NCBI RefSeq assembly: GCF_025972045.1
Contig: NZ_JAPDHX010000003.1
Location: forward strand, 62,001-126,000
DNA length: 64,000 bases
Reading direction: 5' to 3'
From: Micropruina sonneratiae
GTDB taxonomy: Bacteria; Actinomycetota; Actinomycetes; Propionibacteriales; Propionibacteriaceae
Both the position numbers and the translations under genes were made by a program. Shown here piece by piece: positions 1 to 64,000 of the stretch. The notes under the pieces are model-generated. The model was not told where the DNA came from, searched no databases, and saw only the letters and a program-made list of their open reading frames with translations. Each line of letters begins with the position of its first letter. Within the stretch, counting starts at the first letter, position 1.

Positions 1-822
1 CCGATCATTGCGCCGCTGATGACCACCGAGGAGACCCACGGACCGCAGGGCATCGGCTATGCCGAACTGCCCGCACCCACCCGCGCGCTGTCGTCCCGGC
101 ACGCCACGCAGGTGTGGATCGACAACGCGCGCCGGCGTCCGGGCGAGATCACCGGACTGGTCACCGGGCCGCTCACCAACCTGGCGCTGGCGGTCAAGCT
201 CGAACCGGAACTGCCCCGGCTGCTGAAGCGCATCGTGGTGATGGGGGGTGCGTTCAACCATCCCGGCAACACCAACCCCACCACCGAATGGAACGTCGCC
301 GTCGACCCGGACGCCGCCAGGATCGTCTTCGACGCCTTCTCGGGCCTGCCGGAGGGGCGGCGTCCGGTCATCTGCGCCCTGGACGTCACCGAACGGATCG
401 AGATGCGTCCGCACCACATCGCGGCGCTCGCGGAGGCGTGCGGCAGCACCCCGGCCGAGATCATCGATCCGGACGACCCGCCCGGCCGGCGCTCGCAGGC
501 GTCCAACCGGGTGGTGCGGCACCTGAGTGACGCCGTCCGGTTCTATATGGAGTTCCATCGGCTCTACGACCAGGGGTTCCTGGCGCACATGCACGACCCG
601 TTCGCGGCGGCCGTCGCGCTCGACCCGGCGCTGGCGACCACCCGGCGCGCCACCGTCGACGTGGAACTGGCCGGCACCCTCACCCGCGGGCAGACCGTCG
701 CCGACTGGCGAGGCATGTGGGGCCGCGAGCCGAACGCCGACATCGTGGTCGACACCGACCCCGAGGAGTTCTTCCGGCGCGCCATCGAGCGGGTCGCTGC
801 GCTCGCCCGGCGGGTCGGCTGA
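1..822 (+). CDS. Nucleoside hydrolase (IUNH family), 5' end outside window
   Basis: Ribonucleoside hydrolases cleave the N-glycosidic bond of purine or pyrimidine nucleosides to give free base and ribose. The frame is open from base 1, so the N-terminus, including the family's Asp-rich calcium motif, lies upstream of the window. What is visible matches the family: a VTGPLTNLALA segment, then IVVMGGAF, then an N-x-A-x-DPDAA segment (WNVAVDPDAARIV), and a C-terminal HDP motif (HMHDPFAAAVALDP) that supplies metal and substrate ligands. It lies 34 bases upstream of an ECF transporter on the same strand, which suggests that imported nucleosides are hydrolysed inside the cell. The substrate class is inferred, not shown. 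Confidence 0.9.
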   Translation, partial: PIIAPLMTTEETHGPQGIGYAELPAPTRALSSRHATQVWIDNARRRPGEITGLVTGPLTNLALAVKLEPELPRLLKRIVVMGGAFNHPGNTNPTTEWNVAVDPDAARIVFDAFSGLPEGRRPVICALDVTERIEMRPHHIAALAEACGSTPAEIIDPDDPPGRRSQASNRVVRHLSDAVRFYMEFHRLYDQGFLAHMHDPFAAAVALDPALATTRRATVDVELAGTLTRGQTVADWRGMWGREPNADIVVDTDPEEFFRRAIERVAALARRVG

Positions 823-856
823 GCACAATGTGACAACGACTTCGCCAGGAGGACCC

Positions 857-1666
857 GTGAGCACGACCACCACCGGACAGGGCAACGCCAACCGAACCCG
901 CAACCTCGCCCTGATCGTGATCGGCACCCTGATCGTGCTGGCCACCTACCTGTACCTGGTCATCGCGCAGCCGACGGAACTCGCCGACAACGCCTCGGCG
1001 CCGGCCGGGCTGATCGCGATGGCCGGCTACCTGGTCGGCGCGGTACTGATCGCCGCCGGGTCGATCCACCGGCTCTCCACCGTCACGATCGCGATGGTGC
1101 CGGTGGCGATAGCGCTCAACATCGTCGTCGGGCAGCTGGTCGTCGTGCTGGCCCTGCCGGTCTATCTCGACTCGATCGGCACCGTGCTCATCTCGGTGCT
1201 GGCCGGGCCGGCCGCCGGCGTGGTGACCGGCATCCTGACCAACGTGATCTGGGGGCTGATCCTGAGCCCGTCCGTGTTGCCGTTCGCCGTGGTGCAGGTG
1301 GTCATCGGGCTGATGGCCGGCTACGCCGCCCGCTACGGCATGTTCCGCCGGGTGTGGCTCGCGCCCATCGCCGGCGCCGTCACCGGGGTGGTGGCGGCGA
1401 TGATCTCGGCGCCGATCGCCGCCTTCGTCTTCGGCGGGGTGACCGCGCCCGGCACCGGCGCGCTGGTCGGCATGTTCCAGGCCTGGGGCAACTCGCTGCT
1501 GGCGTCCACCACCTTCCAGGGGTTGCTGTCCGACCCGCTGGACAAGTTGCTGTCGTTCACCGTGGTGGTGCTCATCCTGACCGCGCTGCCGAGCCGGTTC
1601 CTGCAACGGTTCCCGTTCGTCCGCGAGTACCGGGTGTTCCGGCGTCCCGGCGTGAAAGCGGCCTGA
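857..1666 (+). CDS. ECF transporter substrate-specific (S) component
   Basis: This is a predicted 269-residue integral membrane protein with about six hydrophobic segments, the usual size for an ECF S component. The segment LPVYLDSIGTVLISVLAGP, followed by GVVTGILTNVIWG, resembles S components encoded beside nucleoside hydrolases. I chose the GTG at 857 because AGGAGGA lies just upstream; a longer open frame to 527 overlaps the hydrolase out of frame and is spurious. The T and two A components follow directly, so all four subunits are present. A nucleoside or nucleobase substrate is likely from context, but sequence alone cannot decide it. Confidence 0.85.
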   Translation: MSTTTTGQGNANRTRNLALIVIGTLIVLATYLYLVIAQPTELADNASAPAGLIAMAGYLVGAVLIAAGSIHRLSTVTIAMVPVAIALNIVVGQLVVVLALPVYLDSIGTVLISVLAGPAAGVVTGILTNVIWGLILSPSVLPFAVVQVVIGLMAGYAARYGMFRRVWLAPIAGAVTGVVAAMISAPIAAFVFGGVTAPGTGALVGMFQAWGNSLLASTTFQGLLSDPLDKLLSFTVVVLILTALPSRFLQRFPFVREYRVFRRPGVKAA

Positions 1667-1672
1667 GCGGGC

Positions 1673-2452
1673 GTGTCGACGACCCTGTACGTCGAGCGGG
1701 TATCGCCGGTCCACCGGCTGAACCCGGTCACCAAACTGGTGGCGCTGCTGTGCCTGCTGGTGGTGGTGTTCGCCATCGCGCAGTGGTGGGTCGGGGTGGG
1801 GGTGCTGCTGCTGGTGATCGTGCCGGCGGCGGTGGCGTCCGGCTGTGGGGGAGTGCTGGCCGGCTTCGCGCTGCGGCTGCTGCTGCCGGTGCTGGCGATG
1901 CTGGTGCTCGTGCAGGGGCTGACCTACCCGGGCGGGCAGACCGTGCTGTGGGAGTGGGGTCCGCTGGCGCTGACCACCGAAGGGTTGCTGTTCGCGGCGA
2001 CGATCGGTGCGCGGCTGGCGTGCCTGGTGTGCGCGTCGGTGCTGCTGGTGCTGACCACGCACCCCGGCGAGCTGATGTCGGCGCTGACCGAGAAGGGCCT
2101 GTCGCCGAAGTTCAGCTACATCATCTCCTCGACGCTGCAGTTGATCCCGTCGTTCCGCGACCGGGCCGACAGCATCCTGCTCGCGCAGCAGGCCCGCGGC
2201 CTGGCCGTTCCACGCAATCCGCTGCGCCGGCTCGGCGTCCTGATGCCGCTGCTCGGGCCACTCGTGCTGGGCATGTTCACCGACGTCGAAGAGCGGTCGA
2301 CGGCCATGGAGGCGCGCGGTTTCGGCTCGACCGCACGCCGCACGTCGCTGGTGCCGGTGCCCGACACCACGGCCCAGCGGGTGGCGCGCTGGGTGATGCC
2401 GGCCCTGGCCGCGGTGGCGATCGTGGCGCCGTTCGTGTGGGGGTCGCGGTGA
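1673..2452 (+). CDS. ECF transporter transmembrane (T) component, CbiQ family
   Basis: This 259-residue membrane protein is the scaffold that couples the S component to the two ATPases. The N-terminus (VERVSPVHRLNPVTK) is typical of EcfT. The C-terminal half carries the Ala-Arg-Gly coupling motifs: QQARGLAVP near residue 182 and MEARGFGS near residue 214. These sit in the long helices that dock on the ATPases. It starts at a GTG six bases after the S-component stop, which indicates one transcript and probably coupled translation. Confidence 0.9.
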   Translation: MSTTLYVERVSPVHRLNPVTKLVALLCLLVVVFAIAQWWVGVGVLLLVIVPAAVASGCGGVLAGFALRLLLPVLAMLVLVQGLTYPGGQTVLWEWGPLALTTEGLLFAATIGARLACLVCASVLLVLTTHPGELMSALTEKGLSPKFSYIISSTLQLIPSFRDRADSILLAQQARGLAVPRNPLRRLGVLMPLLGPLVLGMFTDVEERSTAMEARGFGSTARRTSLVPVPDTTAQRVARWVMPALAAVAIVAPFVWGSR

Positions 2453-2507
2453 GAGTGCTCACTGCGCTGTGGACCGGGGGGACCGTTCTTCCGTCGGGAG
2501 GTGGCCG

Positions 2508-3362
2508 ATGACTGACCAGGGCTTCGTGGTGCTCGACGACGTCACCTACGCCTACCCGGACGCCGACCGCCCCGTCCTCCACGGCGTCCGGCTCGAGATC
2601 GCGGCCGGGTCGATCACCGGGGTGGTCGGGGCGTCCGGGGCGGGCAAGACCACGCTGGCGAAGCTGATCAGCGGGTTCATTCCGCAGGTGGACGGCGGCG
2701 ACCTCACCGGCACCGTGTCGGTCGGCGGGCGCGATCTGGCCGAGCTGTCGCTGGTCGAGGCGGTCGGTCAGGTCGGCCTGGTCATCCAGAACCCGTTCAA
2801 CCAGATCTCCGGCGCCAAGTACACCGTCCGCGAAGAGATCGCCTTCGGGCTCGAGAACGTCGGCACCCCTCGCGCCGAGATGGCCAAGCGGGTGGACGAC
2901 GTGGCCCGGCTGCTGCGGATCACCGACCTGCTCGACCGCTCGCCGTACGCGCTGTCCGGCGGGCAGATGCAGCTCGTCGCCATCGCCTCGATGCTGGTGC
3001 TGCGCACCCCCGTGCTGGTGATGGACGAGCCCACCTCGCAACTCGACCCGGCAGGCACCCGGCTGGTGTTCGACGTGCTCAACACGCTCGAGGAGGCGGG
3101 CCTGACCGTGATCGTCTTCGAGCACAAGCAGGAGCTGCTGCAGGCCTACGCCGACCGGTTGCTGGTGCTGGCCGGCGGGCGGATCGTCGCCGACGGCGAC
3201 CCGACCACCGTGCTCGCCGACGACCACACCGAAGAGTGGGGGATCGGCGCCACACGCTTCACCCGCGCCGCCCGGATCGCCCGGGATCGCGGGCTGTTGA
3301 ACGGCGGCGTGCTGCCCGTCTCGTTCGAGCAGGCCGTGGAGACGTTCGGGGGCCCGCGATGA
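2508..3362 (+). CDS. ECF transporter ATP-binding protein (first A component)
   Basis: This 284-residue ABC ATPase is one of two energising subunits of the ECF importer. Walker A is GASGAGKTT (residues 41-49), the Q-loop region is VIQNPFNQI, the signature is a canonical LSGGQ (149-153), and Walker B ends in VMDEPTSQLD. I chose the ATG at 2508 because GGGAGG precedes it at the right spacing; the GTG at 2469 has no such support. The stop overlaps the next start by 4 bases (ATGA), so translation of the two ATPases is probably coupled and they likely form a heterodimer. Confidence 0.92.
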   Translation: MTDQGFVVLDDVTYAYPDADRPVLHGVRLEIAAGSITGVVGASGAGKTTLAKLISGFIPQVDGGDLTGTVSVGGRDLAELSLVEAVGQVGLVIQNPFNQISGAKYTVREEIAFGLENVGTPRAEMAKRVDDVARLLRITDLLDRSPYALSGGQMQLVAIASMLVLRTPVLVMDEPTSQLDPAGTRLVFDVLNTLEEAGLTVIVFEHKQELLQAYADRLLVLAGGRIVADGDPTTVLADDHTEEWGIGATRFTRAARIARDRGLLNGGVLPVSFEQAVETFGGPR

Positions 3363-4165
3363 CCGCGGTGCGGTTCGACGGCGTCCGGTTCAGCTACCCG
3401 GGCGGCGTCGAGGCGTTGCGCGGGGTGAGCCTGGCCGTCGCGCCCGGCGAGCGGGTGGCGATCGTCGGCCAGAACGGCGCAGGCAAGACCACCCTGGTGC
3501 GGCACCTGAACGGCATCCACCAGCCCACCGCGGGGGTGGTCACCGTCGGCGACCGGCCCACCACCGGACGCCCGATCGCCGAGCTGGCGGCCCTGGTCGG
3601 CTACGTGTTCCAGAACCCCGACGAGCAGATCTTCGCCTCGACCGTGCTGGCCGACGTCGAGTTCGGGCCGCGCAACCTCGGGGTCACCGGGGCCGAGGTG
3701 ACGACGCGGGCGGTGGAGGCACTGGAGCAGGTCGGGCTGGCCGCGACCGCTCACACCCATCCGATGCATCTGTCCTTGTCCGAGCGCAAACGGGTGGCGC
3801 TGGCGGGAGTGTTGGCGATGTGCACCGACGTCGTGGTGCTGGACGAGCCGACCACCGGCCAGGACGCCCGCGGCGTCGAGTTGGTGGCCGGGGTGGTGGA
3901 GTCGCTGGCGGCCGCGGGCCGGACGGTGATCGCCATCACCCACGACATGGACGTGGCCGCCGAGCATTTCGAGCGGGTGGTGGTGATGGCGCGCGGCGAG
4001 GTGCTCGCCGACGGCCCGCCCGCGGAGGTCTTCGGGCAGGACGACGTGCTGGCCGCCGCGGCGGTCGAGGCGCCGCAGCTCATGCGGCTGGCCGGACGCC
4101 TCGGCTGGCAACGGCGTCCGCTCACCCCGGAGCAGTTCGTGGACGCCTGGCAGGCCGAGCGCTGA
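3359..4165 (+). CDS. ECF transporter ATP-binding protein (second A component)
   Basis: This 268-residue ABC ATPase partners the preceding one. Walker A is GQNGAGKTT (38-46), the Q-loop is FQNPDEQIF (85-92), and Walker B is VVVLDEPTTG (158-167). The signature motif reads LSLSERKR (138-145) instead of LSGGQxxR, so the two glycines are absent; the switch histidine is present (ITHDMD). In a heterodimer this would leave one composite ATP site with a non-consensus signature, as in asymmetric ABC pairs. The start is fixed by the 4-base overlap with the upstream gene. The operon appears to end here. Confidence 0.9.
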   Translation: MTAVRFDGVRFSYPGGVEALRGVSLAVAPGERVAIVGQNGAGKTTLVRHLNGIHQPTAGVVTVGDRPTTGRPIAELAALVGYVFQNPDEQIFASTVLADVEFGPRNLGVTGAEVTTRAVEALEQVGLAATAHTHPMHLSLSERKRVALAGVLAMCTDVVVLDEPTTGQDARGVELVAGVVESLAAAGRTVIAITHDMDVAAEHFERVVVMARGEVLADGPPAEVFGQDDVLAAAAVEAPQLMRLAGRLGWQRRPLTPEQFVDAWQAER

Positions 4166-4201
4166 CGGCCGCGTCCCGCCACACCGCGGCAACCCCGTGC
4201 C

Positions 4202-4207
4202 TAGAAT
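4202..4207 (+). promoter_or_regulatory. Candidate -10 element, leaderless promoter of the DUF3060 lipoprotein
   Basis: TAGAAT matches the TANNNT consensus and ends six bases before the ATG at 4214. Transcription would then begin at or next to the start codon, the usual leaderless arrangement in actinobacteria. No ribosome-binding site is visible. I see no clear -35. Confidence 0.45.
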
Positions 4208-4213
4208 CCGGCC

Positions 4214-4849
4214 ATGAGTCGAACAGCGCCCCGTGCGGCGGGCCTGGCCGGGCTTGGGCTGCTGGTTCTCACCGCCTGCACCGGCACGCCGGCCGCGCCC
4301 CCGACGCCGTCGATCGGGACGCTGGTCTCGACCGCGCGCGCCACCGCGTCGGCCGGCCCGGCGACGGGGACGCCGGACGCCTCGAAGCCGGCCACCTGGG
4401 TGAGCCTCGCCGCGGGCTCGACCACCCAGTGCGAGGCCGGCACCGGCTACGCGATCCACGGCGCCGGCGACTACTGGCTGACCGGAGACTGCGACGCGGT
4501 GAGCCTCAGCGCCGACGGCAGCGACGTCGAGAGTGCCGGACCGATCGCCGTGCTTACCGTGCAGGGCGACAACAACGACGTGGACGCCAGGGCGGTCGCC
4601 GCGCTCAAGGTGAGCGGTGACGGCAACGACCTCGAGACCGACGACGTGACCAACGGCTCTGTCTCCGGTCAGGACAACGACCTGTCGCTGACCAGCGCCA
4701 ATGCGCTGCTGGTGAACGGCGATCACAACAGCTTCGAGGTCGAGACGCGGATCGGCCTGCTCACCATCAACGGCAACGACAACGAGGTCGAAGCGCAGAG
4801 CATCGAGAAGCGCGACGTGGTCGGCGACGGCAACCGGATCACCCCGTAG
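4214..4849 (+). CDS. DUF3060-type secreted lipoprotein
   Basis: This is a predicted 211-residue cell-surface lipoprotein of unknown role. An N-terminal signal peptide ends in the lipobox LTAC (Cys about residue 23), followed by a Thr/Ala/Pro-rich linker. The rest consists of short repeats with the pattern GDNNDV, GDGNDL, GQDNDL, GDHNSF, GNDNEV, spaced about 20 residues apart. This pattern is typical of DUF3060 and suggests a small parallel beta-helix. The start has a leaderless-type -10 just upstream. It is convergent with pdxT; a nested palindrome lies between them. Confidence 0.82.
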   Translation: MSRTAPRAAGLAGLGLLVLTACTGTPAAPPTPSIGTLVSTARATASAGPATGTPDASKPATWVSLAAGSTTQCEAGTGYAIHGAGDYWLTGDCDAVSLSADGSDVESAGPIAVLTVQGDNNDVDARAVAALKVSGDGNDLETDDVTNGSVSGQDNDLSLTSANALLVNGDHNSFEVETRIGLLTINGNDNEVEAQSIEKRDVVGDGNRITP

Positions 4850-4887
4850 CAGCAGGTCGTCCCCGGCGACCCGGGCAGGGGCGTGGT

Positions 4888-4957
4888 GACGTTGCGCGCC
4901 TGCGGACCCGTTGCGGCTGTTGCAACACCCGCAACGTGACCGGACGCGCGCAATGTC
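4888..4957. repeat. Nested intergenic palindrome between convergent genes
   Basis: The outer arms are 4888-4899 and 4946-4957 (11 of 12 complementary). They enclose a 26-base near-perfect palindrome at 4910-4935 that starts GTTGCGG and ends CCGCAAC. It fills the space between two convergent genes and could act as a bidirectional terminator or be a copy of a repetitive extragenic element. No T-tract follows. Confidence 0.6.
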
Positions 4958-4964
4958 GCGAGGG

Positions 4965-5573
4965 TCAGCCGGCGGCCCGGGCCAGGGCGACGAAGGCGGC
5001 GTGGACGCGGGGGTCGCCCCCCATCTCGGGGTGGAAGGCGGTGGCCAGCAGGTTGCCCTGCCGGACGGCCACCACGTGCCGGGCGCCGTCCGGACGCGGC
5101 ACGCTCGCCAGCACCTCGACGTCCGGCCCGCACCCGACCACCTCGGGCGCCCGAATGAACACCGCCCGGAAGGCGCCGCCGGCGGGCCAGCCGGAATCGA
5201 GGTCGGCCTCGAACGAGTCGGTCTGGCGTCCGAACGCGTTGCGCCGCACGGTGACATCGAGGCCGCCGAAGGTCTGCTGGTCTGCCGGGGCGTCGACGAG
5301 CCGGTCGGCCAGCATGATCATGCCCGCGCACGATCCGAAGGCGGGCAGGCCGGCTCGCAGCGCCGCGACCAGCGGCTCGCGCAGGTCGAAGGCGCGGGCC
5401 AGCTTGTCGATGGTGGTGGACTCGCCGCCGGGGATGACCAGCCCGGCCAGCCCGTCCAACTCGGCCGGACGCCGCACCGGTCGCGGCAACGCCCCGCAGG
5501 CGGTCAGCGCCGCAACGTGCTCGCGGACGTCGCCTTGCAGGGCGAGGACGCCGACGACGGGCGCCGCCGTCAC
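4965..5573 (-). CDS. pdxT: Pyridoxal 5'-phosphate synthase glutaminase subunit PdxT
   Basis: This 202-residue class-I glutamine amidotransferase releases ammonia from glutamine and passes it to PdxS for PLP synthesis. The oxyanion-region motif PGGESTT is at about 48-54, the nucleophile Cys82 lies in FGSCAGM, and the remaining triad is His181 and Glu183 in FHPEMGGDP. The length matches the family. It lies downstream of pdxS on the same strand, 94 bases away, as expected for partners of the 12+12 synthase complex. Confidence 0.96.
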
Positions 5574-5667
5574 CGGGGCTCCCGGAGTGGGGCGGGCGGT
5601 AGGGATCCCGGGGCGAGCTCGGGATGACGAAGGGCGCCTGAGCGACCACCACCGCCCCGGACGGTGC

Positions 5668-6585
5668 TCACCAACCGCGTTCGGCGAGCCGGTGCGGCTC
5701 GGGGACGTCCTCGACGTTGATGCCCACCATCGCCTCGCCGAGGCCGCGCGACACCTGGGCGATGACGTCCGGGTCGTCGTAGAAGGTGGTCGCCTTGACG
5801 ATCGCGGCGGCCCGTTGCGCCGGGTTGCCGGACTTGAAGATGCCCGAGCCGACGAACACGCCCTCAGCGCCGAGCTGCATCATCATCGCCGCGTCGGCCG
5901 GGGTGGCGATGCCGCCGGCGGTGAACAGGACCACGGGCAGCTTGCCGGTCTCGGCCACCTCGCGGACCAGCTCGTAGGGCGCCTGCAGCTCCTTGGCCGC
6001 GACGTACAGCTCGTCGGCGGGCAGCGACGACAGCCGGCGCAGTTCGGCGCGGATCTGCCGCATGTGGGTGGTCGCGTTCGAGACGTCCCCGGTGCCGGCC
6101 TCGCCCTTCGAGCGGATCATCGCCGCCCCCTCGGTGATCCGCCGCAGCGCCTCGCCCAGGTTGGTCGCGCCGCACACGAACGGCACCGTGAACTGCCACT
6201 TGTCGATGTGATGGGCGTAGTCGGCGGGGGTGAGCACCTCGGACTCGTCGATGTAGTCGACGCCCAGCGCCTGCAGCACCTGCGCCTCGACGAAGTGCCC
6301 GATCCGCGCCTTGGCCATCACCGGAATGGTGACCGCCGAGACGATGCCGTCGATCAGGTCCGGGTCGCTCATCCGCGCGACGCCACCCTGAGCCCGGATG
6401 TCGGCCGGCACCCGCTCCAGCGCCATCACGGCGACGGCGCCGGCGTCCTCGGCGATCTTCGCCTGCTCGGCGGTGACCACATCCATGATCACGCCGCCCT
6501 TGAGCATCTCGGCCATGCCCCGCTTCACCCGCGAGGTGCCGGTCTGCGCGGCGCCGTTCGCCTGCGGGGTGGTGGTTGCTGTCAT
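5668..6585 (-). CDS. pdxS: Pyridoxal 5'-phosphate synthase subunit PdxS
   Basis: This 305-residue (beta/alpha)8 synthase condenses ribose 5-phosphate, glyceraldehyde 3-phosphate and ammonia into PLP (DXP-independent pathway). Key parts are visible: Asp35 in GGVIMDVV, the Schiff-base lysine Lys92 in [10 protein letters not shown], and [15 protein letters not shown] Gly-rich phosphate loop ([12 protein letters not shown]) and the [10 protein letters not shown] segment follow. The roughly 20-residue N-terminal extension rich in Thr/Gln is normal for actinobacteria. GGAAGG lies upstream of the ATG, and a -10-like CATAAT lies about 27 bases upstream. Confidence 0.97.
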
Positions 6586-6611
6586 CTGCCTGCCTTCCGT
6601 TGTGCCGGACC

Positions 6612-6617
6612 ATTATG
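6612..6617 (-). promoter_or_regulatory. Candidate -10 element of pdxS
   Basis: On the minus strand the hexamer reads CATAAT, one mismatch from TATAAT, about 27 bases upstream of the pdxS ATG. It sits within an imperfect palindrome at 6605-6623 (CCGG arms), which could be an operator. There is no convincing -35 at the usual spacing, so this is tentative. Confidence 0.35.
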
Positions 6618-6762
6618 GGCCGGACGTCGTGGCGCCCCCGGCGGGGGTCTGTCCGTGGGCAACGGACCGGGCGGCGGCACCGTGTGGGGCGGCCGTGCAC
6701 CGGCCGGGCGAATACGCAGATCGGACACCGTTCGTGCCGGAGCGGGCCGAGCTGGTCGGGGC

Positions 6763-7496
6763 ATGACGACCGGACCGGCCCTGGTGGCCGAATCGATCCG
6801 GCCGGGCACCAGGACGATCGGCGCAGGCGCCGATGGCCTGGCGATCGCCGACCTCACCCCGCTGTCGACGTGCGATTGGTCGGGACGGTTGGTGGCGACC
6901 GCCCTCCTGCAGGGCTGCCCATGGGCGCTGCGGGTACTGCCACAACCCCGACCTGCTCGACCCCGGGATCGCCGGCCGGGTGCCCTGGGCGAGGGGGCGC
7001 GACCTACTGCGACGACGCCGTGGCCTGATCGACGGTGTGGTGTTCTCCGGCGGCGAGCCGACCCGGCAGGCGGCAACGGCCTGCGCCGTCGACGAGGTGC
7101 AAGCCGCGGGGTTCGCCGTCGGCCTGCACACCGCCGGGGCGTACCCGTCCCGGTTGGCGGGTCTGCTGCCGCAGCTCGACTGGGTGGGGCTCGACATCAA
7201 GGCGCTGCCCGAGGAGTACGGGGCGGTGACCGGGGTGGCCGCCTCCGGAGGTGCGGGCGTTCCAGGCGCTCGAGCTGGTGGTCGCCTCCTATGTCGACCA
7301 CGAAGTACGAGTGACCATCGATCCTGCCGTTCACACCGACCGCGACATCCGTCGGCTCATCGCGCCGGTGCAGGCGCGTGGTGCGGGGCGGATCGTCCTG
7401 CAGCAGCTTCGCAGGCCGGACGGCTCGGTGGCACCCGCGCTGCCGGTCCAGTCCGAGCCGCCGGTCGGCGTCCAGCACCGTGCGGCGGCGCCGTGA
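6763..7496 (+). pseudogene. NrdG-like radical-SAM activating protein, two frameshifts
   Basis: Read across three frames this is a complete anaerobic ribonucleotide-reductase activase-like protein. The N-terminal part ends ATALLQGCPW in the first frame. A surplus G near 6924 then moves the frame to RCGYCHNPDLLDP, completing the CxxxCxxC iron-sulphur/SAM motif. That frame continues through RGLIDGVVFSGGEPT, GLHTAGAYP and DWVGLDIKALP. A second shift near 7248 leads to RAFQALELVVASYVDHEVR and a DPAVHTDRD segment, ending at 7496. Both shifts lie in G runs and both need one base removed, so real decay and sequencing error are both possible. No nrdD is nearby. The N-terminus is about 30 residues longer than usual. 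Confidence 0.8.
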
Positions 7497-7546
7497 GTGA
7501 TGCGACCGAACGCGCTCGGCGCACCGGCGGCGGCGCAGGTGAGGGT

Positions 7547-8461
7547 TCAGCTCGACTCGTAGCGGCCCGGATCGGTCCAGACGCAGATGCGGTCGTCGGA
7601 GTTGCCACCGGCGGGCCACACCGCGACCAGCCGCATCGGGTCGGCGTTCTGGGTGAGGCCGTGCGGGTGGGTGAGGATCATGTACATCGTCTTGCCGTCG
7701 ATGGTGAGCGGGGCGGCATTGGTCGGGGCGATGCCGCCCCACACCTTGACCCGCCCGGTCTCGGTGCGTTGCTGGGTGGGACAGACCCCGCCGTAGCCGC
7801 GCCGGTCGTCGAGGTTGACCAGCGCGGGCAGTTCACCGACCCGTTCGACGCCCACCCTGCGGGTGGACTTGAACGTGCCCGGGCTCGAGCAGGGCAGGTG
7901 GTCGTCGATCACCGGTTCACGCAGCCGTTCGACGACCTTGAAGCCGCCCTTTGTCGCCGTCACCTTGCTGGTGCCGTCGCCACAGCGCACCGTCCAGGCG
8001 ATCGGGATGGTGACCTGTTCGGGGGTCCCGTCGGCACCGGCCAGCCAGATGTGCCACTGCTCGCGGTAGCCGTTGCCGTCGAGTTGGGCGATGGAGACCG
8101 CCATGTCCTCCAGGCCGTCGGCGTTGGCGTCGGAATAGACCGGCTTGCCGATCGTGTAGGTGCGTTTGTGCCTGTCGGGCTTGGTGACGTCGACCGCGGT
8201 GATCTGGGAGTGGCTCTCGAACCACTGCCAGTCCAACCCGGCCGGGTCGAGGTGGCGGATGGCGTCGGCGGCCGGTCCTGCGGGGGTGGTCGCCGAGGCG
8301 CTGGGCTCGGGTGCGGTGGGCTCTGGTGCGTTCGGCGCCGCACTGCCGGAGGTCGTGGGCCCGGTGTCGACAGGGGGCGGACCCGATGTGCATCCGGCGG
8401 CCAGGCCGAGCGCGACAAGGCCGATCAGCAGGTGGCGGAAGGGGGTGAGACGCATCGGCAC
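7547..8461 (-). CDS. Secreted lipoprotein of unknown function with a VCBS/FG-GAP-like segment
   Basis: This 304-residue protein has a signal peptide ending in LAAGC (lipobox), then a Pro/Thr/Ser-rich linker to about residue 65. The mature region contains VYSDANADGLEDMAVSIAQ followed by LDGNGY. The first resembles the calcium-binding DxNxDGxxD loop of FG-GAP/VCBS repeats. A few cysteines near the C-terminus could form disulphides. I do not recognise the family as a whole. It stands alone on the minus strand, downstream of the DHFR-like gene and a palindrome. Confidence 0.75.
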   Translation of the reverse strand: MPMRLTPFRHLLIGLVALGLAAGCTSGPPPVDTGPTTSGSAAPNAPEPTAPEPSASATTPAGPAADAIRHLDPAGLDWQWFESHSQITAVDVTKPDRHKRTYTIGKPVYSDANADGLEDMAVSIAQLDGNGYREQWHIWLAGADGTPEQVTIPIAWTVRCGDGTSKVTATKGGFKVVERLREPVIDDHLPCSSPGTFKSTRRVGVERVGELPALVNLDDRRGYGGVCPTQQRTETGRVKVWGGIAPTNAAPLTIDGKTMYMILTHPHGLTQNADPMRLVAVWPAGGNSDDRICVWTDPGRYESS

Positions 8462-8550
8462 TCCTCGACGACAGGCGGGCGGTCAGTGCGGGGAGGGTGC
8501 TTCAGTGTGGCCAGGGCCGCGGCGGCGGGTCAAGGTTTCCGGCCGGGTTC

Positions 8551-8636
8551 CTGAAAACGGTGCACTCGTCGCCGCCCCTAGGCGGCGGTTCGCCCCAGGG
8601 TCGGTCCGGGTGGCCGGACGAGTGCACCGTATTCAG
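8551..8636. repeat. Intergenic inverted repeat with 20-base arms
   Basis: The left arm, 8551-8570, starts CTGAAAACGG and ends GCACTCGTC. The right arm, 8617-8636, is its reverse complement with one mismatch (19 of 20). Just inside the left arm is a small GCCGCC/GGCGGC hairpin centred on CCTAGG (8571-8586). The arms would form a long stem with a structured loop, as in REP or MITE-like elements. It lies between two same-strand genes. Confidence 0.65.
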
Positions 8637-8660
8637 GGTCACCTGCAGGGCACGACCGTC

Positions 8661-9203
8661 TCAGGGCCGCAGCGAGTAGGTGAGCACCGCGTTGCCCGCC
8701 GGGGTGATCACCGAATCGACCAGCTGCAGTCGGGTCAGCGGCACAGACTCGTCGAACAGCCGCCCGCCGTCGGGGGTCACGGCCGGGTGCATGGTCAGCG
8801 TGAGGGTGTCGATCGCGCCGCCGACGAACAACGACCGCACGGTCTGCACGCCGCCGGCGACGCTGACCCGGCCGGCCGCCGTCGCCGCGAGCCGGCGGAC
8901 GTAGTCGACCGGGTCGCCCACGGCGACGGTGCTGTTCCACTCCAGCGGACCCTGCAGGGTCGAGGAGATGACGTGCTTGCGGACCGGGTTGATGAAGGCG
9001 CCGAACGGGTCGTCGGCGGTGGCCCAGTAGTCCTTCCACTCCTGCCACAGCTTCCGGCCGATGACCAGGTCGGTGACGCCCTCCAGGGCCGTGGTCATCA
9101 GTTCGCCCTCGGCCTCGCCGAAGGCGTCGAACTGGAACAGGTGCGGATCGCGGGCCACGCCGTTGACGGAGTAGAACAGGTGGGCGCTGACGGGTGCGGA
9201 CAT
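8661..9203 (-). CDS. Dihydrofolate reductase family protein (RibD C-terminal fold)
   Basis: This 180-residue protein belongs to the single-domain group related to the RibD C-terminal reductase. It starts with a typical strand (VSAHLFYSVNGV), followed by LVIGRKLWQEWKDYW and KHVISSTLQGPLEW. The NADPH-binding segment is RVSVAGGVQTVRSLF. The last third, LTLTMHPAVTPDGGRLF, fits members annotated as dihydrofolate reductase family. These are often NADPH-dependent reductases with unknown substrates, so folate reduction should not be assumed. Confidence 0.85.
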   Translation of the reverse strand: MSAPVSAHLFYSVNGVARDPHLFQFDAFGEAEGELMTTALEGVTDLVIGRKLWQEWKDYWATADDPFGAFINPVRKHVISSTLQGPLEWNSTVAVGDPVDYVRRLAATAAGRVSVAGGVQTVRSLFVGGAIDTLTLTMHPAVTPDGGRLFDESVPLTRLQLVDSVITPAGNAVLTYSLRP

Positions 9204-9281
9204 GTCGTTCCTTCGTGTCGCGGGCGGCGGTTCCGCCCTCCGATCAGTCAGACGGGACGGGCCGCCGAAACTGGTCGGTGA

Positions 9282-9610
9282 TCACGTGACGATTTCGGCC
9301 GGCAGGCCGAGCAGCGTGAACACCGAGGCGCCCAGGTAGTGCGTGAGGTCGGTGATGCCGGCGTCCGACGCCTCCACGACGTGCACCGCGAACGGCTCGC
9401 AGCGGCGGTCGTCGACGAGGTGGTAGCAGGCCACCGCCGGACGATCGTTGAGGCGTCCGCCGGCAGCGGATCGCCCAGCGCGGGAGCGGCGTCGCCGACG
9501 GTGCCCTGCGCCCGCAGGTCCATCGGCAGCGCGCGCCGTTGCGGGGCACGGGTCATGTCGATGCACACGTTGACCGCGACCCGGTACTGGTTGATCGAGC
9601 CCTTCCGTTC
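9282..9610 (-). pseudogene. Remnant of an ECF sigma factor (SigG/TIGR02960-like)
   Basis: Reading leftward, one frame carries INQYRVAVNVCIDM then RRALPMDLRAQG and ALGDPLPADAS. These match the end of sigma region 2 and the linker of ECF sigma factors that have a SnoaL-like tail. After a jump and frame change near 9450-9470 it continues with RPAVACYHLVDDRRCEPFA and TLLGLPAEI, matching the C-terminal SnoaL-like end of the same family. Region 4 and most of the tail (perhaps 150 residues) and the N-terminus are missing. This is an internally deleted relic with no plausible product. The identification is from remembered family features, not a search. Confidence 0.6.
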
Positions 9611-9766
9611 CGCGCTCGTCGAACGAGCCGCGGTTCACGCCGGCCGTGCGCACTCACCCTCACGGTGGCGGGCGGCGCACGGGGATCGGCGCTTCGCTGT
9701 GCTCAGCGGGTGGGCTGAGCGGCCGGTGTGAGTCGAACGGCTGCCCGACTCACACCGGCGGGTGGC

Positions 9767-9970
9767 TCACAGGGCGCGGATGTTCGTCGCCTGCAGGCCC
9801 TTCTGGCCCTGCTCGATGCCGAACTCGACCTGCTGGCCCTCGAACAGGTCGCGGCGGCCGTGGCCCTCGATGGCGCTGAAGTGAGCGAAGACGTCGGGCG
9901 AGCCGTCGGACGGGGCGATGAAGCCGTAGCCCTTGTCGGAGTTGAACCATTTGACAGTGCCAGTGGCCAT
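9767..9970 (-). CDS. Cold-shock protein, CspA family
   Basis: This 67-residue single-domain nucleic-acid chaperone has both RNP motifs: KGYGFIAP (RNP1, residues 13-20) and VFAHFSAI (RNP2, residues 27-34). The opening [11 protein letters not shown] is characteristic. The ATG at 9970 has a purine-rich region (AGGAAAGA) upstream. More than 500 bases separate it from the next gene, enough for a long cold-responsive 5' leader, and the facing gene is a DEAD-box helicase, another common cold-shock function. Confidence 0.96.
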
Positions 9971-10523
9971 GTCATCTTTCCTTTGTTTCGTGGGGCGCCG
10001 TGTGCGCCCCGGTTTTCCATCCCGGAGATGCCGGGGCGGGATCCATGGGTGGGCAGCACCTCGGAGCCGGCGTCCGGGACAGGTCGGCCGGGCGGCGCGG
10101 GTGCTGCGGGCAGCCGAAACGAGCCGGTGAAGGACCGGCCGGGATGCTGCGGGTGTTGCGATGATGCGGATCGTTTCTCGTGCGAGGTCCGTGAAGGACG
10201 GCGACGGACGGGGGACTCGGGGAATGATCGACCCGGATCGCGGGGCGAGCAAACCATCGGCGTGTTGAACTGCGAACCTTCGGGTGTTACGCCGACCGGC
10301 CTGCTCAACCTGGACAGGTGTGCAACTGGTGCGACCACCGACAATACCAGGGTTGGCGGGGGTCGTGGTGCGCGCCGCCGTGGCTTTGTGTGGAATACTG
10401 TGGGACAGGTCGCGGTCGTCGCGACCCGCATCGCACCACATTCCGTGTCGAGCTGGCAGGTGTCCGCACCGCCGCCCACGGACTTGGACCGTGGTGAACA
10501 CTCCTTGTGAAAGTAGACGTTTC
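9971..10523. other. 553-base divergent intergenic region between csp and the DEAD-box helicase
   Basis: I see no convincing coding sequence here; open frames across it lack coding character. It probably holds the csp 5' leader and promoters for both genes. The clearest structure is a hairpin at 10408-10426 (GGTCGCG, 5-base loop, CGCGACC), about 100 bases before the helicase start. The stretch just upstream of the hairpin (TGTGTGGAATACTG) is a possible -10 region. Confidence 0.5.
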
Positions 10524-12101
10524 GTGTCCAACACCTATACCGCCGTGGGCTTTGCCGCGCTCGGCGTCCCGCAACCCCTGGTCGACGCGCTGACGGCGCG
10601 CGGCCTCACGGCCCCGTTCCCGATCCAGGCCGCCACGCTGCCGGACACGCTCGCCGGACGCGACGTGCTCGGCCGGGGCCGCACCGGCTCGGGCAAGACC
10701 CTCGCCTTCGCGCTGCCGGTGGTCGCCCGGCTGGCCCGGCTCGTCCCGTCGGCCGGACGCGTCGCCGCCCGGACCCGCCCCGGACATCCGCGGGCGCTGA
10801 TCCTCGCACCGACCCGCGAGCTGGCCGGCCAGATCCTGGCCACGGTGCGGCCGCTGGCCGAGGCGTCCGGCCTGAGCGTGATGACGATCTTCGGCGGCGT
10901 CAACCAGTCCGGCCAGGTCCGCCAGCTGCGGCAGGGCGCCGACATCGTCGTCGCCACGCCGGGACGCCTCGAGGACCTGATCGGACAGGGCCACGCCAGC
11001 CTGGGCGACGTGGCCGTGACCGTGCTCGACGAGGCCGACCACATGGCCGACCTTGGCTTCCTGCCCGCCGTCACCCGGCTGCTCGCCGCCACCCCCGCCG
11101 GCGGCCAGCGGCTGCTGTTCTCGGCGACGCTCGACCACCACATCGACGCGCTGGTGAAGCGCTTCCTGCACCAACCGCTGGTGCACTCGGTCGACGCGGC
11201 GGCGTCCGCGCCTGCCGAGATGACCCACCACGTGCTGCTGGTCGACTCGCCGGCGACCAAGCGTCAGGTGGTCCGCACCCTGGCCGCCGGCCGGACGCGG
11301 CGGCTGCTGTTCACCCGCACCAAGCACCAGGCCCGCAAGCTCGCCCGCGACCTGACCGCCGACGGCGTGCCGGCCGTCGAGCTGCACGGCAACCTGTCCC
11401 AGAACGCGCGCGAGCGTGGCCTGAAGGCGTTCGCAGACGGCTCGGTGAGCGTGATGGTCGCCACCGACATCGCGGCCCGCGGCATCCACATCGACGACGT
11501 CGGCCTGGTCGTGCACGTCGACCCGCCGGCCGAGCACAAGGCGTACCTGCACCGCTCCGGCCGCACCGCGCGGGCCGGACACGACGGCGACGTCGTCACC
11601 CTGGTGCTGCCCGAGCAGCGCTCCGACTTCAAGGCGCTCGCCCGGGCCGCCAGGATCAGCGTCGAGCCGACCCCGGTCGCCGGTGGCGATCACCGCGTCG
11701 CCGCCCTCGCCGGCGAGCCGGCCCTGCCCGTGCCGCCCGGCGAGGCGCACCCCGCCGCCGCGACCAAGTCGGCGGCCCAGCCGCAGGCGTCCGGGCGCGG
11801 CAAGCCCCGCGGCTCCAGCGGTGTCGGACGCCGGGGGGCGACCGCCGCGCCGGGCGCCAACCGCGGCTCGTCGTCCCGCAACTCGTCCTCCCGCGCCCGG
11901 GCCGGTCAGGCCCCGCGCACCCGCACCGAGGACGGCTCGCCCGCCCAGCGCCGGACGAAGCAACCGGCGACCACCGGCGGCTGGGGCGCTGCCCGCGGCT
12001 CGCGCAATCCGGCCGCCGTCGGCGACAACGTGGTCAGGTTCTCCCAGCGTGGCAGCGCCGGGCGCAGCCGCTCGGGCAACTCCCGCCGGGCTGCCGTCTG
12101 A
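10524..12101 (+). CDS. DEAD/DEAH-box ATP-dependent RNA helicase
   Basis: This 525-residue RNA helicase has the family motifs in order: the Q motif around [11 protein letters not shown], motif I GRTGSGKT (about residue 52), [14 protein letters not shown], motif [17 protein letters not shown], and motif [12 protein letters not shown]. After about residue 390 comes a roughly 130-residue basic, Ser/Arg/Gly/Pro-rich tail typical of actinobacterial RhlE/CsdA-type helicases that bind structured RNA. I chose the GTG at 10524, which opens [10 protein letters not shown]; the frame runs farther upstream but without helicase sequence. No strong ribosome-binding site is visible. It diverges from csp. Confidence 0.93.
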
Positions 12102-12470
12102 CCATTTTCTGGTTCATATCAACGGAGGTGGTCGACGGTCCTGGACGTTGAACCGGTTTGTGGTGGGTATATACACCCCCCGGGGGTATCTATTGCAACC
12201 ATATGTCGGTTCCTGTGGTCCGACGCGGCGACCACCAGCCACCAATCAACCACAAAGCGGTTCTTGGCAGGAGGCCGGCCTGACGGGACCCAAACGTGAG
12301 CGGGCCGATGAGGTGATCGCCGCGGCATCCGGGCTCTCGGCCCAGCTGGGGTTCCGCGGGGAGGCCTGAGGCGTCAGGATGCTGTGTCCGGCGTATTAAT
12401 CCAGTCAATGGCGAAACCCCGTGGATGCGGGTAGCGTGCGTGCCACCGTCAGACCACAAAGGAGTGTCCT
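12102..12470. other. 369-base low-GC gap with a CCCCCCGGGGG palindrome
   Basis: This is the most AT-rich stretch nearby. At about 12168-12192 lies a C-run/G-run palindrome flanked by TATA-like sequence (ATACAC, CCCCCGGGGG, TATCTA). The form recalls operators of CsoR/FrmR-type metal or formaldehyde regulators, but no such regulator is present. At 12282-12369 a short frame (LTGPKRERADEVIAAASG...) has GC-rich third positions and could be the tail of a lost gene or a micro-ORF; I cannot assign it. The last 20 bases hold the ribosome-binding site of the FAH gene. Confidence 0.4.
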
Positions 12471-13331
12471 GTGAAACTGATGCGGATCGGCGAGGCGGGC
12501 AGCGAGCGTCCGGTCGTCCGGCTCGACGAGGAGCACTACCTGGACGTCTCGGACGAGTTCAGTGACTTCGACGAGCGGTTCTTCGGCTCGGACGGGCTCA
12601 ACCGGCTCGCCGAGGTGGTGGCCGGGCGGACGGCCGAGGGCGACCGCGTCCGGTTCGCCGGCGAGCGGATCGGGGCGCCGATCGCGCGCCCGCACCAGAT
12701 CCTGTGCATCGGGCTGAACTACCGCGACCACGCGGCCGAGACCGGGCAGCGGGTGCCCGCCGAGCCTATCCTGTTCACCAAGTCTCCCAACACGATGGTC
12801 GGGCCGAACGACGACGTCCGCATTCCACGCGGCTCGACGAAGACCGACTGGGAGGTCGAACTCGGCATCGTGATCGGACGCCGCACCTCGTACCTGGCGA
12901 GCCCGGCCGATGCGGCGGCGTCCATCGCCGGCTACGTCGTCGTCAACGACGTCAGCGAACGCGCCTTCCAGACCGAACGAGGCGGGCAGTGGTGCAAGGG
13001 CAAGTCCGCCGAGACGTTCAATCCGTGCGGGCCCTGGCTGGTCACCCCCGACGAGCTCGCGGACGTCGGCGGGCTCGACCTGTGGCTGGACGTCAACGGC
13101 GTCCGGCGGCAGAGCGGCAGCACCTCGTTGATGATCTTCGACCCGCTGTTCCTGGTGCACTACCTGAGCCAGTTCCTGGTGCTGGAGCCGGGTGACCTGA
13201 TCAACACCGGGACGCCGCCCGGCGTGGGCATGGGGCTGGAGCCGCCGGTGTTCCTCCAGGCCGGCGACATCGTCGAACTCGGCGTCACCGGTCTCGGGGT
13301 GCAACGCCAGCGAGTCGTCGGGCCGCGCTGA
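12471..13331 (+). CDS. Fumarylacetoacetate hydrolase (FAH) family protein, probable diketo-acid hydrolase
   Basis: This 286-residue protein has the FAH catalytic fold from about residue 70: LCIGLNYRDHAAETG, then PILFTKSPNTMVGPND. The metal-binding E-x-E is in DWEVELGIVIG, and the third acidic ligand is in VVNDVSERAFQ. INTGTPPGVGMG near the C-terminus is also typical. Relatives hydrolyse C-C bonds of 2,4-diketo acids, including 2,4-diketo-3-deoxy sugar acids from L-fucose, L-rhamnose or pentoses. The neighbours (dehydrogenase, enolase-superfamily dehydratase, SDR) favour that role. GTG start preceded by AAAGGAG. Confidence 0.82.
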   Translation: MKLMRIGEAGSERPVVRLDEEHYLDVSDEFSDFDERFFGSDGLNRLAEVVAGRTAEGDRVRFAGERIGAPIARPHQILCIGLNYRDHAAETGQRVPAEPILFTKSPNTMVGPNDDVRIPRGSTKTDWEVELGIVIGRRTSYLASPADAAASIAGYVVVNDVSERAFQTERGGQWCKGKSAETFNPCGPWLVTPDELADVGGLDLWLDVNGVRRQSGSTSLMIFDPLFLVHYLSQFLVLEPGDLINTGTPPGVGMGLEPPVFLQAGDIVELGVTGLGVQRQRVVGPR

Positions 13332-13332
13332 C

Positions 13333-14355
13333 ATGCGGGCCCTGCGACTGGCCGAGTTCGGCCGCCTCGAGGTCGTCGAACTGCCCGATCCGACGCCCGG
13401 GCCGGGCGAGGTGCTCATCGGCGTCGGCTTCACCGGCATTTGCGGCACCGACCTGCACGGCTACACCGGTGCGAACGGACGCCGCCGGCCCGGCCAGGTG
13501 ATGGGGCACGAGACCTCCGGACGGGTGCGTGCCGTCGGCCCGGGGGTCGCCGGCCCCGCGCCCGGCACCGCCGTCACGGTCAACCCCGTGGTCGTGCCCG
13601 AGGCGGACGCCGACGCCTGGCGCGGGCGCGAGCAACAGCACCCGGACAAGTACGTCATCGGCGTGCGGCCCGACCTTCCGGCGGCCTTCGCGCAGTCGTT
13701 GGTGGTGCCGGCCCGCAACGTCGTGACCCTGCCCGCGGGGATGCCGCTGACGCACGGGGCGCTGATCGAGCCGCTGGCGGTGGCCACGCACGCCGTCGCC
13801 CGGCTGCCCCGGGTGGCCGGCGCCACGGTGCTGATGACCGGCGGCGGCCCGATCGGCCAGTCGGTGGTGGTGGCCCTGCGCCAGGCGGGGGCTGCAACGG
13901 TGGTGGTCAGCGAGCCGTCCGCGCCGCGCCGCAACCTGCTCGCCGGTCTGGGTGCGGTGGTCATCGACCCGGCGGACGGACCGGTGGCCGAGCAGGTGCT
14001 GGCACTGACCGGGGCGGCGTCGTGCGCGCTGGACGCGGTCGGCACGTCGGGCTCGGTGGCCGACTGTCTGCAGGCCACCGAGGCGGGCGCCACGGTGTGC
14101 CTGGTCGGCATGGCCTCGCCGCGGCTGGAACTCGCGGCGTTCGACGTGACGACGGCCGAGCGCATGCTGACCGGCAGTTTCGCCTACTCCAGCCTCGACT
14201 TCGCCACGGCGTCCGAGGCCCTGGCCGGTACGCCCCAGCTTGCCGACGCCTTGATCAGCCGCACGGTGCCGCTCGCCGAGGCACCGGCCACCTTCGCGGC
14301 CCTCGCCGCCGGCGATCCGACCCCCGGCAAGGTGCTGGTGTCCTTCGAACGGTGA
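13333..14355 (+). CDS. Zinc-dependent medium-chain alcohol/polyol dehydrogenase
   Basis: This 340-residue MDR-superfamily protein has a catalytic-zinc cysteine in GICGTDLHGY (about residue 37) and GHETSGRV (about 56-63). The nucleotide-binding loop is TGGGPIGQSVVVALRQ, followed by VVSEPSAPRR. The four-cysteine structural zinc loop of many ADHs is absent. It starts one base after the FAH stop, so the two are almost certainly co-transcribed. A sugar or deoxy-sugar acid substrate is inferred from that pairing. Confidence 0.85.
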   Translation: MRALRLAEFGRLEVVELPDPTPGPGEVLIGVGFTGICGTDLHGYTGANGRRRPGQVMGHETSGRVRAVGPGVAGPAPGTAVTVNPVVVPEADADAWRGREQQHPDKYVIGVRPDLPAAFAQSLVVPARNVVTLPAGMPLTHGALIEPLAVATHAVARLPRVAGATVLMTGGGPIGQSVVVALRQAGAATVVVSEPSAPRRNLLAGLGAVVIDPADGPVAEQVLALTGAASCALDAVGTSGSVADCLQATEAGATVCLVGMASPRLELAAFDVTTAERMLTGSFAYSSLDFATASEALAGTPQLADALISRTVPLAEAPATFAALAAGDPTPGKVLVSFER

Positions 14356-14462
14356 GTCCGACGGACCACTCCTGGACGGGCGGACGGTAGAGACAGCGCG
14401 GCGCAGACAAACTACATTGACTTGAGTTACGTGTTTTCCACCCCAGAGCCGAGGTGAGATCG

Positions 14463-15716
14463 ATGCGGGCGCTGCGACGAGGCACCAACCTGTCGCGCGT
14501 CGCCGGGTTCAACGAGGCTGTCGTGATCGACGCCATCCGGCGGGCCCGCGACGGCCTCAGCCGGGTGGAGGTGGCCGAGCAGACCGGCCTGTCGGCCCAG
14601 ACCGTCTCGAACATCGTCCGCCGGATGCTCGAATCCGGGTTGCTGCTCGAGGGTGACCGCGTCACCCGCGGTCTGGGCAAGCCGCGCACCCCGCTCACCC
14701 TCGACCCTCAGGGTCGTTACGCCGTCGGCGTCCACCTCGACCCACTGTTCGTCACCGTGGTCGTGGTCAGCCTGCGCGGCGAGGTCGTGGCGCACATGCG
14801 GATGCCGAGCCCGGCGCAGGTCGAGCCGACACGGGTGATCGCCGACCTGGCCGAGGCGGTCCCGGCGTTGCTCGACGAGGCGGGGGTTCCCGGCGAACTC
14901 GTGGCCGGCGTGGGGGTGGCCGCCCCGGGCCCGATCGACGTCGCGAACGGCTCGGTGCTGGCGCCGCCGCACCTGCCGCGCTGGCGCTACGTGCCGGTGG
15001 TCGACGAACTGGCCGCCCAACTGGGGCTGCCGGTGCTGCTGGACAAGGACGTGGTGGCGGGCGCGATCGGCGAGCGGTGGACGGGCGCGACGCTCGGCCA
15101 GGCCCACTCGCTGTTCCTGTACCTGAGCACGGGCATCGGGCTCGGCGTCGCCGACAACGACAGCATCATTCGCGGGTCGACGGGCAACGCCGGCGACATC
15201 GGGCATCTGAACGTCGACGACAACGGCCCGCTGTGCGAGTGCGGACGCCGTGGCTGCCTGGGCGCCACGCTGAGCCCGGCGGCGCTGGTCGAGCAGGCGG
15301 TGCAGTCGCGGCTGCTGGCCGGCCGGCACCTCGAGGCCGTGCACGCCTCCGACCCGGTCCGGGTCGACGAGTCGTTCGCGGAACTGTGTGCCCTGGTGGA
15401 TGCCGGGGAACCCGGCGCCCTCGTCCTCGTCGATGCCTCGGCGAGGCAGTTGGCGAAGGCCATCTCGACCCTGGCCAACCTCTTCGACACCGACGCCGTG
15501 GCGATCGGCGGACCGACCTGGATGCGGCTGCGCGGGGTGTACCTGCCCCGGCTGGAGGCGCTGGTCGCCGCCGACCTGCTGGGGCGTCCGGGCGACCGTC
15601 CGGTTGCCCTCGTCGGCACCGTCCTGGGTGACGACGTGATCGCGGTGGGGGCGGCCTGCCTGGTGCTGGATCGTGCCTTCGCGCCCGCGGTGACCGCGAT
15701 CGCTCTGGAGGCCTGA
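14463..15716 (+). CDS. ROK-family transcriptional repressor (NagC/XylR type)
   Basis: This 417-residue protein has an N-terminal winged helix (about 12-70; RVEVAEQTGLSAQTVSNIVRRM) and a C-terminal ROK sugar-binding domain. The latter includes GVGVAAPGPID, LDKDVVAGAIGERW and a zinc motif NGPLCECGRRGCLGA. The family usually has Glu after GCL, but here it is Gly. I chose the ATG at 14463 because GAGGTGAG ends four bases before it; a GTG at 14454 is possible. It is transcribed away from the FAH/ADH pair's end and convergent with the glycosidase operon, so it is the likely local regulator. Confidence 0.88.
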   Translation: MRALRRGTNLSRVAGFNEAVVIDAIRRARDGLSRVEVAEQTGLSAQTVSNIVRRMLESGLLLEGDRVTRGLGKPRTPLTLDPQGRYAVGVHLDPLFVTVVVVSLRGEVVAHMRMPSPAQVEPTRVIADLAEAVPALLDEAGVPGELVAGVGVAAPGPIDVANGSVLAPPHLPRWRYVPVVDELAAQLGLPVLLDKDVVAGAIGERWTGATLGQAHSLFLYLSTGIGLGVADNDSIIRGSTGNAGDIGHLNVDDNGPLCECGRRGCLGATLSPAALVEQAVQSRLLAGRHLEAVHASDPVRVDESFAELCALVDAGEPGALVLVDASARQLAKAISTLANLFDTDAVAIGGPTWMRLRGVYLPRLEALVAADLLGRPGDRPVALVGTVLGDDVIAVGAACLVLDRAFAPAVTAIALEA

Positions 15717-15756
15717 GCGGCTCCGTCTCGTCCGTGAGAACCGTCCCCCGGTCCGG

Positions 15757-17820
15757 TCAGCGGCCCTGCAGGCGCTCGGCCAGCTCCTCCTCCGAGACCA
15801 GGGCAGGTGCCGAGGGATCGGCGGGCCACTCGACGGTGGTGTGCAGCCGCAGATCGCGCGCGGAGAACCCGATCGAGACGGTGAACAGTCCCGGACGCCG
15901 CTGCCAGGCCGAGCCGACCACGTCCCAGAAGGCCCAGGCGCGGGCGTCCAGCTCGAACTCGACGACCCGGGACTCGCCCGGGTCGAGCGTCACCCTCGCG
16001 AAGGCGCGCAGTTCGCGGGGCGGCCGCGGAATGAGCGACTGGTGCTCGCCCACGTACAGCTGCGGCACGGCCGTGCCGGTCCGGGTGCCGGTGTTGCGCA
16101 CCTCGACCGGCACCCGCGCCGCACCCGCGGCCGCGTCCAGCACCTCGAGCTGCAGGTCGGACAGCTCGAAGCCGGTGTAGCCGAGCCCGTGCCCGAACGG
16201 GTAGGCGACGTCCCGGTCGAGCGCGTCGTACCAGCGGTAGCCGACGAACACCCCTTCGCCGTAGCGGACGTGCCCGCGCTCGCCCGGATAGGTGGGGGCC
16301 GCCGGGGTGTCGGCCAGCCGTAGCGGCCAGGTCTCGGTCAGCCGGCCGCCGGGTTCGGCCGCGCCCAGCAGCACCCGCACCAGTCCCGCGCCGCCGGCCT
16401 GCCCGCCGAAGCCGGGCAGCAGCAGCGCCGCCACCGCTCCGCGCCAGGGCCCCAGCGTCAGCGGAGCGCCGCTGGTGAGGCTCACCACCACGGGACCGCC
16501 GGACGCCGCCAGTGCGGCGGCCAGGGCGTCCTGGTCGTCGGGCAGGTCGAGGTCGGTGCGGTCGTAGCCCTCGCACTCGACCCAGTCGGGATGCCCCAGG
16601 CAGAGCAGCACCACATCGGCGTCGGCGGCCAGCGCCAACGCCTCGTCGCGCAACCCCCGCGCTCGCTCGTCGGACGCCGCCCGCGGCACCCGGCGTCCGT
16701 CGATGACCGGCTCCCAGTCGTACCCCGGCGCGTACTGCACGGCCTCGTCGCCCAGCTCCGCGCTCAGCCCCGCCAGCACGGTGTCGACCCGCGTCGGCAC
16801 CACCCGCGCCGAACCGCCGCCCTGCAGCACCGGCTCGGCCGCCTGCCGCCCGATCACCGCGATCCGGGTGCCGGGTGCGAGCGGCAGCGTGCCGTCGTTG
16901 GCCAGCAGCACCGTCCCCGCCGCGGCGGCCCGCACGGCCACCTCGTGATGCTCCCCGGCCAGCGCCGGCGGCACGCCCACCGTTGCCAACGCCGGCCCGC
17001 AGCGCTGCGCCAGCGTGCGGACGCGGTCGGCGCTGCGCCTCACGTCGGCCTCGGCCAGGTCGCCGGTGGCCACCGCCGCCCGGATCGCCGCCACCGACGC
17101 GCCGTCGTCGCCGGGCATCTGCAGGTCGAGGCCGGCCGCCACCGCCGCGACCGGGTCGTGCACCGCGCCCCAGTCCGAGACCACCAGCCCGCGGTAGCCC
17201 CATTCGTCGCGCAGCAGGTCGGTCAGCAGCCAGCGGTGCCGGCTGGCGTGGACGCCGTTGAGCCTGTTGTAGGCGCACATCACGGTCCACGGGTCGGCCT
17301 CGCGCACGACCCGCTCGAAGGCGGGCAGGTACAGCTCACGCAGCGTCCGGTCGTCGACGTCGGCCGAGATCGAATGCCGCTCGTGCTCCTGGTTGTTGGC
17401 GGCGAAGTGCTTCAGCGAGCACCCCACCCCGGTGGACTGGACGCCGTCGACGTAGGCCACCGCCAACGCGGCGGCCACCTCCGGATCCTCCGACAGGTAC
17501 TCGAAATTGCGTCCGCACAAGGGGGTTCGCTTGAGGTTGACGCCGGGGGCGAGCAGCACGTCGACGCCCAGCGCCCGGGCCTCGGCCCCCAGCGCGGCTC
17601 CGACCTCGCGGAGCAGCCCGGTGTCCCACGACTGTGCCAGGGTGGCCGGCGGTGGGAAGCAGGTGGCGGGCAGGGTGCGGTCGCCGGACTCGCGCCGCAA
17701 CCCGGTCGGTCCGTCACTCAGCCGCACCGCCCGCGTCCCGGACCCGGGGTCGGGATGGGTCAGCCACTGACCGTCACCGACCAGCAGTCGCGCGTCGTCC
17801 GGTGCGGGGTCAGCGGTCAT
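15757..17820 (-). CDS. Glycoside hydrolase family 3 (beta-glycosidase)
   Basis: This 687-residue exo-beta-glycosidase has the catalytic nucleophile Asp216 in LVVSDWGAV and substrate-binding segments VRLSDGPTGLR, NFEYLSEDPEVA and KHFAANNQE. A second alpha/beta domain follows (VVLLCLGHPDWVECEGYDR is a candidate acid/base region) and a fibronectin-III-like C-terminal domain (GESRVVEFELDARAWAFW). There is no signal peptide, so it should act in the cytoplasm on imported oligosaccharides. It is the last gene of the leftward operon and overlaps the GH36 gene by 11 bases. The sugar specificity (glucose, xylose or other) cannot be read from sequence. Confidence 0.92.
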   Translation of the reverse strand: MTADPAPDDARLLVGDGQWLTHPDPGSGTRAVRLSDGPTGLRRESGDRTLPATCFPPPATLAQSWDTGLLREVGAALGAEARALGVDVLLAPGVNLKRTPLCGRNFEYLSEDPEVAAALAVAYVDGVQSTGVGCSLKHFAANNQEHERHSISADVDDRTLRELYLPAFERVVREADPWTVMCAYNRLNGVHASRHRWLLTDLLRDEWGYRGLVVSDWGAVHDPVAAVAAGLDLQMPGDDGASVAAIRAAVATGDLAEADVRRSADRVRTLAQRCGPALATVGVPPALAGEHHEVAVRAAAAGTVLLANDGTLPLAPGTRIAVIGRQAAEPVLQGGGSARVVPTRVDTVLAGLSAELGDEAVQYAPGYDWEPVIDGRRVPRAASDERARGLRDEALALAADADVVLLCLGHPDWVECEGYDRTDLDLPDDQDALAAALAASGGPVVVSLTSGAPLTLGPWRGAVAALLLPGFGGQAGGAGLVRVLLGAAEPGGRLTETWPLRLADTPAAPTYPGERGHVRYGEGVFVGYRWYDALDRDVAYPFGHGLGYTGFELSDLQLEVLDAAAGAARVPVEVRNTGTRTGTAVPQLYVGEHQSLIPRPPRELRAFARVTLDPGESRVVEFELDARAWAFWDVVGSAWQRRPGLFTVSIGFSARDLRLHTTVEWPADPSAPALVSEEELAERLQGR

Positions 17821-19717
17821 CGACCGGTCCCGCGGGGGTCGCCGGGGGTTCGGCCGGCTCGATCAGCAGTAGCCACGACTGGGCGCCCGAGCCGCGCCCC
17901 ACCTCGATGCCCGTCGTCATCAACTCGGCACCGGTTCCGGCCACCGTGCCCAGGTCGGACGCCGGCGCGCCCGGCCCCAGCAGCGTCACGGTGTACCGGG
18001 CCGCGGCCGCCAGGCCTAACGGACGCAGCCGGCACGTCGCGGCCGCGCCGGGCAGCGCCACCGCCATCACCACGTGAGCGGCACGTGCCGGGGCGGTGAG
18101 CTGGAAGGCCGGCCAGCGTTCCCCGCCGCCCTCGCGGCGCGGCTGCGCGGTCAGCGGCCGGATCACCCCGTGCTCCTGCAGAAGAGGCCGCACGTGCTCC
18201 CGGTAGACCGCGGCATGCTCGATGACCCGCTCGCGCAGCGCCGCCGACAGTTCGGGCAGCTTCAACGACAGCGCGAACCGGTGCAGCATCACCGCCCGCA
18301 GCGACGCGTCGAAGGTCTCGACGCCGATAGTGGCCGGGTCCAGGTTCTGCAACGGATGGAAGGTGCGCCACTGCGACTCGCTGAAGTGGAAGATGCTCGC
18401 CGCGGGCAGCAACTGGCTGACGCCCCACAGCAGCTGCAGCTGGAACTCGGTCCAGTCCGGATCGGACAGGAAGCCGCAGTGCACGTGGCCGAGCAGCCCC
18501 AGGTCGAGGCGCAGCCCGCCCGAGCTGCAGTCCTCGACGATGAGTTGGGGGTGCCGGTCGCGCAGCACGTCCAGCACCTCGTAGAGCCCGCGGTAGTGCT
18601 CGTACAGGCCGTCTCCGGCGTCGTGGCCGTGGTCGGTGCGCGAGCAGCCGGGGCCGGGGTCCAGGTTGAAGTCGACCTTCAGCCAGGACGCCCCGGTGCG
18701 GGCGACCAGATCGTCCAGCGTGACCAGGACGTGGGCCCGGCCGGCGGGGGAGCCGAGGCAGACGTAGCCGAGCCAGCCCGGGTCGCCCTCGCGGGCGCCG
18801 GCGAACCCCGGCTCGTCGCGGCGGGCCACGATCTCCGGACGCCGGGCGGCCACCGCGGCATCGTCACCGAGCGCCTCCACCTCGCACCACACGCCGAACT
18901 GCAGCCCCTGCTCGCGGGTGGCCCGCGCCAGCCCGGCCACCCCGGCGGGGAAGCGGACGGTGTTCTCGGCGTCCCAGTCGCCGCGGATGCGCCACCAGTC
19001 CGAGTCGGCGTCGGCGCCGCCGAACCAGCCGGCGTCCAGCACCGCCAGTTCATAGCCGAGCCGGCGGGCCACCTCGACGTTGGCGAGGAACGTGTCGTGG
19101 TCGATCTCGCGATCCTCGTAGGGCCACCAGTGGTTCCAGGTCAGCGGCACGGCCGGCGTCCGGGGCACCACCCATGCCGACGCCGCGGCGGCCAGCGCCG
19201 CCGTGGCGTCCGCCCTTGTCGGAGCGCTCGAGACGTACACGGTCGGGGCACGAAAGGTCTGCTCGGGGGTGACCCGGCGGCTGAACCGCCACGGGGAGAT
19301 GCCGGCCCGCACCACGAAGCCGGCCCCGGCCGGCTCGACGTCGAGACGCCAGTTGCCGCTCCACGCGGGCGTGACCACGACGGTGCGGCCGTCGCCACGC
19401 TCGAGGGCGAGCCACGGGTGCAGCCCCTTCGACGAGCGACCGGTGGTGTTCCGCAACTCCAGCGGCTCGGGACCGAGCGGCTGCCGGCGGGGAGTGAACT
19501 CGTCGCCCCAGTCGGAGCTGAACCAGTGCGCCGTCCAGTCCCCGGGTGCCAGTTCGACCAGCACGGTCGCCAGGTCGGAGACGTCGGTCTCGCCGGCGTT
19601 CACGGTGGCCGTCAGGTCGCAGCGGGTCACCTGACCGTAGGGGTTGGGCAGGTCCTGCAGCATCGGCTGCAGGGTCAGCGCGTCGTGCCTGGGCGCGGCG
19701 AGCGCGACGCCGGTCAT
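17810..19717 (-). CDS. Glycoside hydrolase family 36-like alpha-galactosidase
   Basis: This 635-residue protein has an N-terminal beta-sandwich and then a (beta/alpha)8 barrel. Recognisable barrel segments are ELAVLDAGWFGG, GLQFGVWCEVEALG and ASWLKVDFNLDPGPG (candidate nucleophile Asp in KVDFN). EDCSSGGLRLDLGLL and GFLSDPDWTEFQ (candidate acid/base Asp) follow. These match GH36/clan GH-D. The C-terminal beta domain is present and there is no signal peptide. It overlaps the neighbour on each side by 4 to 11 bases, so the operon is translationally coupled. Substrates could be alpha-galactosides or related sugars. Confidence 0.85.
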   Translation of the reverse strand: MTGVALAAPRHDALTLQPMLQDLPNPYGQVTRCDLTATVNAGETDVSDLATVLVELAPGDWTAHWFSSDWGDEFTPRRQPLGPEPLELRNTTGRSSKGLHPWLALERGDGRTVVVTPAWSGNWRLDVEPAGAGFVVRAGISPWRFSRRVTPEQTFRAPTVYVSSAPTRADATAALAAAASAWVVPRTPAVPLTWNHWWPYEDREIDHDTFLANVEVARRLGYELAVLDAGWFGGADADSDWWRIRGDWDAENTVRFPAGVAGLARATREQGLQFGVWCEVEALGDDAAVAARRPEIVARRDEPGFAGAREGDPGWLGYVCLGSPAGRAHVLVTLDDLVARTGASWLKVDFNLDPGPGCSRTDHGHDAGDGLYEHYRGLYEVLDVLRDRHPQLIVEDCSSGGLRLDLGLLGHVHCGFLSDPDWTEFQLQLLWGVSQLLPAASIFHFSESQWRTFHPLQNLDPATIGVETFDASLRAVMLHRFALSLKLPELSAALRERVIEHAAVYREHVRPLLQEHGVIRPLTAQPRREGGGERWPAFQLTAPARAAHVVMAVALPGAAATCRLRPLGLAAAARYTVTLLGPGAPASDLGTVAGTGAELMTTGIEVGRGSGAQSWLLLIEPAEPPATPAGPVDDR

Positions 19718-21102
19718 CGCCCGGGCCCAGGGCTGCAGTGCACCTGCACGACCCTCGGCGTCTCACCGGCGGGCAGCCACGGGCCGTCCAGGTCGCGGCC
19801 GTCGGCCAGCACCCGCTCGACGTGCGACCCGGAGCCGCGCAGCTCCAGGTCGAACGCCGAGGAGCGCCAGTTCAGCCCGCGTAGGGTGATCGCTTCGGTG
19901 CCCGGTGGCAGGCAGGGCGCGAAACCCAGCCGGTCGGGGCCCGGCCGCAGCCCGGCCAGGCCGTACAGCACGGTGCCGATGAAGGCGGACGCCGACCACG
20001 TTTGGTCGGGCTCGGACGCCCACTGATGGCCGGATTGCCAACCGCCGTCGGGGTCGCCGCTGAACGGGTGGTAGAGCTCGAAGAAGGCCAGCTCGCTGTC
20101 CTCGATGAGCCGGCAGAACCGTTCGAGGTCGGCGCCGAACCGTGCACTGTCGCCGGTCGTGGCGACCGCCTGCGCCCAGACGCCGTGGATCATCGGCCAC
20201 ACCGCGGCGCCATGCCGGCCGAATCGTTGGTCGTCGTAGCCGGGGAAGTGCGGCCACACCGCGGGCAGGCCGGCGGGCGCCTCGCACACCCCGGCCACGA
20301 CACCGGCGGCGTCCGGCCCACCGACGACGCCGGCGAGGATGGCCAGGGCGACCCCCAGCCCCTCCTGTTCACCCGACAGCCGGCCGTCGGCGATCAGGTA
20401 GCCGAACGGTTCGTCCGGCGAGGTCCGGAACCGGCTCGCGACCCGGGCGGCCAACTCGTCGGCGCGCCGGTGCCAGGGCTCGGGCTGTTCGCCCGCCAGC
20501 GCGGCCAGGTCGCCCAGGCAGTGCAGCGCCCGCACGTACAGCGCGTTGGTGGACAGGCAGTGGATGCGATGGGTGGCGGCATGGTCGAGGACGAACGAGC
20601 CCTCCGGCCGGCCCGGGTCGTGCAGGGCGGGTGGGTAGCCGGTGATGCCGTCGGCCATCACCGCCGGTCCGCAATAGAGCCGGGTGGCCCAGTCGAAGGC
20701 GCGCTGGTCGAGCCGGGCCAGGGTGGCCGCCCCGATCCGCAGGCCGCGCGCCGCCTCGACCGGGTCGCCGCTGACCATGGCGAGCATGTGCGTGCCCAGC
20801 ACCCAGCTGATCTGGTCCCACCACTGGTCGTCCCAGGTGACCGCGGTGCCGTCGGGCTCGCAGACCATTGCCAGCGTGTCGGCGCTGACCTGCGGCAGCA
20901 TCCACGCCCCCGCCTGCCAGGCGTTGATCGCGGCGTCCCTCGTCCACGGATCGGGGTAGCCGCTGCCGGCCCGCAGGTAGTGCATGGGCTCGTCGGGGCC
21001 GCGACCGGGGACGACGTTGTGCAGCACGCAGTCGATGGCGGATTCCAGCAGGGGAGCCAACCGTTGCGCCCACGGGCACTGCCCGCTCAGCGTCAGCGTC
21101 AT
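19714..21102 (-). CDS. Six-hairpin glycosidase-like protein
   Basis: This 462-residue protein has the look of an (alpha/alpha)6 barrel. An early segment, GSGYPDPWTRDAAINAW, has the WTRDxA pattern of glucoamylase- and GH63/GH37-like barrels, and a late GGWQSGHQWASEPDQTWSA may carry catalytic acids. A C-terminal beta strand region (AITLRGLNWRSSAFDLELRG) is also common there. I cannot place it in a CAZy family with confidence. It lacks a signal peptide and overlaps both neighbours by 4 bases, so it acts with the GH36, GH38 and GH3 enzymes. Confidence 0.65.
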   Translation of the reverse strand: MTLTLSGQCPWAQRLAPLLESAIDCVLHNVVPGRGPDEPMHYLRAGSGYPDPWTRDAAINAWQAGAWMLPQVSADTLAMVCEPDGTAVTWDDQWWDQISWVLGTHMLAMVSGDPVEAARGLRIGAATLARLDQRAFDWATRLYCGPAVMADGITGYPPALHDPGRPEGSFVLDHAATHRIHCLSTNALYVRALHCLGDLAALAGEQPEPWHRRADELAARVASRFRTSPDEPFGYLIADGRLSGEQEGLGVALAILAGVVGGPDAAGVVAGVCEAPAGLPAVWPHFPGYDDQRFGRHGAAVWPMIHGVWAQAVATTGDSARFGADLERFCRLIEDSELAFFELYHPFSGDPDGGWQSGHQWASEPDQTWSASAFIGTVLYGLAGLRPGPDRLGFAPCLPPGTEAITLRGLNWRSSAFDLELRGSGSHVERVLADGRDLDGPWLPAGETPRVVQVHCSPGPGR

Positions 21103-24100
21103 GCCCGCACCCCGCTGAAGCGCAGGGTGACGATCTCGAACGGGCGCAGCGCCAGCGTGACCGGGTCATCGTCGTGCTCGACGGGCGCGTCGGGCAGGAC
21201 CCGCTCGAGCAGGTCGGTGCGCTCGACCGAGTCGAAGCCGAAGCCGGCGTGCAGGCGTCCGTGCGCCCGCGCCCCCAGTGACTCGTACAGCCGGACGACC
21301 ACGTCGCCGCTGCCGTCCTCGGCGAGTTTCACCGCCTCGACCAGGACGCCGTGGGCCTCACAGCGCAGCAGCGGCTCGACGCCGTGGGCCCCGGCCAGCG
21401 CACGCAGCGGCTGGTTGAGCCGCTGGCCCGCGACGATCGCGTCGGCGATGTCGGCTCCCACCACGGCGGACACCGTGAGCCGCTGCCGGCCCTGGTCGGT
21501 GTCGGGGTCGGGGAACTTCGGCCCGCGCAGCAGGGAGAGGCGCACGGTGGTGCCGGAGGAGCGTTCACCGGCGTGGTCGCGGCGGATGTCGTGACCGTAG
21601 GTGGAGTCGTTGGCGACCGCGAAACCGAAGCCCGGCTCAGCGACCTGCACCCAGCGGTGCGCGACTGTCTCGTAGCGGGCGGCGTCCCAGGTGGTGTTGG
21701 AGTACGTCGGCCGGTGCAGGTGCCCGAACTGGATCTCGGACGCGGCCCGGTCGGTGAACACGCTGGTCGGGAACGCGAACTTGAGCAGCGTGCGCTGCTC
21801 GTGCCAGTCGATGTCGAAGTCGAAGTCGATCGCCGCCGAACCCGCGGTGAAGGCGATCAGGTAGCTCAACGTGCTGTCGCGGTGGCGGCGGACCACCTCG
21901 AACACCGCGCGGCGGTCGCCGGATTCGACCAGCCGGACGTTGGCGGGGCCGTCCAGATCGGTGACCATCCGGTTGATGTGCCCGTCGATGTCCCACGCCT
22001 CGTACATCGACGGTCGGTCGTTGTGCAGTTGCAGCAGCCCGAACCGCCGCCCCTCAGCCACCGCCTCGCGCCCGGTGGCCAGGTGAACCGCCGACGGGAT
22101 CAGGCCCTCGGCGTCCAGCACCACCCGGACGGCGCCGGTGTCGATCAGCCAGCCGCCGGCCTCGGCGTCCGAGACGGCGAGGTGGGGCGACGATGCCGGG
22201 TTCGCGGCAGGATCGGCCGGCGCGGCTTGGATCGCGAACGGCGCCACCCCGTCCAGCGCGACCGGCGCCGAGTTCACCGTGAGCGACATGTCGCCCTCGC
22301 CGGCCAGGGCACGCAGCGAGCGGTCGATGATCGCCTCGAGCGTCTCGGCGACCCGGGCGTAGTTCGCCTCGGCCTCGCGGTGCACCCAGGCGATGGACGA
22401 GCCCGGCAGGATGTCATGGAACTGCTGCAGCAGCACGGTGCGCCAGCAGTCGGCCAGTTCGTCGGTGGGGTACGGCGTGCCGGCCCGGACGGCGGACGTC
22501 ACCGCCCACAACTCGGCGGCGCGCAGCAGGTGCTCACTGCGCCGGTTGCCCTGTTTGGTCCGGTGCTGCGAGGTGTAGGTGCCGCGGTGGGTCTCCAGGT
22601 ACATCTCGCCCGACCAGGTGTGCGGGTGCTCCAGTTCGGCCTCGGCCTCGCTGAAGAAGTCGTGCACGGTGGCGATCCGGACGGTGGGCGAGCCTTCCAG
22701 GTCGGCCGTCCGATGGGCCCGGGCGACCATCTCGCGGGTCGGTCCGCCGCCCCCGTCGCCGTACCCGAACGGCACCAGCGAGACGGTGCCGTGGCCCTGC
22801 TCGGCGTACTGCCGTTGCGCCTTGGCCAGCTCGAACGCCGCCAGAGTCGAGTTGTAGGTGTCAACCGGCGGCAGGTGCGTGAAGATCCGGGTGCCGTCGA
22901 TGCCCTCCCACCAGAACGTGTGGTGGGGCAGCACGTTGGTCTCGTTCCAGGACATCTTCTGGGTCAGGAACCACCGCGAGCCGGAGGCCTTCGCCACCTG
23001 CGGCAACGCCGCGGAGTACCCGAACGAGTCGGGCAGCCACACGTCCAGCGGCTCGTAGCCGAACTCGTCGAGGAAGAACCGCTTGCCGTAGACGAACTGC
23101 CGGGCCAGCGCCTCCGAGCCGGGCATGTTGGTGTCGGACTCGACCCACATGCCGCCGACCGGGACGAAGGTGCCGGCCGCGACGGCGTCCTTGAGCCGCT
23201 GCCACAGGTCGGGGTAGTACTGCTTCACCCACGCGTACTGCTGCGCCGACGAGCACGAGAACACCAGGTCGGGGTGGTCGGTCGCCAGCGCGATCACGTT
23301 GGCGAAGGTGCGGGCGCACTTGCGGACGGTCTCGCGCACCGGCCACAGCCAGGCCGAATCGATGTGCGCGTGCCCGGTGGCCACGATCCGGTGCGCACTG
23401 GCGTTGGCCGGCCTGGCCAGGACGCCCTGCAGCGCCGCCCGGGCGGCGGGGGCCGTGCCGGGCACGTCGTGCGGGTCGACGGCGTCCATGGCGGCGTTCA
23501 GCGCGACCACGATCTCGGCGCGGCGGGGCAGGTCGGCCGGCAGTTCCTCGGCCAGGCCCGCGAGCACCTCGAGATCGCGGTGCAGCTCCCACACCTCGAC
23601 GTTGCGCCGGGCCAGGTGGAAGGTGCGCAGCACGTACAGCGGCTCGTCGGGCACGGTCGCCTTGGACGAAAACGGCGTGGGGTGCCATGACCCGCCGACC
23701 GCGACCTCGGGGTTGGCCGCGGCCTCGAGGTAGAAGTCGATCACCTCGGGGTGCTCGACCGGCAGGTAGCGGTTGAACGGTTCGATCGCCTTGATGATGG
23801 TTCCGTCGGGGCGGAAGGCGAGTCCCTCGGCCTGGCTACCGTCCAGCTCCTTGCGGAAGCCCAGATCCACCACGATCTCGTAGGGGACGTTGTCGGCGCG
23901 CCACCGCTCCGGCACCTCGCCGGTGACGTGGAACCACAGCGTGCTCCAGCCCTTACCCCAGGTGGACCCGACCTGGAACGGCCGGTAGTCCTGGGCCACG
24001 GCCTGCGCGAACGGCACCGGCTCGTCCGGCACGGGCCAGGCGGTCAGGGTGAGCGGCCGGGTTTCGCCGTACTGGTGGGGGACGATCAGCTCTTCGAGGA

Positions 24101-24143
24101 ACCGACCCAGGCGTCCGCGGTACAGCCACTCGTTGTCGCGCAC
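21099..24143 (-). CDS. Glycoside hydrolase family 38 alpha-mannosidase
   Basis: This 1014-residue enzyme has the zinc motif GHAHIDSAWLWP (residues 257-268) and the nucleophile Asp372 in VWLPDSFGYSAALPQ. The N-terminal domain precedes the barrel, and the long C-terminal beta region (from about 640) is typical of bacterial cytoplasmic GH38. I chose the GTG at 24143, opening VRDNEWLYRG, because GAAGGAG precedes it. An in-frame ATG at 24206 would start inside the upstream palindrome. It is the first gene of the leftward glycosidase operon. Substrates are probably alpha-mannosidic oligosaccharides. Confidence 0.93.
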   Translation of the reverse strand: MRDNEWLYRGRLGRFLEELIVPHQYGETRPLTLTAWPVPDEPVPFAQAVAQDYRPFQVGSTWGKGWSTLWFHVTGEVPERWRADNVPYEIVVDLGFRKELDGSQAEGLAFRPDGTIIKAIEPFNRYLPVEHPEVIDFYLEAAANPEVAVGGSWHPTPFSSKATVPDEPLYVLRTFHLARRNVEVWELHRDLEVLAGLAEELPADLPRRAEIVVALNAAMDAVDPHDVPGTAPAARAALQGVLARPANASAHRIVATGHAHIDSAWLWPVRETVRKCARTFANVIALATDHPDLVFSCSSAQQYAWVKQYYPDLWQRLKDAVAAGTFVPVGGMWVESDTNMPGSEALARQFVYGKRFFLDEFGYEPLDVWLPDSFGYSAALPQVAKASGSRWFLTQKMSWNETNVLPHHTFWWEGIDGTRIFTHLPPVDTYNSTLAAFELAKAQRQYAEQGHGTVSLVPFGYGDGGGGPTREMVARAHRTADLEGSPTVRIATVHDFFSEAEAELEHPHTWSGEMYLETHRGTYTSQHRTKQGNRRSEHLLRAAELWAVTSAVRAGTPYPTDELADCWRTVLLQQFHDILPGSSIAWVHREAEANYARVAETLEAIIDRSLRALAGEGDMSLTVNSAPVALDGVAPFAIQAAPADPAANPASSPHLAVSDAEAGGWLIDTGAVRVVLDAEGLIPSAVHLATGREAVAEGRRFGLLQLHNDRPSMYEAWDIDGHINRMVTDLDGPANVRLVESGDRRAVFEVVRRHRDSTLSYLIAFTAGSAAIDFDFDIDWHEQRTLLKFAFPTSVFTDRAASEIQFGHLHRPTYSNTTWDAARYETVAHRWVQVAEPGFGFAVANDSTYGHDIRRDHAGERSSGTTVRLSLLRGPKFPDPDTDQGRQRLTVSAVVGADIADAIVAGQRLNQPLRALAGAHGVEPLLRCEAHGVLVEAVKLAEDGSGDVVVRLYESLGARAHGRLHAGFGFDSVERTDLLERVLPDAPVEHDDDPVTLALRPFEIVTLRFSGVRA

Positions 24144-24170
24144 CCGTGCTCCTTCGCAGGCGTGAAACTG

Positions 24171-24206
24171 TTGAGTCAGTTTCGTCAAATTGACAGACTT
24201 AGTCAA
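24171..24206. promoter_or_regulatory. Candidate operator: 36-base imperfect palindrome
   Basis: The sequence starts TTGAGTCAGTTT and ends AGACTTAGTCAA, with 9 of 12 outer positions symmetric. It lies in the divergent space between the GH38 operon and the mutarotase-like gene, about 27 bases from the GH38 start. A related TTGACTTGAGTTAC occurs at 14417-14430 upstream of the ROK gene, so ROK autoregulation and control of this operon is a reasonable inference. Confidence 0.5.
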
Positions 24207-24263
24207 TCGCCGCGGGTGCTCCGCCCGCAGGACGACTCGCCGACGCCGTCGAGAGGGGCCGCG

Positions 24264-25262
24264 ATGACAACGCCGGCAACAGGCTGGGCCCGGGTCGAGA
24301 CCGGCTGGTCGCTGTCCGGGCTGGACGCCGTGGCGCTGGCCAGCGACCGGCTACGGGTGGTGGTGCTGCCCGGCCTGGGCGGGAGGGTCTGGGAGATCAC
24401 CGACCTCGCCACCGGCGTCCAGCCGCTGTGGCACCACCCCCGCCTGCAGCCGGCGCCGGTGCCGTTCGGGTCCGGTTACGACGACAACTTCATCGGCGGC
24501 TGGGACGAGCTGTTCCCCAACGACCTCGCCGAGGAACTGGCCGGCGAGCCGTTCCCCGACCACGGCGAGACCTGGTCGGAGGGTTGGGCGTGGCGGGTGC
24601 TGCCCGGTCCGGACGCCGCCGTCGAGCTCACCCTGCACGGCCGCATCTCCGGCTGCCGACTACGCCGGACGCTGCGGTTGGCGCCCGGGTCGCCGGCTTT
24701 GGCCTGCGAGGTCGAGGTGACCAACACCGGACGCGACGAGCTGCCGATGCTGCACAAGCAGCACCTTGCGGTGGCGCTCGACGCCGGCTCGCGCGTGGAC
24801 CTGCCTTCGGGGTGCCGGGTCGAGGTCGGCCCGTTCGGACGCCCCCGCGCGGGGGCTGGAGGTGACCGGTTCGCCTGGCCGGGGCAGTCCGACTTCGCCG
24901 CGCCCGCGCCGCCGGGCACCGCCGAGCTGCTGTTCGCGTCCGACCTGACCCAGGGCTGGTGCGCCGCCACCCGCGGCGACGGCACCGGCATCGGGGTGGC
25001 CTTCGACGCCGCCGCCTACCCGGCCTGCTGGACGTTCGCCTCGTGGGGCGGCTGGCGCGGCCTCGAGGTGGTGGTGCTCGAGCCGTGCACCGGTCTCGGC
25101 CTCTCGGTCGCCGAGGGCGTCGAGACGGGTCGGCACCGGGTGCTGGCCCCGGGCGAGGCGTTCGCCACCACCGTCACCGCGGTGCTCTACTCGGGCCTGG
25201 CCCGGGTCACGTCGATCGCCGGGGCGGGCGACGGCGTCCGGGTCGAGGGGGAGCGACTGTGA
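24264..25262 (+). CDS. Aldose 1-epimerase-like (galactose mutarotase fold) protein
   Basis: This 332-residue protein resembles mutarotases. It has an N-terminal LRVVVLPGLGGRVWEI (typical PxxGG), then NFIGGWDELFPND, then beta-sandwich strands with CEVEVTNTGRDELPMLHKQH. A conserved acidic residue in ELLFASDLTQ may be a substrate ligand. Mutarotases interconvert alpha and beta sugar anomers, useful when retaining glycosidases feed a 1-dehydrogenase. The ATG at 24264 follows GAGAGGGG. It opens the rightward gene set and diverges from GH38. Confidence 0.75.
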   Translation: MTTPATGWARVETGWSLSGLDAVALASDRLRVVVLPGLGGRVWEITDLATGVQPLWHHPRLQPAPVPFGSGYDDNFIGGWDELFPNDLAEELAGEPFPDHGETWSEGWAWRVLPGPDAAVELTLHGRISGCRLRRTLRLAPGSPALACEVEVTNTGRDELPMLHKQHLAVALDAGSRVDLPSGCRVEVGPFGRPRAGAGGDRFAWPGQSDFAAPAPPGTAELLFASDLTQGWCAATRGDGTGIGVAFDAAAYPACWTFASWGGWRGLEVVVLEPCTGLGLSVAEGVETGRHRVLAPGEAFATTVTAVLYSGLARVTSIAGAGDGVRVEGERL

Positions 25263-25293
25263 GCACGCACACCCACACCAGCGAGGAGAACCG

Positions 25294-26475
25294 ATGAGGA
25301 TCGAGGCCGTCGACATCTTCTACCTGGCGGTGCCGCAGCTGCGCGACATCGGCGACGGCAGCCAGGACATGGCGCTGGTGCGGGTCCGGGCGGGCGGGCA
25401 CACCGGCTGGGGCGAGTGCGAGGCCTCCCCGTTGCCCACGATCGCCGCCCTGGTCACGCCGCCGTCGCACTCGGCGTGCCACGGCGTCCTCGACTCGGTG
25501 CTCGGTGAGCGCCTCGACGACGTCGCCGACATCGGACGCCTCGCGCGCCGGGTCGCCGAGCGGGGGCTCGACCTGCTGCAGACCCCGCACGCCTGGTCGG
25601 GGGTCGAGATCGCGCTGTGGGACCTGCTGGGCCGGGCCCGGGGCGTCGCGGTGTGGCAACTGCTCGGCGTCGCCCAGCCGCAGCCGCGGCGCCCGTACGC
25701 GTCGCAGCTGTTCGGCGACGATCCGCAGCAGACCCACGACAAGGCGGTCCAGGTGGTGGCGGCGGGGTTCACCGCCGCCAAGTTCGGGTGGGGACCGTAC
25801 GGCACCGGCTCGGTCGAGGCGGACGCCGAACAGGTCGCCGCGGCCCGGGCCGGCCTGGGTGACGAGGTGGACCTGCTGGTGGACGCCGGCACCGTGTGGG
25901 GCGAGGACATCGAGGCCGCCGCCGCCCGGCTGCCCGCCCTGGAACGGGCCGGTGTGGTGTGGCTCGAGGAGCCGTTCGTCGCCGGGGCACTGGCGGCGCA
26001 CGCCGAACTGGCCCGGCGCTGCCGCGGGGTGCGGCTGGCGGGCGGTGAGGGGGCGCACAACACCCATCTGGCAAGGCAACTCATCGACCACGGTGGCGTG
26101 GGGTTCATCCAGATCGACACCGGCCGGATGGGCGGCATCGGGCCGGCCGCAGCGGTCGCCGGGTACGCCGCCGGCCGCGGGGTCACCTTCGTCAACCACA
26201 CGTTCACCTCGCACCTGGCGCTGGTGGCCTCCCTGCTGCCCTACGCGGGGCAACCGGGCGGCCGGCTGTGCGAGTACCCGGTGGAGTCCAGCCCACTGGC
26301 CCGCGGGCTCACCCGCGACCACCTCGAACCAGGCGACGACGGGCTGATCCGCCTGCCCGAGGGGCCGGGGCTGGGCCTCGACCTCGACCTGGACGCCGTC
26401 AGCCCCTACCTGCAGGAGGTCGAGATCGTGCTCAACGGGCAGACCCTGTACCGCACCCCGGAGCTGGTTCCGTGA
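25294..26475 (+). CDS. Mandelate racemase/muconate lactonizing enzyme family protein, probable sugar-acid dehydratase
   Basis: This 393-residue enolase-superfamily protein has an N-terminal capping domain (DMALVRVRAGGHTGWGECEA) and then the barrel. A catalytic lysine sits in TAAKFGWGPYG. The metal ligands are Asp in LLVDAGTVWG, Glu in WLEEPFVAGA and Glu in AGGEGAHN. A late histidine in FVNHTFTSHLALVASL matches the mandelate racemase subgroup, whose members dehydrate aldonic acids to 2-keto-3-deoxy acids. The exact acid (fuconate, rhamnonate, galactonate or other) is not decidable here. It lies 31 bases after the mutarotase-like gene and overlaps the next SDR by 4 bases. Confidence 0.85.
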   Translation: MRIEAVDIFYLAVPQLRDIGDGSQDMALVRVRAGGHTGWGECEASPLPTIAALVTPPSHSACHGVLDSVLGERLDDVADIGRLARRVAERGLDLLQTPHAWSGVEIALWDLLGRARGVAVWQLLGVAQPQPRRPYASQLFGDDPQQTHDKAVQVVAAGFTAAKFGWGPYGTGSVEADAEQVAAARAGLGDEVDLLVDAGTVWGEDIEAAAARLPALERAGVVWLEEPFVAGALAAHAELARRCRGVRLAGGEGAHNTHLARQLIDHGGVGFIQIDTGRMGGIGPAAAVAGYAAGRGVTFVNHTFTSHLALVASLLPYAGQPGGRLCEYPVESSPLARGLTRDHLEPGDDGLIRLPEGPGLGLDLDLDAVSPYLQEVEIVLNGQTLYRTPELVP

Positions 26476-27197
26476 CCGGCGTGGACGGCCGCCGCGCGGT
26501 GGTGACCGGCGCCAGCAACGGCATCGGACGGGCCGTCGCCCTGGCTCTGGCCGCGGCGGGGGCGGTGGTGACGGGTCTCGATCTGGAGCCGGGCCGGGAC
26601 GGCCTTGAGGTGCGCACCGTCGACCTGGCCGACCCCGACGCCGTGGCGCGCACGGCGTCCGGCCTGGGCGGTGTGGATGTGCTGGTCAACTGCGCCGGCA
26701 GCTACGCGACCCTGCCACTGCTCGACCTCGACCTCGAGCAGTACCACCGGCTGCTCGCGATCGACCTGCACGCGCCGGTGCTGCTGATGAAACACCTCGG
26801 CGCCGGCATGGCCGAGCGCGGCTGGGGACGCATCGTCAACGTGACCAGCGTGCACGCCCAGGTCAGCGAGCCGGGCGCGCTGGGCTACGACATCGCCAAG
26901 GCCGGCCTGGAGGCGGCCACCCGGGTGGCAGCGATCGAACTCGCGCCCCGCGGGGTACTGGTGAACGCGGTGTCGCCCGGCTTCGTCGCGACCCGGATGT
27001 CCGTCGTGGACGGCGTCGACGAACTGCAGGGGGAGGAGTTCCGCACCGTCTACCAGCAGGGCGGACGCCTGCCGCTCGGCCGGGCGGCGACGCCCGCCGA
27101 GATCGCCGCCCCGGTGTTGTGGCTCGCCGGCGCGGACAACACCTACGTGACCGGCCAGTCGCTACGCGTGGACGGCGGGCTCACCGTCCGGCTGTAG
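26472..27197 (+). CDS. Short-chain dehydrogenase/reductase (SDR)
   Basis: This 241-residue classical SDR has the cofactor motif TGASNGIG, followed by an Asp-ended strand VVTGLDLE that favours NAD. It also has VNCAG, the catalytic Ser in NVTSVHAQ, and Tyr/Lys in YDIAKAG. The C-terminal PLGRAATPAEIAAPVLWLAG and VDGG are typical. It starts at a GTG overlapping the dehydratase stop. In the diketo-hydrolase route an SDR oxidises either the aldose at C1 or the 2-keto-3-deoxy acid at C4, so this one is a candidate for either. Confidence 0.88.
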   Translation: MTGVDGRRAVVTGASNGIGRAVALALAAAGAVVTGLDLEPGRDGLEVRTVDLADPDAVARTASGLGGVDVLVNCAGSYATLPLLDLDLEQYHRLLAIDLHAPVLLMKHLGAGMAERGWGRIVNVTSVHAQVSEPGALGYDIAKAGLEAATRVAAIELAPRGVLVNAVSPGFVATRMSVVDGVDELQGEEFRTVYQQGGRLPLGRAATPAEIAAPVLWLAGADNTYVTGQSLRVDGGLTVRL

Positions 27198-27285
27198 TCG
27201 ACGCACGATCCCGGGGGGAGGACCGGGCCGGCGCACAGGTTTCGCTCCGGCTCTTGACCCTAGTGTCGCAGTGGCCGATCATGAG

Positions 27286-27310
27286 ACTTAATCCGCTCAG
27301 TGGATTAAGT
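27286..27310. promoter_or_regulatory. Candidate operator: perfect 9-base inverted repeat
   Basis: ACTTAATCC and GGATTAAGT flank the spacer GCTCAGT. The repeat is perfect and AT-rich in a GC-rich region, and it lies 22 bases before the first permease start. A TTGACC at 27254-27259 could be a -35 element, which would put the repeat near the transcription start. The ROK protein or an unlinked regulator could bind it. Confidence 0.6.
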
Positions 27311-27332
27311 ACCAGGTCAGAGGAGCTCTGGT

Positions 27333-28274
27333 GTGACCACGACGACGACGGCGCAGAGCCGGCAACGCCGCGCCCGTCGGCAGCGGCTGAGCGGGTTACG
27401 GCGCCGCGAGGCCCTCTGGTGCTACATCTTCATGACGCCCGCCGTGCTCGGCGTGCTGGTCTTCGCCATCGGCCCGATGATCGCGTCGCTGTGGCTGAGC
27501 TTCACCGACTACGACATGCTCAGCTCGCCGGAGTTCATCGGGCTGAAGAACTACACCAAGCTGGTCTCCGACAAGCTGTTCTGGCATTCGCTGCGGATCA
27601 CCATGCTGTACGCGGTCGTGGTCGTCCCCGGCAGCATGCTGGCCGGCCTGGTGGTCGCCATCCTGCTCAATGCCAAGCTGCCGGTGATGGGCTTCTTCCG
27701 CTCGGCCTACTACCTGCCGTCGGTGATCGGCGGAGTGGCGGTCGCCCGGGTCTGGGGGATGCTCTACAACACCGATCACGGCCTGTTCAACCTGATCCTC
27801 GGCCTGTTCGGCATCGACGGCCCCGGCTGGCTGACCGACGAGAACTGGGTGATCTGGTCGCTGATCTTCATGGGCGTGTGGGGGTTCGGCGGCACCATGC
27901 TGATCTACCTGGCCGGCCTGCAGGGCATCCCCAAGGAACTCTACGAGGCGGCAGAGGTGGACGGCGCCGGCAAGTTGCGCCAGCACCTGTCGATCACCGT
28001 CCCGATGCTGTCCGGGGTCACCTTCTTCAACCTGGTGATGGGCATCATCGGCGCCCTGCAGGTGTTCGCCGAGCCGTTCGTGCTGGCCAACGGCAACCCC
28101 AGCAACGCCTTCCTGCTGCTGCCCGTTTATCTCTACCGGGTCGCCTTCGACTATCTCGAGATGGGGTACGCCTCGGCCATCGCCTGGGTGGTGTTCGCGA
28201 TCACCCTCGTGCTGACCGCCCTGGTCTTCCGCTCGTTGCCGCTGTGGGTGCACACCGAGGCGGGTGACGACTGA
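27333..28274 (+). CDS. Carbohydrate ABC transporter permease (MalF/UgpA type)
   Basis: This 313-residue membrane protein has six predicted transmembrane segments. The ATPase-docking EAA loop is LYEAAEVDGAGKLRQ followed by ITVPML. It starts MTTTTTAQSRQRR with a basic cytoplasmic N-terminus. GTG codons at 27331 and 27333 are both possible; the frame fixes 27333, with AGAGGAG upstream. It is the first gene of the importer, just after the inverted repeat. No ABC ATPase is in the cluster, so it probably uses a shared MsiK-type ATPase encoded elsewhere. Confidence 0.93.
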   Translation: MTTTTTAQSRQRRARRQRLSGLRRREALWCYIFMTPAVLGVLVFAIGPMIASLWLSFTDYDMLSSPEFIGLKNYTKLVSDKLFWHSLRITMLYAVVVVPGSMLAGLVVAILLNAKLPVMGFFRSAYYLPSVIGGVAVARVWGMLYNTDHGLFNLILGLFGIDGPGWLTDENWVIWSLIFMGVWGFGGTMLIYLAGLQGIPKELYEAAEVDGAGKLRQHLSITVPMLSGVTFFNLVMGIIGALQVFAEPFVLANGNPSNAFLLLPVYLYRVAFDYLEMGYASAIAWVVFAITLVLTALVFRSLPLWVHTEAGDD

Positions 28275-29137
28275 TGGCCCATCGGATCAGGTCGAAGGAG
28301 GGTGGGGTCGGCATCAGCCGCACCGAGGCGTCCGTGCGGGTGCTGCTGCTCAGCCTGGGCTGCTTCCTGGTGCTGATGCCGGTCGCCTGGACGGTCCTCA
28401 CCTCGCTGAAGACCGCCCAGCAGACGCTGGAGGTTCCGCCGGTGTGGTTCTTCGACCCGCAGTGGAGCAACTACGCCGAGGTGCTGACCCTCGTCCCGTT
28501 CCAGAACTACGCACTGAACACCGCCATCATCGTCACCTCGGTGGTGGTCGGCACGCTGCTCAGCTGCTCGTTCAGCGCCTACGGCTTCGCCCGGCTGCGT
28601 GCGCCCGGCCGCAACGCGATCTTCGGCGTCCTGATGGCCACCATGATGCTGCCGGCCACGGTCACGCTCGTGCCCACCTACATCGCCTTCAACAAGATCG
28701 GCTGGATCAACACCTTCCTGCCGCTGATCGTCCCGGCGTTCTTCGGCTCGGCCTTCTTCATCTTCATGTTCCGGCAGTTCTACCTGTCGCTGCCCCGCGA
28801 GCTGGAGGAGGCGGCCCGGATCGACGGCGCCGGCTACTTCCGCATCTGGTGGAGCATCTTCCTGCCGCTGAGCATGCCGGTCATCGCGACCGTCACGGTG
28901 TTCACCTTCGTCGGCACCTACAACGACTTCTTCGGCCCGCTGATCTACCTCACCGATGAGTCGAAGTGGACGATCTCGGTGGCGCTGTCCAGCTTCGGCG
29001 GCAGCCCCAGGATCGGGCCTCAGCTGCACATGCTGACGGCCGCCACGATGATCGCCGCCGCCCCGTCGATCATCGTGTTCCTGCTTGCCCAGCGGTACTA
29101 CGTGAACGGCATCTCGGTTTCCGGGATCAACAAGTGA
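28274..29137 (+). CDS. Carbohydrate ABC transporter permease (MalG/UgpE type)
   Basis: This 287-residue second permease has six predicted transmembrane segments and an EAA loop LEEAARIDGAGYFRIWW. It also has the MalG-like SAYGFARLRAPGRN and TMMLPATVTLVP segments. Its ATG overlaps the preceding stop by one base (TGATG), so the two permeases are translationally coupled and should form the heterodimeric channel for the sugar binding protein that follows. Confidence 0.94.
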   Translation: MAHRIRSKEGGVGISRTEASVRVLLLSLGCFLVLMPVAWTVLTSLKTAQQTLEVPPVWFFDPQWSNYAEVLTLVPFQNYALNTAIIVTSVVVGTLLSCSFSAYGFARLRAPGRNAIFGVLMATMMLPATVTLVPTYIAFNKIGWINTFLPLIVPAFFGSAFFIFMFRQFYLSLPRELEEAARIDGAGYFRIWWSIFLPLSMPVIATVTVFTFVGTYNDFFGPLIYLTDESKWTISVALSSFGGSPRIGPQLHMLTAATMIAAAPSIIVFLLAQRYYVNGISVSGINK

Positions 29138-29172
29138 CCCGATCGAACGACCACAGGAAAGGACTCCCCACG

Positions 29173-30519
29173 ATGACTCCAGTGCCCCTTGACGGCGCCA
29201 CCGGCATCGCTCGCCGGACGCTGCTCGGCGGCGGTCTCGCCGCCTCCGCCCTCGCCCTCGCCGCCTGCAGCGGCCCGAGCGCGACCGAGTCCTCGGCCGC
29301 GCCCACGGCCGCCTCGACGGAGGTGATCGGCTCCACCGACCTCACCGTCTACGCCTGGACGAACGGCACGGCCATCGACGAGAACTTCAAGAGCAGCGTG
29401 ACCGCGTTCAACAAGGAGTTCGACGGCAAGTTCACCGCCAAGATCAACTTCCTGCCCTACGACCAGTACTGGCAGAAGATCCAGCTGCAGTACGCCGCGA
29501 ACCAGCCGTTCGACATGTACTACTGGGACGTCCAGGCCTACGCCCACTACAAGAAGGACCTGCTGCAGAACGTGCAGCCGGCTGTGTCGGCCTCCGAGCT
29601 GGCGGACGGGTCGACGTACCCGGTGGCGCTGTTCGACCCGTGGCGCTTCGACGGCACCGACCTGTACGCGATCCCCGAGAACATCCAGTCGATGTCGCTG
29701 TTCTACAACAAGAAACACTTCGACGACGCCGGCATCGCCTACCCCGACGCCACTTGGACGTGGGACAAGGTCATCGAGGTCGCCGGCCAGCTCACCCAGA
29801 AGAGCGGCGACAAGGTCACCCGGTGGGGTCTCGACATCGGCGACCTGGGCGCGTGGTGGGGCATCCAGACGTTGGCCTGGGCGGCCGGCACGGCCTTCTT
29901 CGACAAGCCGCTGGAGCCGACCGCCTTCCAGATGACCGACCCGAAGGTCGTCGAGGCGTTGCGCTTCGTGCAGGACCTGATGTGGACCAAGCACATCGCC
30001 CCGCGGCCGGACGAGCGCGACGCCAACAACTCAGCCGGCGGCTTCGCCGGTGGGGTGGTGTCGATGATGCCGGGCGGCACCTGGGGCATCGCCTCCTACC
30101 AGCAGATGAAGGACGGCTGGGGGATCGCGCCGCTGCCGCTGTACCAGGGCCAGAGCGTGATGCCCTACTGGCTGGGCGGCTGGGTGATCCCGAAGGCGTC
30201 CGCGGCGTTGACCGCGGCCCAGACCTTCGCGATCTGGCGGGCGACGACCTTCCAGGAGCAGATGGCCGCCGACCACGACTGGATCCCGATCCAGGACGCG
30301 GCGCGCACGTCGGAGACGATGCTGAAGGGCATGCCGGACGGCTTCGAGGCGGCCATGCAGTCGCTGCCGTCCGCGCGGATCGGCGACCTGTACACCGAGA
30401 ACAGCCAGAAGATCCTCAACGAGGTCTACAGCACCCATCTGGACGAGCTGTTCCGCAACAAGGCGACCCCCGAAGCGGTGGCGCAGGCGATCCAGGACGA
30501 GGCCACGGCGCTGCTCTGA
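29173..30519 (+). CDS. Sugar ABC transporter substrate-binding lipoprotein
   Basis: This 448-residue extracellular solute-binding protein (family 1) starts at the ATG at 29173, with GGAAAGGA upstream. The signal region ARRTLLGGGLAASALALAAC has a lipobox Cys and a twin-Arg like pair. The mature part has VYAWTNGTAIDENF, YAANQPFDMYYWDV and YAIPENIQSMSLFYNKK, typical of oligosaccharide binders with aromatic stacking residues. The ligand is unknown; the glycosidases nearby suggest mannose/galactose-containing oligosaccharides. A strong hairpin follows. Confidence 0.93.
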   Translation: MTPVPLDGATGIARRTLLGGGLAASALALAACSGPSATESSAAPTAASTEVIGSTDLTVYAWTNGTAIDENFKSSVTAFNKEFDGKFTAKINFLPYDQYWQKIQLQYAANQPFDMYYWDVQAYAHYKKDLLQNVQPAVSASELADGSTYPVALFDPWRFDGTDLYAIPENIQSMSLFYNKKHFDDAGIAYPDATWTWDKVIEVAGQLTQKSGDKVTRWGLDIGDLGAWWGIQTLAWAAGTAFFDKPLEPTAFQMTDPKVVEALRFVQDLMWTKHIAPRPDERDANNSAGGFAGGVVSMMPGGTWGIASYQQMKDGWGIAPLPLYQGQSVMPYWLGGWVIPKASAALTAAQTFAIWRATTFQEQMAADHDWIPIQDAARTSETMLKGMPDGFEAAMQSLPSARIGDLYTENSQKILNEVYSTHLDELFRNKATPEAVAQAIQDEATALL

Positions 30520-30527
30520 CCGGCCCG

Positions 30528-30559
30528 GGCGGGCGGGACGCCGGACTGTCCCGCCCGCC
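30528..30559 (+). terminator. Strong GC hairpin after the sugar-binding protein gene
   Basis: A perfect 12-base stem (GGCGGGCGGGAC with GTCCCGCCCGCC) surrounds an 8-base loop, starting nine bases after the stop codon. There is no T-run, as often in high-GC actinobacteria. It probably ends the importer transcript. Confidence 0.7.
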
Positions 30560-30663
30560 GCGTCCGGTGCCGGGATGCGACCAGCACCGACACACAGGCG
30601 AAAATAAGGCAACGATGGGTTACCGGGACGTCTGCTGGCTGATGGTGTGGGCCCTTCTCCACG

Positions 30664-31319
30664 TCGGCTATCAACGGCGAAGCGGCGCAGGCCGTCGCCG
30701 ACCGGATCACCGAGGCAGGCGGCGTGGCGATCGGCGTCACCGCCGACGTCTCCAGCGGGCCGACATCAAGGCGGTCGTGGCTGCGGCGGTGGAGACCTAC
30801 GGCGGCGTGCACGTGGTGTTCAACAACGCCGGCATCATCGTGCGCACAACGGTCGAGGAGACCGCCGTCGAGCAGTGGGACCGGGTCTTCGCGGTGAACG
30901 TCCGCTCGATCTTCCTGATGTGCCGCGAGGTGGTGCCGATCATGGCCGCAGCCGGTGGTGGCTCGATCATCAACACCGGTTCGGGCTGGGGACTCAAGGG
31001 CGGTGGCCGTGCGGTGTCGTACTGCGCCTCGAAGGGGGCGGTGGTGAACCTGACCAGGGCCCTGGCCATCGACCACGGACCCCAGGGCATTCGGGTCAAC
31101 TCGGTGAACCCGGGCGACGTGAACACCGACATGCTGCGCAACGAGGCGAACCAGCTCGCTCAGGACACCACCAGCTTCCTGGCCGAGGCCGCCGACCGTC
31201 CGCTGGGCCGGATGGGTGAGCCGGCCGAGATCGCTGCGGCGGTCGTCTGGCTGGCCGGCGACGAATCGAGCTACGTGACCGGGGCCGCGCTGAGCGTCGA
31301 CGGCGGCGGTAACGCCTAG
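30664..31319 (+). pseudogene. Truncated and frameshifted SDR
   Basis: An SDR reading frame is recognisable from INGEAAQAVADRITEAGG. That frame runs through GVTADVSSG, then a G is missing near 30757 and the next frame continues DIKAVVAAAVETYGGVHVV and FNNAGI. It carries INTGSGWG, YCASKGAVVNLTRA, NPGDVNTDM and VTGAALSVDGGGNA to the stop at 31319. The N-terminal Rossmann strand and Gly-rich cofactor loop (about 35 residues) are absent; the bases before 30664 encode nothing similar. The catalytic Tyr and Lys remain. Without the cofactor loop it is unlikely to work. Confidence 0.72.
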
Positions 31320-31903
31320 CCGGTTCGCCCCGTCCTGGCCAGGTAGGCGCGGCCGCGCGGGCTGAGCTCGTAGCCGACGGGGTGGCTGATGGTCAGCCCG
31401 AGGTTCTTCAGCTTGCGCACGTCGAGCTTGAACGGCGCGGTCTCGCGGCCGAACTCCGCGGCCAGGTCGGGGGCGCGGACCTGCGGGCGGCGTCCGATCA
31501 GCTCCAGCGTCGCCATCGTCCAGGCTCCGTGGGTGCTGGCCCGATCGAGCCGTTCCAGGCGTTGGTCCAGCGCGGCCACGTCGTCGTCGGACAGCTCGTC
31601 GGCGCTTCTCAGCGCGATCCGCGGGTCTTCGCCGGCCCAGCCCAGCCCGATCCGGTAGGTCGTCCAGCCGTCCTCGCCGGACAGTCGCTTGCGGACCGAG
31701 TCGGCGCTCGGGTGGCCGGCCAGGGCGGCGTCCGACTCGGTGATGGACGCCGGGTCGACGGTCTCGACCGACTCGACCCGGATCACGCCGGCCGAGGTAC
31801 GAAACTGCTGCCCGGGCCGGACGTCCGGACGCCGCCAGCGTCGGAAGGCCAGCGAGACCGAACCGTCCCGCACGCCCGCCGCGACCGTGGGTGGGAGCAA
31901 CAC
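31316..31903 (-). CDS. Hypothetical protein with ASCH-like and winged-helix-like parts
   Basis: About 195 residues from the GTG at 31903. The N-terminal half (SLAFRRWRRPDVRPGQQFR, then GVIRVESVETVD) resembles ASCH/PUA-like RNA-associated folds. The C-terminal half (MATLELIGRRPQVRAPDLAAE followed by DVRKLKNLGLTISHPVGYEL and SPRGRAYL) looks like a winged helix. I do not know its function. The start is uncertain: the frame is open to 31993 but the extra residues do not look like protein. Its stop overlaps the end of the truncated SDR by 3 to 4 bases, and it diverges from the SNF2 helicase. Confidence 0.65.
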   Translation of the reverse strand: MLLPPTVAAGVRDGSVSLAFRRWRRPDVRPGQQFRTSAGVIRVESVETVDPASITESDAALAGHPSADSVRKRLSGEDGWTTYRIGLGWAGEDPRIALRSADELSDDDVAALDQRLERLDRASTHGAWTMATLELIGRRPQVRAPDLAAEFGRETAPFKLDVRKLKNLGLTISHPVGYELSPRGRAYLARTGRTG

Positions 31904-32071
31904 CGAAGTATTGTCGCGCTCCCACCCGCCATCCGCGAGAGGCCGCGGTTGGTGCGAGCGGGAAGTGTCGGTGCACACTGGTTGACTGATCATCGTCCAG
32001 CTCGAGCGTGGGAAGAGGCAGCGCGTGCAGCAGACCGGCCGGCTTCACACGTCGGGGATTCGTGCCTGCCG

Positions 32072-35000
32072 ATGAGTTCCCGCAGCTATCCAGACTGGGT
32101 GCTCGAAATGTCCGAGCGCGCGTTGGCCGAGTTGTTCGGCGCCACGACCCTGGCCCGCGGCCAGGAGTACGCCAAGCAGGGCAGAGTCGGCCACATCACC
32201 GTGGCCCAGGGCGGGGCGAGCACCATCGTCCAGGCCGAGGTGCGCGGCTCCGCCTTCCGCAGCTACCACACCGTCGTCACCCGCACGGCCGGCACCGGCA
32301 CGCTGGTCGCCACCTGCACCTGCCCGGTCCGCAGCCGCTGCAAGCATTCCGCGGCGCTGCTGTGGCACATGCGCACGGTCAGCGTGCGTGCCGCCACGCC
32401 GTCGTGGCAACGGGCGCTGAGCGAGATCGCCGAGAGTGCGCGTCCCGCCGAACGGGGTGAGCCGCTCGCACTGCAGGTGACTCGTGGCGGCCCCGGCGTG
32501 GCGTTGCGGCCGATGGTGTGGGGCAGGTCCGAGCGCTGGGTGCGCGCGGGCATCACCTGGGACAACGTCCAGCAGCCCTGGATGCACCAATTCCTCGAGG
32601 AACACCGGACGGCGCTGGCCGGGCTGGCGCGCACCCGCAATGAGCGGTCCTCCGGCTACTACTCGAGGCGCCAGGACGAACTGTGGCTGGGTGAACTGGG
32701 TCCGGGCGCCTGGGACTGGCTGCGCGCGGCGGTGGCGGCCGGCGTCGAGTTGGTGCCGGGACGCGACACCGGCGCGGTCCGGATCGCCGACCAGCCGGCG
32801 GTGCTGGCCAGCCGCCTGAGCCGCACCGAAGGAGGCGTCCGGCTGCGCACCGTGGCCCGCTCCGGCGAGTTCGAGCGGGCGGTCCCCTACGCCGACCTCA
32901 TCGGCGAGCCCCCGCACGGCTTCGTCGTCGACTCCGGCGACGAATTGGTGCTGGTGCCGTTCGCCGAGCCGCTGAGCAAGGGTCAGCAGGCGCTGCTGCT
33001 GCGGCATTCGCGGCTCGACATCCCCGAGGACGACCTGCCCGCCTTCGCGGCGCAGTATCCGCCGACGCTGCGCCGGATGGTCGCCCTCGAGATCGATCCC
33101 GACGTCGAGCTACCCGAGGCAGAGCCGCCGCGGCTGAGACTCACCGTCGGCTTCGAACCCGACCACGTGGCGCAGCTCGCCTGGGCGTACCGGTACACCG
33201 TCGGCGAGCACGCCTTCGACGTCGACCTCGAACCGGTCGGCAGCCAGCCGGTACTGCGCGACCCGGACGCCGAGGAGGCCCTGCTCGCGGCGCTGCCCGA
33301 GGGCCCGTGGCCGCTGGTCGACGTCGCCGCCGGCCTGCGGCGTCCGCTCGAACGGGCGAGGCTGATCGGCCCCGACACGGCCCTGCTCGTCGAGCAGGGC
33401 ATCCCGTCGCTGACCCGGGCCGGTGTGATCGTCGAAACCACCGGGCAGGCGGCCGATTACCGGCTGGCCACCGAGGCGCCCGAGGTGCGGGTCGAGGTCG
33501 CCGACCCCGCCCACGGCAGTGACTGGTTCAACCTCGACGTCGAGGTCAGCATCGAGGGCGAACCGATCGAGTACCGCGAACTGTTCACCGCGCTGGCCAC
33601 CGGGCAGACCCACCTGATCCTGCCGTCGGGCACCTGGTTCAGCCTCGAGCGGCCCGAACTGCAGCAGCTGCGCGCGCTGATCGCCGAGGCACAGGAGTTC
33701 GCCGCCGACGGCACCGGTCAGCTGCGGCTGCGCACCGAGCACGCCGGGCTGTGGGACGAACTGGTCTCCCTGGGCGTGGTGGCCCGGCAGTCGGCGGCCT
33801 GGCAGCAGGCCGTCTCGGCGCTGCTCGACCTCGAGCAGTTGCCCGAGGTGGATCCGCCGCCGGGGTTGCGGGCGACCCTGCGCCCGTACCAGTTGCACGG
33901 GTTCCGCTGGCTGCACTACCTGTACACGGCCCGGCTCGGCGGCATCCTCGCCGACGACATGGGACTGGGCAAGACCATGCAGGCCCTGGCCCTGGCCTGC
34001 GCGCTGGCGCAGGAGGGCGAGCGCGAAGCCCCGATGCTGGTCGTGGCGCCCACCTCGGTGCTGGGCACCTGGGCCGCCGAGGCCGCCCGGTTCGCGCCCG
34101 GGCTGCGGGTGCGGGTGGTCACCGGCACGGCGAAACGGCGTGCCGAATCGCTGGCCGAGCTCGCCGCCGGGGCCGACCTGGTGGTGACGTCGTACACGCT
34201 GCTGCGCCTCGACGAGGCCGAGTACGTCGCGCAGCCCTGGCAGGTGGTGCTGCTCGACGAGGCGCAGTTCGTGAAGAACCGCCAGGCCCGCGGGTACCAG
34301 TCGGTGCGCAAGCTGTCGGCCCGCACCAAGTTCGCGATCACCGGCACCCCGCTGGAGAACAACCTGATGGACCTGTGGTCGCTGCTGTCGATCGTGGCGC
34401 CGGGCCTGTTCGCCGACCCGATCAGCTTCGGTGAGCGCTACCGCAAGCCGATCGAGTCGGGCAGCGACCCGGACGCCCTGGCCAGGCTGCACCGCCGCGT
34501 CCGGCCGTTGATGCTGCGCCGGACCAAGGAGACGGTCGCCGCCGAACTGCCCGAGAAGCAGGAGCAGGTGCTGTCGATCGAGCTGACCCCGGGGCATCGC
34601 CGGCTGTACGACAAGCAGTTGGCGGTCGAACGCAAGAAGGTGCTCGGCCTGGTCGACGACCTCGGCCGGAACCGGATCACGATCCTGTCCTCGCTGACGA
34701 CCCTGCGCCAACTGGCGCTGTCGCCCGCGCTGGTGCTGCCCGATCAGGCGGCGGTGTCGGCCAAGGTCGACACGCTGATCGAACTGGTCGGCGAACTCGC
34801 CGCCGAGGGCCACCGGGCGCTGGTGTTCAGCCAGTTCACCCGCTACCTGAAGCTGGTCCGGGACAGGCTCGAGGACGAGGGCATCGGCACCACCTACCTC
34901 GACGGCCGTACCCGCGACCGGGCCGACCGCATCGCCCGGTTCCGCGCCGGTGACGATCCGGTGTTCCTGATCAGCCTCAAGGCGGGCGGTTTCGGGCTGA

Positions 35001-35263
35001 CCCTGACCGAGGCCGACTACGTCTTCATCCTCGACCCCTGGTGGAACCCGGCCGCCGAGCTGCAGGCCATCGACCGCACCCACCGCATCGGCCAGGACAA
35101 GCCCGTCATGGTGTACCGCCTGGTCAGCGCCGACACCATCGAAGAGAAGGTGGTCGCCCTGCAGCAACGCAAACGCGACCTGTTCGCCAAGGTGGTCGGC
35201 GAGGCCGGCGACCTGGCCGCACCGCTCACCGCCGACGACATCCGGGGCCTGCTCGAGGGCTGA
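32072..35263 (+). CDS. SWIM zinc-finger SNF2-family helicase
   Basis: This 1063-residue DNA translocase has an N-terminal SWIM finger (Cys82, Cys84, Cys90, His92) for nucleic acid or protein contact. A middle region of unknown function follows, and then the SNF2 motor from about residue 600. Motor motifs are LADDMGLGKTMQ (about 626), VLLDEAQFVKN (about 727), TGTPLENNLMDLWSL, VFSQFTRYLKL and FGLTLTEADYVFILDPWWNP, ending with DRTHRIGQ. I chose the ATG at 32072, opening MSSRSYPDWV; the long upstream open frame is antisense to the neighbour. Such proteins probably remodel protein-DNA complexes or help repair. Confidence 0.93.
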   Translation: MSSRSYPDWVLEMSERALAELFGATTLARGQEYAKQGRVGHITVAQGGASTIVQAEVRGSAFRSYHTVVTRTAGTGTLVATCTCPVRSRCKHSAALLWHMRTVSVRAATPSWQRALSEIAESARPAERGEPLALQVTRGGPGVALRPMVWGRSERWVRAGITWDNVQQPWMHQFLEEHRTALAGLARTRNERSSGYYSRRQDELWLGELGPGAWDWLRAAVAAGVELVPGRDTGAVRIADQPAVLASRLSRTEGGVRLRTVARSGEFERAVPYADLIGEPPHGFVVDSGDELVLVPFAEPLSKGQQALLLRHSRLDIPEDDLPAFAAQYPPTLRRMVALEIDPDVELPEAEPPRLRLTVGFEPDHVAQLAWAYRYTVGEHAFDVDLEPVGSQPVLRDPDAEEALLAALPEGPWPLVDVAAGLRRPLERARLIGPDTALLVEQGIPSLTRAGVIVETTGQAADYRLATEAPEVRVEVADPAHGSDWFNLDVEVSIEGEPIEYRELFTALATGQTHLILPSGTWFSLERPELQQLRALIAEAQEFAADGTGQLRLRTEHAGLWDELVSLGVVARQSAAWQQAVSALLDLEQLPEVDPPPGLRATLRPYQLHGFRWLHYLYTARLGGILADDMGLGKTMQALALACALAQEGEREAPMLVVAPTSVLGTWAAEAARFAPGLRVRVVTGTAKRRAESLAELAAGADLVVTSYTLLRLDEAEYVAQPWQVVLLDEAQFVKNRQARGYQSVRKLSARTKFAITGTPLENNLMDLWSLLSIVAPGLFADPISFGERYRKPIESGSDPDALARLHRRVRPLMLRRTKETVAAELPEKQEQVLSIELTPGHRRLYDKQLAVERKKVLGLVDDLGRNRITILSSLTTLRQLALSPALVLPDQAAVSAKVDTLIELVGELAAEGHRALVFSQFTRYLKLVRDRLEDEGIGTTYLDGRTRDRADRIARFRAGDDPVFLISLKAGGFGLTLTEADYVFILDPWWNPAAELQAIDRTHRIGQDKPVMVYRLVSADTIEEKVVALQQRKRDLFAKVVGEAGDLAAPLTADDIRGLLEG

Positions 35264-35279
35264 GCGGTGACCGGGGATT

Positions 35280-35790
35280 CCGGCGTGCGCCGGTCGAGGT
35301 GTCGCCGTAGTAACCGGTGAGCAGCGTCGTTCCGTCGGGCATCATCAGGTAGTTGCGCGGCACCCCGTCCAGGCCGGGCGGCACCGGCACCGGCTCCTCG
35401 CTGAACCCGTCCCGAAGCGAGGGCACCGTGCTGTCGGGGGTGAAGCCGTCCAGGGCGGCGTCCCAGTGCAGCTCACCGTCGTCGAGCACCAGCAGCACCG
35501 ACCCCTGCCCCTTGTGGTCGAGCCACCAACGCACCTCGCGGTCGACGTACTCCGACGCCGCGGCGCGCGGGCTGAGCAGCACGATCAGGTGCCGGGCACT
35601 GCTCAGGTCCTCCTCGATCGCGTTCCACAGAGCCGGGTTGGTCGACAGGGCGTTGTCGTCGCGGAACACCCGGATCCATCCGGCGCCGGTGCCAGGGCCG
35701 GGCGAACCGCTCCAGCCCCCGCTGCAGGGCGACCGCCGTGTCCCCCGGCGCCGCGCGCGCATAGCAGATGAAAGCGTCCCAGCCCGCCAA
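35280..35790 (-). pseudogene. TIR-domain protein, frameshifted and shortened
   Basis: The first frame, from a TTG at 35790, reads AGWDAFICYARAAPGDTAVA then LQRGLERFARPWHRR. A surplus base near 35686 moves to the second frame, IRVFRDDNALSTNPALW then NAIEEDLSSARHLIVLLSP. That frame continues with AAASEYVDREVRWWLDHKGQG. This is a TIR fold of the type fused to WD40 or other repeats in bacteria; the conserved Glu (candidate NADase residue) is in WNAIEEDL. After FSEEP the expected continuation is lost, and the frame runs without homology to a stop at 35226 inside the helicase's antisense. It is probably dead. Confidence 0.65.
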
Positions 35791-35941
35791 GCCCGCATTG
35801 TCGACCTGCGCCCGCCGGGCCGGCCAGAGGAAGGAGCGACGCGATGCCAGGCTTCTGTTCGGATCCGAGACGGTATCCGGGGGTCGGCTGTTCTGGACGG
35901 GGTTCGAGGGTCACGGTGGTGGCGTGAAGGGAGCCGCCGCG

Positions 35942-37483
35942 ATGAATGACAGCACGGTCGAGATCGGGATGGGCCCGGTGACCCCCGAGCAGGTGGTCGC
36001 CGTCGCACGCCGGGAGGCGAGGGTCGCGCTGGCCCCGGACGCCCTGGCGGCCCTGGCCGCGACCCGCCGTCGGATAGAGGCCCTCGCGGCGTCCGACCGG
36101 CCGGTGTACGGGGTCTCCACCGGGTTCGGCGCGCTGGCCACCCGGCACATCCCGATCGATCGCCGCGCCGACCTGCAACGCAGCCTGATCCGCTCGCACG
36201 CCGCCGGCACCGGGCCCGAGGTCGAGCGCGAGGTGGTCCGGGCGATGATGCTGCTGCGGCTGTCCACCCTCGCGACGGGACGCACCGGCGTCCGGCCCGT
36301 GGTGGCCGAGACCTATGCGGCGTTGCTGAACGCCGGGCTCACCCCGGTGGTGCACGAGTACGGTTCGTTGGGCTGCTCGGGCGACCTGGCGCCGTTGGCG
36401 CACTGCGCGCTGGCGGTGATGGGCGAGGGGTACGTCCGCGACGCCTCCGGTGAGCGACGGCCGAGTGCCGAGGCGCTGGCGGACGCCGGAATCACGCCGG
36501 TCACCTTCGCCGAGAAGGAGGGGCTGGCCCTGATCAACGGCACCGACGGCATGCTCGGCCAGTTGATCCTGGCCGGGCACGACCTGGCCGGCCTGCTGAC
36601 CACCGCCGACATCACCGCCGCGATGAGTGTCGAGGCGCTGCTCGGCACGCCGCGGGTGTTCGCGCCCGACCTGCAGACGCTGCGACCGCAGCCCGGGCAG
36701 GCGGCGGGCGCGCGGGTGATCGCGGCCATGCTGCAGGGCTCGGAGATCGCGGCGTCCCACGCCGTCGACGACTGCCCGATCGTGCAAGACGCCTACTCGC
36801 TGCGCTGCGCGCCCCAGGTCAGCGGCGCCGCCCGCGACACCCTGGCGCACTGCCTGTGGGTGGCAGGCAACGAGTTGGCCGCGGCGATCGACAACCCGGT
36901 GGTGACACTGGACGGCCGGGTCGAGTCCAACGGGAACTTCCACGGTGCCCCGGTCGCCTACGCGCTGGACTTCCTGGCGATCCCGGTGGCCGACGTGGCG
37001 TCCATGAGCGAGCGACGCACCGACCGGCTGCTCGACGTGCGGCGCAGCCATGGGCTGCCGCCGTTCCTGGCCGGCGACCCGGGGGTCGACTCGGGACACA
37101 TGATCCTGCAGTACAGCCAAGCCGGCATCGTGGCGGAGTTGAAGCGGCTGGCGGCGCCGGCGTCGGTGGATTCGATCCCGTCCTCGGCGATGCAGGAGGA
37201 CCACGTGTCGATGGGCTGGCACGCGGCCCGCAAACTGCGCCGGGCCCTCGACGGGCTGGCCCGGGTGCTGGCCGGCGAGGCGCTCAGCGCCGCCCGCGCG
37301 CTCGACCTGCGCGAGCGGCGTCCGGCCCCGGCGACGGCGGCGGTGCGCGACCGCGTCCGCACGGCGGTCGAAGGGCCCGGCCCGGACCGGTTCGTGGCCC
37401 CCGAGCTCGAGGCGGTCGTCGGACTGGTCAAGGCGGGCGCCCTGATCGAGGCCGCCGAGGCGGTGACCGGCCCGCTGGAGTGA
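35942..37483 (+). CDS. hutH: Histidine ammonia-lyase
   Basis: This 513-residue enzyme converts L-histidine to trans-urocanate and ammonia, the first step of the Hut pathway. The MIO-forming tripeptide normally reads Ala-Ser-Gly; here residues 145-147 are Cys-Ser-Gly in YGSLGCSGDLAPL. Other family marks are PVYGVSTGFGALA (55-67), LINGTDGMLGQ, NFHGAPVAYALDF and SQAGIVAELKRL. I chose the ATG at 35942 (AGGGAG upstream). The frame is open farther upstream, but that part has no lyase sequence. It is convergent with an IclR regulator, with hutU and hutI beyond. Confidence 0.95.
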   Translation: MNDSTVEIGMGPVTPEQVVAVARREARVALAPDALAALAATRRRIEALAASDRPVYGVSTGFGALATRHIPIDRRADLQRSLIRSHAAGTGPEVEREVVRAMMLLRLSTLATGRTGVRPVVAETYAALLNAGLTPVVHEYGSLGCSGDLAPLAHCALAVMGEGYVRDASGERRPSAEALADAGITPVTFAEKEGLALINGTDGMLGQLILAGHDLAGLLTTADITAAMSVEALLGTPRVFAPDLQTLRPQPGQAAGARVIAAMLQGSEIAASHAVDDCPIVQDAYSLRCAPQVSGAARDTLAHCLWVAGNELAAAIDNPVVTLDGRVESNGNFHGAPVAYALDFLAIPVADVASMSERRTDRLLDVRRSHGLPPFLAGDPGVDSGHMILQYSQAGIVAELKRLAAPASVDSIPSSAMQEDHVSMGWHAARKLRRALDGLARVLAGEALSAARALDLRERRPAPATAAVRDRVRTAVEGPGPDRFVAPELEAVVGLVKAGALIEAAEAVTGPLE

Positions 37484-37490
37484 CGCCCGG

Positions 37491-37564
37491 CCTGAAATGG
37501 GGACGGTTCCTTTTCAGGCCACGCAGGCAGCGTGGCCTGAAAAAGGAACCGTCCCCATGTCAGG
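37491..37564. repeat. 74-base near-perfect palindrome after hutH
   Basis: The arms 37491-37523 and 37531-37564 match at 32 of 33 positions, with one extra A in the right arm, around a 7-base loop CAGGCAG. Each arm contains GGGGACGGTTCC and TTTTCAGGCC. It lies between convergent genes, so it may serve as a bidirectional terminator, but its length and near identity point to a REP-type extragenic element. Confidence 0.75.
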
Positions 37565-37570
37565 TCACGC

Positions 37571-38344
37571 TCAGTGGAGCCGGCGGGTGATCTCCCTGGC
37601 CCCCTTCATCAGGTGGCCGATCAGGTCCGACGGGTCGCGCAGGGCGACCCGTGAGCGCCAGGTGCAGCTGATCGCCGCCACCGGCTGGCCGTGCAGGTCG
37701 AACACCGGGGCGGCCGCCGATCGCAGCCCGGCCGCGATCAGCTCCACCTCCTCCGACCAGCCCTGGGCCTTCTCCAGGGCCAGCGCCGTGTGCAGTTCGC
37801 CCAGCGAGCGCGGCCCGCGTCCGGTTCTGGAGACGAAGTCGCCGGGCCGGCTGTACAACGCGCGCAGCTGCTCGTCGGGCAGGTGGGCGAGGATCGCCCG
37901 TCCGTTGGCGGTCAGGTGCGCGGGCAGCAGGACGCCGACCGCCGTCACCAACGGCGGCTCGAGTTCGCTCTGCTTGGGCGGGTACTCCTTCAACAGGTAC
38001 AGCGTGCTGGCGCCGCGCAGGATGCCCAGGTGGACGGTGATTCCCGCGGCGGCGGCGACGGTCCGCAACACCGGCCTGGCCAGCCGTTCGAGCTGGTCGT
38101 GCATCGTGAACGCCGACGCCAACCGGTACGCGGCCGCGCCCAGCGCGTACCCCTTCGCCTCGGGCACGTAGACGGTGAAACCGCGCTCGGTCAGCACGGT
38201 GAGAATGTGGTAGACCGACGAGCGCGGCAGGCCCAGATCCCGCGCCATCGTGGACGCCGGCACCGTCCCGGTGCGCTCGGCGAGGTAGCTGAGCAGATCC
38301 AGCGCGCGGCCGACCGCCGGCGAGGTGCTGGATTCGGTGGCCAT
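37571..38344 (-). CDS. IclR-family transcriptional regulator
   Basis: This 257-residue protein has an N-terminal winged helix (about 5-65; VPASTMARDLGLPRSSVYHIL) and a C-terminal IclR effector-binding GAF-like domain. GITVHLGILRGASTLYLLKE, RAILAHLPDEQ and PVAAISCTWRS are recognisable. It sits between hutH and hutU on the opposite strand, so it is a candidate regulator of histidine breakdown that may sense urocanate or a downstream intermediate; this is inferred from position only. Confidence 0.9.
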   Translation of the reverse strand: MATESSTSPAVGRALDLLSYLAERTGTVPASTMARDLGLPRSSVYHILTVLTERGFTVYVPEAKGYALGAAAYRLASAFTMHDQLERLARPVLRTVAAAAGITVHLGILRGASTLYLLKEYPPKQSELEPPLVTAVGVLLPAHLTANGRAILAHLPDEQLRALYSRPGDFVSRTGRGPRSLGELHTALALEKAQGWSEEVELIAAGLRSAAAPVFDLHGQPVAAISCTWRSRVALRDPSDLIGHLMKGAREITRRLH

Positions 38345-38551
38345 TGGACCATCCTGCCGGTCGGTGACCCGCCGCGCACCCTCGGCCCGTAGCGGGGCGG
38401 CTCACCCGTGCACCCGGTGCCACCGCGGGCGCCTGTCTCGGATTCCAGATGTGCCGAACGCCGGCCGTGCGGCGTGCGAACGCCTCACGGAAGCTGGTGG
38501 CGTCACCGATCAGCGGCGGCCCGTCCGCCCCAGAGCCCGCCAGGAGAACCG

Positions 38552-40216
38552 ATGTCAGGACCCCGCCCCGTCCGAGCCCCGCGCGGCGCCGAACTGCGCT
38601 GCCGCGGCTGGCAGCAGGAGGCGGCGCTGCGGATGCTGATGAACAACCTCGACCCGGAGAACGCCGAGCACCCCGACGACCTGGTGGTCTACGGCGGCAC
38701 CGGGCGGGCCGCGCGCTCATGGGAGGCGTTCGACGCGATCGTCCGCACCCTGGAGACGCTGGCCGACGACGAGACGTTGCTGGTGCAGTCGGGCAAGCCG
38801 GTCGGGGTGTTCCGCACCCACGAGTGGTCGCCGCGGGTGCTGATCGCCAACTCGAACCTGGTCGGCGACTGGGCGAACTGGGAGCACTTCCGCGAGCTGG
38901 AGGCCAAGGGGCTGATGATGTACGGCCAGATGACCGCCGGGTCGTGGATCTACATCGGCACCCAGGGCATCCTGCAGGGCACCTTCGAGACCTTTGCCGC
39001 GGTCGCCCGGAAGCGCTTCGGCGGTACCCTGGCCGGCACCATCACGCTCACCGCCGGGCTGGGCGGCATGGGCGGTGCGCAGCCGCTCGCGGTCACCATG
39101 AACGACGGCGTCGCGATCTGCATCGACTGCGATGAGAGCCGCATCGACCGGCGCATCGAACACCGCTACCTGGACGCCAAGGCGTCCGATCTGGACGACG
39201 CGATCGCGCAGGCCAATCAGGCCAAGGCCGACCGGAGTCCGCTGTCGATCGGACTGCTCGGCAACGCCGCCGAACTGGTGCCGGAACTGCTGCGGCGCCA
39301 CCGGGCCGGCGACATCGTCGTCGACGTGGTCACCGACCAGACCTCCGCCCACGACCCGCTCGCCTACCTGCCGCTGGGCTACGAGTTCGCCGACATGAAG
39401 GCCCGCGCCGTGGCCGACCCCGAGGGCTTCACCCGCGATGCACAAGCGGCGATGGCCGCTCACGTGGCCGCCATGGTCGGCTTCCAGGACGCCGGCGCCG
39501 AGGTGTTCGACTACGGCAACTCGATCCGCGACGAGGCCCGCAAGGGCGGTTTCGCCGACGCCTTCGCCTTTCCTGGCTTTGTGCCGGCCTACATCCGGCC
39601 GCTGTTCGAGGAGGGCCTGGGCCCGTTCCGCTGGGCGGCGCTGTCGGGCGATCCCGAGGACATCCGCCGCACCGACGCCGCGATCCTGGAGCTGTTCCCC
39701 GAGAACGAGCACCTGAGGCGCTGGATCACCATGGCGCAGCAGAAGGTGGCGTTCCAGGGGCTGCCGGCCCGGATCTGCTGGCTGGGCTACGGCGAACGGC
39801 ATCGCGCCGGGCTGAAGTTCAACGAGATGGTGGCCGCCGGCGAGGTCGGTCCGATCGCCATCGGTCGCGACCACCTCGATTCCGGTTCGGTCGCCTCGCC
39901 CTACCGCGAGACCGAGGCGATGCTCGACGGCACGGACGCCGTGGCCGACTGGCCGTTGCTGAACGCCCTGGTCAACACGGCTTCGGGGGCGTCCTGGGTC
40001 AGCATCCACCACGGCGGTGGGGTCGGCATGGGCCGCTCGATCCACGCCGGGCAGGTGTGCGTCGCCGACGGCACCGATCTGGCCGCGGCCAAGCTCGAGC
40101 GGGTGCTCACCAACGACCCTGGCATGGGCGTCATCCGGCACGTCGACGCCGGCTACCCCCACGCGGCCAACGTCGCCCGCGAGCGCGGCGTCCGGGTGCC
40201 GATGCTGGAAGGCTGA
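38552..40216 (+). CDS. hutU: Urocanate hydratase
   Basis: This 554-residue NAD-dependent enzyme converts urocanate to 4-imidazolone-5-propionate. Typical parts are [20 protein letters not shown] near the N-terminus, [16 protein letters not shown] and [33 protein letters not shown] (NAD region) and [15 protein letters not shown] (catalytic Cys and loop) follow. I chose the ATG at 38552 with AGGAGAA upstream. It starts four bases before hutI begins its own operon partner. The region upstream (38345-38551) is shared with the IclR promoter. Confidence 0.97.
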
Positions 40217-40220
40217 GCCG

Positions 40221-41384
40221 ATGAGCCTGCTGGTCGACAACATCGGGTCGCTGGTCACCAACGACCCCGTCCACGGCGATCGGCTCGGCGTGATCCCCGA
40301 CGCCGCGGTGCTCGTCGACGGCGATCGGATCGCCTGGGTCGGGCCGCGCACGCAGGCCGACCGCGGTGTCGACGAGGTGCTGGACGCCGGCGGTGCGGCG
40401 GTGGTGCCGGGGTTCGTCGAGAGTCACAGCCACCTGGTGTTCGCCGGTGACCGGGCGGAGGAGTTCGCCGCCCGGATGGCGGGGGAGCGCTACGCCGCGG
40501 GCGGCATCCGCTCGACCCTGGCGGCCACCCGGGCAGCCACCGACGCCGAGCTGCACGCCAACGTCGCCCGGCTGCGCGCCGAGTACCTGGCGCAGGGCAC
40601 CACCACGGTTGAGATCAAGTCCGGCTACGGCCAGACCGTGCCTGACGAGCGCCGGTCCCTCGAGGTCGCCGGTAGCCACACGCCGTTCACGACCCTGCTG
40701 GCGGCGCACGTGGTGCCGCCCGAGTTCGGAGGCCGTCCGGACGCCTACGTGGCTCTGGTGATCGACGAGCTGATTCCCGCGTGCGCGCCGCTGGCGTCCT
40801 GGATCGACGTGTTCTGCGAGATCGGCGCCTTCGACGCCGACCAGTCCCGGGCGGTGCTGACCGCCGGGCAACGCGCCGGGCTCGGCGTCCGGGTGCACGG
40901 CAACCAGTTGCACCAGGGCCCCGGCATCCAGCTGGCCGTCGAGTTGGGGGCGGCGTCGGTCGACCACGTCTGCCACGCCGACGACGCCGACATCGGGGCA
41001 CTGGCCGGCTCCGGCACAGTGGCGACGCTGTTGCCGGCCGCGGACTTCTCCACCCGCAACCGCTACCCGGACGCCCGCCGGCTCTGGGACGCCGGGGTCA
41101 CCGTGGCGCTGGGCGCCGACTGCAACCCGGGCACGTCCTACACCACCTCGCTGCCGTTCGTGATCGCGCTGGCGGTGCGGGAGTTGCACCTGACCCCCGA
41201 CGAGGCGGTGTGGGCCGCGACCCGCGGCGGGGCGCTCGCCCTGCAGCGCGACGACCTGGGCGTCCTGCGACCGGGTGCGGTCGCCGATCTGGTGGTGCTG
41301 GACGCCCCCAGCCACCTGCACCTGGCCTACCGGCCCGGCGTCCCGCTGGTGCGCAGCGTGGTCAAGGACGGACGCCTGGCCTGA
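40221..41384 (+). CDS. hutI: Imidazolonepropionase
   Basis: This 387-residue metal-dependent amidohydrolase opens the imidazolone ring to give N-formimino-L-glutamate. The metal motif is [20 protein letters not shown], and [41 protein letters not shown] and [12 protein letters not shown] follow as in the family. It starts 4 bases after hutU, so the two form an operon. The last step (hutF or hutG type) is not in the window. Confidence 0.97.
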
Positions 41385-41405
41385 GCCGCGGCCCGTCCGG
41401 CGACC

Positions 41406-41735
41406 TCAGCGCTTCTCGCAGGCCACGCCGTCCTTGTCGCGGTCGAGGCCGCTGTTGTTGGCCATGGCCTTCTTGTAGATGGCGGTCGACCGCTTGAAGG
41501 TGGTCACCGGCTTGGACTTGCCGCTGACCTTGTCCTTGGCGCCCTTCTTGCCGACGCCGTGCTTGTACTTCGCGTTGAACGCGGTGCAGTTCTTGTAGAC
41601 GCCGGTCTTACCGCTCGGGGCGGCCGCCCCGACCAGACTCGGCTGTGCAGCCACGGCGTCGCCCGGCCCGGCGGCGGCCAGCGGCAGCAGCAGGACGCTG
41701 CCGAACGCGACGGAAGCGATGATCTTTCGCACCAT
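41406..41735 (-). CDS. Secreted excalibur calcium-binding domain protein
   Basis: This 109-residue protein has a signal peptide (KIIASVAFGSVLLLPLAAAG), a short spacer, and a C-terminal excalibur domain. It has the usual YKNCTAFNAKYKHGVGK start, a middle YKKAMANNSG and the end LDRDKDGVACEK. The DxDxDGxxCE loop binds calcium and the two cysteines flank the domain. It is probably extracellular; role unknown. GGGGGGA precedes the ATG. It is convergent with hutI. Confidence 0.9.
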   Translation of the reverse strand: MVRKIIASVAFGSVLLLPLAAAGPGDAVAAQPSLVGAAAPSGKTGVYKNCTAFNAKYKHGVGKKGAKDKVSGKSKPVTTFKRSTAIYKKAMANNSGLDRDKDGVACEKR

Positions 41736-41919
41736 GTGATTCCCCCCAGAACCGGCGCCCGGAGAGTTCGCGGGCGTCGGTTTCGATGGTACGAAACGGC
41801 GGTCGTCGGGCGCCAACGCCATCGGTCACCCTCAGGAGTGACCGCGCGAGGTGCCCACGGCGCCGACGGCCGGCGTCAGGGTCTCGCCCCGGGCGCCGGC
41901 CGCTGCCTGGAACCCGGCC

Positions 41920-43719
41920 TCAGCGGTTGCCGGAGCGCCCGGTGCTGGTGCTGTTCGACGGGATGTCGGCGGTGGTGTCGGCCAGCACCACCAGCTGCCC
42001 GGCAGTCAGCCCGTCGGTGATCTCGACCCAGCCGGCACCGACGGCGCCGGTGGTGACCTGCACGGTGGACGCCGTGTCGGCCCCGGCGCTGTCCACCACG
42101 CTCACCGTGGCGGCGTCGGTCCCGGTGGGGGTGACGGCCGAGGCCGGCACCCGGACGACGTTGCTGGCCGACTGCACCGGGATGTCGACGGTCGCCTTCG
42201 AGCCCGAGGCGAGCAGCGCGTCCGGATCCGAGATCGTCACCGAGGTGCTGTAGGTCGGAGAATCGCCGGAGGTGCCGCTCGTCTCGACCGCGCTGATCGA
42301 GGTGATGGTGCCGGTCAGGGTGGTGGTCGAACCGGCCGGCGTGACGGTGACCTCCTGCCCGGCTGCGATCAGGGTGCGGGTCTTCAACGGCAACTCGAAG
42401 GTGGCCTGGGCGTTGCCCTTGCCCACGATGGTGATCGTGCCCGAGTCGTCGCCGGCCGCCATGTCCACGGCGCCCACGGTGCCCGAGATCGGGGAGGCCA
42501 GCTCGGCGTCGGCCAGGTCGTCCTCGGCCTCCTGCAGGGCCTGCTCGGCCTCCAGCAGCTTGGCCTTGGCCGAGGCCACCTGCGACGCGCTCACGGTGGT
42601 AGTGGAGCCGCTCGACCTCGACGAAGCGGAGGAACTGCTGCCCGACGACGACGTGCCCGACGACGTGCCGGACGACGATCCGCGCGACGTCGTGGTGCCC
42701 GAGGTCCCCTTGGAACCCGCGGACGACCCGGTGCTGACCAGCCGGTTCACCGTCGCCTGCAGCGCCTGGGTGGCCAGGTTGACCTCCGCCCGGGCGTCGC
42801 CACAGGCCTTGAGCTCGGCGGTGCTGGGGTCGTTGCTCTCGATCGTGTCGGACTGGTTCTTGATGACGCCCGACGAGGCGGACGCCGTGGCCGACTCGGT
42901 GGCGCTCTCCGACGGGCTCGGGGAGGCGCTGGCTTCGTCGGTCGGTGACGACGACGCGCTGGGCGTGGCCGTCGCCGTCGGGTCGGCTGAGCCGGTCGGC
43001 TCGGCCGACGCGGTGGGGCTGGCGGACGCCGACGCCGAGGCGCTGGGGCTGGCCGACGGGTCAGGATCGGTGTCGGAGAAACTGCCGAAGACCGGCTCGC
43101 ACGCCGTCTGCTCGGCGCTCACCGCGTCCGTGACCCGCTTGGTCGCGGCGACCAGGGCGGTGGGGTCGATGGTGACGCCCGAGGACGTGCCACCCGAACC
43201 GGAACCACCGGAACTGGAACCACCCGAACTGGAACCAACCGAACTGGAACCAACCGAACTGGAACCATCGGAGCTCGAGCCCGACGAGCTGCTTCCTCCG
43301 GAGCCGGAACCACCCGAGCCGGAGCCCGTCCCGCTCGAGGTGCTGGAGGGATTCTCCGCCGAATACAGCGACGCCTTGGCCTCGGCCACCGTCGTCTCGG
43401 CCTCGAGCACCGCCAGTTGCAGCGGGCCCTTCTTCAGCACGGCCAAGAGGTCGCCCGCACGCACGGTGTCACCCACCGCGACCGTGACCGACCGGATGGT
43501 GCCGTCCACCGCGAACGACGCCTCGGCGGTGTTGGTCCGGGTGATGCTGCCGCTGGTGCTGTAGGTCTGGGTGACGTCACCCGTACCGACGACGGCCGTC
43601 ACGTACCGGTTCGAGCCCGACGTGGACGCCATCGCTGCGGTCAGTCCGGCGCCGGCGACCACGGCCAGCGCGGTGCCGGCGATGATCACCCCGCGGACGC
43701 GTGGGTTGATTGCCATCAT
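41920..43719 (-). CDS. Membrane-fusion adaptor (HlyD/MacA-like) with a long Ser/Gly-rich insert
   Basis: This 599-residue protein has an N-terminal membrane segment (GVIIAGTALAVVAGAGLTAA) and an HlyD/lipoyl-like first half (VDGTIRSVTVAVGDTVRAGD followed by LLAVLKKGP). Two low-complexity stretches replace the expected coiled-coil: Ser/Gly at about 125-185 and Ser/Ala/Pro at about 225-290. A second hairpin half (AKAKLLEAEQALQEAEDDLA then ASPISGTVGAV) and beta domains follow. It overlaps the permease stop by 4 bases (ATGA) and has GAGGAG upstream. It is the second adaptor in this operon and probably helps export a hydrophobic compound. Confidence 0.82.
   Translation of the reverse strand: MMAINPRVRGVIIAGTALAVVAGAGLTAAMASTSGSNRYVTAVVGTGDVTQTYSTSGSITRTNTAEASFAVDGTIRSVTVAVGDTVRAGDLLAVLKKGPLQLAVLEAETTVAEAKASLYSAENPSSTSSGTGSGSGGSGSGGSSSSGSSSDGSSSVGSSSVGSSSGGSSSGGSGSGGTSSGVTIDPTALVAATKRVTDAVSAEQTACEPVFGSFSDTDPDPSASPSASASASASPTASAEPTGSADPTATATPSASSSPTDEASASPSPSESATESATASASSGVIKNQSDTIESNDPSTAELKACGDARAEVNLATQALQATVNRLVSTGSSAGSKGTSGTTTSRGSSSGTSSGTSSSGSSSSASSRSSGSTTTVSASQVASAKAKLLEAEQALQEAEDDLADAELASPISGTVGAVDMAAGDDSGTITIVGKGNAQATFELPLKTRTLIAAGQEVTVTPAGSTTTLTGTITSISAVETSGTSGDSPTYSTSVTISDPDALLASGSKATVDIPVQSASNVVRVPASAVTPTGTDAATVSVVDSAGADTASTVQVTTGAVGAGWVEITDGLTAGQLVVLADTTADIPSNSTSTGRSGNR
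43186..43290 (-). repeat. 15-base tandem repeats in the adaptor gene
   Basis: About five or six imperfect copies of a 15-base unit (form GGAACCACCCGAACT) lie in the Ser/Gly-rich insert and encode GSSSV or GSSSG units. Such repeats can change copy number by slippage, which would vary the linker length between strains. Confidence 0.7.
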
Positions 43720-44944
43720 TCGCTCCTCAGGGCGTCGATCGGGGCCAGCTTGGCGGCCCGCGACGCCGGGTAGACGCCCGCGACCAGGCCGATGCCGAGA
43801 GACACCACCAGGGCGAGCAGGGTGACGGGGACCGAGACGGCCACGTCGATCGACAGGGTCAGGGTCAGGATCGCCGCACCGACGACGCCGATGGTGACGC
43901 CGAGCACACCACCCAGCGTGCCGAGGATGCCCGCCTCGACCAGGAACTGCCGGCGGATCACCGCCGGCGTCGCGCCGAGCGCCTTGCGCAGGCCGATCTC
44001 GCGGACCCGTTCGCTGACCGAGACCAGCATGATGTTCATCACGCCGATGCCGCCGACCAGCAGCGAGATTCCCGCGACGCCGCCGAGCAGCAGGGTGAGC
44101 ACCCCGCTGACCGAGGTGGCGGTCTCGACCAGGGACGCCTGGGTGCTGACCGAGAAGTCGGCGTCGTCGCTGGTCACCTGATGCGCGGCGAGCAGGGCGG
44201 TCTGCACCTGCTGATAGGCCGCGGACAGGCTGTCGGCGTCCTTACCGGACAGGTAGATCGACGAGACGCTGTTGACGCTGGTCGAGGTGGACAGCCGGTT
44301 CGCGAACGTGGTCAGCGGCACCAGTACGGTGTCGTCCTCGTTGCTGGACAGCGAGGACCCCGCCTCGGCGAGCACGCCGATGACGGTGAACGACTGGCCG
44401 TTGATGCTGACGCTCTGCCCGATCGGATTGACGCTGCTGAACAGTTCCGTCGCCGTCTCGGAGCCGATCACCGCGACGCTCTGCGCGCTGTCGACCTCGG
44501 AGGTCGAGAAGAACCGGCCGGACGCCACCTCGCGGGCGCGCACCGTCTGCCAGTCCGGCACGGTGCCGACCACGGTCGAGGTCCAGGTCGTGGACGACGA
44601 CTGCAGCGAGCCGGACACGCTCGAGATGGGCGCCACCGCGGCAATGTCGGGCGCCACCGTCGGATCGGCCAGCATGGCGGCGTCCGCCGTGGTGAGGGTG
44701 GACGCCGCACCACCGCCGCCGCGGAAACCACCGGACGTGGTCGTCTGGCTGGGCGAGACGATGATCATGTTCGAGCCCAGCGCATTGATCTGGCTGGTGA
44801 TCTGCTGCTGGGTGCCCTGCCCGAGTCCGACGGTCAGCATCACCGCGGCGATGCCGATCAGGATGCCGAGCATGGTCAGCAGGGACCGCATCCGCCGGGC
44901 GTTGAGCGCAGCGACGGCGGTCTTGATGGTTTCGGACCATTCCA

Positions 44945-44948
<4 letters not shown>
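43716..44948 (-). CDS. MacB-like ABC transporter permease (FtsX domain)
   Basis: This 410-residue protein starts with [21 protein letters not shown] and [20 protein letters not shown], one N-terminal helix, then a MacB_PCD extracytoplasmic domain (about 50-270). Three C-terminal transmembrane helices form an FtsX domain ([20 protein letters not shown] followed by IGLRKALGA). This matches MacB-type mechanotransmission permeases. It overlaps both neighbours by 4 bases. With the ATPase and two adaptors it would export a substrate from the membrane or its outer face. Confidence 0.92.
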
Positions 44949-46983
<2,035 letters not shown>

Positions 46984-47073
46984 GAATTGGGTCTCCTCAG
47001 CGATTGCGCTTCGACGCTAGGAAACCGACCTGTGTGTTCGCTGTGGTCAGCTGTGGGCAGGGCTGTGGGGGCC

Positions 47074-47712
47074 TCAGAGGCCGAGCAGCTCCAGCAGCCC
47101 CGGGTCGCTCAGGGACGCCCCCAGGAAGTCGGCATCATCGGGATCACAAGGGCCGGAGGGCACCATCACCACGTACATCCCGGCCGCGCGGGCCGCGGCG
47201 GCGCCGGTGCGGGAATCCTCGATGCCCACCGTCGTCGCGGGCCGGACGCCGAGCAGCTCGCAGGCGCGCAGGTAGACGTCCGGCGCCGGTTTGGACGCCG
47301 CCACCTCGCTCGCCGACACCGACACCGGCACCAGTTCGCCCAGGCCGGACGCCGCCAGCGACAGATCCAGCAGGTCGCGCGGGGTGTTGCTGGCGACCGC
47401 GAACGGCACCCGGAGGCGTCCGAGCAGGTCGACCGCGCCCGGCATCGGCTCGGAGCCGGCCGCCAGTTCGTCGCGGGCCCTGGCCAGCAGGTCGGCCAGC
47501 ACCCGCGGCTGCGGTTCGTCGAAATAGTCGGCCATGATCGCCGCGGTGGTCTCGACGGCGGTGCCCAGGAACAGTGCCCGTTCGGTGTCGCCGTAGGGGA
47601 CGCCGCGGCTGGTGAACATCGACCGCTCGGCCACCCCCCACGGCTTCTCGGTGTCGGCCAGCAGGCCGTCGAAGTCGAACACCACGGCTCGCACGGGGTC
47701 GGGTCGCTGCAT
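47074..47712 (-). CDS. HAD-superfamily hydrolase (beta-phosphoglucomutase/phosphatase-like)
   Basis: This 212-residue protein has motif I VFDFDGLLADTE (about 10-21), motif II VASNTPRDLL, a motif III lysine in ASKPAPDVYL, and motif IV VGIEDSRTG. A helical cap (residues about 22-85) places it in the subclass I group with phosphoglycolate phosphatase and beta-phosphoglucomutase. The substrate is unknown. The ATG at 47712 has a leaderless-type -10 upstream. It diverges from the riboswitch-controlled genes. Confidence 0.88.
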   Translation of the reverse strand: MQRPDPVRAVVFDFDGLLADTEKPWGVAERSMFTSRGVPYGDTERALFLGTAVETTAAIMADYFDEPQPRVLADLLARARDELAAGSEPMPGAVDLLGRLRVPFAVASNTPRDLLDLSLAASGLGELVPVSVSASEVAASKPAPDVYLRACELLGVRPATTVGIEDSRTGAAAARAAGMYVVMVPSGPCDPDDADFLGASLSDPGLLELLGL

Positions 47713-47719
47713 GGGCCCG

Positions 47720-47725
47720 ACCCTA
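47720..47725 (-). promoter_or_regulatory. Candidate -10 element, leaderless promoter of the HAD gene
   Basis: The minus strand reads TAGGGT seven bases before the ATG. This fits TANNNT and a transcription start at the initiation codon. No Shine-Dalgarno sequence is present. Confidence 0.45.
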
Positions 47726-47744
47726 TCCAGCGGCGGGGTGGTAC

Positions 47745-47750
47745 TAGACT
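47745..47750 (+). promoter_or_regulatory. Candidate -10 element for the FMN-riboswitch transcript
   Basis: TAGACT lies ten bases before the riboswitch 5' strand (47761). Transcription starting near 47757 would make an RNA that opens directly with the aptamer, as expected. Confidence 0.4.
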
Positions 47751-47760
47751 GTGCGCGATT

Positions 47761-47882
47761 CGTGCTCCGGGGTCGGTGTAAGTCCGAACCGGCGGTGACA
47801 GTCCGCGACCCGCTGCCCAGGCAGCGGTTGATCCGGTGGAATTCCGGGACCGACGGTGAAAGTCCGGATGGGAGGCAGCACG
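47761..47882 (+). promoter_or_regulatory. FMN riboswitch (RFN element)
   Basis: This matches the RFN aptamer closely. The outer P1 helix pairs CGTGCT (47761-47766) with AGCACG (47877-47882). Internal hallmarks are GGGGTCGGTG, ACCGGCGGTGACAGTCC, the GGTTGATCCGGTGGAATTCC region, CCGGGACCGACGGTG and AAAGTCCGGATGGGAGGC. FMN binding normally turns genes off. The downstream genes are a permease and a binding protein, so the regulated function should be uptake of riboflavin or a precursor. Confidence 0.96.
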
Positions 47883-47890
47883 GGTGACTC

Positions 47891-47919
47891 GCGCCGTTGG
47901 CGTGCGTCGCCATCGGCGC
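47891..47919 (+). terminator. Candidate expression-platform hairpin after the FMN aptamer
   Basis: A near-perfect 12-pair stem (GCGCCGTTGGCG with CGCCATCGGCGC, T-T mismatch) holds a 5-base loop, beginning eight bases after the aptamer. It could end transcription or shut the ribosome-binding site when FMN is bound. The next start codon is 50 bases farther. No T-tract follows. Confidence 0.55.
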
Positions 47920-47968
47920 ACCCTGCCGCGCCGACCCCCGGTCCACGAACGGAACCGGAGGACATGTG

Positions 47969-48733
47969 ATGAGGCGGCTGAACCCGAGGCACCGGCGCGT
48001 GATCGCGCCGATGCTGTTGGGTGTCGTGCTGCTCGGGCTGTGGTCGCTGGCCGCCGCCGTCGCGTCGCCGGTGCTGCTGCCGGGACCGGCGCGGGTGCTG
48101 GCCCGGCTCTGGACGGACGCCACCGCCGGCACGCTGTGGCCATACCTGGCCGTCACCCTCGCCGAAGCGCTCGGTGGCTGCCTGCTGGGCGCCGTGGTGG
48201 CACTGCCGCTGGCGGTGGCGATCCATCGCTCGGCCTGGTTCTCCGACGCGGTCCAACCGTTCCTCGGCGCCACCCAGGCCATTCCGGCGATCGCCCTGGC
48301 GCCGCTGCTCGTGCTGTGGATCGGCTACGGACTGGTGCCCGTGGTGCTGCTGTGCGCGCTGATCGTCTTCTTCCCGATCCTGGTCGCCGCCGTGGTGGGG
48401 TTGCGGATGGCCCCGCGCGAGCTGTCGGACGCCGCCCGGCTCGACGGCGCCGGCAGCCTCGCCCTGCTGCGGCACATCGAGGCGCCGCTGGCCCTGCCGT
48501 CACTGCTGGGCGGCTTCAAGAACGGCTTCGCGCTGAGCGTGACCGGTGCGGTGGTGGGCGAGATGGTGATGGGCGGCGCCGGCCTGGGCACCGTGCTGAC
48601 CGTGCAGCGCGATGCGGTCGACACCACCGGCATGTTCGCCACCATCGCCTGGCTGTGCCTGATCGCCGCCGGCGCCTATTCGCTGATCACCTGGTGGGAG
48701 CGCCGCTCCGCCATCGTCGAGTCGCTGACCTGA
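47969..48733 (+). CDS. ribX: ABC transporter permease, predicted riboflavin importer
   Basis: This 254-residue membrane protein has about six transmembrane segments. The ABC-permease EAA-type loop reads LSDAARLDGAGSLALLRHI, and IPAIALAPLLVLWIGYG is the segment seen in SsuC/ThiX/TauC-type importers. The ATG at 47969 has GGAGG upstream. The FMN riboswitch directly upstream and the NMT1-type binding protein downstream make this the RibX of a RibXY riboflavin importer. No ATPase gene is next to it, so an ATPase elsewhere must serve. The symbol is by analogy. Confidence 0.85.
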   Translation: MRRLNPRHRRVIAPMLLGVVLLGLWSLAAAVASPVLLPGPARVLARLWTDATAGTLWPYLAVTLAEALGGCLLGAVVALPLAVAIHRSAWFSDAVQPFLGATQAIPAIALAPLLVLWIGYGLVPVVLLCALIVFFPILVAAVVGLRMAPRELSDAARLDGAGSLALLRHIEAPLALPSLLGGFKNGFALSVTGAVVGEMVMGGAGLGTVLTVQRDAVDTTGMFATIAWLCLIAAGAYSLITWWERRSAIVESLT

Positions 48734-48744
48734 GGAGAAGACCG

Positions 48745-49764
48745 ATGCATCGCCGAACCTTCCTGGCCGCCGCCCTCGCCCTGGCCGCTGCGGGGTGCAG
48801 CACCGGTGCCGGCGCGACGACCGCCCCCGCGAGTGGGACGCCGTCCGCCCCGACCGGCGCGGCCCGGGCGGTGATCGGGCTGAGCTACATCCCCAACGTG
48901 CAGTTCGCCCCGTTCTACGTGGCCGAGGAGCAGTCGCTGTTCAGCGGCGTCCCGGCCACCGTCAGCCTGCGCCACCACGGCTCCACCGAGGGATTGTTCA
49001 CCGCGCTCACCGCCGGCACGGAGGATTTCCTGGTCGCGGCCGGCAGCGAGGCCATGCAGGCTCGCGCCGAAGGGGTCGACGTGATCGCGGTCGGCGCCTA
49101 CTACAAGGCGTTCCCGGTGCAGGTGATCGTGCTGGACGGCTCGCCCATCGACGACCTGTCCGGGTTGAAGGACCGCTCGCTCGGCGTGCCCGGGCGCTAC
49201 GGCGAGTCGTGGCTCGCCGCCCAACTGGCCCTCGCCACCGCTGGGCTCACCGAGGACGACGTGAAGATCGTCGAGGTCGGCTACACCCAGGTGGCGGCGC
49301 TGACCACCAAGAAGGTCGACGCCATCGTCGGCTTCCGCAACAACGAACTCGTCCAGCTCGAGCAGGCGGGCACCGCGGCCCGGGCGATCGACGTCGCCCC
49401 CGGCACCGTTCCGCTGGTCAGTGCCAGCCTGCTCACCACGAAGGCGTACGCGCAGGCCAACCCCGACGTCGTGCGCGCCGTCGTCGCCGCCACCGACCGC
49501 GCCATCGAGGCGACGGCCGCTGACCCGGACGCCGCCGTCGACGCCGCGGCGAGCCGGATCCCGGGCTGGACGGAGGAATCCAGGCCGAACACCACCGCCG
49601 TGCTGGCCGCCACCCTGCAGGTGATGGCACTCGACGGCGGCCGCTTCGCCTCGGCGCTTGACCCCGCGCAGTGGCAGGCGATGGCGTCCTTCCTGGAGGA
49701 GCACGACCTGATCGCGGCGCCGGTCACGGCCACGGACGCCTTCAGCAACGACTACACGGCCTGA
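48745..49764 (+). CDS. ribY: NMT1/THI5-type substrate-binding lipoprotein, predicted riboflavin binding
   Basis: This 339-residue protein starts with a signal peptide and lipobox (ALALAAAGC) and then has the NMT1/THI5 fold. Recognisable parts are IGLSYIPNVQFAPFYVAEEQ, LFTALTAGTEDFLVAAGSEA, GRYGESWLAAQLAL and VDAIVGFRNNE. This group includes thiamine-pyrimidine, sulfonate and riboflavin binders. It starts 11 bases after the permease stop with GAGGAGA upstream, under the same FMN riboswitch, so flavin is the likely ligand. Confidence 0.88.
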   Translation: MHRRTFLAAALALAAAGCSTGAGATTAPASGTPSAPTGAARAVIGLSYIPNVQFAPFYVAEEQSLFSGVPATVSLRHHGSTEGLFTALTAGTEDFLVAAGSEAMQARAEGVDVIAVGAYYKAFPVQVIVLDGSPIDDLSGLKDRSLGVPGRYGESWLAAQLALATAGLTEDDVKIVEVGYTQVAALTTKKVDAIVGFRNNELVQLEQAGTAARAIDVAPGTVPLVSASLLTTKAYAQANPDVVRAVVAATDRAIEATAADPDAAVDAAASRIPGWTEESRPNTTAVLAATLQVMALDGGRFASALDPAQWQAMASFLEEHDLIAAPVTATDAFSNDYTA

Positions 49765-49852
49765 GGAGTGCGGGCGCCGGCACCTCGCCCCGGCCGACCG
49801 GCTCGCGCTGGAATCGCTATGGCCCCGGTGGCAGTATGACTCCATGAAGGAC

Positions 49853-49874
49853 GCGCAGTGGGGGGTCACTGCGC
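49853..49874. other. Hairpin in the gap before the sensor kinase
   Basis: An 8-base stem (GCGCAGTG with CACTGCGC) with a GGGGGT loop lies in the 192-base gap between ribY and the kinase. It may end the ribXY transcript or be an operator for the kinase gene. The rest of this gap shows nothing else that I can name. Confidence 0.35.
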
Positions 49875-49956
49875 CTGCCCCGACGGCTGCGCCGCACAGT
49901 GGTGACGCCTTCGCCCCACCCCGGCTGCGCGGGGCCCGCGCGTTGCGAGCCGCCCC

Positions 49957-52227
49957 GTGACGGTGAGCGGCGCAACCCTGACGAAGTCCGCGGGGCACCT
50001 GGGCCGGGCCGATCCCACCCGGGGCGCCAGTGCTGCCGGGCTGCGGCTGTGGCTGGCCCGCGCCGTCGCGATGACCTGCCTCGCCACCCTGGTTCCGGCC
50101 CTGTTCATGGCGCTGGGGCAGGTGCCCGACCTGCACCCGATCTGGCTCGTCGTGGTGGGCGGCGGCATCGTCGGATTCACCCTGCTGATGCCGCTGTACG
50201 CCTGGTCGCTGGGCGATGTCCGCTGGTTGTGCGGCGCCTACGCCCTCGTCACGCTGCTGGGCCTGGCCACCTGGGTGTGGGCCTGGACCAGTACCACCAA
50301 GGCGACCGAGGGCCCCTGGTTATGGATGTGCCTGGGCATCGCGGCAGTGTGTGCGGCGATGGCGACCACGGTGCCCGTCGGCTTCGTCTACACCGTGGTG
50401 GCGGCGATCACGTTCGGCTTCGTCCGTCTCACCCCGGCCGGCGGCGCGGTGGAGCCCCTGGAGGCCGTCCAGGACGTGCTGACCCTGCTCGTGCTGCCGA
50501 CCGCGTTGCTACTGCTCATCCAGTTCTTCGCCACCGCCGTCGATGAGCTGGACGCCACCACGGCCGAATCGCAGCGGGTCGAGGCCGACCGGGCGATCGA
50601 CCGTGCCCTCAGCAGCCAGCGGGCGATGCTGGACGGCATCATCCATGACCGTGTGATGACGACCCTGGTGACTGCGGTGCAGACCGACCAGCCCCGCAGC
50701 GAGGTCGCCGAACTGGCCGGTGCCGCCCTGGACACGCTGGCCGAGGCGGGCGCCCCGACCGATTCCGGCCAGCCGCTGTCGCCCCACCAGCTCGCCCGGC
50801 TGATCGAGGACATGGTCGAGCCGGTCTGCCCGCAGGCCGAGGTCGAGCTCGATTCGGCGGGGGAGGGCTTCACGGTCAACCCGAACGTGGCCAGCATCCT
50901 CGGCCAGGCCTGCCGTGAGGCGGCGCTGAACGTGACCCGGCACGCCGAGGCCGAGAACGTCACGATCGGCATCTCGGCCCGGGTGGTCAACGGGGACCAG
51001 TCGCTGCGGGTCGACATCAGCGACGACGGCAAGGGCTTCGACCCGACCGACGTGCCCGAGAACCGCTTCGGCATCCGGGTGTCGATGACCGAGCGGATGC
51101 GAAGCATCGGCGGCACCGTCGACATCGATTCGGCGCCGGGCAAGGGCACCGTCGTCAGGTTGCGGTGGAGCGGCCAGACCGAGCGGCCACGGACACCGAT
51201 CTCGCGGCGGCGGGCGTCCGAGGCGCTGCGCTCGGTGCTGCGGGTCGAGCTGTTCCTGTTCCTGGTCTGGCTGGTGGTCGGCGTGCAGGTGCTGGTCGGG
51301 TTGATCTCGACGTTGTCGGCGTCCGACCCGGTGCCGGTGCTGGTCGCCCAGGGGGTCGCGATCATCGCGACCGGGATCGCCCTGCACCGCTCGGGTGAGC
51401 GGGTGATCACCACGCTCGAAGCGGGGCTGGTGGTGTTCTGCCTGACGACCGTCACCCACCTGATGTACGCGGTGCTGCGCGAGGGTTCGATGCCCAGCTA
51501 CGCGACCTGGCACTACTCGGTGGTGATGGTGCTGCTGATCGCCGTGCTGGTCCGTGGCCAACGGACCGCCGCGTGGGTGGGGCTGGCGATCTTCCTGGTG
51601 CAGTCGATCGTGTGGTCGGTGCAGACCGACCAGGGTCCCTACCAGTTGATGGACGTCGTCTTCGGGCCAGTGCTGTGGGTCACCCTGGCGACGTTGGTGA
51701 TGCGCGGCCTGCGCTCGATCGGTGAGCAACTGGTCCGGGTGCGCAGCACGTCGCGGGAGAACACCCACGCGATGGCCGACAGCTTCTCCAAACTGGTGCT
51801 GCGCGAGGTGTGGCTCACCCAGTTGCGCGAGCAGATCGGGCCGTTGCTGCAGAACCTGGCCGATCCGAACCATCAACTGAGCGCGCAGGAGCGGGACGCG
51901 TGCCGCATCCTCGAGGGTCGCCTGAGGGATGCGTTGCGGGCCGGCAACCTCGTGTCACAAGGAGTTTCGGATGCCATCCAGGCCGCTCGAGGACGCGGTG
52001 TCGAGGTGGTGCTGGTGGACAACCGGGGCTCGCGGCTGCCCGAACCCGTGCGGCTGGCCACCCTGCGACGGCTGGAGCAGCTCGTCCGTACCTCGACCGG
52101 TGGCCGGATCGTCGCCAGGACGGCCCCCGAGGGGTACGCCGACGCGGTCACCATCCTGCAGGTCGACGCGGAGCGTAACCTCACTACCATTGACGAGGCC
52201 GGCACCGTGACAGTGAGGAAGACATGA
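49957..52227 (+). CDS. Sensor histidine kinase with doubled membrane/kinase-like architecture
   Basis: This 756-residue protein has five hydrophobic segments (about 33-193), then a helical dimerisation region. The candidate phospho-acceptor His230 is in GIIHDRVMTTLV. A GHKL ATPase follows with an N-box in ACREAALNVTRH (Asn325), G1 box DISDDGKGF (about 354-361) and a G2-like FGIRVSMTERM. Unlike most kinases it then continues with six more hydrophobic segments (about 418-590). After these comes a roughly 160-residue cytoplasmic end with helices (LTQLREQIGPLLQN) and weak ATPase-like strands (EVVLVDNRGSRLP). The GTG start is tentative. It overlaps its response regulator by 4 bases. The signal is unknown. 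Confidence 0.8.
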   Translation: MTVSGATLTKSAGHLGRADPTRGASAAGLRLWLARAVAMTCLATLVPALFMALGQVPDLHPIWLVVVGGGIVGFTLLMPLYAWSLGDVRWLCGAYALVTLLGLATWVWAWTSTTKATEGPWLWMCLGIAAVCAAMATTVPVGFVYTVVAAITFGFVRLTPAGGAVEPLEAVQDVLTLLVLPTALLLLIQFFATAVDELDATTAESQRVEADRAIDRALSSQRAMLDGIIHDRVMTTLVTAVQTDQPRSEVAELAGAALDTLAEAGAPTDSGQPLSPHQLARLIEDMVEPVCPQAEVELDSAGEGFTVNPNVASILGQACREAALNVTRHAEAENVTIGISARVVNGDQSLRVDISDDGKGFDPTDVPENRFGIRVSMTERMRSIGGTVDIDSAPGKGTVVRLRWSGQTERPRTPISRRRASEALRSVLRVELFLFLVWLVVGVQVLVGLISTLSASDPVPVLVAQGVAIIATGIALHRSGERVITTLEAGLVVFCLTTVTHLMYAVLREGSMPSYATWHYSVVMVLLIAVLVRGQRTAAWVGLAIFLVQSIVWSVQTDQGPYQLMDVVFGPVLWVTLATLVMRGLRSIGEQLVRVRSTSRENTHAMADSFSKLVLREVWLTQLREQIGPLLQNLADPNHQLSAQERDACRILEGRLRDALRAGNLVSQGVSDAIQAARGRGVEVVLVDNRGSRLPEPVRLATLRRLEQLVRTSTGGRIVARTAPEGYADAVTILQVDAERNLTTIDEAGTVTVRKT

Positions 52228-52886
52228 CCGATTCGCCCACCATCCGGACCGCGATCATCGACGATCACGAAGCGATCCGGCTGGGCGTCGGCGCCGCCCT
52301 GGAGCAGCACGCCGGCAACAGGGTCGAGGTGGTCAGTTCGCACGAGAACGTGGACGAGTTCCTGGCCGACGACGTCGACGCCGACGTGGTGATGCTCGAC
52401 CTGTCGCTGGGTGACGACTCCGACCCCAAGGACAACGTCGAGAAGCTGGCCGAGCGCGGCTACCGCATCCTGGTCTACTCGATCGCCGACAACATGCGGC
52501 TGGTGCGCCGGGCGCTGGCGGGGGGCGCGGACGGGGTGTGCCGCAAGGCCGAGCCGATCGCCCAGACCATCGAGGCGCTGGAGGCGGTCGCCAACGGCCA
52601 GATGGTGCTGTCGCAGGAGATTCTGGGCGCCATCGAGTCCGACACCAGTTACGTCGCGGCCCAGCTCGGCCCGCGCGAGAAGCAGGTCCTGTCGCTCTAC
52701 GTGGCCGGGTTGGAGATCCCCGAGGTCGCGGGCACGCTCTACATCACCGAGAACAGCGTGAAGGAGTACCTCAAGCGCATCCGGGTCAAGTACACCCAGG
52801 TGAACCGTCCGGCCAACAACAAGCTCGAACTGTTCCGCCGGGCGATCGAGGACGGCATCATCCCCCCGGTCGAGCGCCGCAACTAG
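52224..52886 (+). CDS. LuxR/NarL-family response regulator
   Basis: This 220-residue protein has a receiver domain (acidic pair Asp13/Asp14, phospho-acceptor Asp59 in VVMLDLSLGD, Ser in LVYSIAD, Lys in CRKAEP). A C-terminal LuxR-type helix-turn-helix follows (about 150-205; LGPREKQVLSLYVAGLEIPE then SVKEYLKRIR). It starts inside the kinase stop (ATGA), so the two form a two-component pair. Targets are unknown; the secreted transglycosylase-like gene and the men genes nearby are only positional candidates. Confidence 0.93.
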   Translation: MTDSPTIRTAIIDDHEAIRLGVGAALEQHAGNRVEVVSSHENVDEFLADDVDADVVMLDLSLGDDSDPKDNVEKLAERGYRILVYSIADNMRLVRRALAGGADGVCRKAEPIAQTIEALEAVANGQMVLSQEILGAIESDTSYVAAQLGPREKQVLSLYVAGLEIPEVAGTLYITENSVKEYLKRIRVKYTQVNRPANNKLELFRRAIEDGIIPPVERRN

Positions 52887-52930
52887 TCACACCTACCGCG
52901 CGACGACGTCCGGTCCCGCCTGGGGACGGC

Positions 52931-53605
52931 TCAGTACCAGCCGTGGCCGGCCTTGAAGGCCCAGGCCTGGCACGGCGTCCCGTAGGTGCTCTTGATGTAC
53001 TTCAGCCCCCACTTGATCTGCGTCACGGGGTTCGTCCGCCAGTCGGCACCCTCGCTGGCCATCTTCGAGCCGGGCAACGCCTGCGGGATGCCGTAGGCGC
53101 TCGACGTCGGGTTGTCGGCGTTCCACTGCCACTGCGACTCCTGCGTCCAGATCTTGTTGACGCAGGTGAACTGGTCCTTGCCCCAGTGGTGTGCGCTGAG
53201 CATGATCTGCTTCGCGATGTCCTTGGGATCGGACGTCTTGGGGTCGTAGCCGAGCCGCTTCACCTTCTCGGCGTAGCGCAGCTTCTTCTCAGCCGCGGCG
53301 CGCTGCTTCACGAAGTCGCTGACCTGGAGCGACCGCTCGCGGGCGGCGATGTCGGCCTCGGTCCTGCTCAGTGCCGCCTCACGCCGGGCCGCGGCGTTGA
53401 CCACGTCGGGCAGCAGGGCGGGGCGAGCGTCGTCTCGGGAGGCCTCGGAGTCGCGGTCGACGGGCGGGGTCGAAGCCGCGTCCACCTCCACCGGCCGCTG
53501 GGGATGCGCCACCGGCGCGGTCGCGAAACCGGTCGCCAGGCACAGCGCGGCGGCAGCCGCCAGCGCGGGACGGACGAGAAAGGGCACCCGACGAGGGTGC
53601 CACAT
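52931..53605 (-). CDS. Secreted lytic-transglycosylase-like (aggregation-promoting-factor type) protein
   Basis: This 224-residue protein has a signal peptide (PALAAAAALCLATGFATA), a charged helical region (about 70-130; ARREAALSRTEADIAARERS), and a C-terminal lysozyme-like domain. That domain has KIWTQESQWQWNADNPTS (candidate catalytic Glu in TQES), AYGIPQALPG and a final CQAWAFKAGHGWY. This matches transglycosylase-like APF proteins that act on peptidoglycan. It is convergent with the response regulator. Confidence 0.87.
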   Translation of the reverse strand: MWHPRRVPFLVRPALAAAAALCLATGFATAPVAHPQRPVEVDAASTPPVDRDSEASRDDARPALLPDVVNAAARREAALSRTEADIAARERSLQVSDFVKQRAAAEKKLRYAEKVKRLGYDPKTSDPKDIAKQIMLSAHHWGKDQFTCVNKIWTQESQWQWNADNPTSSAYGIPQALPGSKMASEGADWRTNPVTQIKWGLKYIKSTYGTPCQAWAFKAGHGWY

Positions 53606-53683
53606 GATTGATGTTAAGGAAAATCTCAGGTGTCTCCTGGCCGGCTGACCGCTCGGGGTGGGTGTCGGGAGTGGCCCACTGGG

Positions 53684-53700
53684 GGCCGTCGAGGCCCCGC
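53684..53700 (-). terminator. Candidate terminator hairpin after the PLDc_N gene
   Basis: GGGGCC and GGCCCC pair around a GTCGA loop, 32 bases past the stop of the small membrane protein. It is short, with no T-tract, so this is a tentative call. Confidence 0.4.
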
Positions 53701-53731
53701 GGTGACGGTCCGCCGAGCCGCACGTCGCGGG

Positions 53732-53977
53732 TCAGAGCCCGCGCAGGAAGTCCGGATCGTCGTCGGGGGCACGCGGTCGCTTGGGTGGCGGCTGGGTCCG
53801 CAGCGGACGTCCGGCGACCAGCCAGGCGATGGCGCCCAGTCCGGGCAGCAGAATGATCAGCGCCACCCACAGCCAGCGCGGCAGCGCGCGCACCCGGTCG
53901 GGGTCGGCCTGGGCGACCTCGATCAGGCAGTAGATGACCAGCAGTGCGAGCAGCACCACCGGCAGGATGCGCGGCAT
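53732..53977 (-). CDS. Small membrane protein with a PLDc_N-type domain
   Basis: This 81-residue protein has two transmembrane segments (LPVVLLALLVIYCLIEVAQA and WLWVALIILLPGLGAIAWLV). The RVRALPRWLWVALIIL and PGLGAIAWLVAGRP pattern is typical of the PLDc_N (cardiolipin synthase N-terminal) domain, here standing alone. The C-terminus is Pro/Arg/Asp-rich and cytoplasmic. It diverges from menE with only 35 bases between starts. Function is unknown. Confidence 0.85.
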   Translation of the reverse strand: MPRILPVVLLALLVIYCLIEVAQADPDRVRALPRWLWVALIILLPGLGAIAWLVAGRPLRTQPPPKRPRAPDDDPDFLRGL

Positions 53978-53983
53978 GCGCCC

Positions 53984-53989
53984 AATCTA
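53984..53989 (-). promoter_or_regulatory. Candidate -10 of the PLDc_N gene, leaderless
   Basis: The minus strand reads TAGATT six bases before the ATG at 53977, matching TANNNT. It lies within 17 bases of the opposing menE -10, so the two promoters overlap back to back. Confidence 0.45.
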
Positions 53990-54000
53990 CCCGCCGACAG

Positions 54001-54006
54001 TAGGGT
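54001..54006 (+). promoter_or_regulatory. Candidate -10 of menE, leaderless
   Basis: TAGGGT ends six bases before the GTG at 54013, with no ribosome-binding site. The arrangement fits a leaderless transcript starting at the menE codon. Confidence 0.45.
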
Positions 54007-54012
54007 GAAAAC

Positions 54013-55107
54013 GTGGGTACGGAGCTGATCGCCGGCGCCGACGTGGTGCCCGGCGTCGCCGAGGTGCTGGCCGGTGGCCCCGGCGTCGCCGTGGTGGCCG
54101 ACCCGGCGTCGGTCCCCGCGGGCTGGCGCCTGGAGACCGAGCCGCTCGGCGACGACATCGGCGTGCTGATCGGCACCTCGGGCTCGACCGGCGACCCCAA
54201 GGGCGTCCTGCTCACCCGGGAAGCGATCCGAGCCTCCGCCGAGGCCCTGCACGCCCGGCTCGGCGGGGCGGGGGACTGGGTCTGCCCGCTGCCGCTGCAC
54301 TACGTGGCCGGCATGATGACCGCGGCCCGCGCCGCCGTCGCCGGCAGCCGGGCGAGCGTGGTGGCGTCCGACCTGTCGGAGCTGCCGCTGGGCAGCGGCC
54401 GCAACTACGTCTCGGTCGTCGCAGCGCAACTGCATCGGGCACTCGAGTCTGCCTCCGCCACCCGCGCGCTGGCCGGGTTCGACGCCGTCGTCGTGGGCGG
54501 CTCGGCGGTGCCTGCCGAGCTGCTGCGCCGGGGCCGGGACGCCGGCCTCGCCCTGGTCACCAGCTACGGCATGGCCGAGACCTGCGGTGGCTGCGTCTAC
54601 GACGGCGTCCCGCTGGAGGACGTCCGGGTCGACCTCGCCGCCGCCGCGCGGATCGAGATCACCGCGCCCGGCGTGTTCTCCGGCTACCGACTCGATCCGG
54701 ACGCCACGGCGTCGGCCCTGGTCGTGGGCCCGGCGGGGCGAACCCTGCGCACCCAGGACCGGGGCAGCTGGTCCGGGGGGCGGCTGCAGGTGCTGGGGCG
54801 CATCGACGAGGTGGTGATCACCGGCGGGCTGAACGTCGACCTTGGCCTGGCCCAGCGCACCGTCGACGACGAGTTCGGGCCGGGCGCCGTCGCGCTGCTG
54901 GGCGTCCCCGACCCGCGGTGGGGCACCCGGATCGTGGCCGTTGCCGAGGCCGACCTCACCGTGGCCGACCTGCGCTCCCGGCTGGCCGGACGCCTCGAGC
55001 CGGCTGCGCTGCCGCGCGAGCTGCGCCGGGTCGCTGGCCTGCCCCGAACGTCCACTGGCAAGATCGACCGGGCGAGCCTGCGCCGGTTGTGGGCCGAAGG
55101 GAGCTGA
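54013..55107 (+). CDS. menE: o-Succinylbenzoate-CoA ligase
   Basis: This 364-residue adenylate-forming enzyme activates o-succinylbenzoate with CoA in menaquinone synthesis. It carries the P-loop IGTSGSTGDPKGVLLT (about 54-69), VTSYGMAETCGGCVYDG, the hinge GRIDEVVITGGLNVDL and the catalytic lysine in RTSTGKIDRASL. It is shorter than the usual 450-500 residues, as in other actinobacterial MenE, because the N-terminal subdomain is reduced. It leads the men operon: menA begins on the next base. Confidence 0.93.
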   Translation: MGTELIAGADVVPGVAEVLAGGPGVAVVADPASVPAGWRLETEPLGDDIGVLIGTSGSTGDPKGVLLTREAIRASAEALHARLGGAGDWVCPLPLHYVAGMMTAARAAVAGSRASVVASDLSELPLGSGRNYVSVVAAQLHRALESASATRALAGFDAVVVGGSAVPAELLRRGRDAGLALVTSYGMAETCGGCVYDGVPLEDVRVDLAAAARIEITAPGVFSGYRLDPDATASALVVGPAGRTLRTQDRGSWSGGRLQVLGRIDEVVITGGLNVDLGLAQRTVDDEFGPGAVALLGVPDPRWGTRIVAVAEADLTVADLRSRLAGRLEPAALPRELRRVAGLPRTSTGKIDRASLRRLWAEGS

Positions 55108-55986
55108 GTGGCCAGTCCGAGTCAATGGCTGGAGGGCGCCCGTCCGCGCACCCTGCCGGCGGCGGTCTCGCCGGTGCTCGCCGGCACCGGCCTGGCCTGG
55201 TTCGAGGGCGCCTTGTCGGCCGGGTCGGCGGTGTTGTGCCTGGTGGTCGCCCTGTCGCTGCAGATCGGCGTGAACTTCGCCAACGACTACTCCGACGGCA
55301 TCCGCGGCACCGACGCACAGCGGGTCGGCCCGATGCGGCTGGTCGGTTCGGGCGCGGCCTCCCCGGGCAGCGTGAAGGCGGCCGCGTTCGCGTGCTTCGC
55401 CGTCGCGGCCCTGGCCGGGCTGGGCATCGTGCTGATCACCGGCATGTGGTGGCTGCTGCTGGTGGGTGCGGCGGCGATCGCCGCGGCCTGGTTCTACACC
55501 GGCGGGCGGCGTCCGTACGGCTACCTGGGGCTGGGTGAGGTGTTCGTCTTCGTCTTCTTCGGCCTGGTCGCGGTGGGCGGCACCGTGCTGGTCCAGGTGG
55601 GCGGGACACCCCCGGCGACCTGGGCGGCGGCGGTGGCGGTGGGCGCGCTGGCCTGCGCCATCCTGGTCGCCAACAACCTGCGTGACCTGACCGGGGACTC
55701 CGCGGCCGGCAAGCGCACCCTGGCCACCCGGCTCGGCGACCGGCGCACCCGCTGGTTCTTCGTCGTTCTGGTCGCCGCCGCGATGGCCGCAGTGGTGCTG
55801 GTCGCCTTCGCCACGACGCCGTGGGCCCTGTTGGGCCTGGTCGCGCTGGTGGCGCTGGCCGGTCCGTGTCGCGAGGTGCTCGCCGGCGGCACCGGCCGAT
55901 CGCTGATCGGCGTGCTGAAGCTGGTCGGACTGGGTGAGCTGGTGGCCTCTGCCGGCCTCGCCCTCGGCCTGGTGATCGGCGCCTGA
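55108..55986 (+). CDS. menA: 1,4-dihydroxy-2-naphthoate polyprenyltransferase
   Basis: This 292-residue UbiA-family membrane enzyme joins a polyprenyl chain to DHNA. The Mg-prenyl-diphosphate motif is NFANDYSDGIRGTD (about 53-66), and the second Asp-rich region is NNLRDLTGDSAAGKRTLATR. About nine hydrophobic segments are present. The start PSQWLEGARPRTLPAAVSPV is typical. The GTG at 55108 immediately follows the menE stop, and the stop overlaps menC by one base. Confidence 0.95.
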   Translation: MASPSQWLEGARPRTLPAAVSPVLAGTGLAWFEGALSAGSAVLCLVVALSLQIGVNFANDYSDGIRGTDAQRVGPMRLVGSGAASPGSVKAAAFACFAVAALAGLGIVLITGMWWLLLVGAAAIAAAWFYTGGRRPYGYLGLGEVFVFVFFGLVAVGGTVLVQVGGTPPATWAAAVAVGALACAILVANNLRDLTGDSAAGKRTLATRLGDRRTRWFFVVLVAAAMAAVVLVAFATTPWALLGLVALVALAGPCREVLAGGTGRSLIGVLKLVGLGELVASAGLALGLVIGA

Positions 55987-56993
55987 TGGACGGCCCACCC
56001 GCCGGCCCCGGGCCGCAGGCGCTGCGCAGCTACGACGTGCCGCTGCGGACCCGGTTCCGCGGCATCGTGCGACGCTCCGGGCTGTTGCTGCACGGCCCCG
56101 CCGGCTGGGGCGAGTGGAGCCCGTTCCCCGAATACGAGCGGCCCGAGATCGACGCCTGGCGGGACGCCGCGGTCGAGGCCGCGGTGCGGGGCTGGCCCGA
56201 GGCCGTGCGCGATTCGGTGCAGGTGAACAGCACGGTCCCGGCCGTGGACGCCGAACGCGCCGGCACGTTCGCGCTCGCCGGGGGGTGCTCGACAGCCAAG
56301 GTGAAGGTCGCCGACCGTGGCCAGGGGCTCGCCGACGACCTGGCCCGGGTCGAGGCCGTCCGCGACGCGCTCGGCCCGTCCGGGCGGGTGCGGGTGGACG
56401 CCAACGGCGGCTGGAGCATCGACGAGGCGGTGCGGGCGCTGCGGGCGTTGTCCCGCTTCGAGCTGGAGTACGCCGAGCAACCGTGTGCCACCGTCGAGGA
56501 GCTCGCCGAGCTCCGGCTGGCTTTGGCGCGGGCCGGCATCGACGTCCCGATCGCGGCCGACGAGTCGATCCGCCGCTCCGGCGATCCCGAGCGGGTGGTG
56601 GCGCTCGCGGCCGCCGACGTGGCGGTGTTGAAGGTGCAGCCGCTGGGCGGCGTCCGGCGCTGCCTGGAGCTTGCCGAGAGGCTCGGCCTGCCGGTGGTGG
56701 TGTCGTCGGCGCTGGAGACCTCGGTCGGGATCGCGGCCGGGGTCGCGCTGGCCGCAGCACTGCCCGAACTGCCCTACGCCTGCGGGTTGAACACGGTCGA
56801 GTTGCTCGGCGGCGACGTGGTGGCCGAGCCGCTCGTGGCGCGGGCCGGGACGTTGCCGGTGCGGCGGGCCGAACCGGTCGCCGGCTCGTGGCCGGCCGGG
56901 CCCGAGCTGGACCGCTGGTGGCGGGAGCGCTGGTCGAGCGTGGCCGAGCACCGCTCGTTGGGCCTGGCGACCGCGGCCGAGGAGCAGCGATGA
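55986..56993 (+). CDS. menC: o-Succinylbenzoate synthase
   Basis: This 335-residue enolase-superfamily enzyme dehydrates SHCHC to o-succinylbenzoate. The catalytic K-x-K is in CSTAKVKVADRG, the metal ligands Asp, Glu and Asp are in RVDANGGWS, LEYAEQPC and IAADESIRR, and the second catalytic Lys is in VAVLKVQPLGG. The N-terminal capping domain (LRTRFRGIVRRSGLLLHGPA) is intact. It overlaps menA and menD by 1 and 4 bases. Confidence 0.93.
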   Translation: MDGPPAGPGPQALRSYDVPLRTRFRGIVRRSGLLLHGPAGWGEWSPFPEYERPEIDAWRDAAVEAAVRGWPEAVRDSVQVNSTVPAVDAERAGTFALAGGCSTAKVKVADRGQGLADDLARVEAVRDALGPSGRVRVDANGGWSIDEAVRALRALSRFELEYAEQPCATVEELAELRLALARAGIDVPIAADESIRRSGDPERVVALAAADVAVLKVQPLGGVRRCLELAERLGLPVVVSSALETSVGIAAGVALAAALPELPYACGLNTVELLGGDVVAEPLVARAGTLPVRRAEPVAGSWPAGPELDRWWRERWSSVAEHRSLGLATAAEEQR

Positions 56994-58582
56994 CGTCTCC
57001 ACGCTGCGCTACGGCGATCATCGCCCAACTGGTGGCCCAGGGCGTCCGCGAGGTGGCGCTGGCGCCCGGCTCGCGCAGCGCACCGCTGGCGCTGGCCCTG
57101 GCCCGGGCCGAGCTCGACGGGTTGCTGCGGCTGCACGTCCGCTACGACGAACGCAGCGCCGGCTTCCTGGCGCTCGGCCTGGCGAAGGCGTCCGGACTGC
57201 CGGTGCCGGTGGTCACCACGTCGGGCAGCGCGGTCGGCAACCTGCTGCCCGCGGTGATGGAGGCGCATCACGGCGGGGTGCCGCTGGTGGTGGTGAGCGC
57301 CGACCGGCCCGCCGCCATGGTGGGGTTCGGCGCCAACCAGACCACCGACCAGGTCGGGCTGTTCGGTGCCTTCGTGCGCTGGGCGGCCCGGGTGTCGTCC
57401 ACCGCTCCCGCGGCGTCCTGGCCGGCGCAGGTGGCGCGTGCCTGCCTGCTCGCCGCCGATCCGGCCGCCCCGGGCCCGGTGCACCTCAACGTCGAGCTCG
57501 CCGAACCCCTGGTGGGCGACGAGGAGCCGTTTCCGCGCGTGCGGCCGGTGATGCGAGCCGATTCCGGGCGGGCCGAGCCGGTGGCTCTGGGTGCCGGCCC
57601 GCGCACCCTGCTGCTGTGCGGGGACGCCGCCCCCGACGTGGGTCGCAGAGTGGCGGCGTTGGCTGACCGCGCCGGGCTGCCGCTGGTGGCCGAGCCGTCC
57701 AGCAACGCCCGCGCGGCCGCCCTGCGGACGGGACGCCTGCTGCTCGCCGGCCCGCTCGCGGGCGAGGTCGAACGGGTGGTGGTGTTCGGACACCCGACCC
57801 TCTCCCGCCCGGTGAACCGGCTGCTGGCAAGTGATGATGTCGAGATCGTCGTGGTGGCTCCGGGGGGCGGCTGGGTCGATCCGGGGTGGCGGGCCTCATC
57901 GGTGGTGCCATGGGTCGAGGTTGCCGAGGGCGATCCGGACTGGTGGGCGCGCTGGTCGGCGGCCGACGCCGCGCTGAGCGCCGCCGTGGATGAGCTGGTC
58001 GCCGCGCAGCCGGTGCTGACCGGCCCCGCGGTCGCCGCGGCGGTGGCGGACGCAGTGGCCGGCGGCGTCCTGGTGCTGGGCAGCAGCCAACCGATCCGGG
58101 ACGCCGACCTGGCGCCGCTGAGCCGGCAACGGGTGTTCGCGAACCGCGGCCTGGCCGGTATCGACGGCACCGTGTCGACCGCCGTCGGGGTGGCGCTAGC
58201 CATGGACGAGCCGACCACCCTGCTGTGCGGCGACCTGACCTTCCTGCACGACCTGAACGGCCTGGCCGCGGGGCTGGGCGAGCGGCGTCCGGACCTGCGG
58301 ATCGTTGTCGCCGACGACTCCGGGGGCAGCATCTTCGCCACCCTGGAGTACGGCGCCGACCGCTACGCCGACGTCTTCGAACGGGTCTTCGCCACCCCCT
58401 CGGGCGTCGACCCGGCGCTGGTGACCGTCGGCTACGGCGTCCCCGCCGACCGGGTCGGCACCCTGGAAGAGTTGGCCGCCGCCCTCGTCCGCCCGATCAG
58501 CGGCGTCGAGGTGATCGTGGCGTCGGTCGACCGCGCCGGACGCCGCGCGCTGGACCGGCAGCTCAACGCCATCGGAGGGTAG
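56990..58582 (+). CDS. menD: SEPHCHC synthase
   Basis: This 530-residue thiamine-diphosphate enzyme joins 2-oxoglutarate and isochorismate. It has the N-terminal VREVALAPGSRSAPLALAL, the catalytic-Glu region RLHVRYDERSAGFLALGLAK and TTSGSAVGNLLPAVMEA. PLVVVSADRPAAM follows, and the ThDP/Mg region DDSGGSIFATLEYG lies near the C-terminus. I chose the ATG at 56990 because it overlaps the menC stop by 4 bases; the longer open frame upstream is a shadow. It closes the menE-A-C-D operon. Confidence 0.96.
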   Translation: MTSPRCATAIIAQLVAQGVREVALAPGSRSAPLALALARAELDGLLRLHVRYDERSAGFLALGLAKASGLPVPVVTTSGSAVGNLLPAVMEAHHGGVPLVVVSADRPAAMVGFGANQTTDQVGLFGAFVRWAARVSSTAPAASWPAQVARACLLAADPAAPGPVHLNVELAEPLVGDEEPFPRVRPVMRADSGRAEPVALGAGPRTLLLCGDAAPDVGRRVAALADRAGLPLVAEPSSNARAAALRTGRLLLAGPLAGEVERVVVFGHPTLSRPVNRLLASDDVEIVVVAPGGGWVDPGWRASSVVPWVEVAEGDPDWWARWSAADAALSAAVDELVAAQPVLTGPAVAAAVADAVAGGVLVLGSSQPIRDADLAPLSRQRVFANRGLAGIDGTVSTAVGVALAMDEPTTLLCGDLTFLHDLNGLAAGLGERRPDLRIVVADDSGGSIFATLEYGADRYADVFERVFATPSGVDPALVTVGYGVPADRVGTLEELAAALVRPISGVEVIVASVDRAGRRALDRQLNAIGG

Positions 58583-58615
58583 GGGTCCAGGGGAACGGTT
58601 CTCCCGGTTCGTCCG

Positions 58616-60277
58616 TCACAGCGTGCGCAGCCACCGCCGCACGTGCCAGGTGGCCCGGACGTCGTCCTCGTTGTACTCCAGCACGCGCTGCCGAGCCGCG
58701 GCCCTGATCTCGGGTGTCTCGCCGGTGACGGCCTCGTGGAACCAGGACTGGCTGTTCAGCCCGCCCGGGTCGCTGTCGCGCCAGCGGAACCCGGCCGCCC
58801 GGGACGCCACCACCTTCAAGCCCAGGCCCTGGGTGCCGAAGAAGTGCGTCCGGATGTAGGTGAACAGGTCGACGAAATGTCGTTGCGCCCACTCCTCGGC
58901 CCACGTCAGCGTCCGGGATCCGTCGGCCAGCCGGTGCAGGCGCACCACCTCGTAGTCGGAGTAGTGGTAGACCAGCGCATCCACCCCGTCCACCAGGTCG
59001 CGCAGCCAGCCCATCGCGGCCGCAGCCAGATTACGTTCGGCCTCGTCGTCGAGGGTTTCGAAGGCGCCGAAGTGACGGTAGTAGCACGACCCGTCGCGGC
59101 TGTCGCTGACCAGGAACCCCCACAGGTACACCCGGTCGTCCACGGACGTCTCGATGTCCAGATCGATCTCGACGGTGGCGCGGGGAACGTCGATCGTACC
59201 CTCGGTGACGCGGTCGAAGTCGACGCCGCGCTGCATCAGCACCGAGCGACGCCAGGCCAGCCGCAAGCGCTCCTCGGCGCCGATCCGGTGGGTCACCCGG
59301 GGCAGGTACTCCGGCAGCAGACCCGCCAGGTCGGTCGCGGCCAGCTCGGCGACGGTCGCCACCCCCAGGTCGCGCAGCACGCGGATCTCGTGCACGTCCA
59401 GGGGCGACTTGGAGATCCGCAGGCTCAGGTCGTCGTCGTCGAGTTGCGGCCGGCACACGTCCCACCATTGGCACCAGCCGCACTCGCGGTTCGCGATCGG
59501 CAGCAGGGCCGGCGGGTCGCCCGGCTCGAGCGCGGAGGCCACCTCGGCCACCTCGACCCGGAACGCGTGCTCGGTGTCGTAGCGCTGCAGCGCCGAGACG
59601 GGTTCGGGTGCCGCGTCGGCGAGGGCCCGCGGGCTCGGCGGCAGCAGCGGCGCGTCGAGGTCGACCCACGACAGCACCCGGCCCAGCCCGGGCAGCTCGT
59701 CGTTCCCGACCACCGCCGCCAGCGGCTCGGACGCCGCGTAGCCGAGCCTCAGCAGCATCCGCTGGTAGTGGGCGAGTTGCAGCAGGTCGTTGAGTCGCCA
59801 GGTGTTCCGGAACCGGTAGCCGGGCAGCACCTGCCGGTTCGCCGGGTCGGACAGCGCCGACCAGGTCAATTGCGAGGCGGCGCTGCGCTGGTCGGTGACC
59901 CGATGAAACTTGATCTCGACGGGGTGGTAGCCGCCCTCGGGGGCCCGCAGCAACAGGTCTGGGCGGCCGCTTCGGTGCCCGACGCCGTCCCGCGGCAGCA
60001 GCGGACCGATCAGCACCTGGACCCCGGCGCCCAGCGCCCGCATCGCAACCGCCTCCTGCTCGGCGGCGGGCAGGTGGGTCAGCTCACGGCCGTCGAGCAC
60101 CGATCCGCCGAACCCGGCCAGCAGGGCGTCGAGCACCTCGGCCGAGAAGGCCACGCCGCCGTGGAACACCTCACGCAGACCCTCGTCGCCGGCCGGCAGG
60201 CTCAACCCCGGATGGAAGGCGTTGTGCGTCTTGACCGGACAGCTGCGGGCCGCATAGGCGTCCAGGGTGAATTCCAC
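58616..60277 (-). CDS. TM0106-family RecB-like nuclease with a C-terminal RNase H-like domain
   Basis: This 553-residue protein has a PD-(D/E)XK core (Asp107 in RPDLLL, Glu121-Lys123 in PVEIKFH). Four cysteines, Cys13 plus Cys266, Cys269 and Cys275 (CGWCQWWDVC), have the spacing of the AddB/Cas4 iron-sulphur cluster. After a helix-hairpin-like part (about 300-345), an RNase H-like exonuclease domain starts with DLDIET (372-377) and ends with YHYSDYE and YNEDDVRATW. I chose the GTG at 60277. Its role is not known; similar proteins are linked to DNA processing. It lies 13 bases after menG on the same strand. Confidence 0.87.
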   Translation of the reverse strand: MEFTLDAYAARSCPVKTHNAFHPGLSLPAGDEGLREVFHGGVAFSAEVLDALLAGFGGSVLDGRELTHLPAAEQEAVAMRALGAGVQVLIGPLLPRDGVGHRSGRPDLLLRAPEGGYHPVEIKFHRVTDQRSAASQLTWSALSDPANRQVLPGYRFRNTWRLNDLLQLAHYQRMLLRLGYAASEPLAAVVGNDELPGLGRVLSWVDLDAPLLPPSPRALADAAPEPVSALQRYDTEHAFRVEVAEVASALEPGDPPALLPIANRECGWCQWWDVCRPQLDDDDLSLRISKSPLDVHEIRVLRDLGVATVAELAATDLAGLLPEYLPRVTHRIGAEERLRLAWRRSVLMQRGVDFDRVTEGTIDVPRATVEIDLDIETSVDDRVYLWGFLVSDSRDGSCYYRHFGAFETLDDEAERNLAAAAMGWLRDLVDGVDALVYHYSDYEVVRLHRLADGSRTLTWAEEWAQRHFVDLFTYIRTHFFGTQGLGLKVVASRAAGFRWRDSDPGGLNSQSWFHEAVTGETPEIRAAARQRVLEYNEDDVRATWHVRRWLRTL

Positions 60278-60290
60278 AGTCTCGCGACTT

Positions 60291-60995
60291 TCAGGCCAGG
60301 CCCTTGTGCAGCGCGACGATGCCGCCCGACAGGTTCTTCCAGGCGACCCGGCCCCAACCCGCGGCAGCCATCGCGTCGGCCAGCACCGGCTGCGCCGGCC
60401 AGGCCAGGATCGATTCGGCCAGGTACTCATAGGCCACCGGGTTGGACGAGGTCAGGCGTGCCACCAGCGGCAACGCCTTCAGCGCCACCCGGTGGTAGGC
60501 CCAACGCAGGGGCGGGAACACCGGCGTGCTGAACTCGCAGATCACCACCCGCCCCCCGGGACGGGTGACCCGGTGCAGCTCGGCCAGCGCGGCCGAGGTG
60601 TCCTCGACGTTACGCAGCCCGAACGAGATGGTGACCGCGTCGAACGCGTCGTCGGCGAACGGCAACGCCAAGGCGTCGGCGTTGACGAAGGCGAGCGCGG
60701 GTTGGCGCTGCTTGCCGACCTGCAGCATGCCCAGGCTGAGGTCGGCCGGCACCACCAGCGCGCCGGCGTCGGCGAACGGCTTGGACGACGTGCCGGTGCC
60801 GGCGGCCAGGTCGAGGATCCGCTCGCCCGGACGCGGCGCCACGGCCTCGAGCACGGCCCGCCGCCAGCCCCGGTCGAGGCCGCCGGTGAGCACGTCGTTG
60901 ACCAGGTCGTAGCGGGCCGCCACACCGTCGAACATCGCTGCAACGTCGGCACGGCGCTTGGCCAGGGTCGCCCGGGCACCCTTCAGTTCCACCAC
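60291..60995 (-). CDS. menG: Demethylmenaquinone methyltransferase
   Basis: This 234-residue UbiE/MenG-type SAM methyltransferase makes the last step of menaquinone synthesis. It has [26 protein letters not shown] motif [33 protein letters not shown], and [17 protein letters not shown]. The start is the GTG at 60995 or 60992 ([11 protein letters not shown]); the open frame to 61025 is unlikely. It is convergent with menD beyond the nuclease, so it is not in the men operon but clusters with it. Confidence 0.92.
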
Positions 60996-61064
60996 TCGGC
61001 ATAGCCTGCCATGCCGCACCGACACGTCGCGGTTCGGGGTCGTCTCTGGGCGGCCGGGCGCTCG

Positions 61065-61168
61065 CCGTTCTCAGCAACGCCGACTACTTTCGGCAACCGT
61101 GACTGCTTTCGTGTCACAACACGAAAGCAGCCCGCCAAGCCGAGAACAGTGGGCGTTGCTGAGAACGG
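61065..61168. repeat. Nested intergenic palindromes (104 bases)
   Basis: The outer arms 61065-61081 and 61152-61168 are a perfect 17-base inverted repeat (CCGTTCTCAGCAACGCC and its complement). Inside is a second perfect 12-base stem, CTGCTTTCGTGT at 61103-61114 with its complement at 61119-61130, around a CACA loop. It lies between divergent genes, so it is not a terminator; it may be an extragenic element or a regulatory RNA structure. Confidence 0.72.
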
Positions 61169-61233
61169 ACGCCCCCAACGGCCGCCGCCCGCACCAACCG
61201 CGCCACGATTCGGGGTCGGCCGGGGTTGTGGGG

Positions 61234-61239
61234 GACAAT
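61234..61239 (+). promoter_or_regulatory. Candidate -10 element of the ABC ATPase gene, leaderless
   Basis: GACAAT ends seven bases before the ATG at 61247 and no ribosome-binding site is visible, so a leaderless start is likely. It lies 66 bases past the nested palindrome. Confidence 0.4.
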
Positions 61240-61246
61240 CCTGACC

Positions 61247-61906
61247 ATGGCCAAACGCAGCACAGTGCTCAAGGTGGCCGGGTTGAGCAAGGCGTTCGGC
61301 CCGGTCGTCATCGTTCAGGACTTCAACCTCGAGGTGCGCGAAGGCGAGGCGATCGCGCTGACGGGACGCAACGGCGCCGGCAAGTCGACCATCCTGCGCT
61401 GTCTGGTGGGGGCGGAGCAGCCCGACGAGGGCAGCATCGAGGTCAGCGGCGTCACGATGAGCGAGACCAACCCCGAGGTTCGCCGCGACGTGGCCACCGT
61501 CATCGACGATCTGGACTTCTTCCCCGACCTGTCGGTGGTCGAGCATCTCGACCTGTTGGCCCGCGCCCACGGCGTGCCCGATCCGGAGACGGCCGTCGAC
61601 GAGGTGCTCGACGAGGTGCAGCTGGTGCCGCAGTCCGGGCAGCTGCCCGGGACGCTGTCGTCCGGGCAGCGCCGACGGCTCGCGCTGGCGACCGCCTTCG
61701 TCCGGCCCCGCAAGCTGCTGGTGCTCGACGAACCCGAGCAGCGCCTCGACGTCGAGGGTGTCGAGTGGCTGGCGGCCAGGCTCGCGGCCGAGCGCCAGCG
61801 GGGACTGGCGATCGTGATGGCCAGCCACGAGCCGCGACTGGTGGACGCCGTCGCGACCCGCATCGTCCGGGTCGGCGAGCCGGCCGCCGACGAGGTCGGC
61901 GCGTGA
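61247..61906 (+). CDS. ABC transporter ATP-binding protein
   Basis: This 219-residue ATPase has Walker A TGRNGAGKST (about 39-48), signature LSSGQRRR and Walker B LLVLDEPEQRLD; the switch is in MASHEPRL. LSSGQ is a one-residue change from LSGGQ. I chose the ATG at 61247 (MAKRSTVLKVAG), which sits just after a -10 element. The stop overlaps the next gene by 4 bases; that gene encodes the matching membrane protein. Confidence 0.92.
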   Translation: MAKRSTVLKVAGLSKAFGPVVIVQDFNLEVREGEAIALTGRNGAGKSTILRCLVGAEQPDEGSIEVSGVTMSETNPEVRRDVATVIDDLDFFPDLSVVEHLDLLARAHGVPDPETAVDEVLDEVQLVPQSGQLPGTLSSGQRRRLALATAFVRPRKLLVLDEPEQRLDVEGVEWLAARLAAERQRGLAIVMASHEPRLVDAVATRIVRVGEPAADEVGA

Positions 61907-63606
61907 GCAAGAAGTCCCGCAAGCTGATCCGCTCCGCGCAGTTCGTCGCGCAGCCGGACGCCGCCGCGGCACCCGAGCTGGTGCAGCACACCTTCTGGTT
62001 CCTGCCGGACGCCCCGGCCGAGTACGTCGACGAGCGCGACCTGCACGACCAGATCCAGGACTGGCGGCACGGCCGCGCGACCCGGTCGATCTGGGACGCC
62101 GTCCAGGACGCCTACGTCGCGATCTTCAGCGTGTTGATGATCGGCGCGATGCTGTCCAATCTCGTGCTGAAGGCACAGTCGACCATGGCGTCGTGCACCG
62201 CGGTGTCCTGCCTGTCGGCCCGCACGCTGGTGCCGTGGGCGACCTGGTTCGCGGTGCTCGGCCTGGCGCTCGCCGTTGGTCGACTGTTCGGCCCGGTCCT
62301 GGTCTCCGCGGCCGAGGGCTTCTGGCTGATGGACGCCCCCATCGAACGCTCCCGGCTGCTGTCCGGACGCCTCCGCCTGGCCCTGATCGCCGGAGGCCTC
62401 GTCGGCGCCCTGCTGGGTGCGCTGACCGCGGCGCTGAGCGGTTCCAGCCCCATGGAGATCGGCCTGTGGACCCTGGCCGACGGGGTGGGCGCGGCCGCGG
62501 TGCTCGCCTTCGCCGCCGCCGAACAGACCCGGGAGCGCACCGTGGTGACCAGGGTCGTCCAGACCCTGCTCGCCCTGCTCGCGCTGGCCACCCTGCTGCT
62601 GACCGTTGCGGTGGCGGCCGGCTGGTGGCAGCTGGCGCTGCCCGAGGGGGTGACCACGCTCGCTCCGGCCGCGGCAGCCGCTCTGGGGCTGGTGTTGCTG
62701 GTGGCCGAACTGGTCGTGGCGTCCCGGCGGCTGGGAGAGATCCGGCGCGCCCGGCTCGTCTCCGGCGGCTCGCTGGTGTCCGGCATGGCCGGCGCGATGT
62801 ACGCCCTCGACTTCGGCCTGATCCGCGACATCGTGGTCGAGCGGGCCGCCGTGGAACGCGGCCACGTCACCCCCACCGCGGGTCGCGGCCAGGGCCTGCA
62901 GTCACTGCTGTGGCGCGACCTGCAACGCCTGGTCAGGTTCCCCCGTCCGCTGGTGCCGCTGGCGGCGTCCGTGGTGGCGCCGTACGCGATGGACGCCCTC
63001 GGCATGACCACCCTCAACCCGTTCATCTCGGGGCTGGTCCTGGTCGTGGTGCTGATCCCGTTCCTGTCGATGCTGCGGGTGCTGTCGCGGACCGGGGGGC
63101 TGGCCCGGCTGTTCCCGTTCCGCACCTCACAGGTGAAGACGGTCACCATGCTGGTGCCGCTGCTGCTCGCGCTGGTCTGGGCGGCCGCCACGGTGCCCGC
63201 ATTCGTCGGGATCACCTCCAGCGGTGCCGAGCGGACGCCCCTGGAGGGCCTGACCGTCGCGCTGGTGACCGCGCTGGCCGGCTGGCTGGGTGCGGTGCGC
63301 TGGGTGACCGCGAAGAAGGTCGACTTCAACACGCCGATGGTGGCGACCGAATCCGGCGCCGTCCCGCCGATGTTGATCCTGAACCTGTTCCGCGGCCTCG
63401 ACATGGTGGCGCTGATCACCGCCCCGGTGATGCTCGGCGGGTCCGCGATGTGGTCGTTCGGGATCGCCTTCGTGGCGTTCATCTTCCTGCGCGGCACGTT
63501 CAACATGGACGAGATGAAGGCCCAGCAGGAGCAGTTGCAGCGAGAGAAGGACGCCGCGAAGGCGCCCGGCGGGCAGAAGATCAGGGTGCAGCGCCCCACT
63601 CGCTGA
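61903..63606 (+). CDS. ABC transporter membrane protein (DUF6297-like)
   Basis: This 567-residue protein has a cytoplasmic N-terminus of about 70 residues and roughly ten to twelve transmembrane segments. Recognisable parts are a short Cys-containing loop (MASCTAVSCLSARTLVPW), SGRLRLALIAGGLVGALLGA, and a late NFKKVDF-like segment (TAKKVDFNTPMVATESGAV). It resembles the DUF6297 membrane proteins that sit next to single ABC ATPases in actinobacteria; I recall this from general knowledge and did not search. The exported substrate is unknown. The GTG overlaps the ATPase stop. Confidence 0.78.
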   Translation: MSKKSRKLIRSAQFVAQPDAAAAPELVQHTFWFLPDAPAEYVDERDLHDQIQDWRHGRATRSIWDAVQDAYVAIFSVLMIGAMLSNLVLKAQSTMASCTAVSCLSARTLVPWATWFAVLGLALAVGRLFGPVLVSAAEGFWLMDAPIERSRLLSGRLRLALIAGGLVGALLGALTAALSGSSPMEIGLWTLADGVGAAAVLAFAAAEQTRERTVVTRVVQTLLALLALATLLLTVAVAAGWWQLALPEGVTTLAPAAAAALGLVLLVAELVVASRRLGEIRRARLVSGGSLVSGMAGAMYALDFGLIRDIVVERAAVERGHVTPTAGRGQGLQSLLWRDLQRLVRFPRPLVPLAASVVAPYAMDALGMTTLNPFISGLVLVVVLIPFLSMLRVLSRTGGLARLFPFRTSQVKTVTMLVPLLLALVWAAATVPAFVGITSSGAERTPLEGLTVALVTALAGWLGAVRWVTAKKVDFNTPMVATESGAVPPMLILNLFRGLDMVALITAPVMLGGSAMWSFGIAFVAFIFLRGTFNMDEMKAQQEQLQREKDAAKAPGGQKIRVQRPTR

Positions 63607-63800
63607 TCACGACCACGGGGGAGCGGGCCCGGTGCGCCGCCCCGCGCTGGGACGGCGGAACTCCTCATCGTCCCCGTCGCGTCGGCCCACCCTTCGGGCA
63701 GGCCGTTGCGGGTATCGCCGTCGCGCAAGCTACGCTGGCGTAACCGTTCCCTGAGGCGCCGCCCGGGTTCTTTCGATGGGCCGGTGGAGAAGCGGAGCCG

Positions 63801-64000
63801 ATGACGACCACCCACGCCCCGAACAGGCGCGAACAGTTCGCGAACCGTGCCAGGAGCTTCACCGAACTCGCCGGCCGGGTTCGTGACCAGGGGCTGAACG
63901 CCCGCACCCGCTGGTTCTACTTCTCGATCTTCGGGCTGTTGCTGCTGGCCCTGGGCGGCGCGTTCACCTCTCTGGTGCTGCTGCAGGATTCGTGGTTCAC
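63801..64000 (+). CDS. Membrane protein, 3' end outside window
   Basis: An ATG at 63801 with AGCGGAG upstream opens a frame that runs to the end of the window (66 codons). The protein starts with a charged helix (RREQFANRARSFTELAGRVR) followed by a hydrophobic segment (FYFSIFGLLLLALGGAFTSL). Too little is visible to name a family. The preceding 194 bases (63607-63800) contain no gene that I can recognise; TACGCT near 63730 could be a -10. Confidence 0.7.
   Translation, partial: MTTTHAPNRREQFANRARSFTELAGRVRDQGLNARTRWFYFSIFGLLLLALGGAFTSLVLLQDSWF

Follow-up and report, generated by a model that had tools for sequence, protein, structure and literature searches.

A putative two-part sensor kinase in one chain: an active histidine kinase joined to a predicted pseudokinase duplicate in Micropruina sonneratiae

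Ordinary histidine kinases are homodimers, and since both protomers are the same chain, the contribution of each is hard to dissect. A pair of unlike kinases has been described in group A Streptococcus, where FasB and FasC, each with six transmembrane (6TM) helices, heterodimerize and serve one response regulator, as stated in excerpts of the published account (PMC12675982). Two membrane halves in one protein are found in the membrane adenylyl cyclases, which excerpts of a second account describe as pseudo-heterodimers whose 6TM progenitor was duplicated and fused (PMC9552081), and in which TM6 and TM12 extend into a coiled coil, according to part of a third (PMC9433096).

The window analyzed here is a stretch of 64,000 nucleotides from Micropruina sonneratiae. 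It contains, on the + strand like all features described below, an open reading frame for a fused histidine kinase/putative pseudokinase of 756 residues with a GTG start (49957..52227). An orthologue is found in the record 'Micropruina sp. isolate SSC1' (L003), and the open reading frame of that record is present unchanged in a same-genus genome (L008). The kinase stop codon is overlapped by 4 bases by the start of a gene for a NarL-type response regulator (52224..52886), in which Pfam and NCBIfam models place a receiver with D59 and K108 and a LuxR-type DNA-binding domain; D59 is kept in 70 and K108 in 71 of 73 response regulator rows, the remaining rows being gaps. Upstream lie genes for an ABC permease (47897..48733; nearest models SaoP, SsuC, and TauC, all below cut-off) and an ABC substrate-binding protein (48730..49764; SsuA family model at 86.6 bits, below the cut-off of 163.5). 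The permease gene is upstream in 12 of the 16 loci compared, and menA is downstream in 10 of the 16, some loci being too short to show them (L006 and L007, for example, end before menA could be reached). These conserved neighbors give a weak hint that an SsuABC-like uptake system is linked to the kinase signal. We consider it probable, with some reserve, that the protein is a two-subunit sensor kinase in the form of one chain, comprising an active 6TM kinase and an ancient 6TM pseudokinase duplicate whose halves are paired.

Judged by sequence, the first half (residues 24-408) is a 6TM membrane histidine kinase with its catalytic residues present. In the full-chain AlphaFold2 model (42 sequences, mean pLDDT 85.2, pTM 0.70), this half comprises helices 24-53, 61-84, 89-104, 123-136, and 139-157, a long helix at 167-242, a second helix at 247-265, and an ATPase fold at 276-406. 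The five TM helices at 24-157, with a sixth inferred from the start of the long helix, constitute the first membrane module (approximately residues 24-190; 50026..50526). The model and the alignment place the DHp domain at residues 200-265 (50554..50751), with the phospho-acceptor H230 at 50644-50646. The catalytic ATP-binding (CA) domain, residues 276-408 (50782..51180), is defined by a match to HATPase_c (PF02518) at residues 313-404 in the Pfam scan (42.8 bits against a cut-off of 26.4), by its likeness to VraS (4gt8: Z 14.9, 122 residues, rmsd 2.7), the nearest structure, and also to DesK and DevS, and by its invariant residues, which include N325, D356, G358, and G360. Among 80 aligned N halves, one of them that of the window, H230 is conserved in 79, and D231, N325, H329, D356, G358, G360, and G372 are present in all 80. 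The original prediction had named H230, N325, and a DDGKG motif (D356-G360) as a complete kinase core; the positions are correct and the residues are kept in 79-80 of the 80 N halves. HisKA_3 (PF07730) has no match in the window protein at E<=1 in the Pfam scan, and the N half is therefore not assigned to HisKA_3, despite its VraS/DevS/DesK-like CA domain and NarL-type response regulator. The nearest NCBIfam kinases of this half all score far below cut-off: NarQ with 59 of 553 bits and MacS with 57 of 300 (residues 33-403).

The two halves are joined by a fusion junction (residues 409-429; 51181..51243) that is modeled with low confidence (pLDDT<50 at 409-421). Residues 430-756 appear to be a histidine pseudokinase that repeats the plan of the N half with the catalytic motifs gone, as indicated by sequence comparison and predicted structure. 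The AlphaFold2 model has C-half helices at 430-452, 458-476, 486-507, 518-532, and 536-557, a long helix at 561-635, and helices at 643-661, 668-679, and 696-712, together with strands at 683-688, 717-722, 729-736, 740-746, and 751-755. Long helix 167-242 has its counterpart at 561-635 and helix 247-265 at 643-661; these, like the TM helices, are repeated at an offset of about 394 residues. When the C half is modeled alone (64 sequences), the same elements are obtained with a pLDDT of 90.7. From the models and alignments, this half can be divided into a second membrane module (approximately residues 430-583; 51244..51705), a DHp-like domain (residues 594-661; 51736..51939), and a degenerate CA-like domain (residues 664-756; 51946..52224), the latter two delimited also by hhalign. 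The order of elements at the C-terminal end, helix, strand, helix, and four strands, reads as a predicted truncated ATPase fold that lacks the lid and the last helix.

In the DHp-like domain, R624 occupies the position of H230, and a histidine is found in that column in one of the 80 C rows; across this 80-row alignment, the C family is without the phospho-acceptor histidine, the N box, and DxGxG. The C halves have conserved residues of their own: R657 and R678 are present in 80 of 80 rows, followed by D658 (77), G681 (77), R680 (75), E653 (74), and R721 (70). These arginines could serve to clamp the CA-like domain or to bind the response regulator or an anionic ligand. An earlier description of this region as a degenerate second kinase-like end, in which helices are followed by weak ATPase-like strands, agrees with both the AlphaFold2 element order and the profile homology described below.

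Family models recognize little of the C half. All Pfam matches in the second half of the window protein are below cut-off, and in scans of 64 C halves at E<=1 no Pfam family is found in more than five members and no NCBIfam family in more than six. Among the families listed (25 of 48 for Pfam, 25 of 34 for NCBIfam), the sole kinase-related one is the ArcB TM domain, in one member, and no HATPase is among the 25 of 48 Pfam families listed. A HAD-hydrolase identity was considered and rejected: it is found in 5 of the 64 members, with a best E of 0.0076, and a separate match to YidA has an E of 0.013; these matches reflect a short helix-strand motif below cut-off. The absence of a kinase-domain family among the families listed, and the empty result of Foldseek with the C half alone at E<=0.001, are what would be expected if the C-terminal domain were an unrelated fold or only a coiled coil. 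We regard such an explanation as very improbable in view of a collinear profile match to the kinase half that runs from the TM region to the DxGxG region, and of a predicted secondary structure order, at a pLDDT of about 90, that is that of a truncated ATPase fold.

The profile match was obtained with hhalign from 92 rows for each half. Whole N and C halves align with a probability of 98.5% (E 3e-15, score 116), against a maximum score of 68 in 60 window shuffles, none of which scores as high, and 37 for the reversed control. The cytoplasmic parts alone align with 93.7% (E 2e-7, score 49), the controls reaching 24 at most in 60 shuffles (0 of 60 as high) and 12 when reversed, and this match runs collinearly through 141 columns, beginning at the histidine helix and ending in the DxGxG region. 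With a narrower, closer row set, the match of whole halves is still significant (score 86.7, maximum 61.3 in controls); for the cytoplasmic parts alone, narrower sets of 42 and 64 rows give a Prob of 2.7-3.4% and a score of 21.2, with 2 of 60 shuffles higher. Direct BLASTP between the two cytoplasmic halves of the window protein detects no similarity (best E 2.6). HMMER searches give weak links between the two families: the C profile matches an N-type kinase (L194) over most of its length with an E of 7e-5 and the membrane part of a DUF5931-domain kinase (L198) with an E of 1e-6, and the N profile matches two C proteins with E values of 4e-5 and 8e-5. Structural searches with the C-half model alone give weak results: Foldseek gives no PDB match at E<=0.001, the best being BceS (E 0.073), with the PhoQ CA domain at rank 4 and AgrC at rank 12, and VIA-align returns mostly TM-bundle look-alikes and designed proteins, with the AgrC kinase at Z 6.2 on 214-335. 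The internal duplication with an inactive second half that had been proposed from the first inspection is supported by the predicted models and by a profile homology that is collinear across the TM, DHp, and CA regions, and the structure models contain neither of the two outcomes named beforehand as refuting it, an unrelated domain or a coiled coil only.

The catalytic motifs are gone from the second half, as would be the case for a decaying, functionless leftover of a tandem duplication, but the pattern of conservation makes this explanation the hardest to credit of those considered. Identity to the four closest orthologues (L004-L007) is 84-90% in the C cytoplasmic part, 65-74% in the active core, and 41-62% in the second membrane module. 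In 31 of the 41 comparisons that involve the window protein, conservation is higher in the C cytoplasmic part than in the active core; over all 861 pairs of 42 sequences, the C part has a mean identity of 42.2% against 38.7% for the core and is the higher of the two in 561. In distant paralogues (e.g. L074, L079, and L084), the order is reversed, the C cytoplasmic part being less conserved than the core, and the stronger C conservation is therefore confined to the orthologue group. Nei-Gojobori dN/dS values against L004-L007 are 0.08-0.20 for the C cytoplasmic part, below the 0.32-0.47 of the N cytoplasmic part, and 0.25-0.32 for the first and 0.55-1.2 for the second membrane module (428-560), the fastest-evolving part of the protein. 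Against the more distant L003, the values are 0.32 (C cytoplasmic), 0.54 (N cytoplasmic), 0.52 (first TM), and 0.89 (second TM). Among the four domains, purifying selection as measured against L003-L007 is thus strongest in the C cytoplasmic part. This constraint, the residues that are invariant in 80 of 80 rows, and the occurrence of C fused or adjacent to N in 79 of 79 places all argue against decay. A near-neutral second membrane module next to a cytoplasmic domain under strong constraint suggests a sensor that varies on a transmitter that stays fixed, and the sensing or regulatory role that had been suggested for the second half fits its strong conservation.

Relatives of the C half were found with a single-sequence C-half query in at least 46 of 391 genomes drawn from the order, 44 of the 46 belonging to the family of the window, and with a C profile in at least 14 of 396 genomes drawn from the phylum, its own genome included; full-length-query matches are present in at least 48 of 198 genomes of the family. 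The surroundings were read for 79 C places, of which 49 are fused to N and 30 are separate genes beside N, none being without N; many of the 79 were found with the full-length query, which is biased towards fused genes, whereas the order and phylum searches used the C half only. Outside the 79 stand L001 (the window), L008 (identical to the L003 open reading frame), L097-L102 (duplicates), L033-L062 and L103-L119 (short loci of places covered elsewhere), L002/L096 (where the kinase has no C half), and fragments at contig ends in G143, G153:C134, and G156. In five of the 79, the C open reading frame as called runs upstream over the N gene in another frame, the N gene being present. Split C genes mostly overlap the adjacent N gene by a few bases, and the gene order is mostly response regulator-N-C in split systems and N-C-response regulator in the clade of the window. 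Two kinase-like 6TM partners with one response regulator per cluster are the usual arrangement, with N adjacent or fused in 79 of 79 places and a response regulator on the same strand in 72 of 79; in the other seven, none is on the same strand in the stretch examined. Since the C half is a separate neighboring gene in many relatives, the N/C duplication is probably older than the fusion.

N-profile matches are more widespread, being found in at least 220 of 296 class genomes at E<=1e-25. Among 20 N-profile loci hand-picked from a longer list, and separate from the 79 places, a C half is present in 12 and none was detected in eight; among the 12 are six long fusions (L189, L191, L192, L196, L202, and L208) with no response regulator found in the stretch. 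The existence of these eight N-type kinases without a detectable C, the homodimeric habit of ordinary histidine kinases, and an N half that has everything required would all accord with fused chains that homodimerize through their active N halves, the C half being an appended sensor or an allosteric brake beside the dimer. We judge this arrangement unlikely, though it is the alternative to be taken most seriously, because the C half contains a long DHp-like helix followed by a second helix, spaced as in N, because separate N and C genes are adjacent in 30 of the 30 split places read, and because the predicted model resembles the pseudo-dimer of adenylyl cyclases.

Trees were built from 80 N and 80 C halves. 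Between them, 35 of 37 starred branches are common each way, with zero starred conflict, and N and C path distances correlate with an r of 0.88 over 56 dereplicated rows, against a maximum of 0.16 in 1000 permutations. Several genomes hold two to four N/C systems, and for 15 of the 23 rows from such genomes, both trees give the same nearest neighbor from another genome. On the trees, at least 4-5 changes of the fused/split label are needed, only 1-2 of them being forced by starred branches; the fusion possibly happened several times. Parsimony on this label is silent on the direction, gain or loss. A branch with SH-aLRT 99 separates the 80 C-partnered kinases from 14 outgroup kinases of three genomes; this outgroup was picked by HisKA_3, which is absent from the window kinase, and N-type kinases without C stand outside it, so that the branch does not establish that the partnership arose only once.

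When the full model is aligned to the PDB, the top matches are adenylyl cyclases (AC8, AC9, and AC5), which provide 11 entries at ranks 1-11 with Z 16.0-18.7, rmsd 4.5-6.6, and 338-411 aligned residues; for mostly helical models, common arrangement can already give a best Z of about 14, and 18.7 is above that, but not by far. The aligned region takes in the two membrane modules and the upper part of the long helices but not the cytoplasmic domains, and since it covers mainly model residues 19-601, it is no test of how the cytoplasmic domains lie. Cyclase families have no match in the whole protein at E<=1 in Pfam and NCBIfam, and the protein is not a cyclase. A sequence match of the C profile to AC5 (E 0.0024) was discarded as a sign of homology, as presenilin equals it with the full profile (E 0.0019).

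Under the preferred reading of paired halves, N and C would pair with each other instead of forming a symmetric kinase homodimer, and their long helices would lie next to each other beneath two 6TM bundles, an arrangement seen in membrane adenylyl cyclases and predicted here by one AlphaFold2 model. Each unit would then contain a single ATP site and a single histidine. Sensing may involve the variable second membrane module, the constrained pseudokinase domain may hold or release the kinase domain, and the kinase would phosphorylate first H230 and next D59 of the NarL-type regulator encoded beside it. Alternatively, the pseudokinase domain could be a docking or read-out site that binds the response regulator or its phosphate and feeds back on the kinase. 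Among close orthologues, conservation is highest in the cytoplasmic C domain, which carries the invariant arginines, and DivL provides a precedent in the portion of its account consulted (PMC4211667), but the C half is kept in the seven of 79 places without a same-strand response regulator in the stretch and in the six longer fusions without one, and we find this role improbable as the main explanation. Docking is compatible with paired halves, and both could act together.

The N/C pair points to an overlooked kind of two-part sensor. On a plasmid of Gordonia sp. 135, 'response regulator', 'ATP-binding protein', and 'hypothetical protein' stand in a row, and on plasmids of Rhodococcus qingshengii and Pseudarthrobacter psychrotolerans, a helix-turn-helix or LuxR-type gene is followed by 'ATP-binding protein' and 'hypothetical protein'. 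The split pairs carry the accessions WP_155225803/WP_155225804 in Gordonia and WP_160679821/WP_160679819 in Pseudarthrobacter. With the pseudokinase gene annotated in this manner in three named records, behind an 'ATP-binding protein', a three-gene signaling system may be hidden in actinobacterial genomes. We tentatively propose, with confidence slightly short of even, an unnamed class of actinobacterial sensor kinases that consist of active/dead pairs and are fused here into a single-chain pseudo-heterodimer, the counterpart of an adenylyl cyclase, in which the dead half bears the most constrained regulatory surface. A natural chain with one live and one dead half, together with its split-gene relatives, allows each half to be altered alone and makes the question of protomer contribution directly testable. 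In the literature listed, outside which subscription journals mostly fall, there is no description of the N/C family or of an active kinase fused to a dead duplicate.

The closest named models of the N half, the MacS/MctS/NarQ-type kinases of NCBIfam, are models of single kinases. Similar to the C half, RocA of group A Streptococcus is a 6TM histidine-kinase-like pseudokinase, and it interacts with the active kinase CovS; it differs in being an unfused accessory protein, a form of which still works without the CA domain if overexpressed, according to excerpts of its account (PMC7028121), whereas here the CA-like domain belongs to the part most conserved among close orthologues. The ChrS pseudokinase of Corynebacterium glutamicum, also an actinobacterium, is an inactive kinase that promotes signaling via a paralogous active kinase. 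In the parts of the account drawn upon (PMC9491836), it is a laboratory frameshift mutant rather than an evolved partner gene, and the two-hybrid interaction and heterodimers concern native ChrS, not the truncated pseudokinase. DivL of Caulobacter is likewise a histidine kinase turned to a regulatory function, but its output domain senses whether a response regulator is phosphorylated, and it has PAS domains and is unfused to an active kinase, as far as the portion of its account cited here describes it (PMC4211667). Mammalian membrane adenylyl cyclases resemble the predicted model in their plan of two 6TM halves and long helices in one chain, with an origin by duplication and fusion (PMC9552081, PMC9433096, both in part); they have cyclase output domains and no histidine kinase, and the likeness is taken here as a structural analogy rather than as a family relation.

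By analogy, FasBCA appears to be the closest working system. It comprises two 6TM kinase-like proteins co-transcribed with one response regulator, and the present locus likewise has two kinase-like 6TM halves next to one response regulator gene; the differences are that the Fas kinases are separate proteins, each with a recognizable DHp and HATPase domain, and that in FasC the histidine H246 is required while the kinase domain is dispensable (all from excerpts of PMC12675982). In the window protein, compared with FasBCA by description rather than by sequence, histidine and ATPase are both in one half, the other half lacks both, and a single chain contains the two. While histidine pseudokinases and one heterodimeric pair of kinases have already been published, an active kinase fused to its dead duplicate would, judged by the literature listed, be new.

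The second membrane module of HK, the fused histidine kinase/pseudokinase, spans window positions 51244-51705 and has undergone near-neutral evolution, with dN/dS values of 0.55-1.2 relative to the four closest orthologues (L004-L007). Unlike this module, the adjoining cytoplasmic domain of the protein is under strong constraint. The second membrane module is possibly a diversifying sensor.

The HK gene lies in a row comprising an ABC permease gene, HK, the adjacent response regulator gene RR, and menA (window 47897-55986), and the same order is observed in other genera (loci L087-L089 and L098-L102). At L098, L100, and L102, an aggregation-promoting-factor-like gene and menE lie between the regulator gene and menA. 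In the window, a gene for an aggregation-promoting-factor C-terminal domain protein (52931-53605, minus strand; NF052397, 121.5 bits, cut-off 40) is oriented toward the RR gene.

Longer fused kinase/pseudokinase reading frames of 766-943 residues are found at L189, L191, L192, L196, L202, and L208, with no response regulator gene found in the stretch examined at each of these loci. One genome, G124, carries a tandem pair of fused kinase/pseudokinase genes (L079, 1243-5889, minus strand), with no same-strand response regulator gene found in the stretch examined. Plasmids of Rhodococcus, Gordonia, and Pseudarthrobacter (L209, L210, and L211) carry a row of regulator, kinase, and pseudokinase genes.
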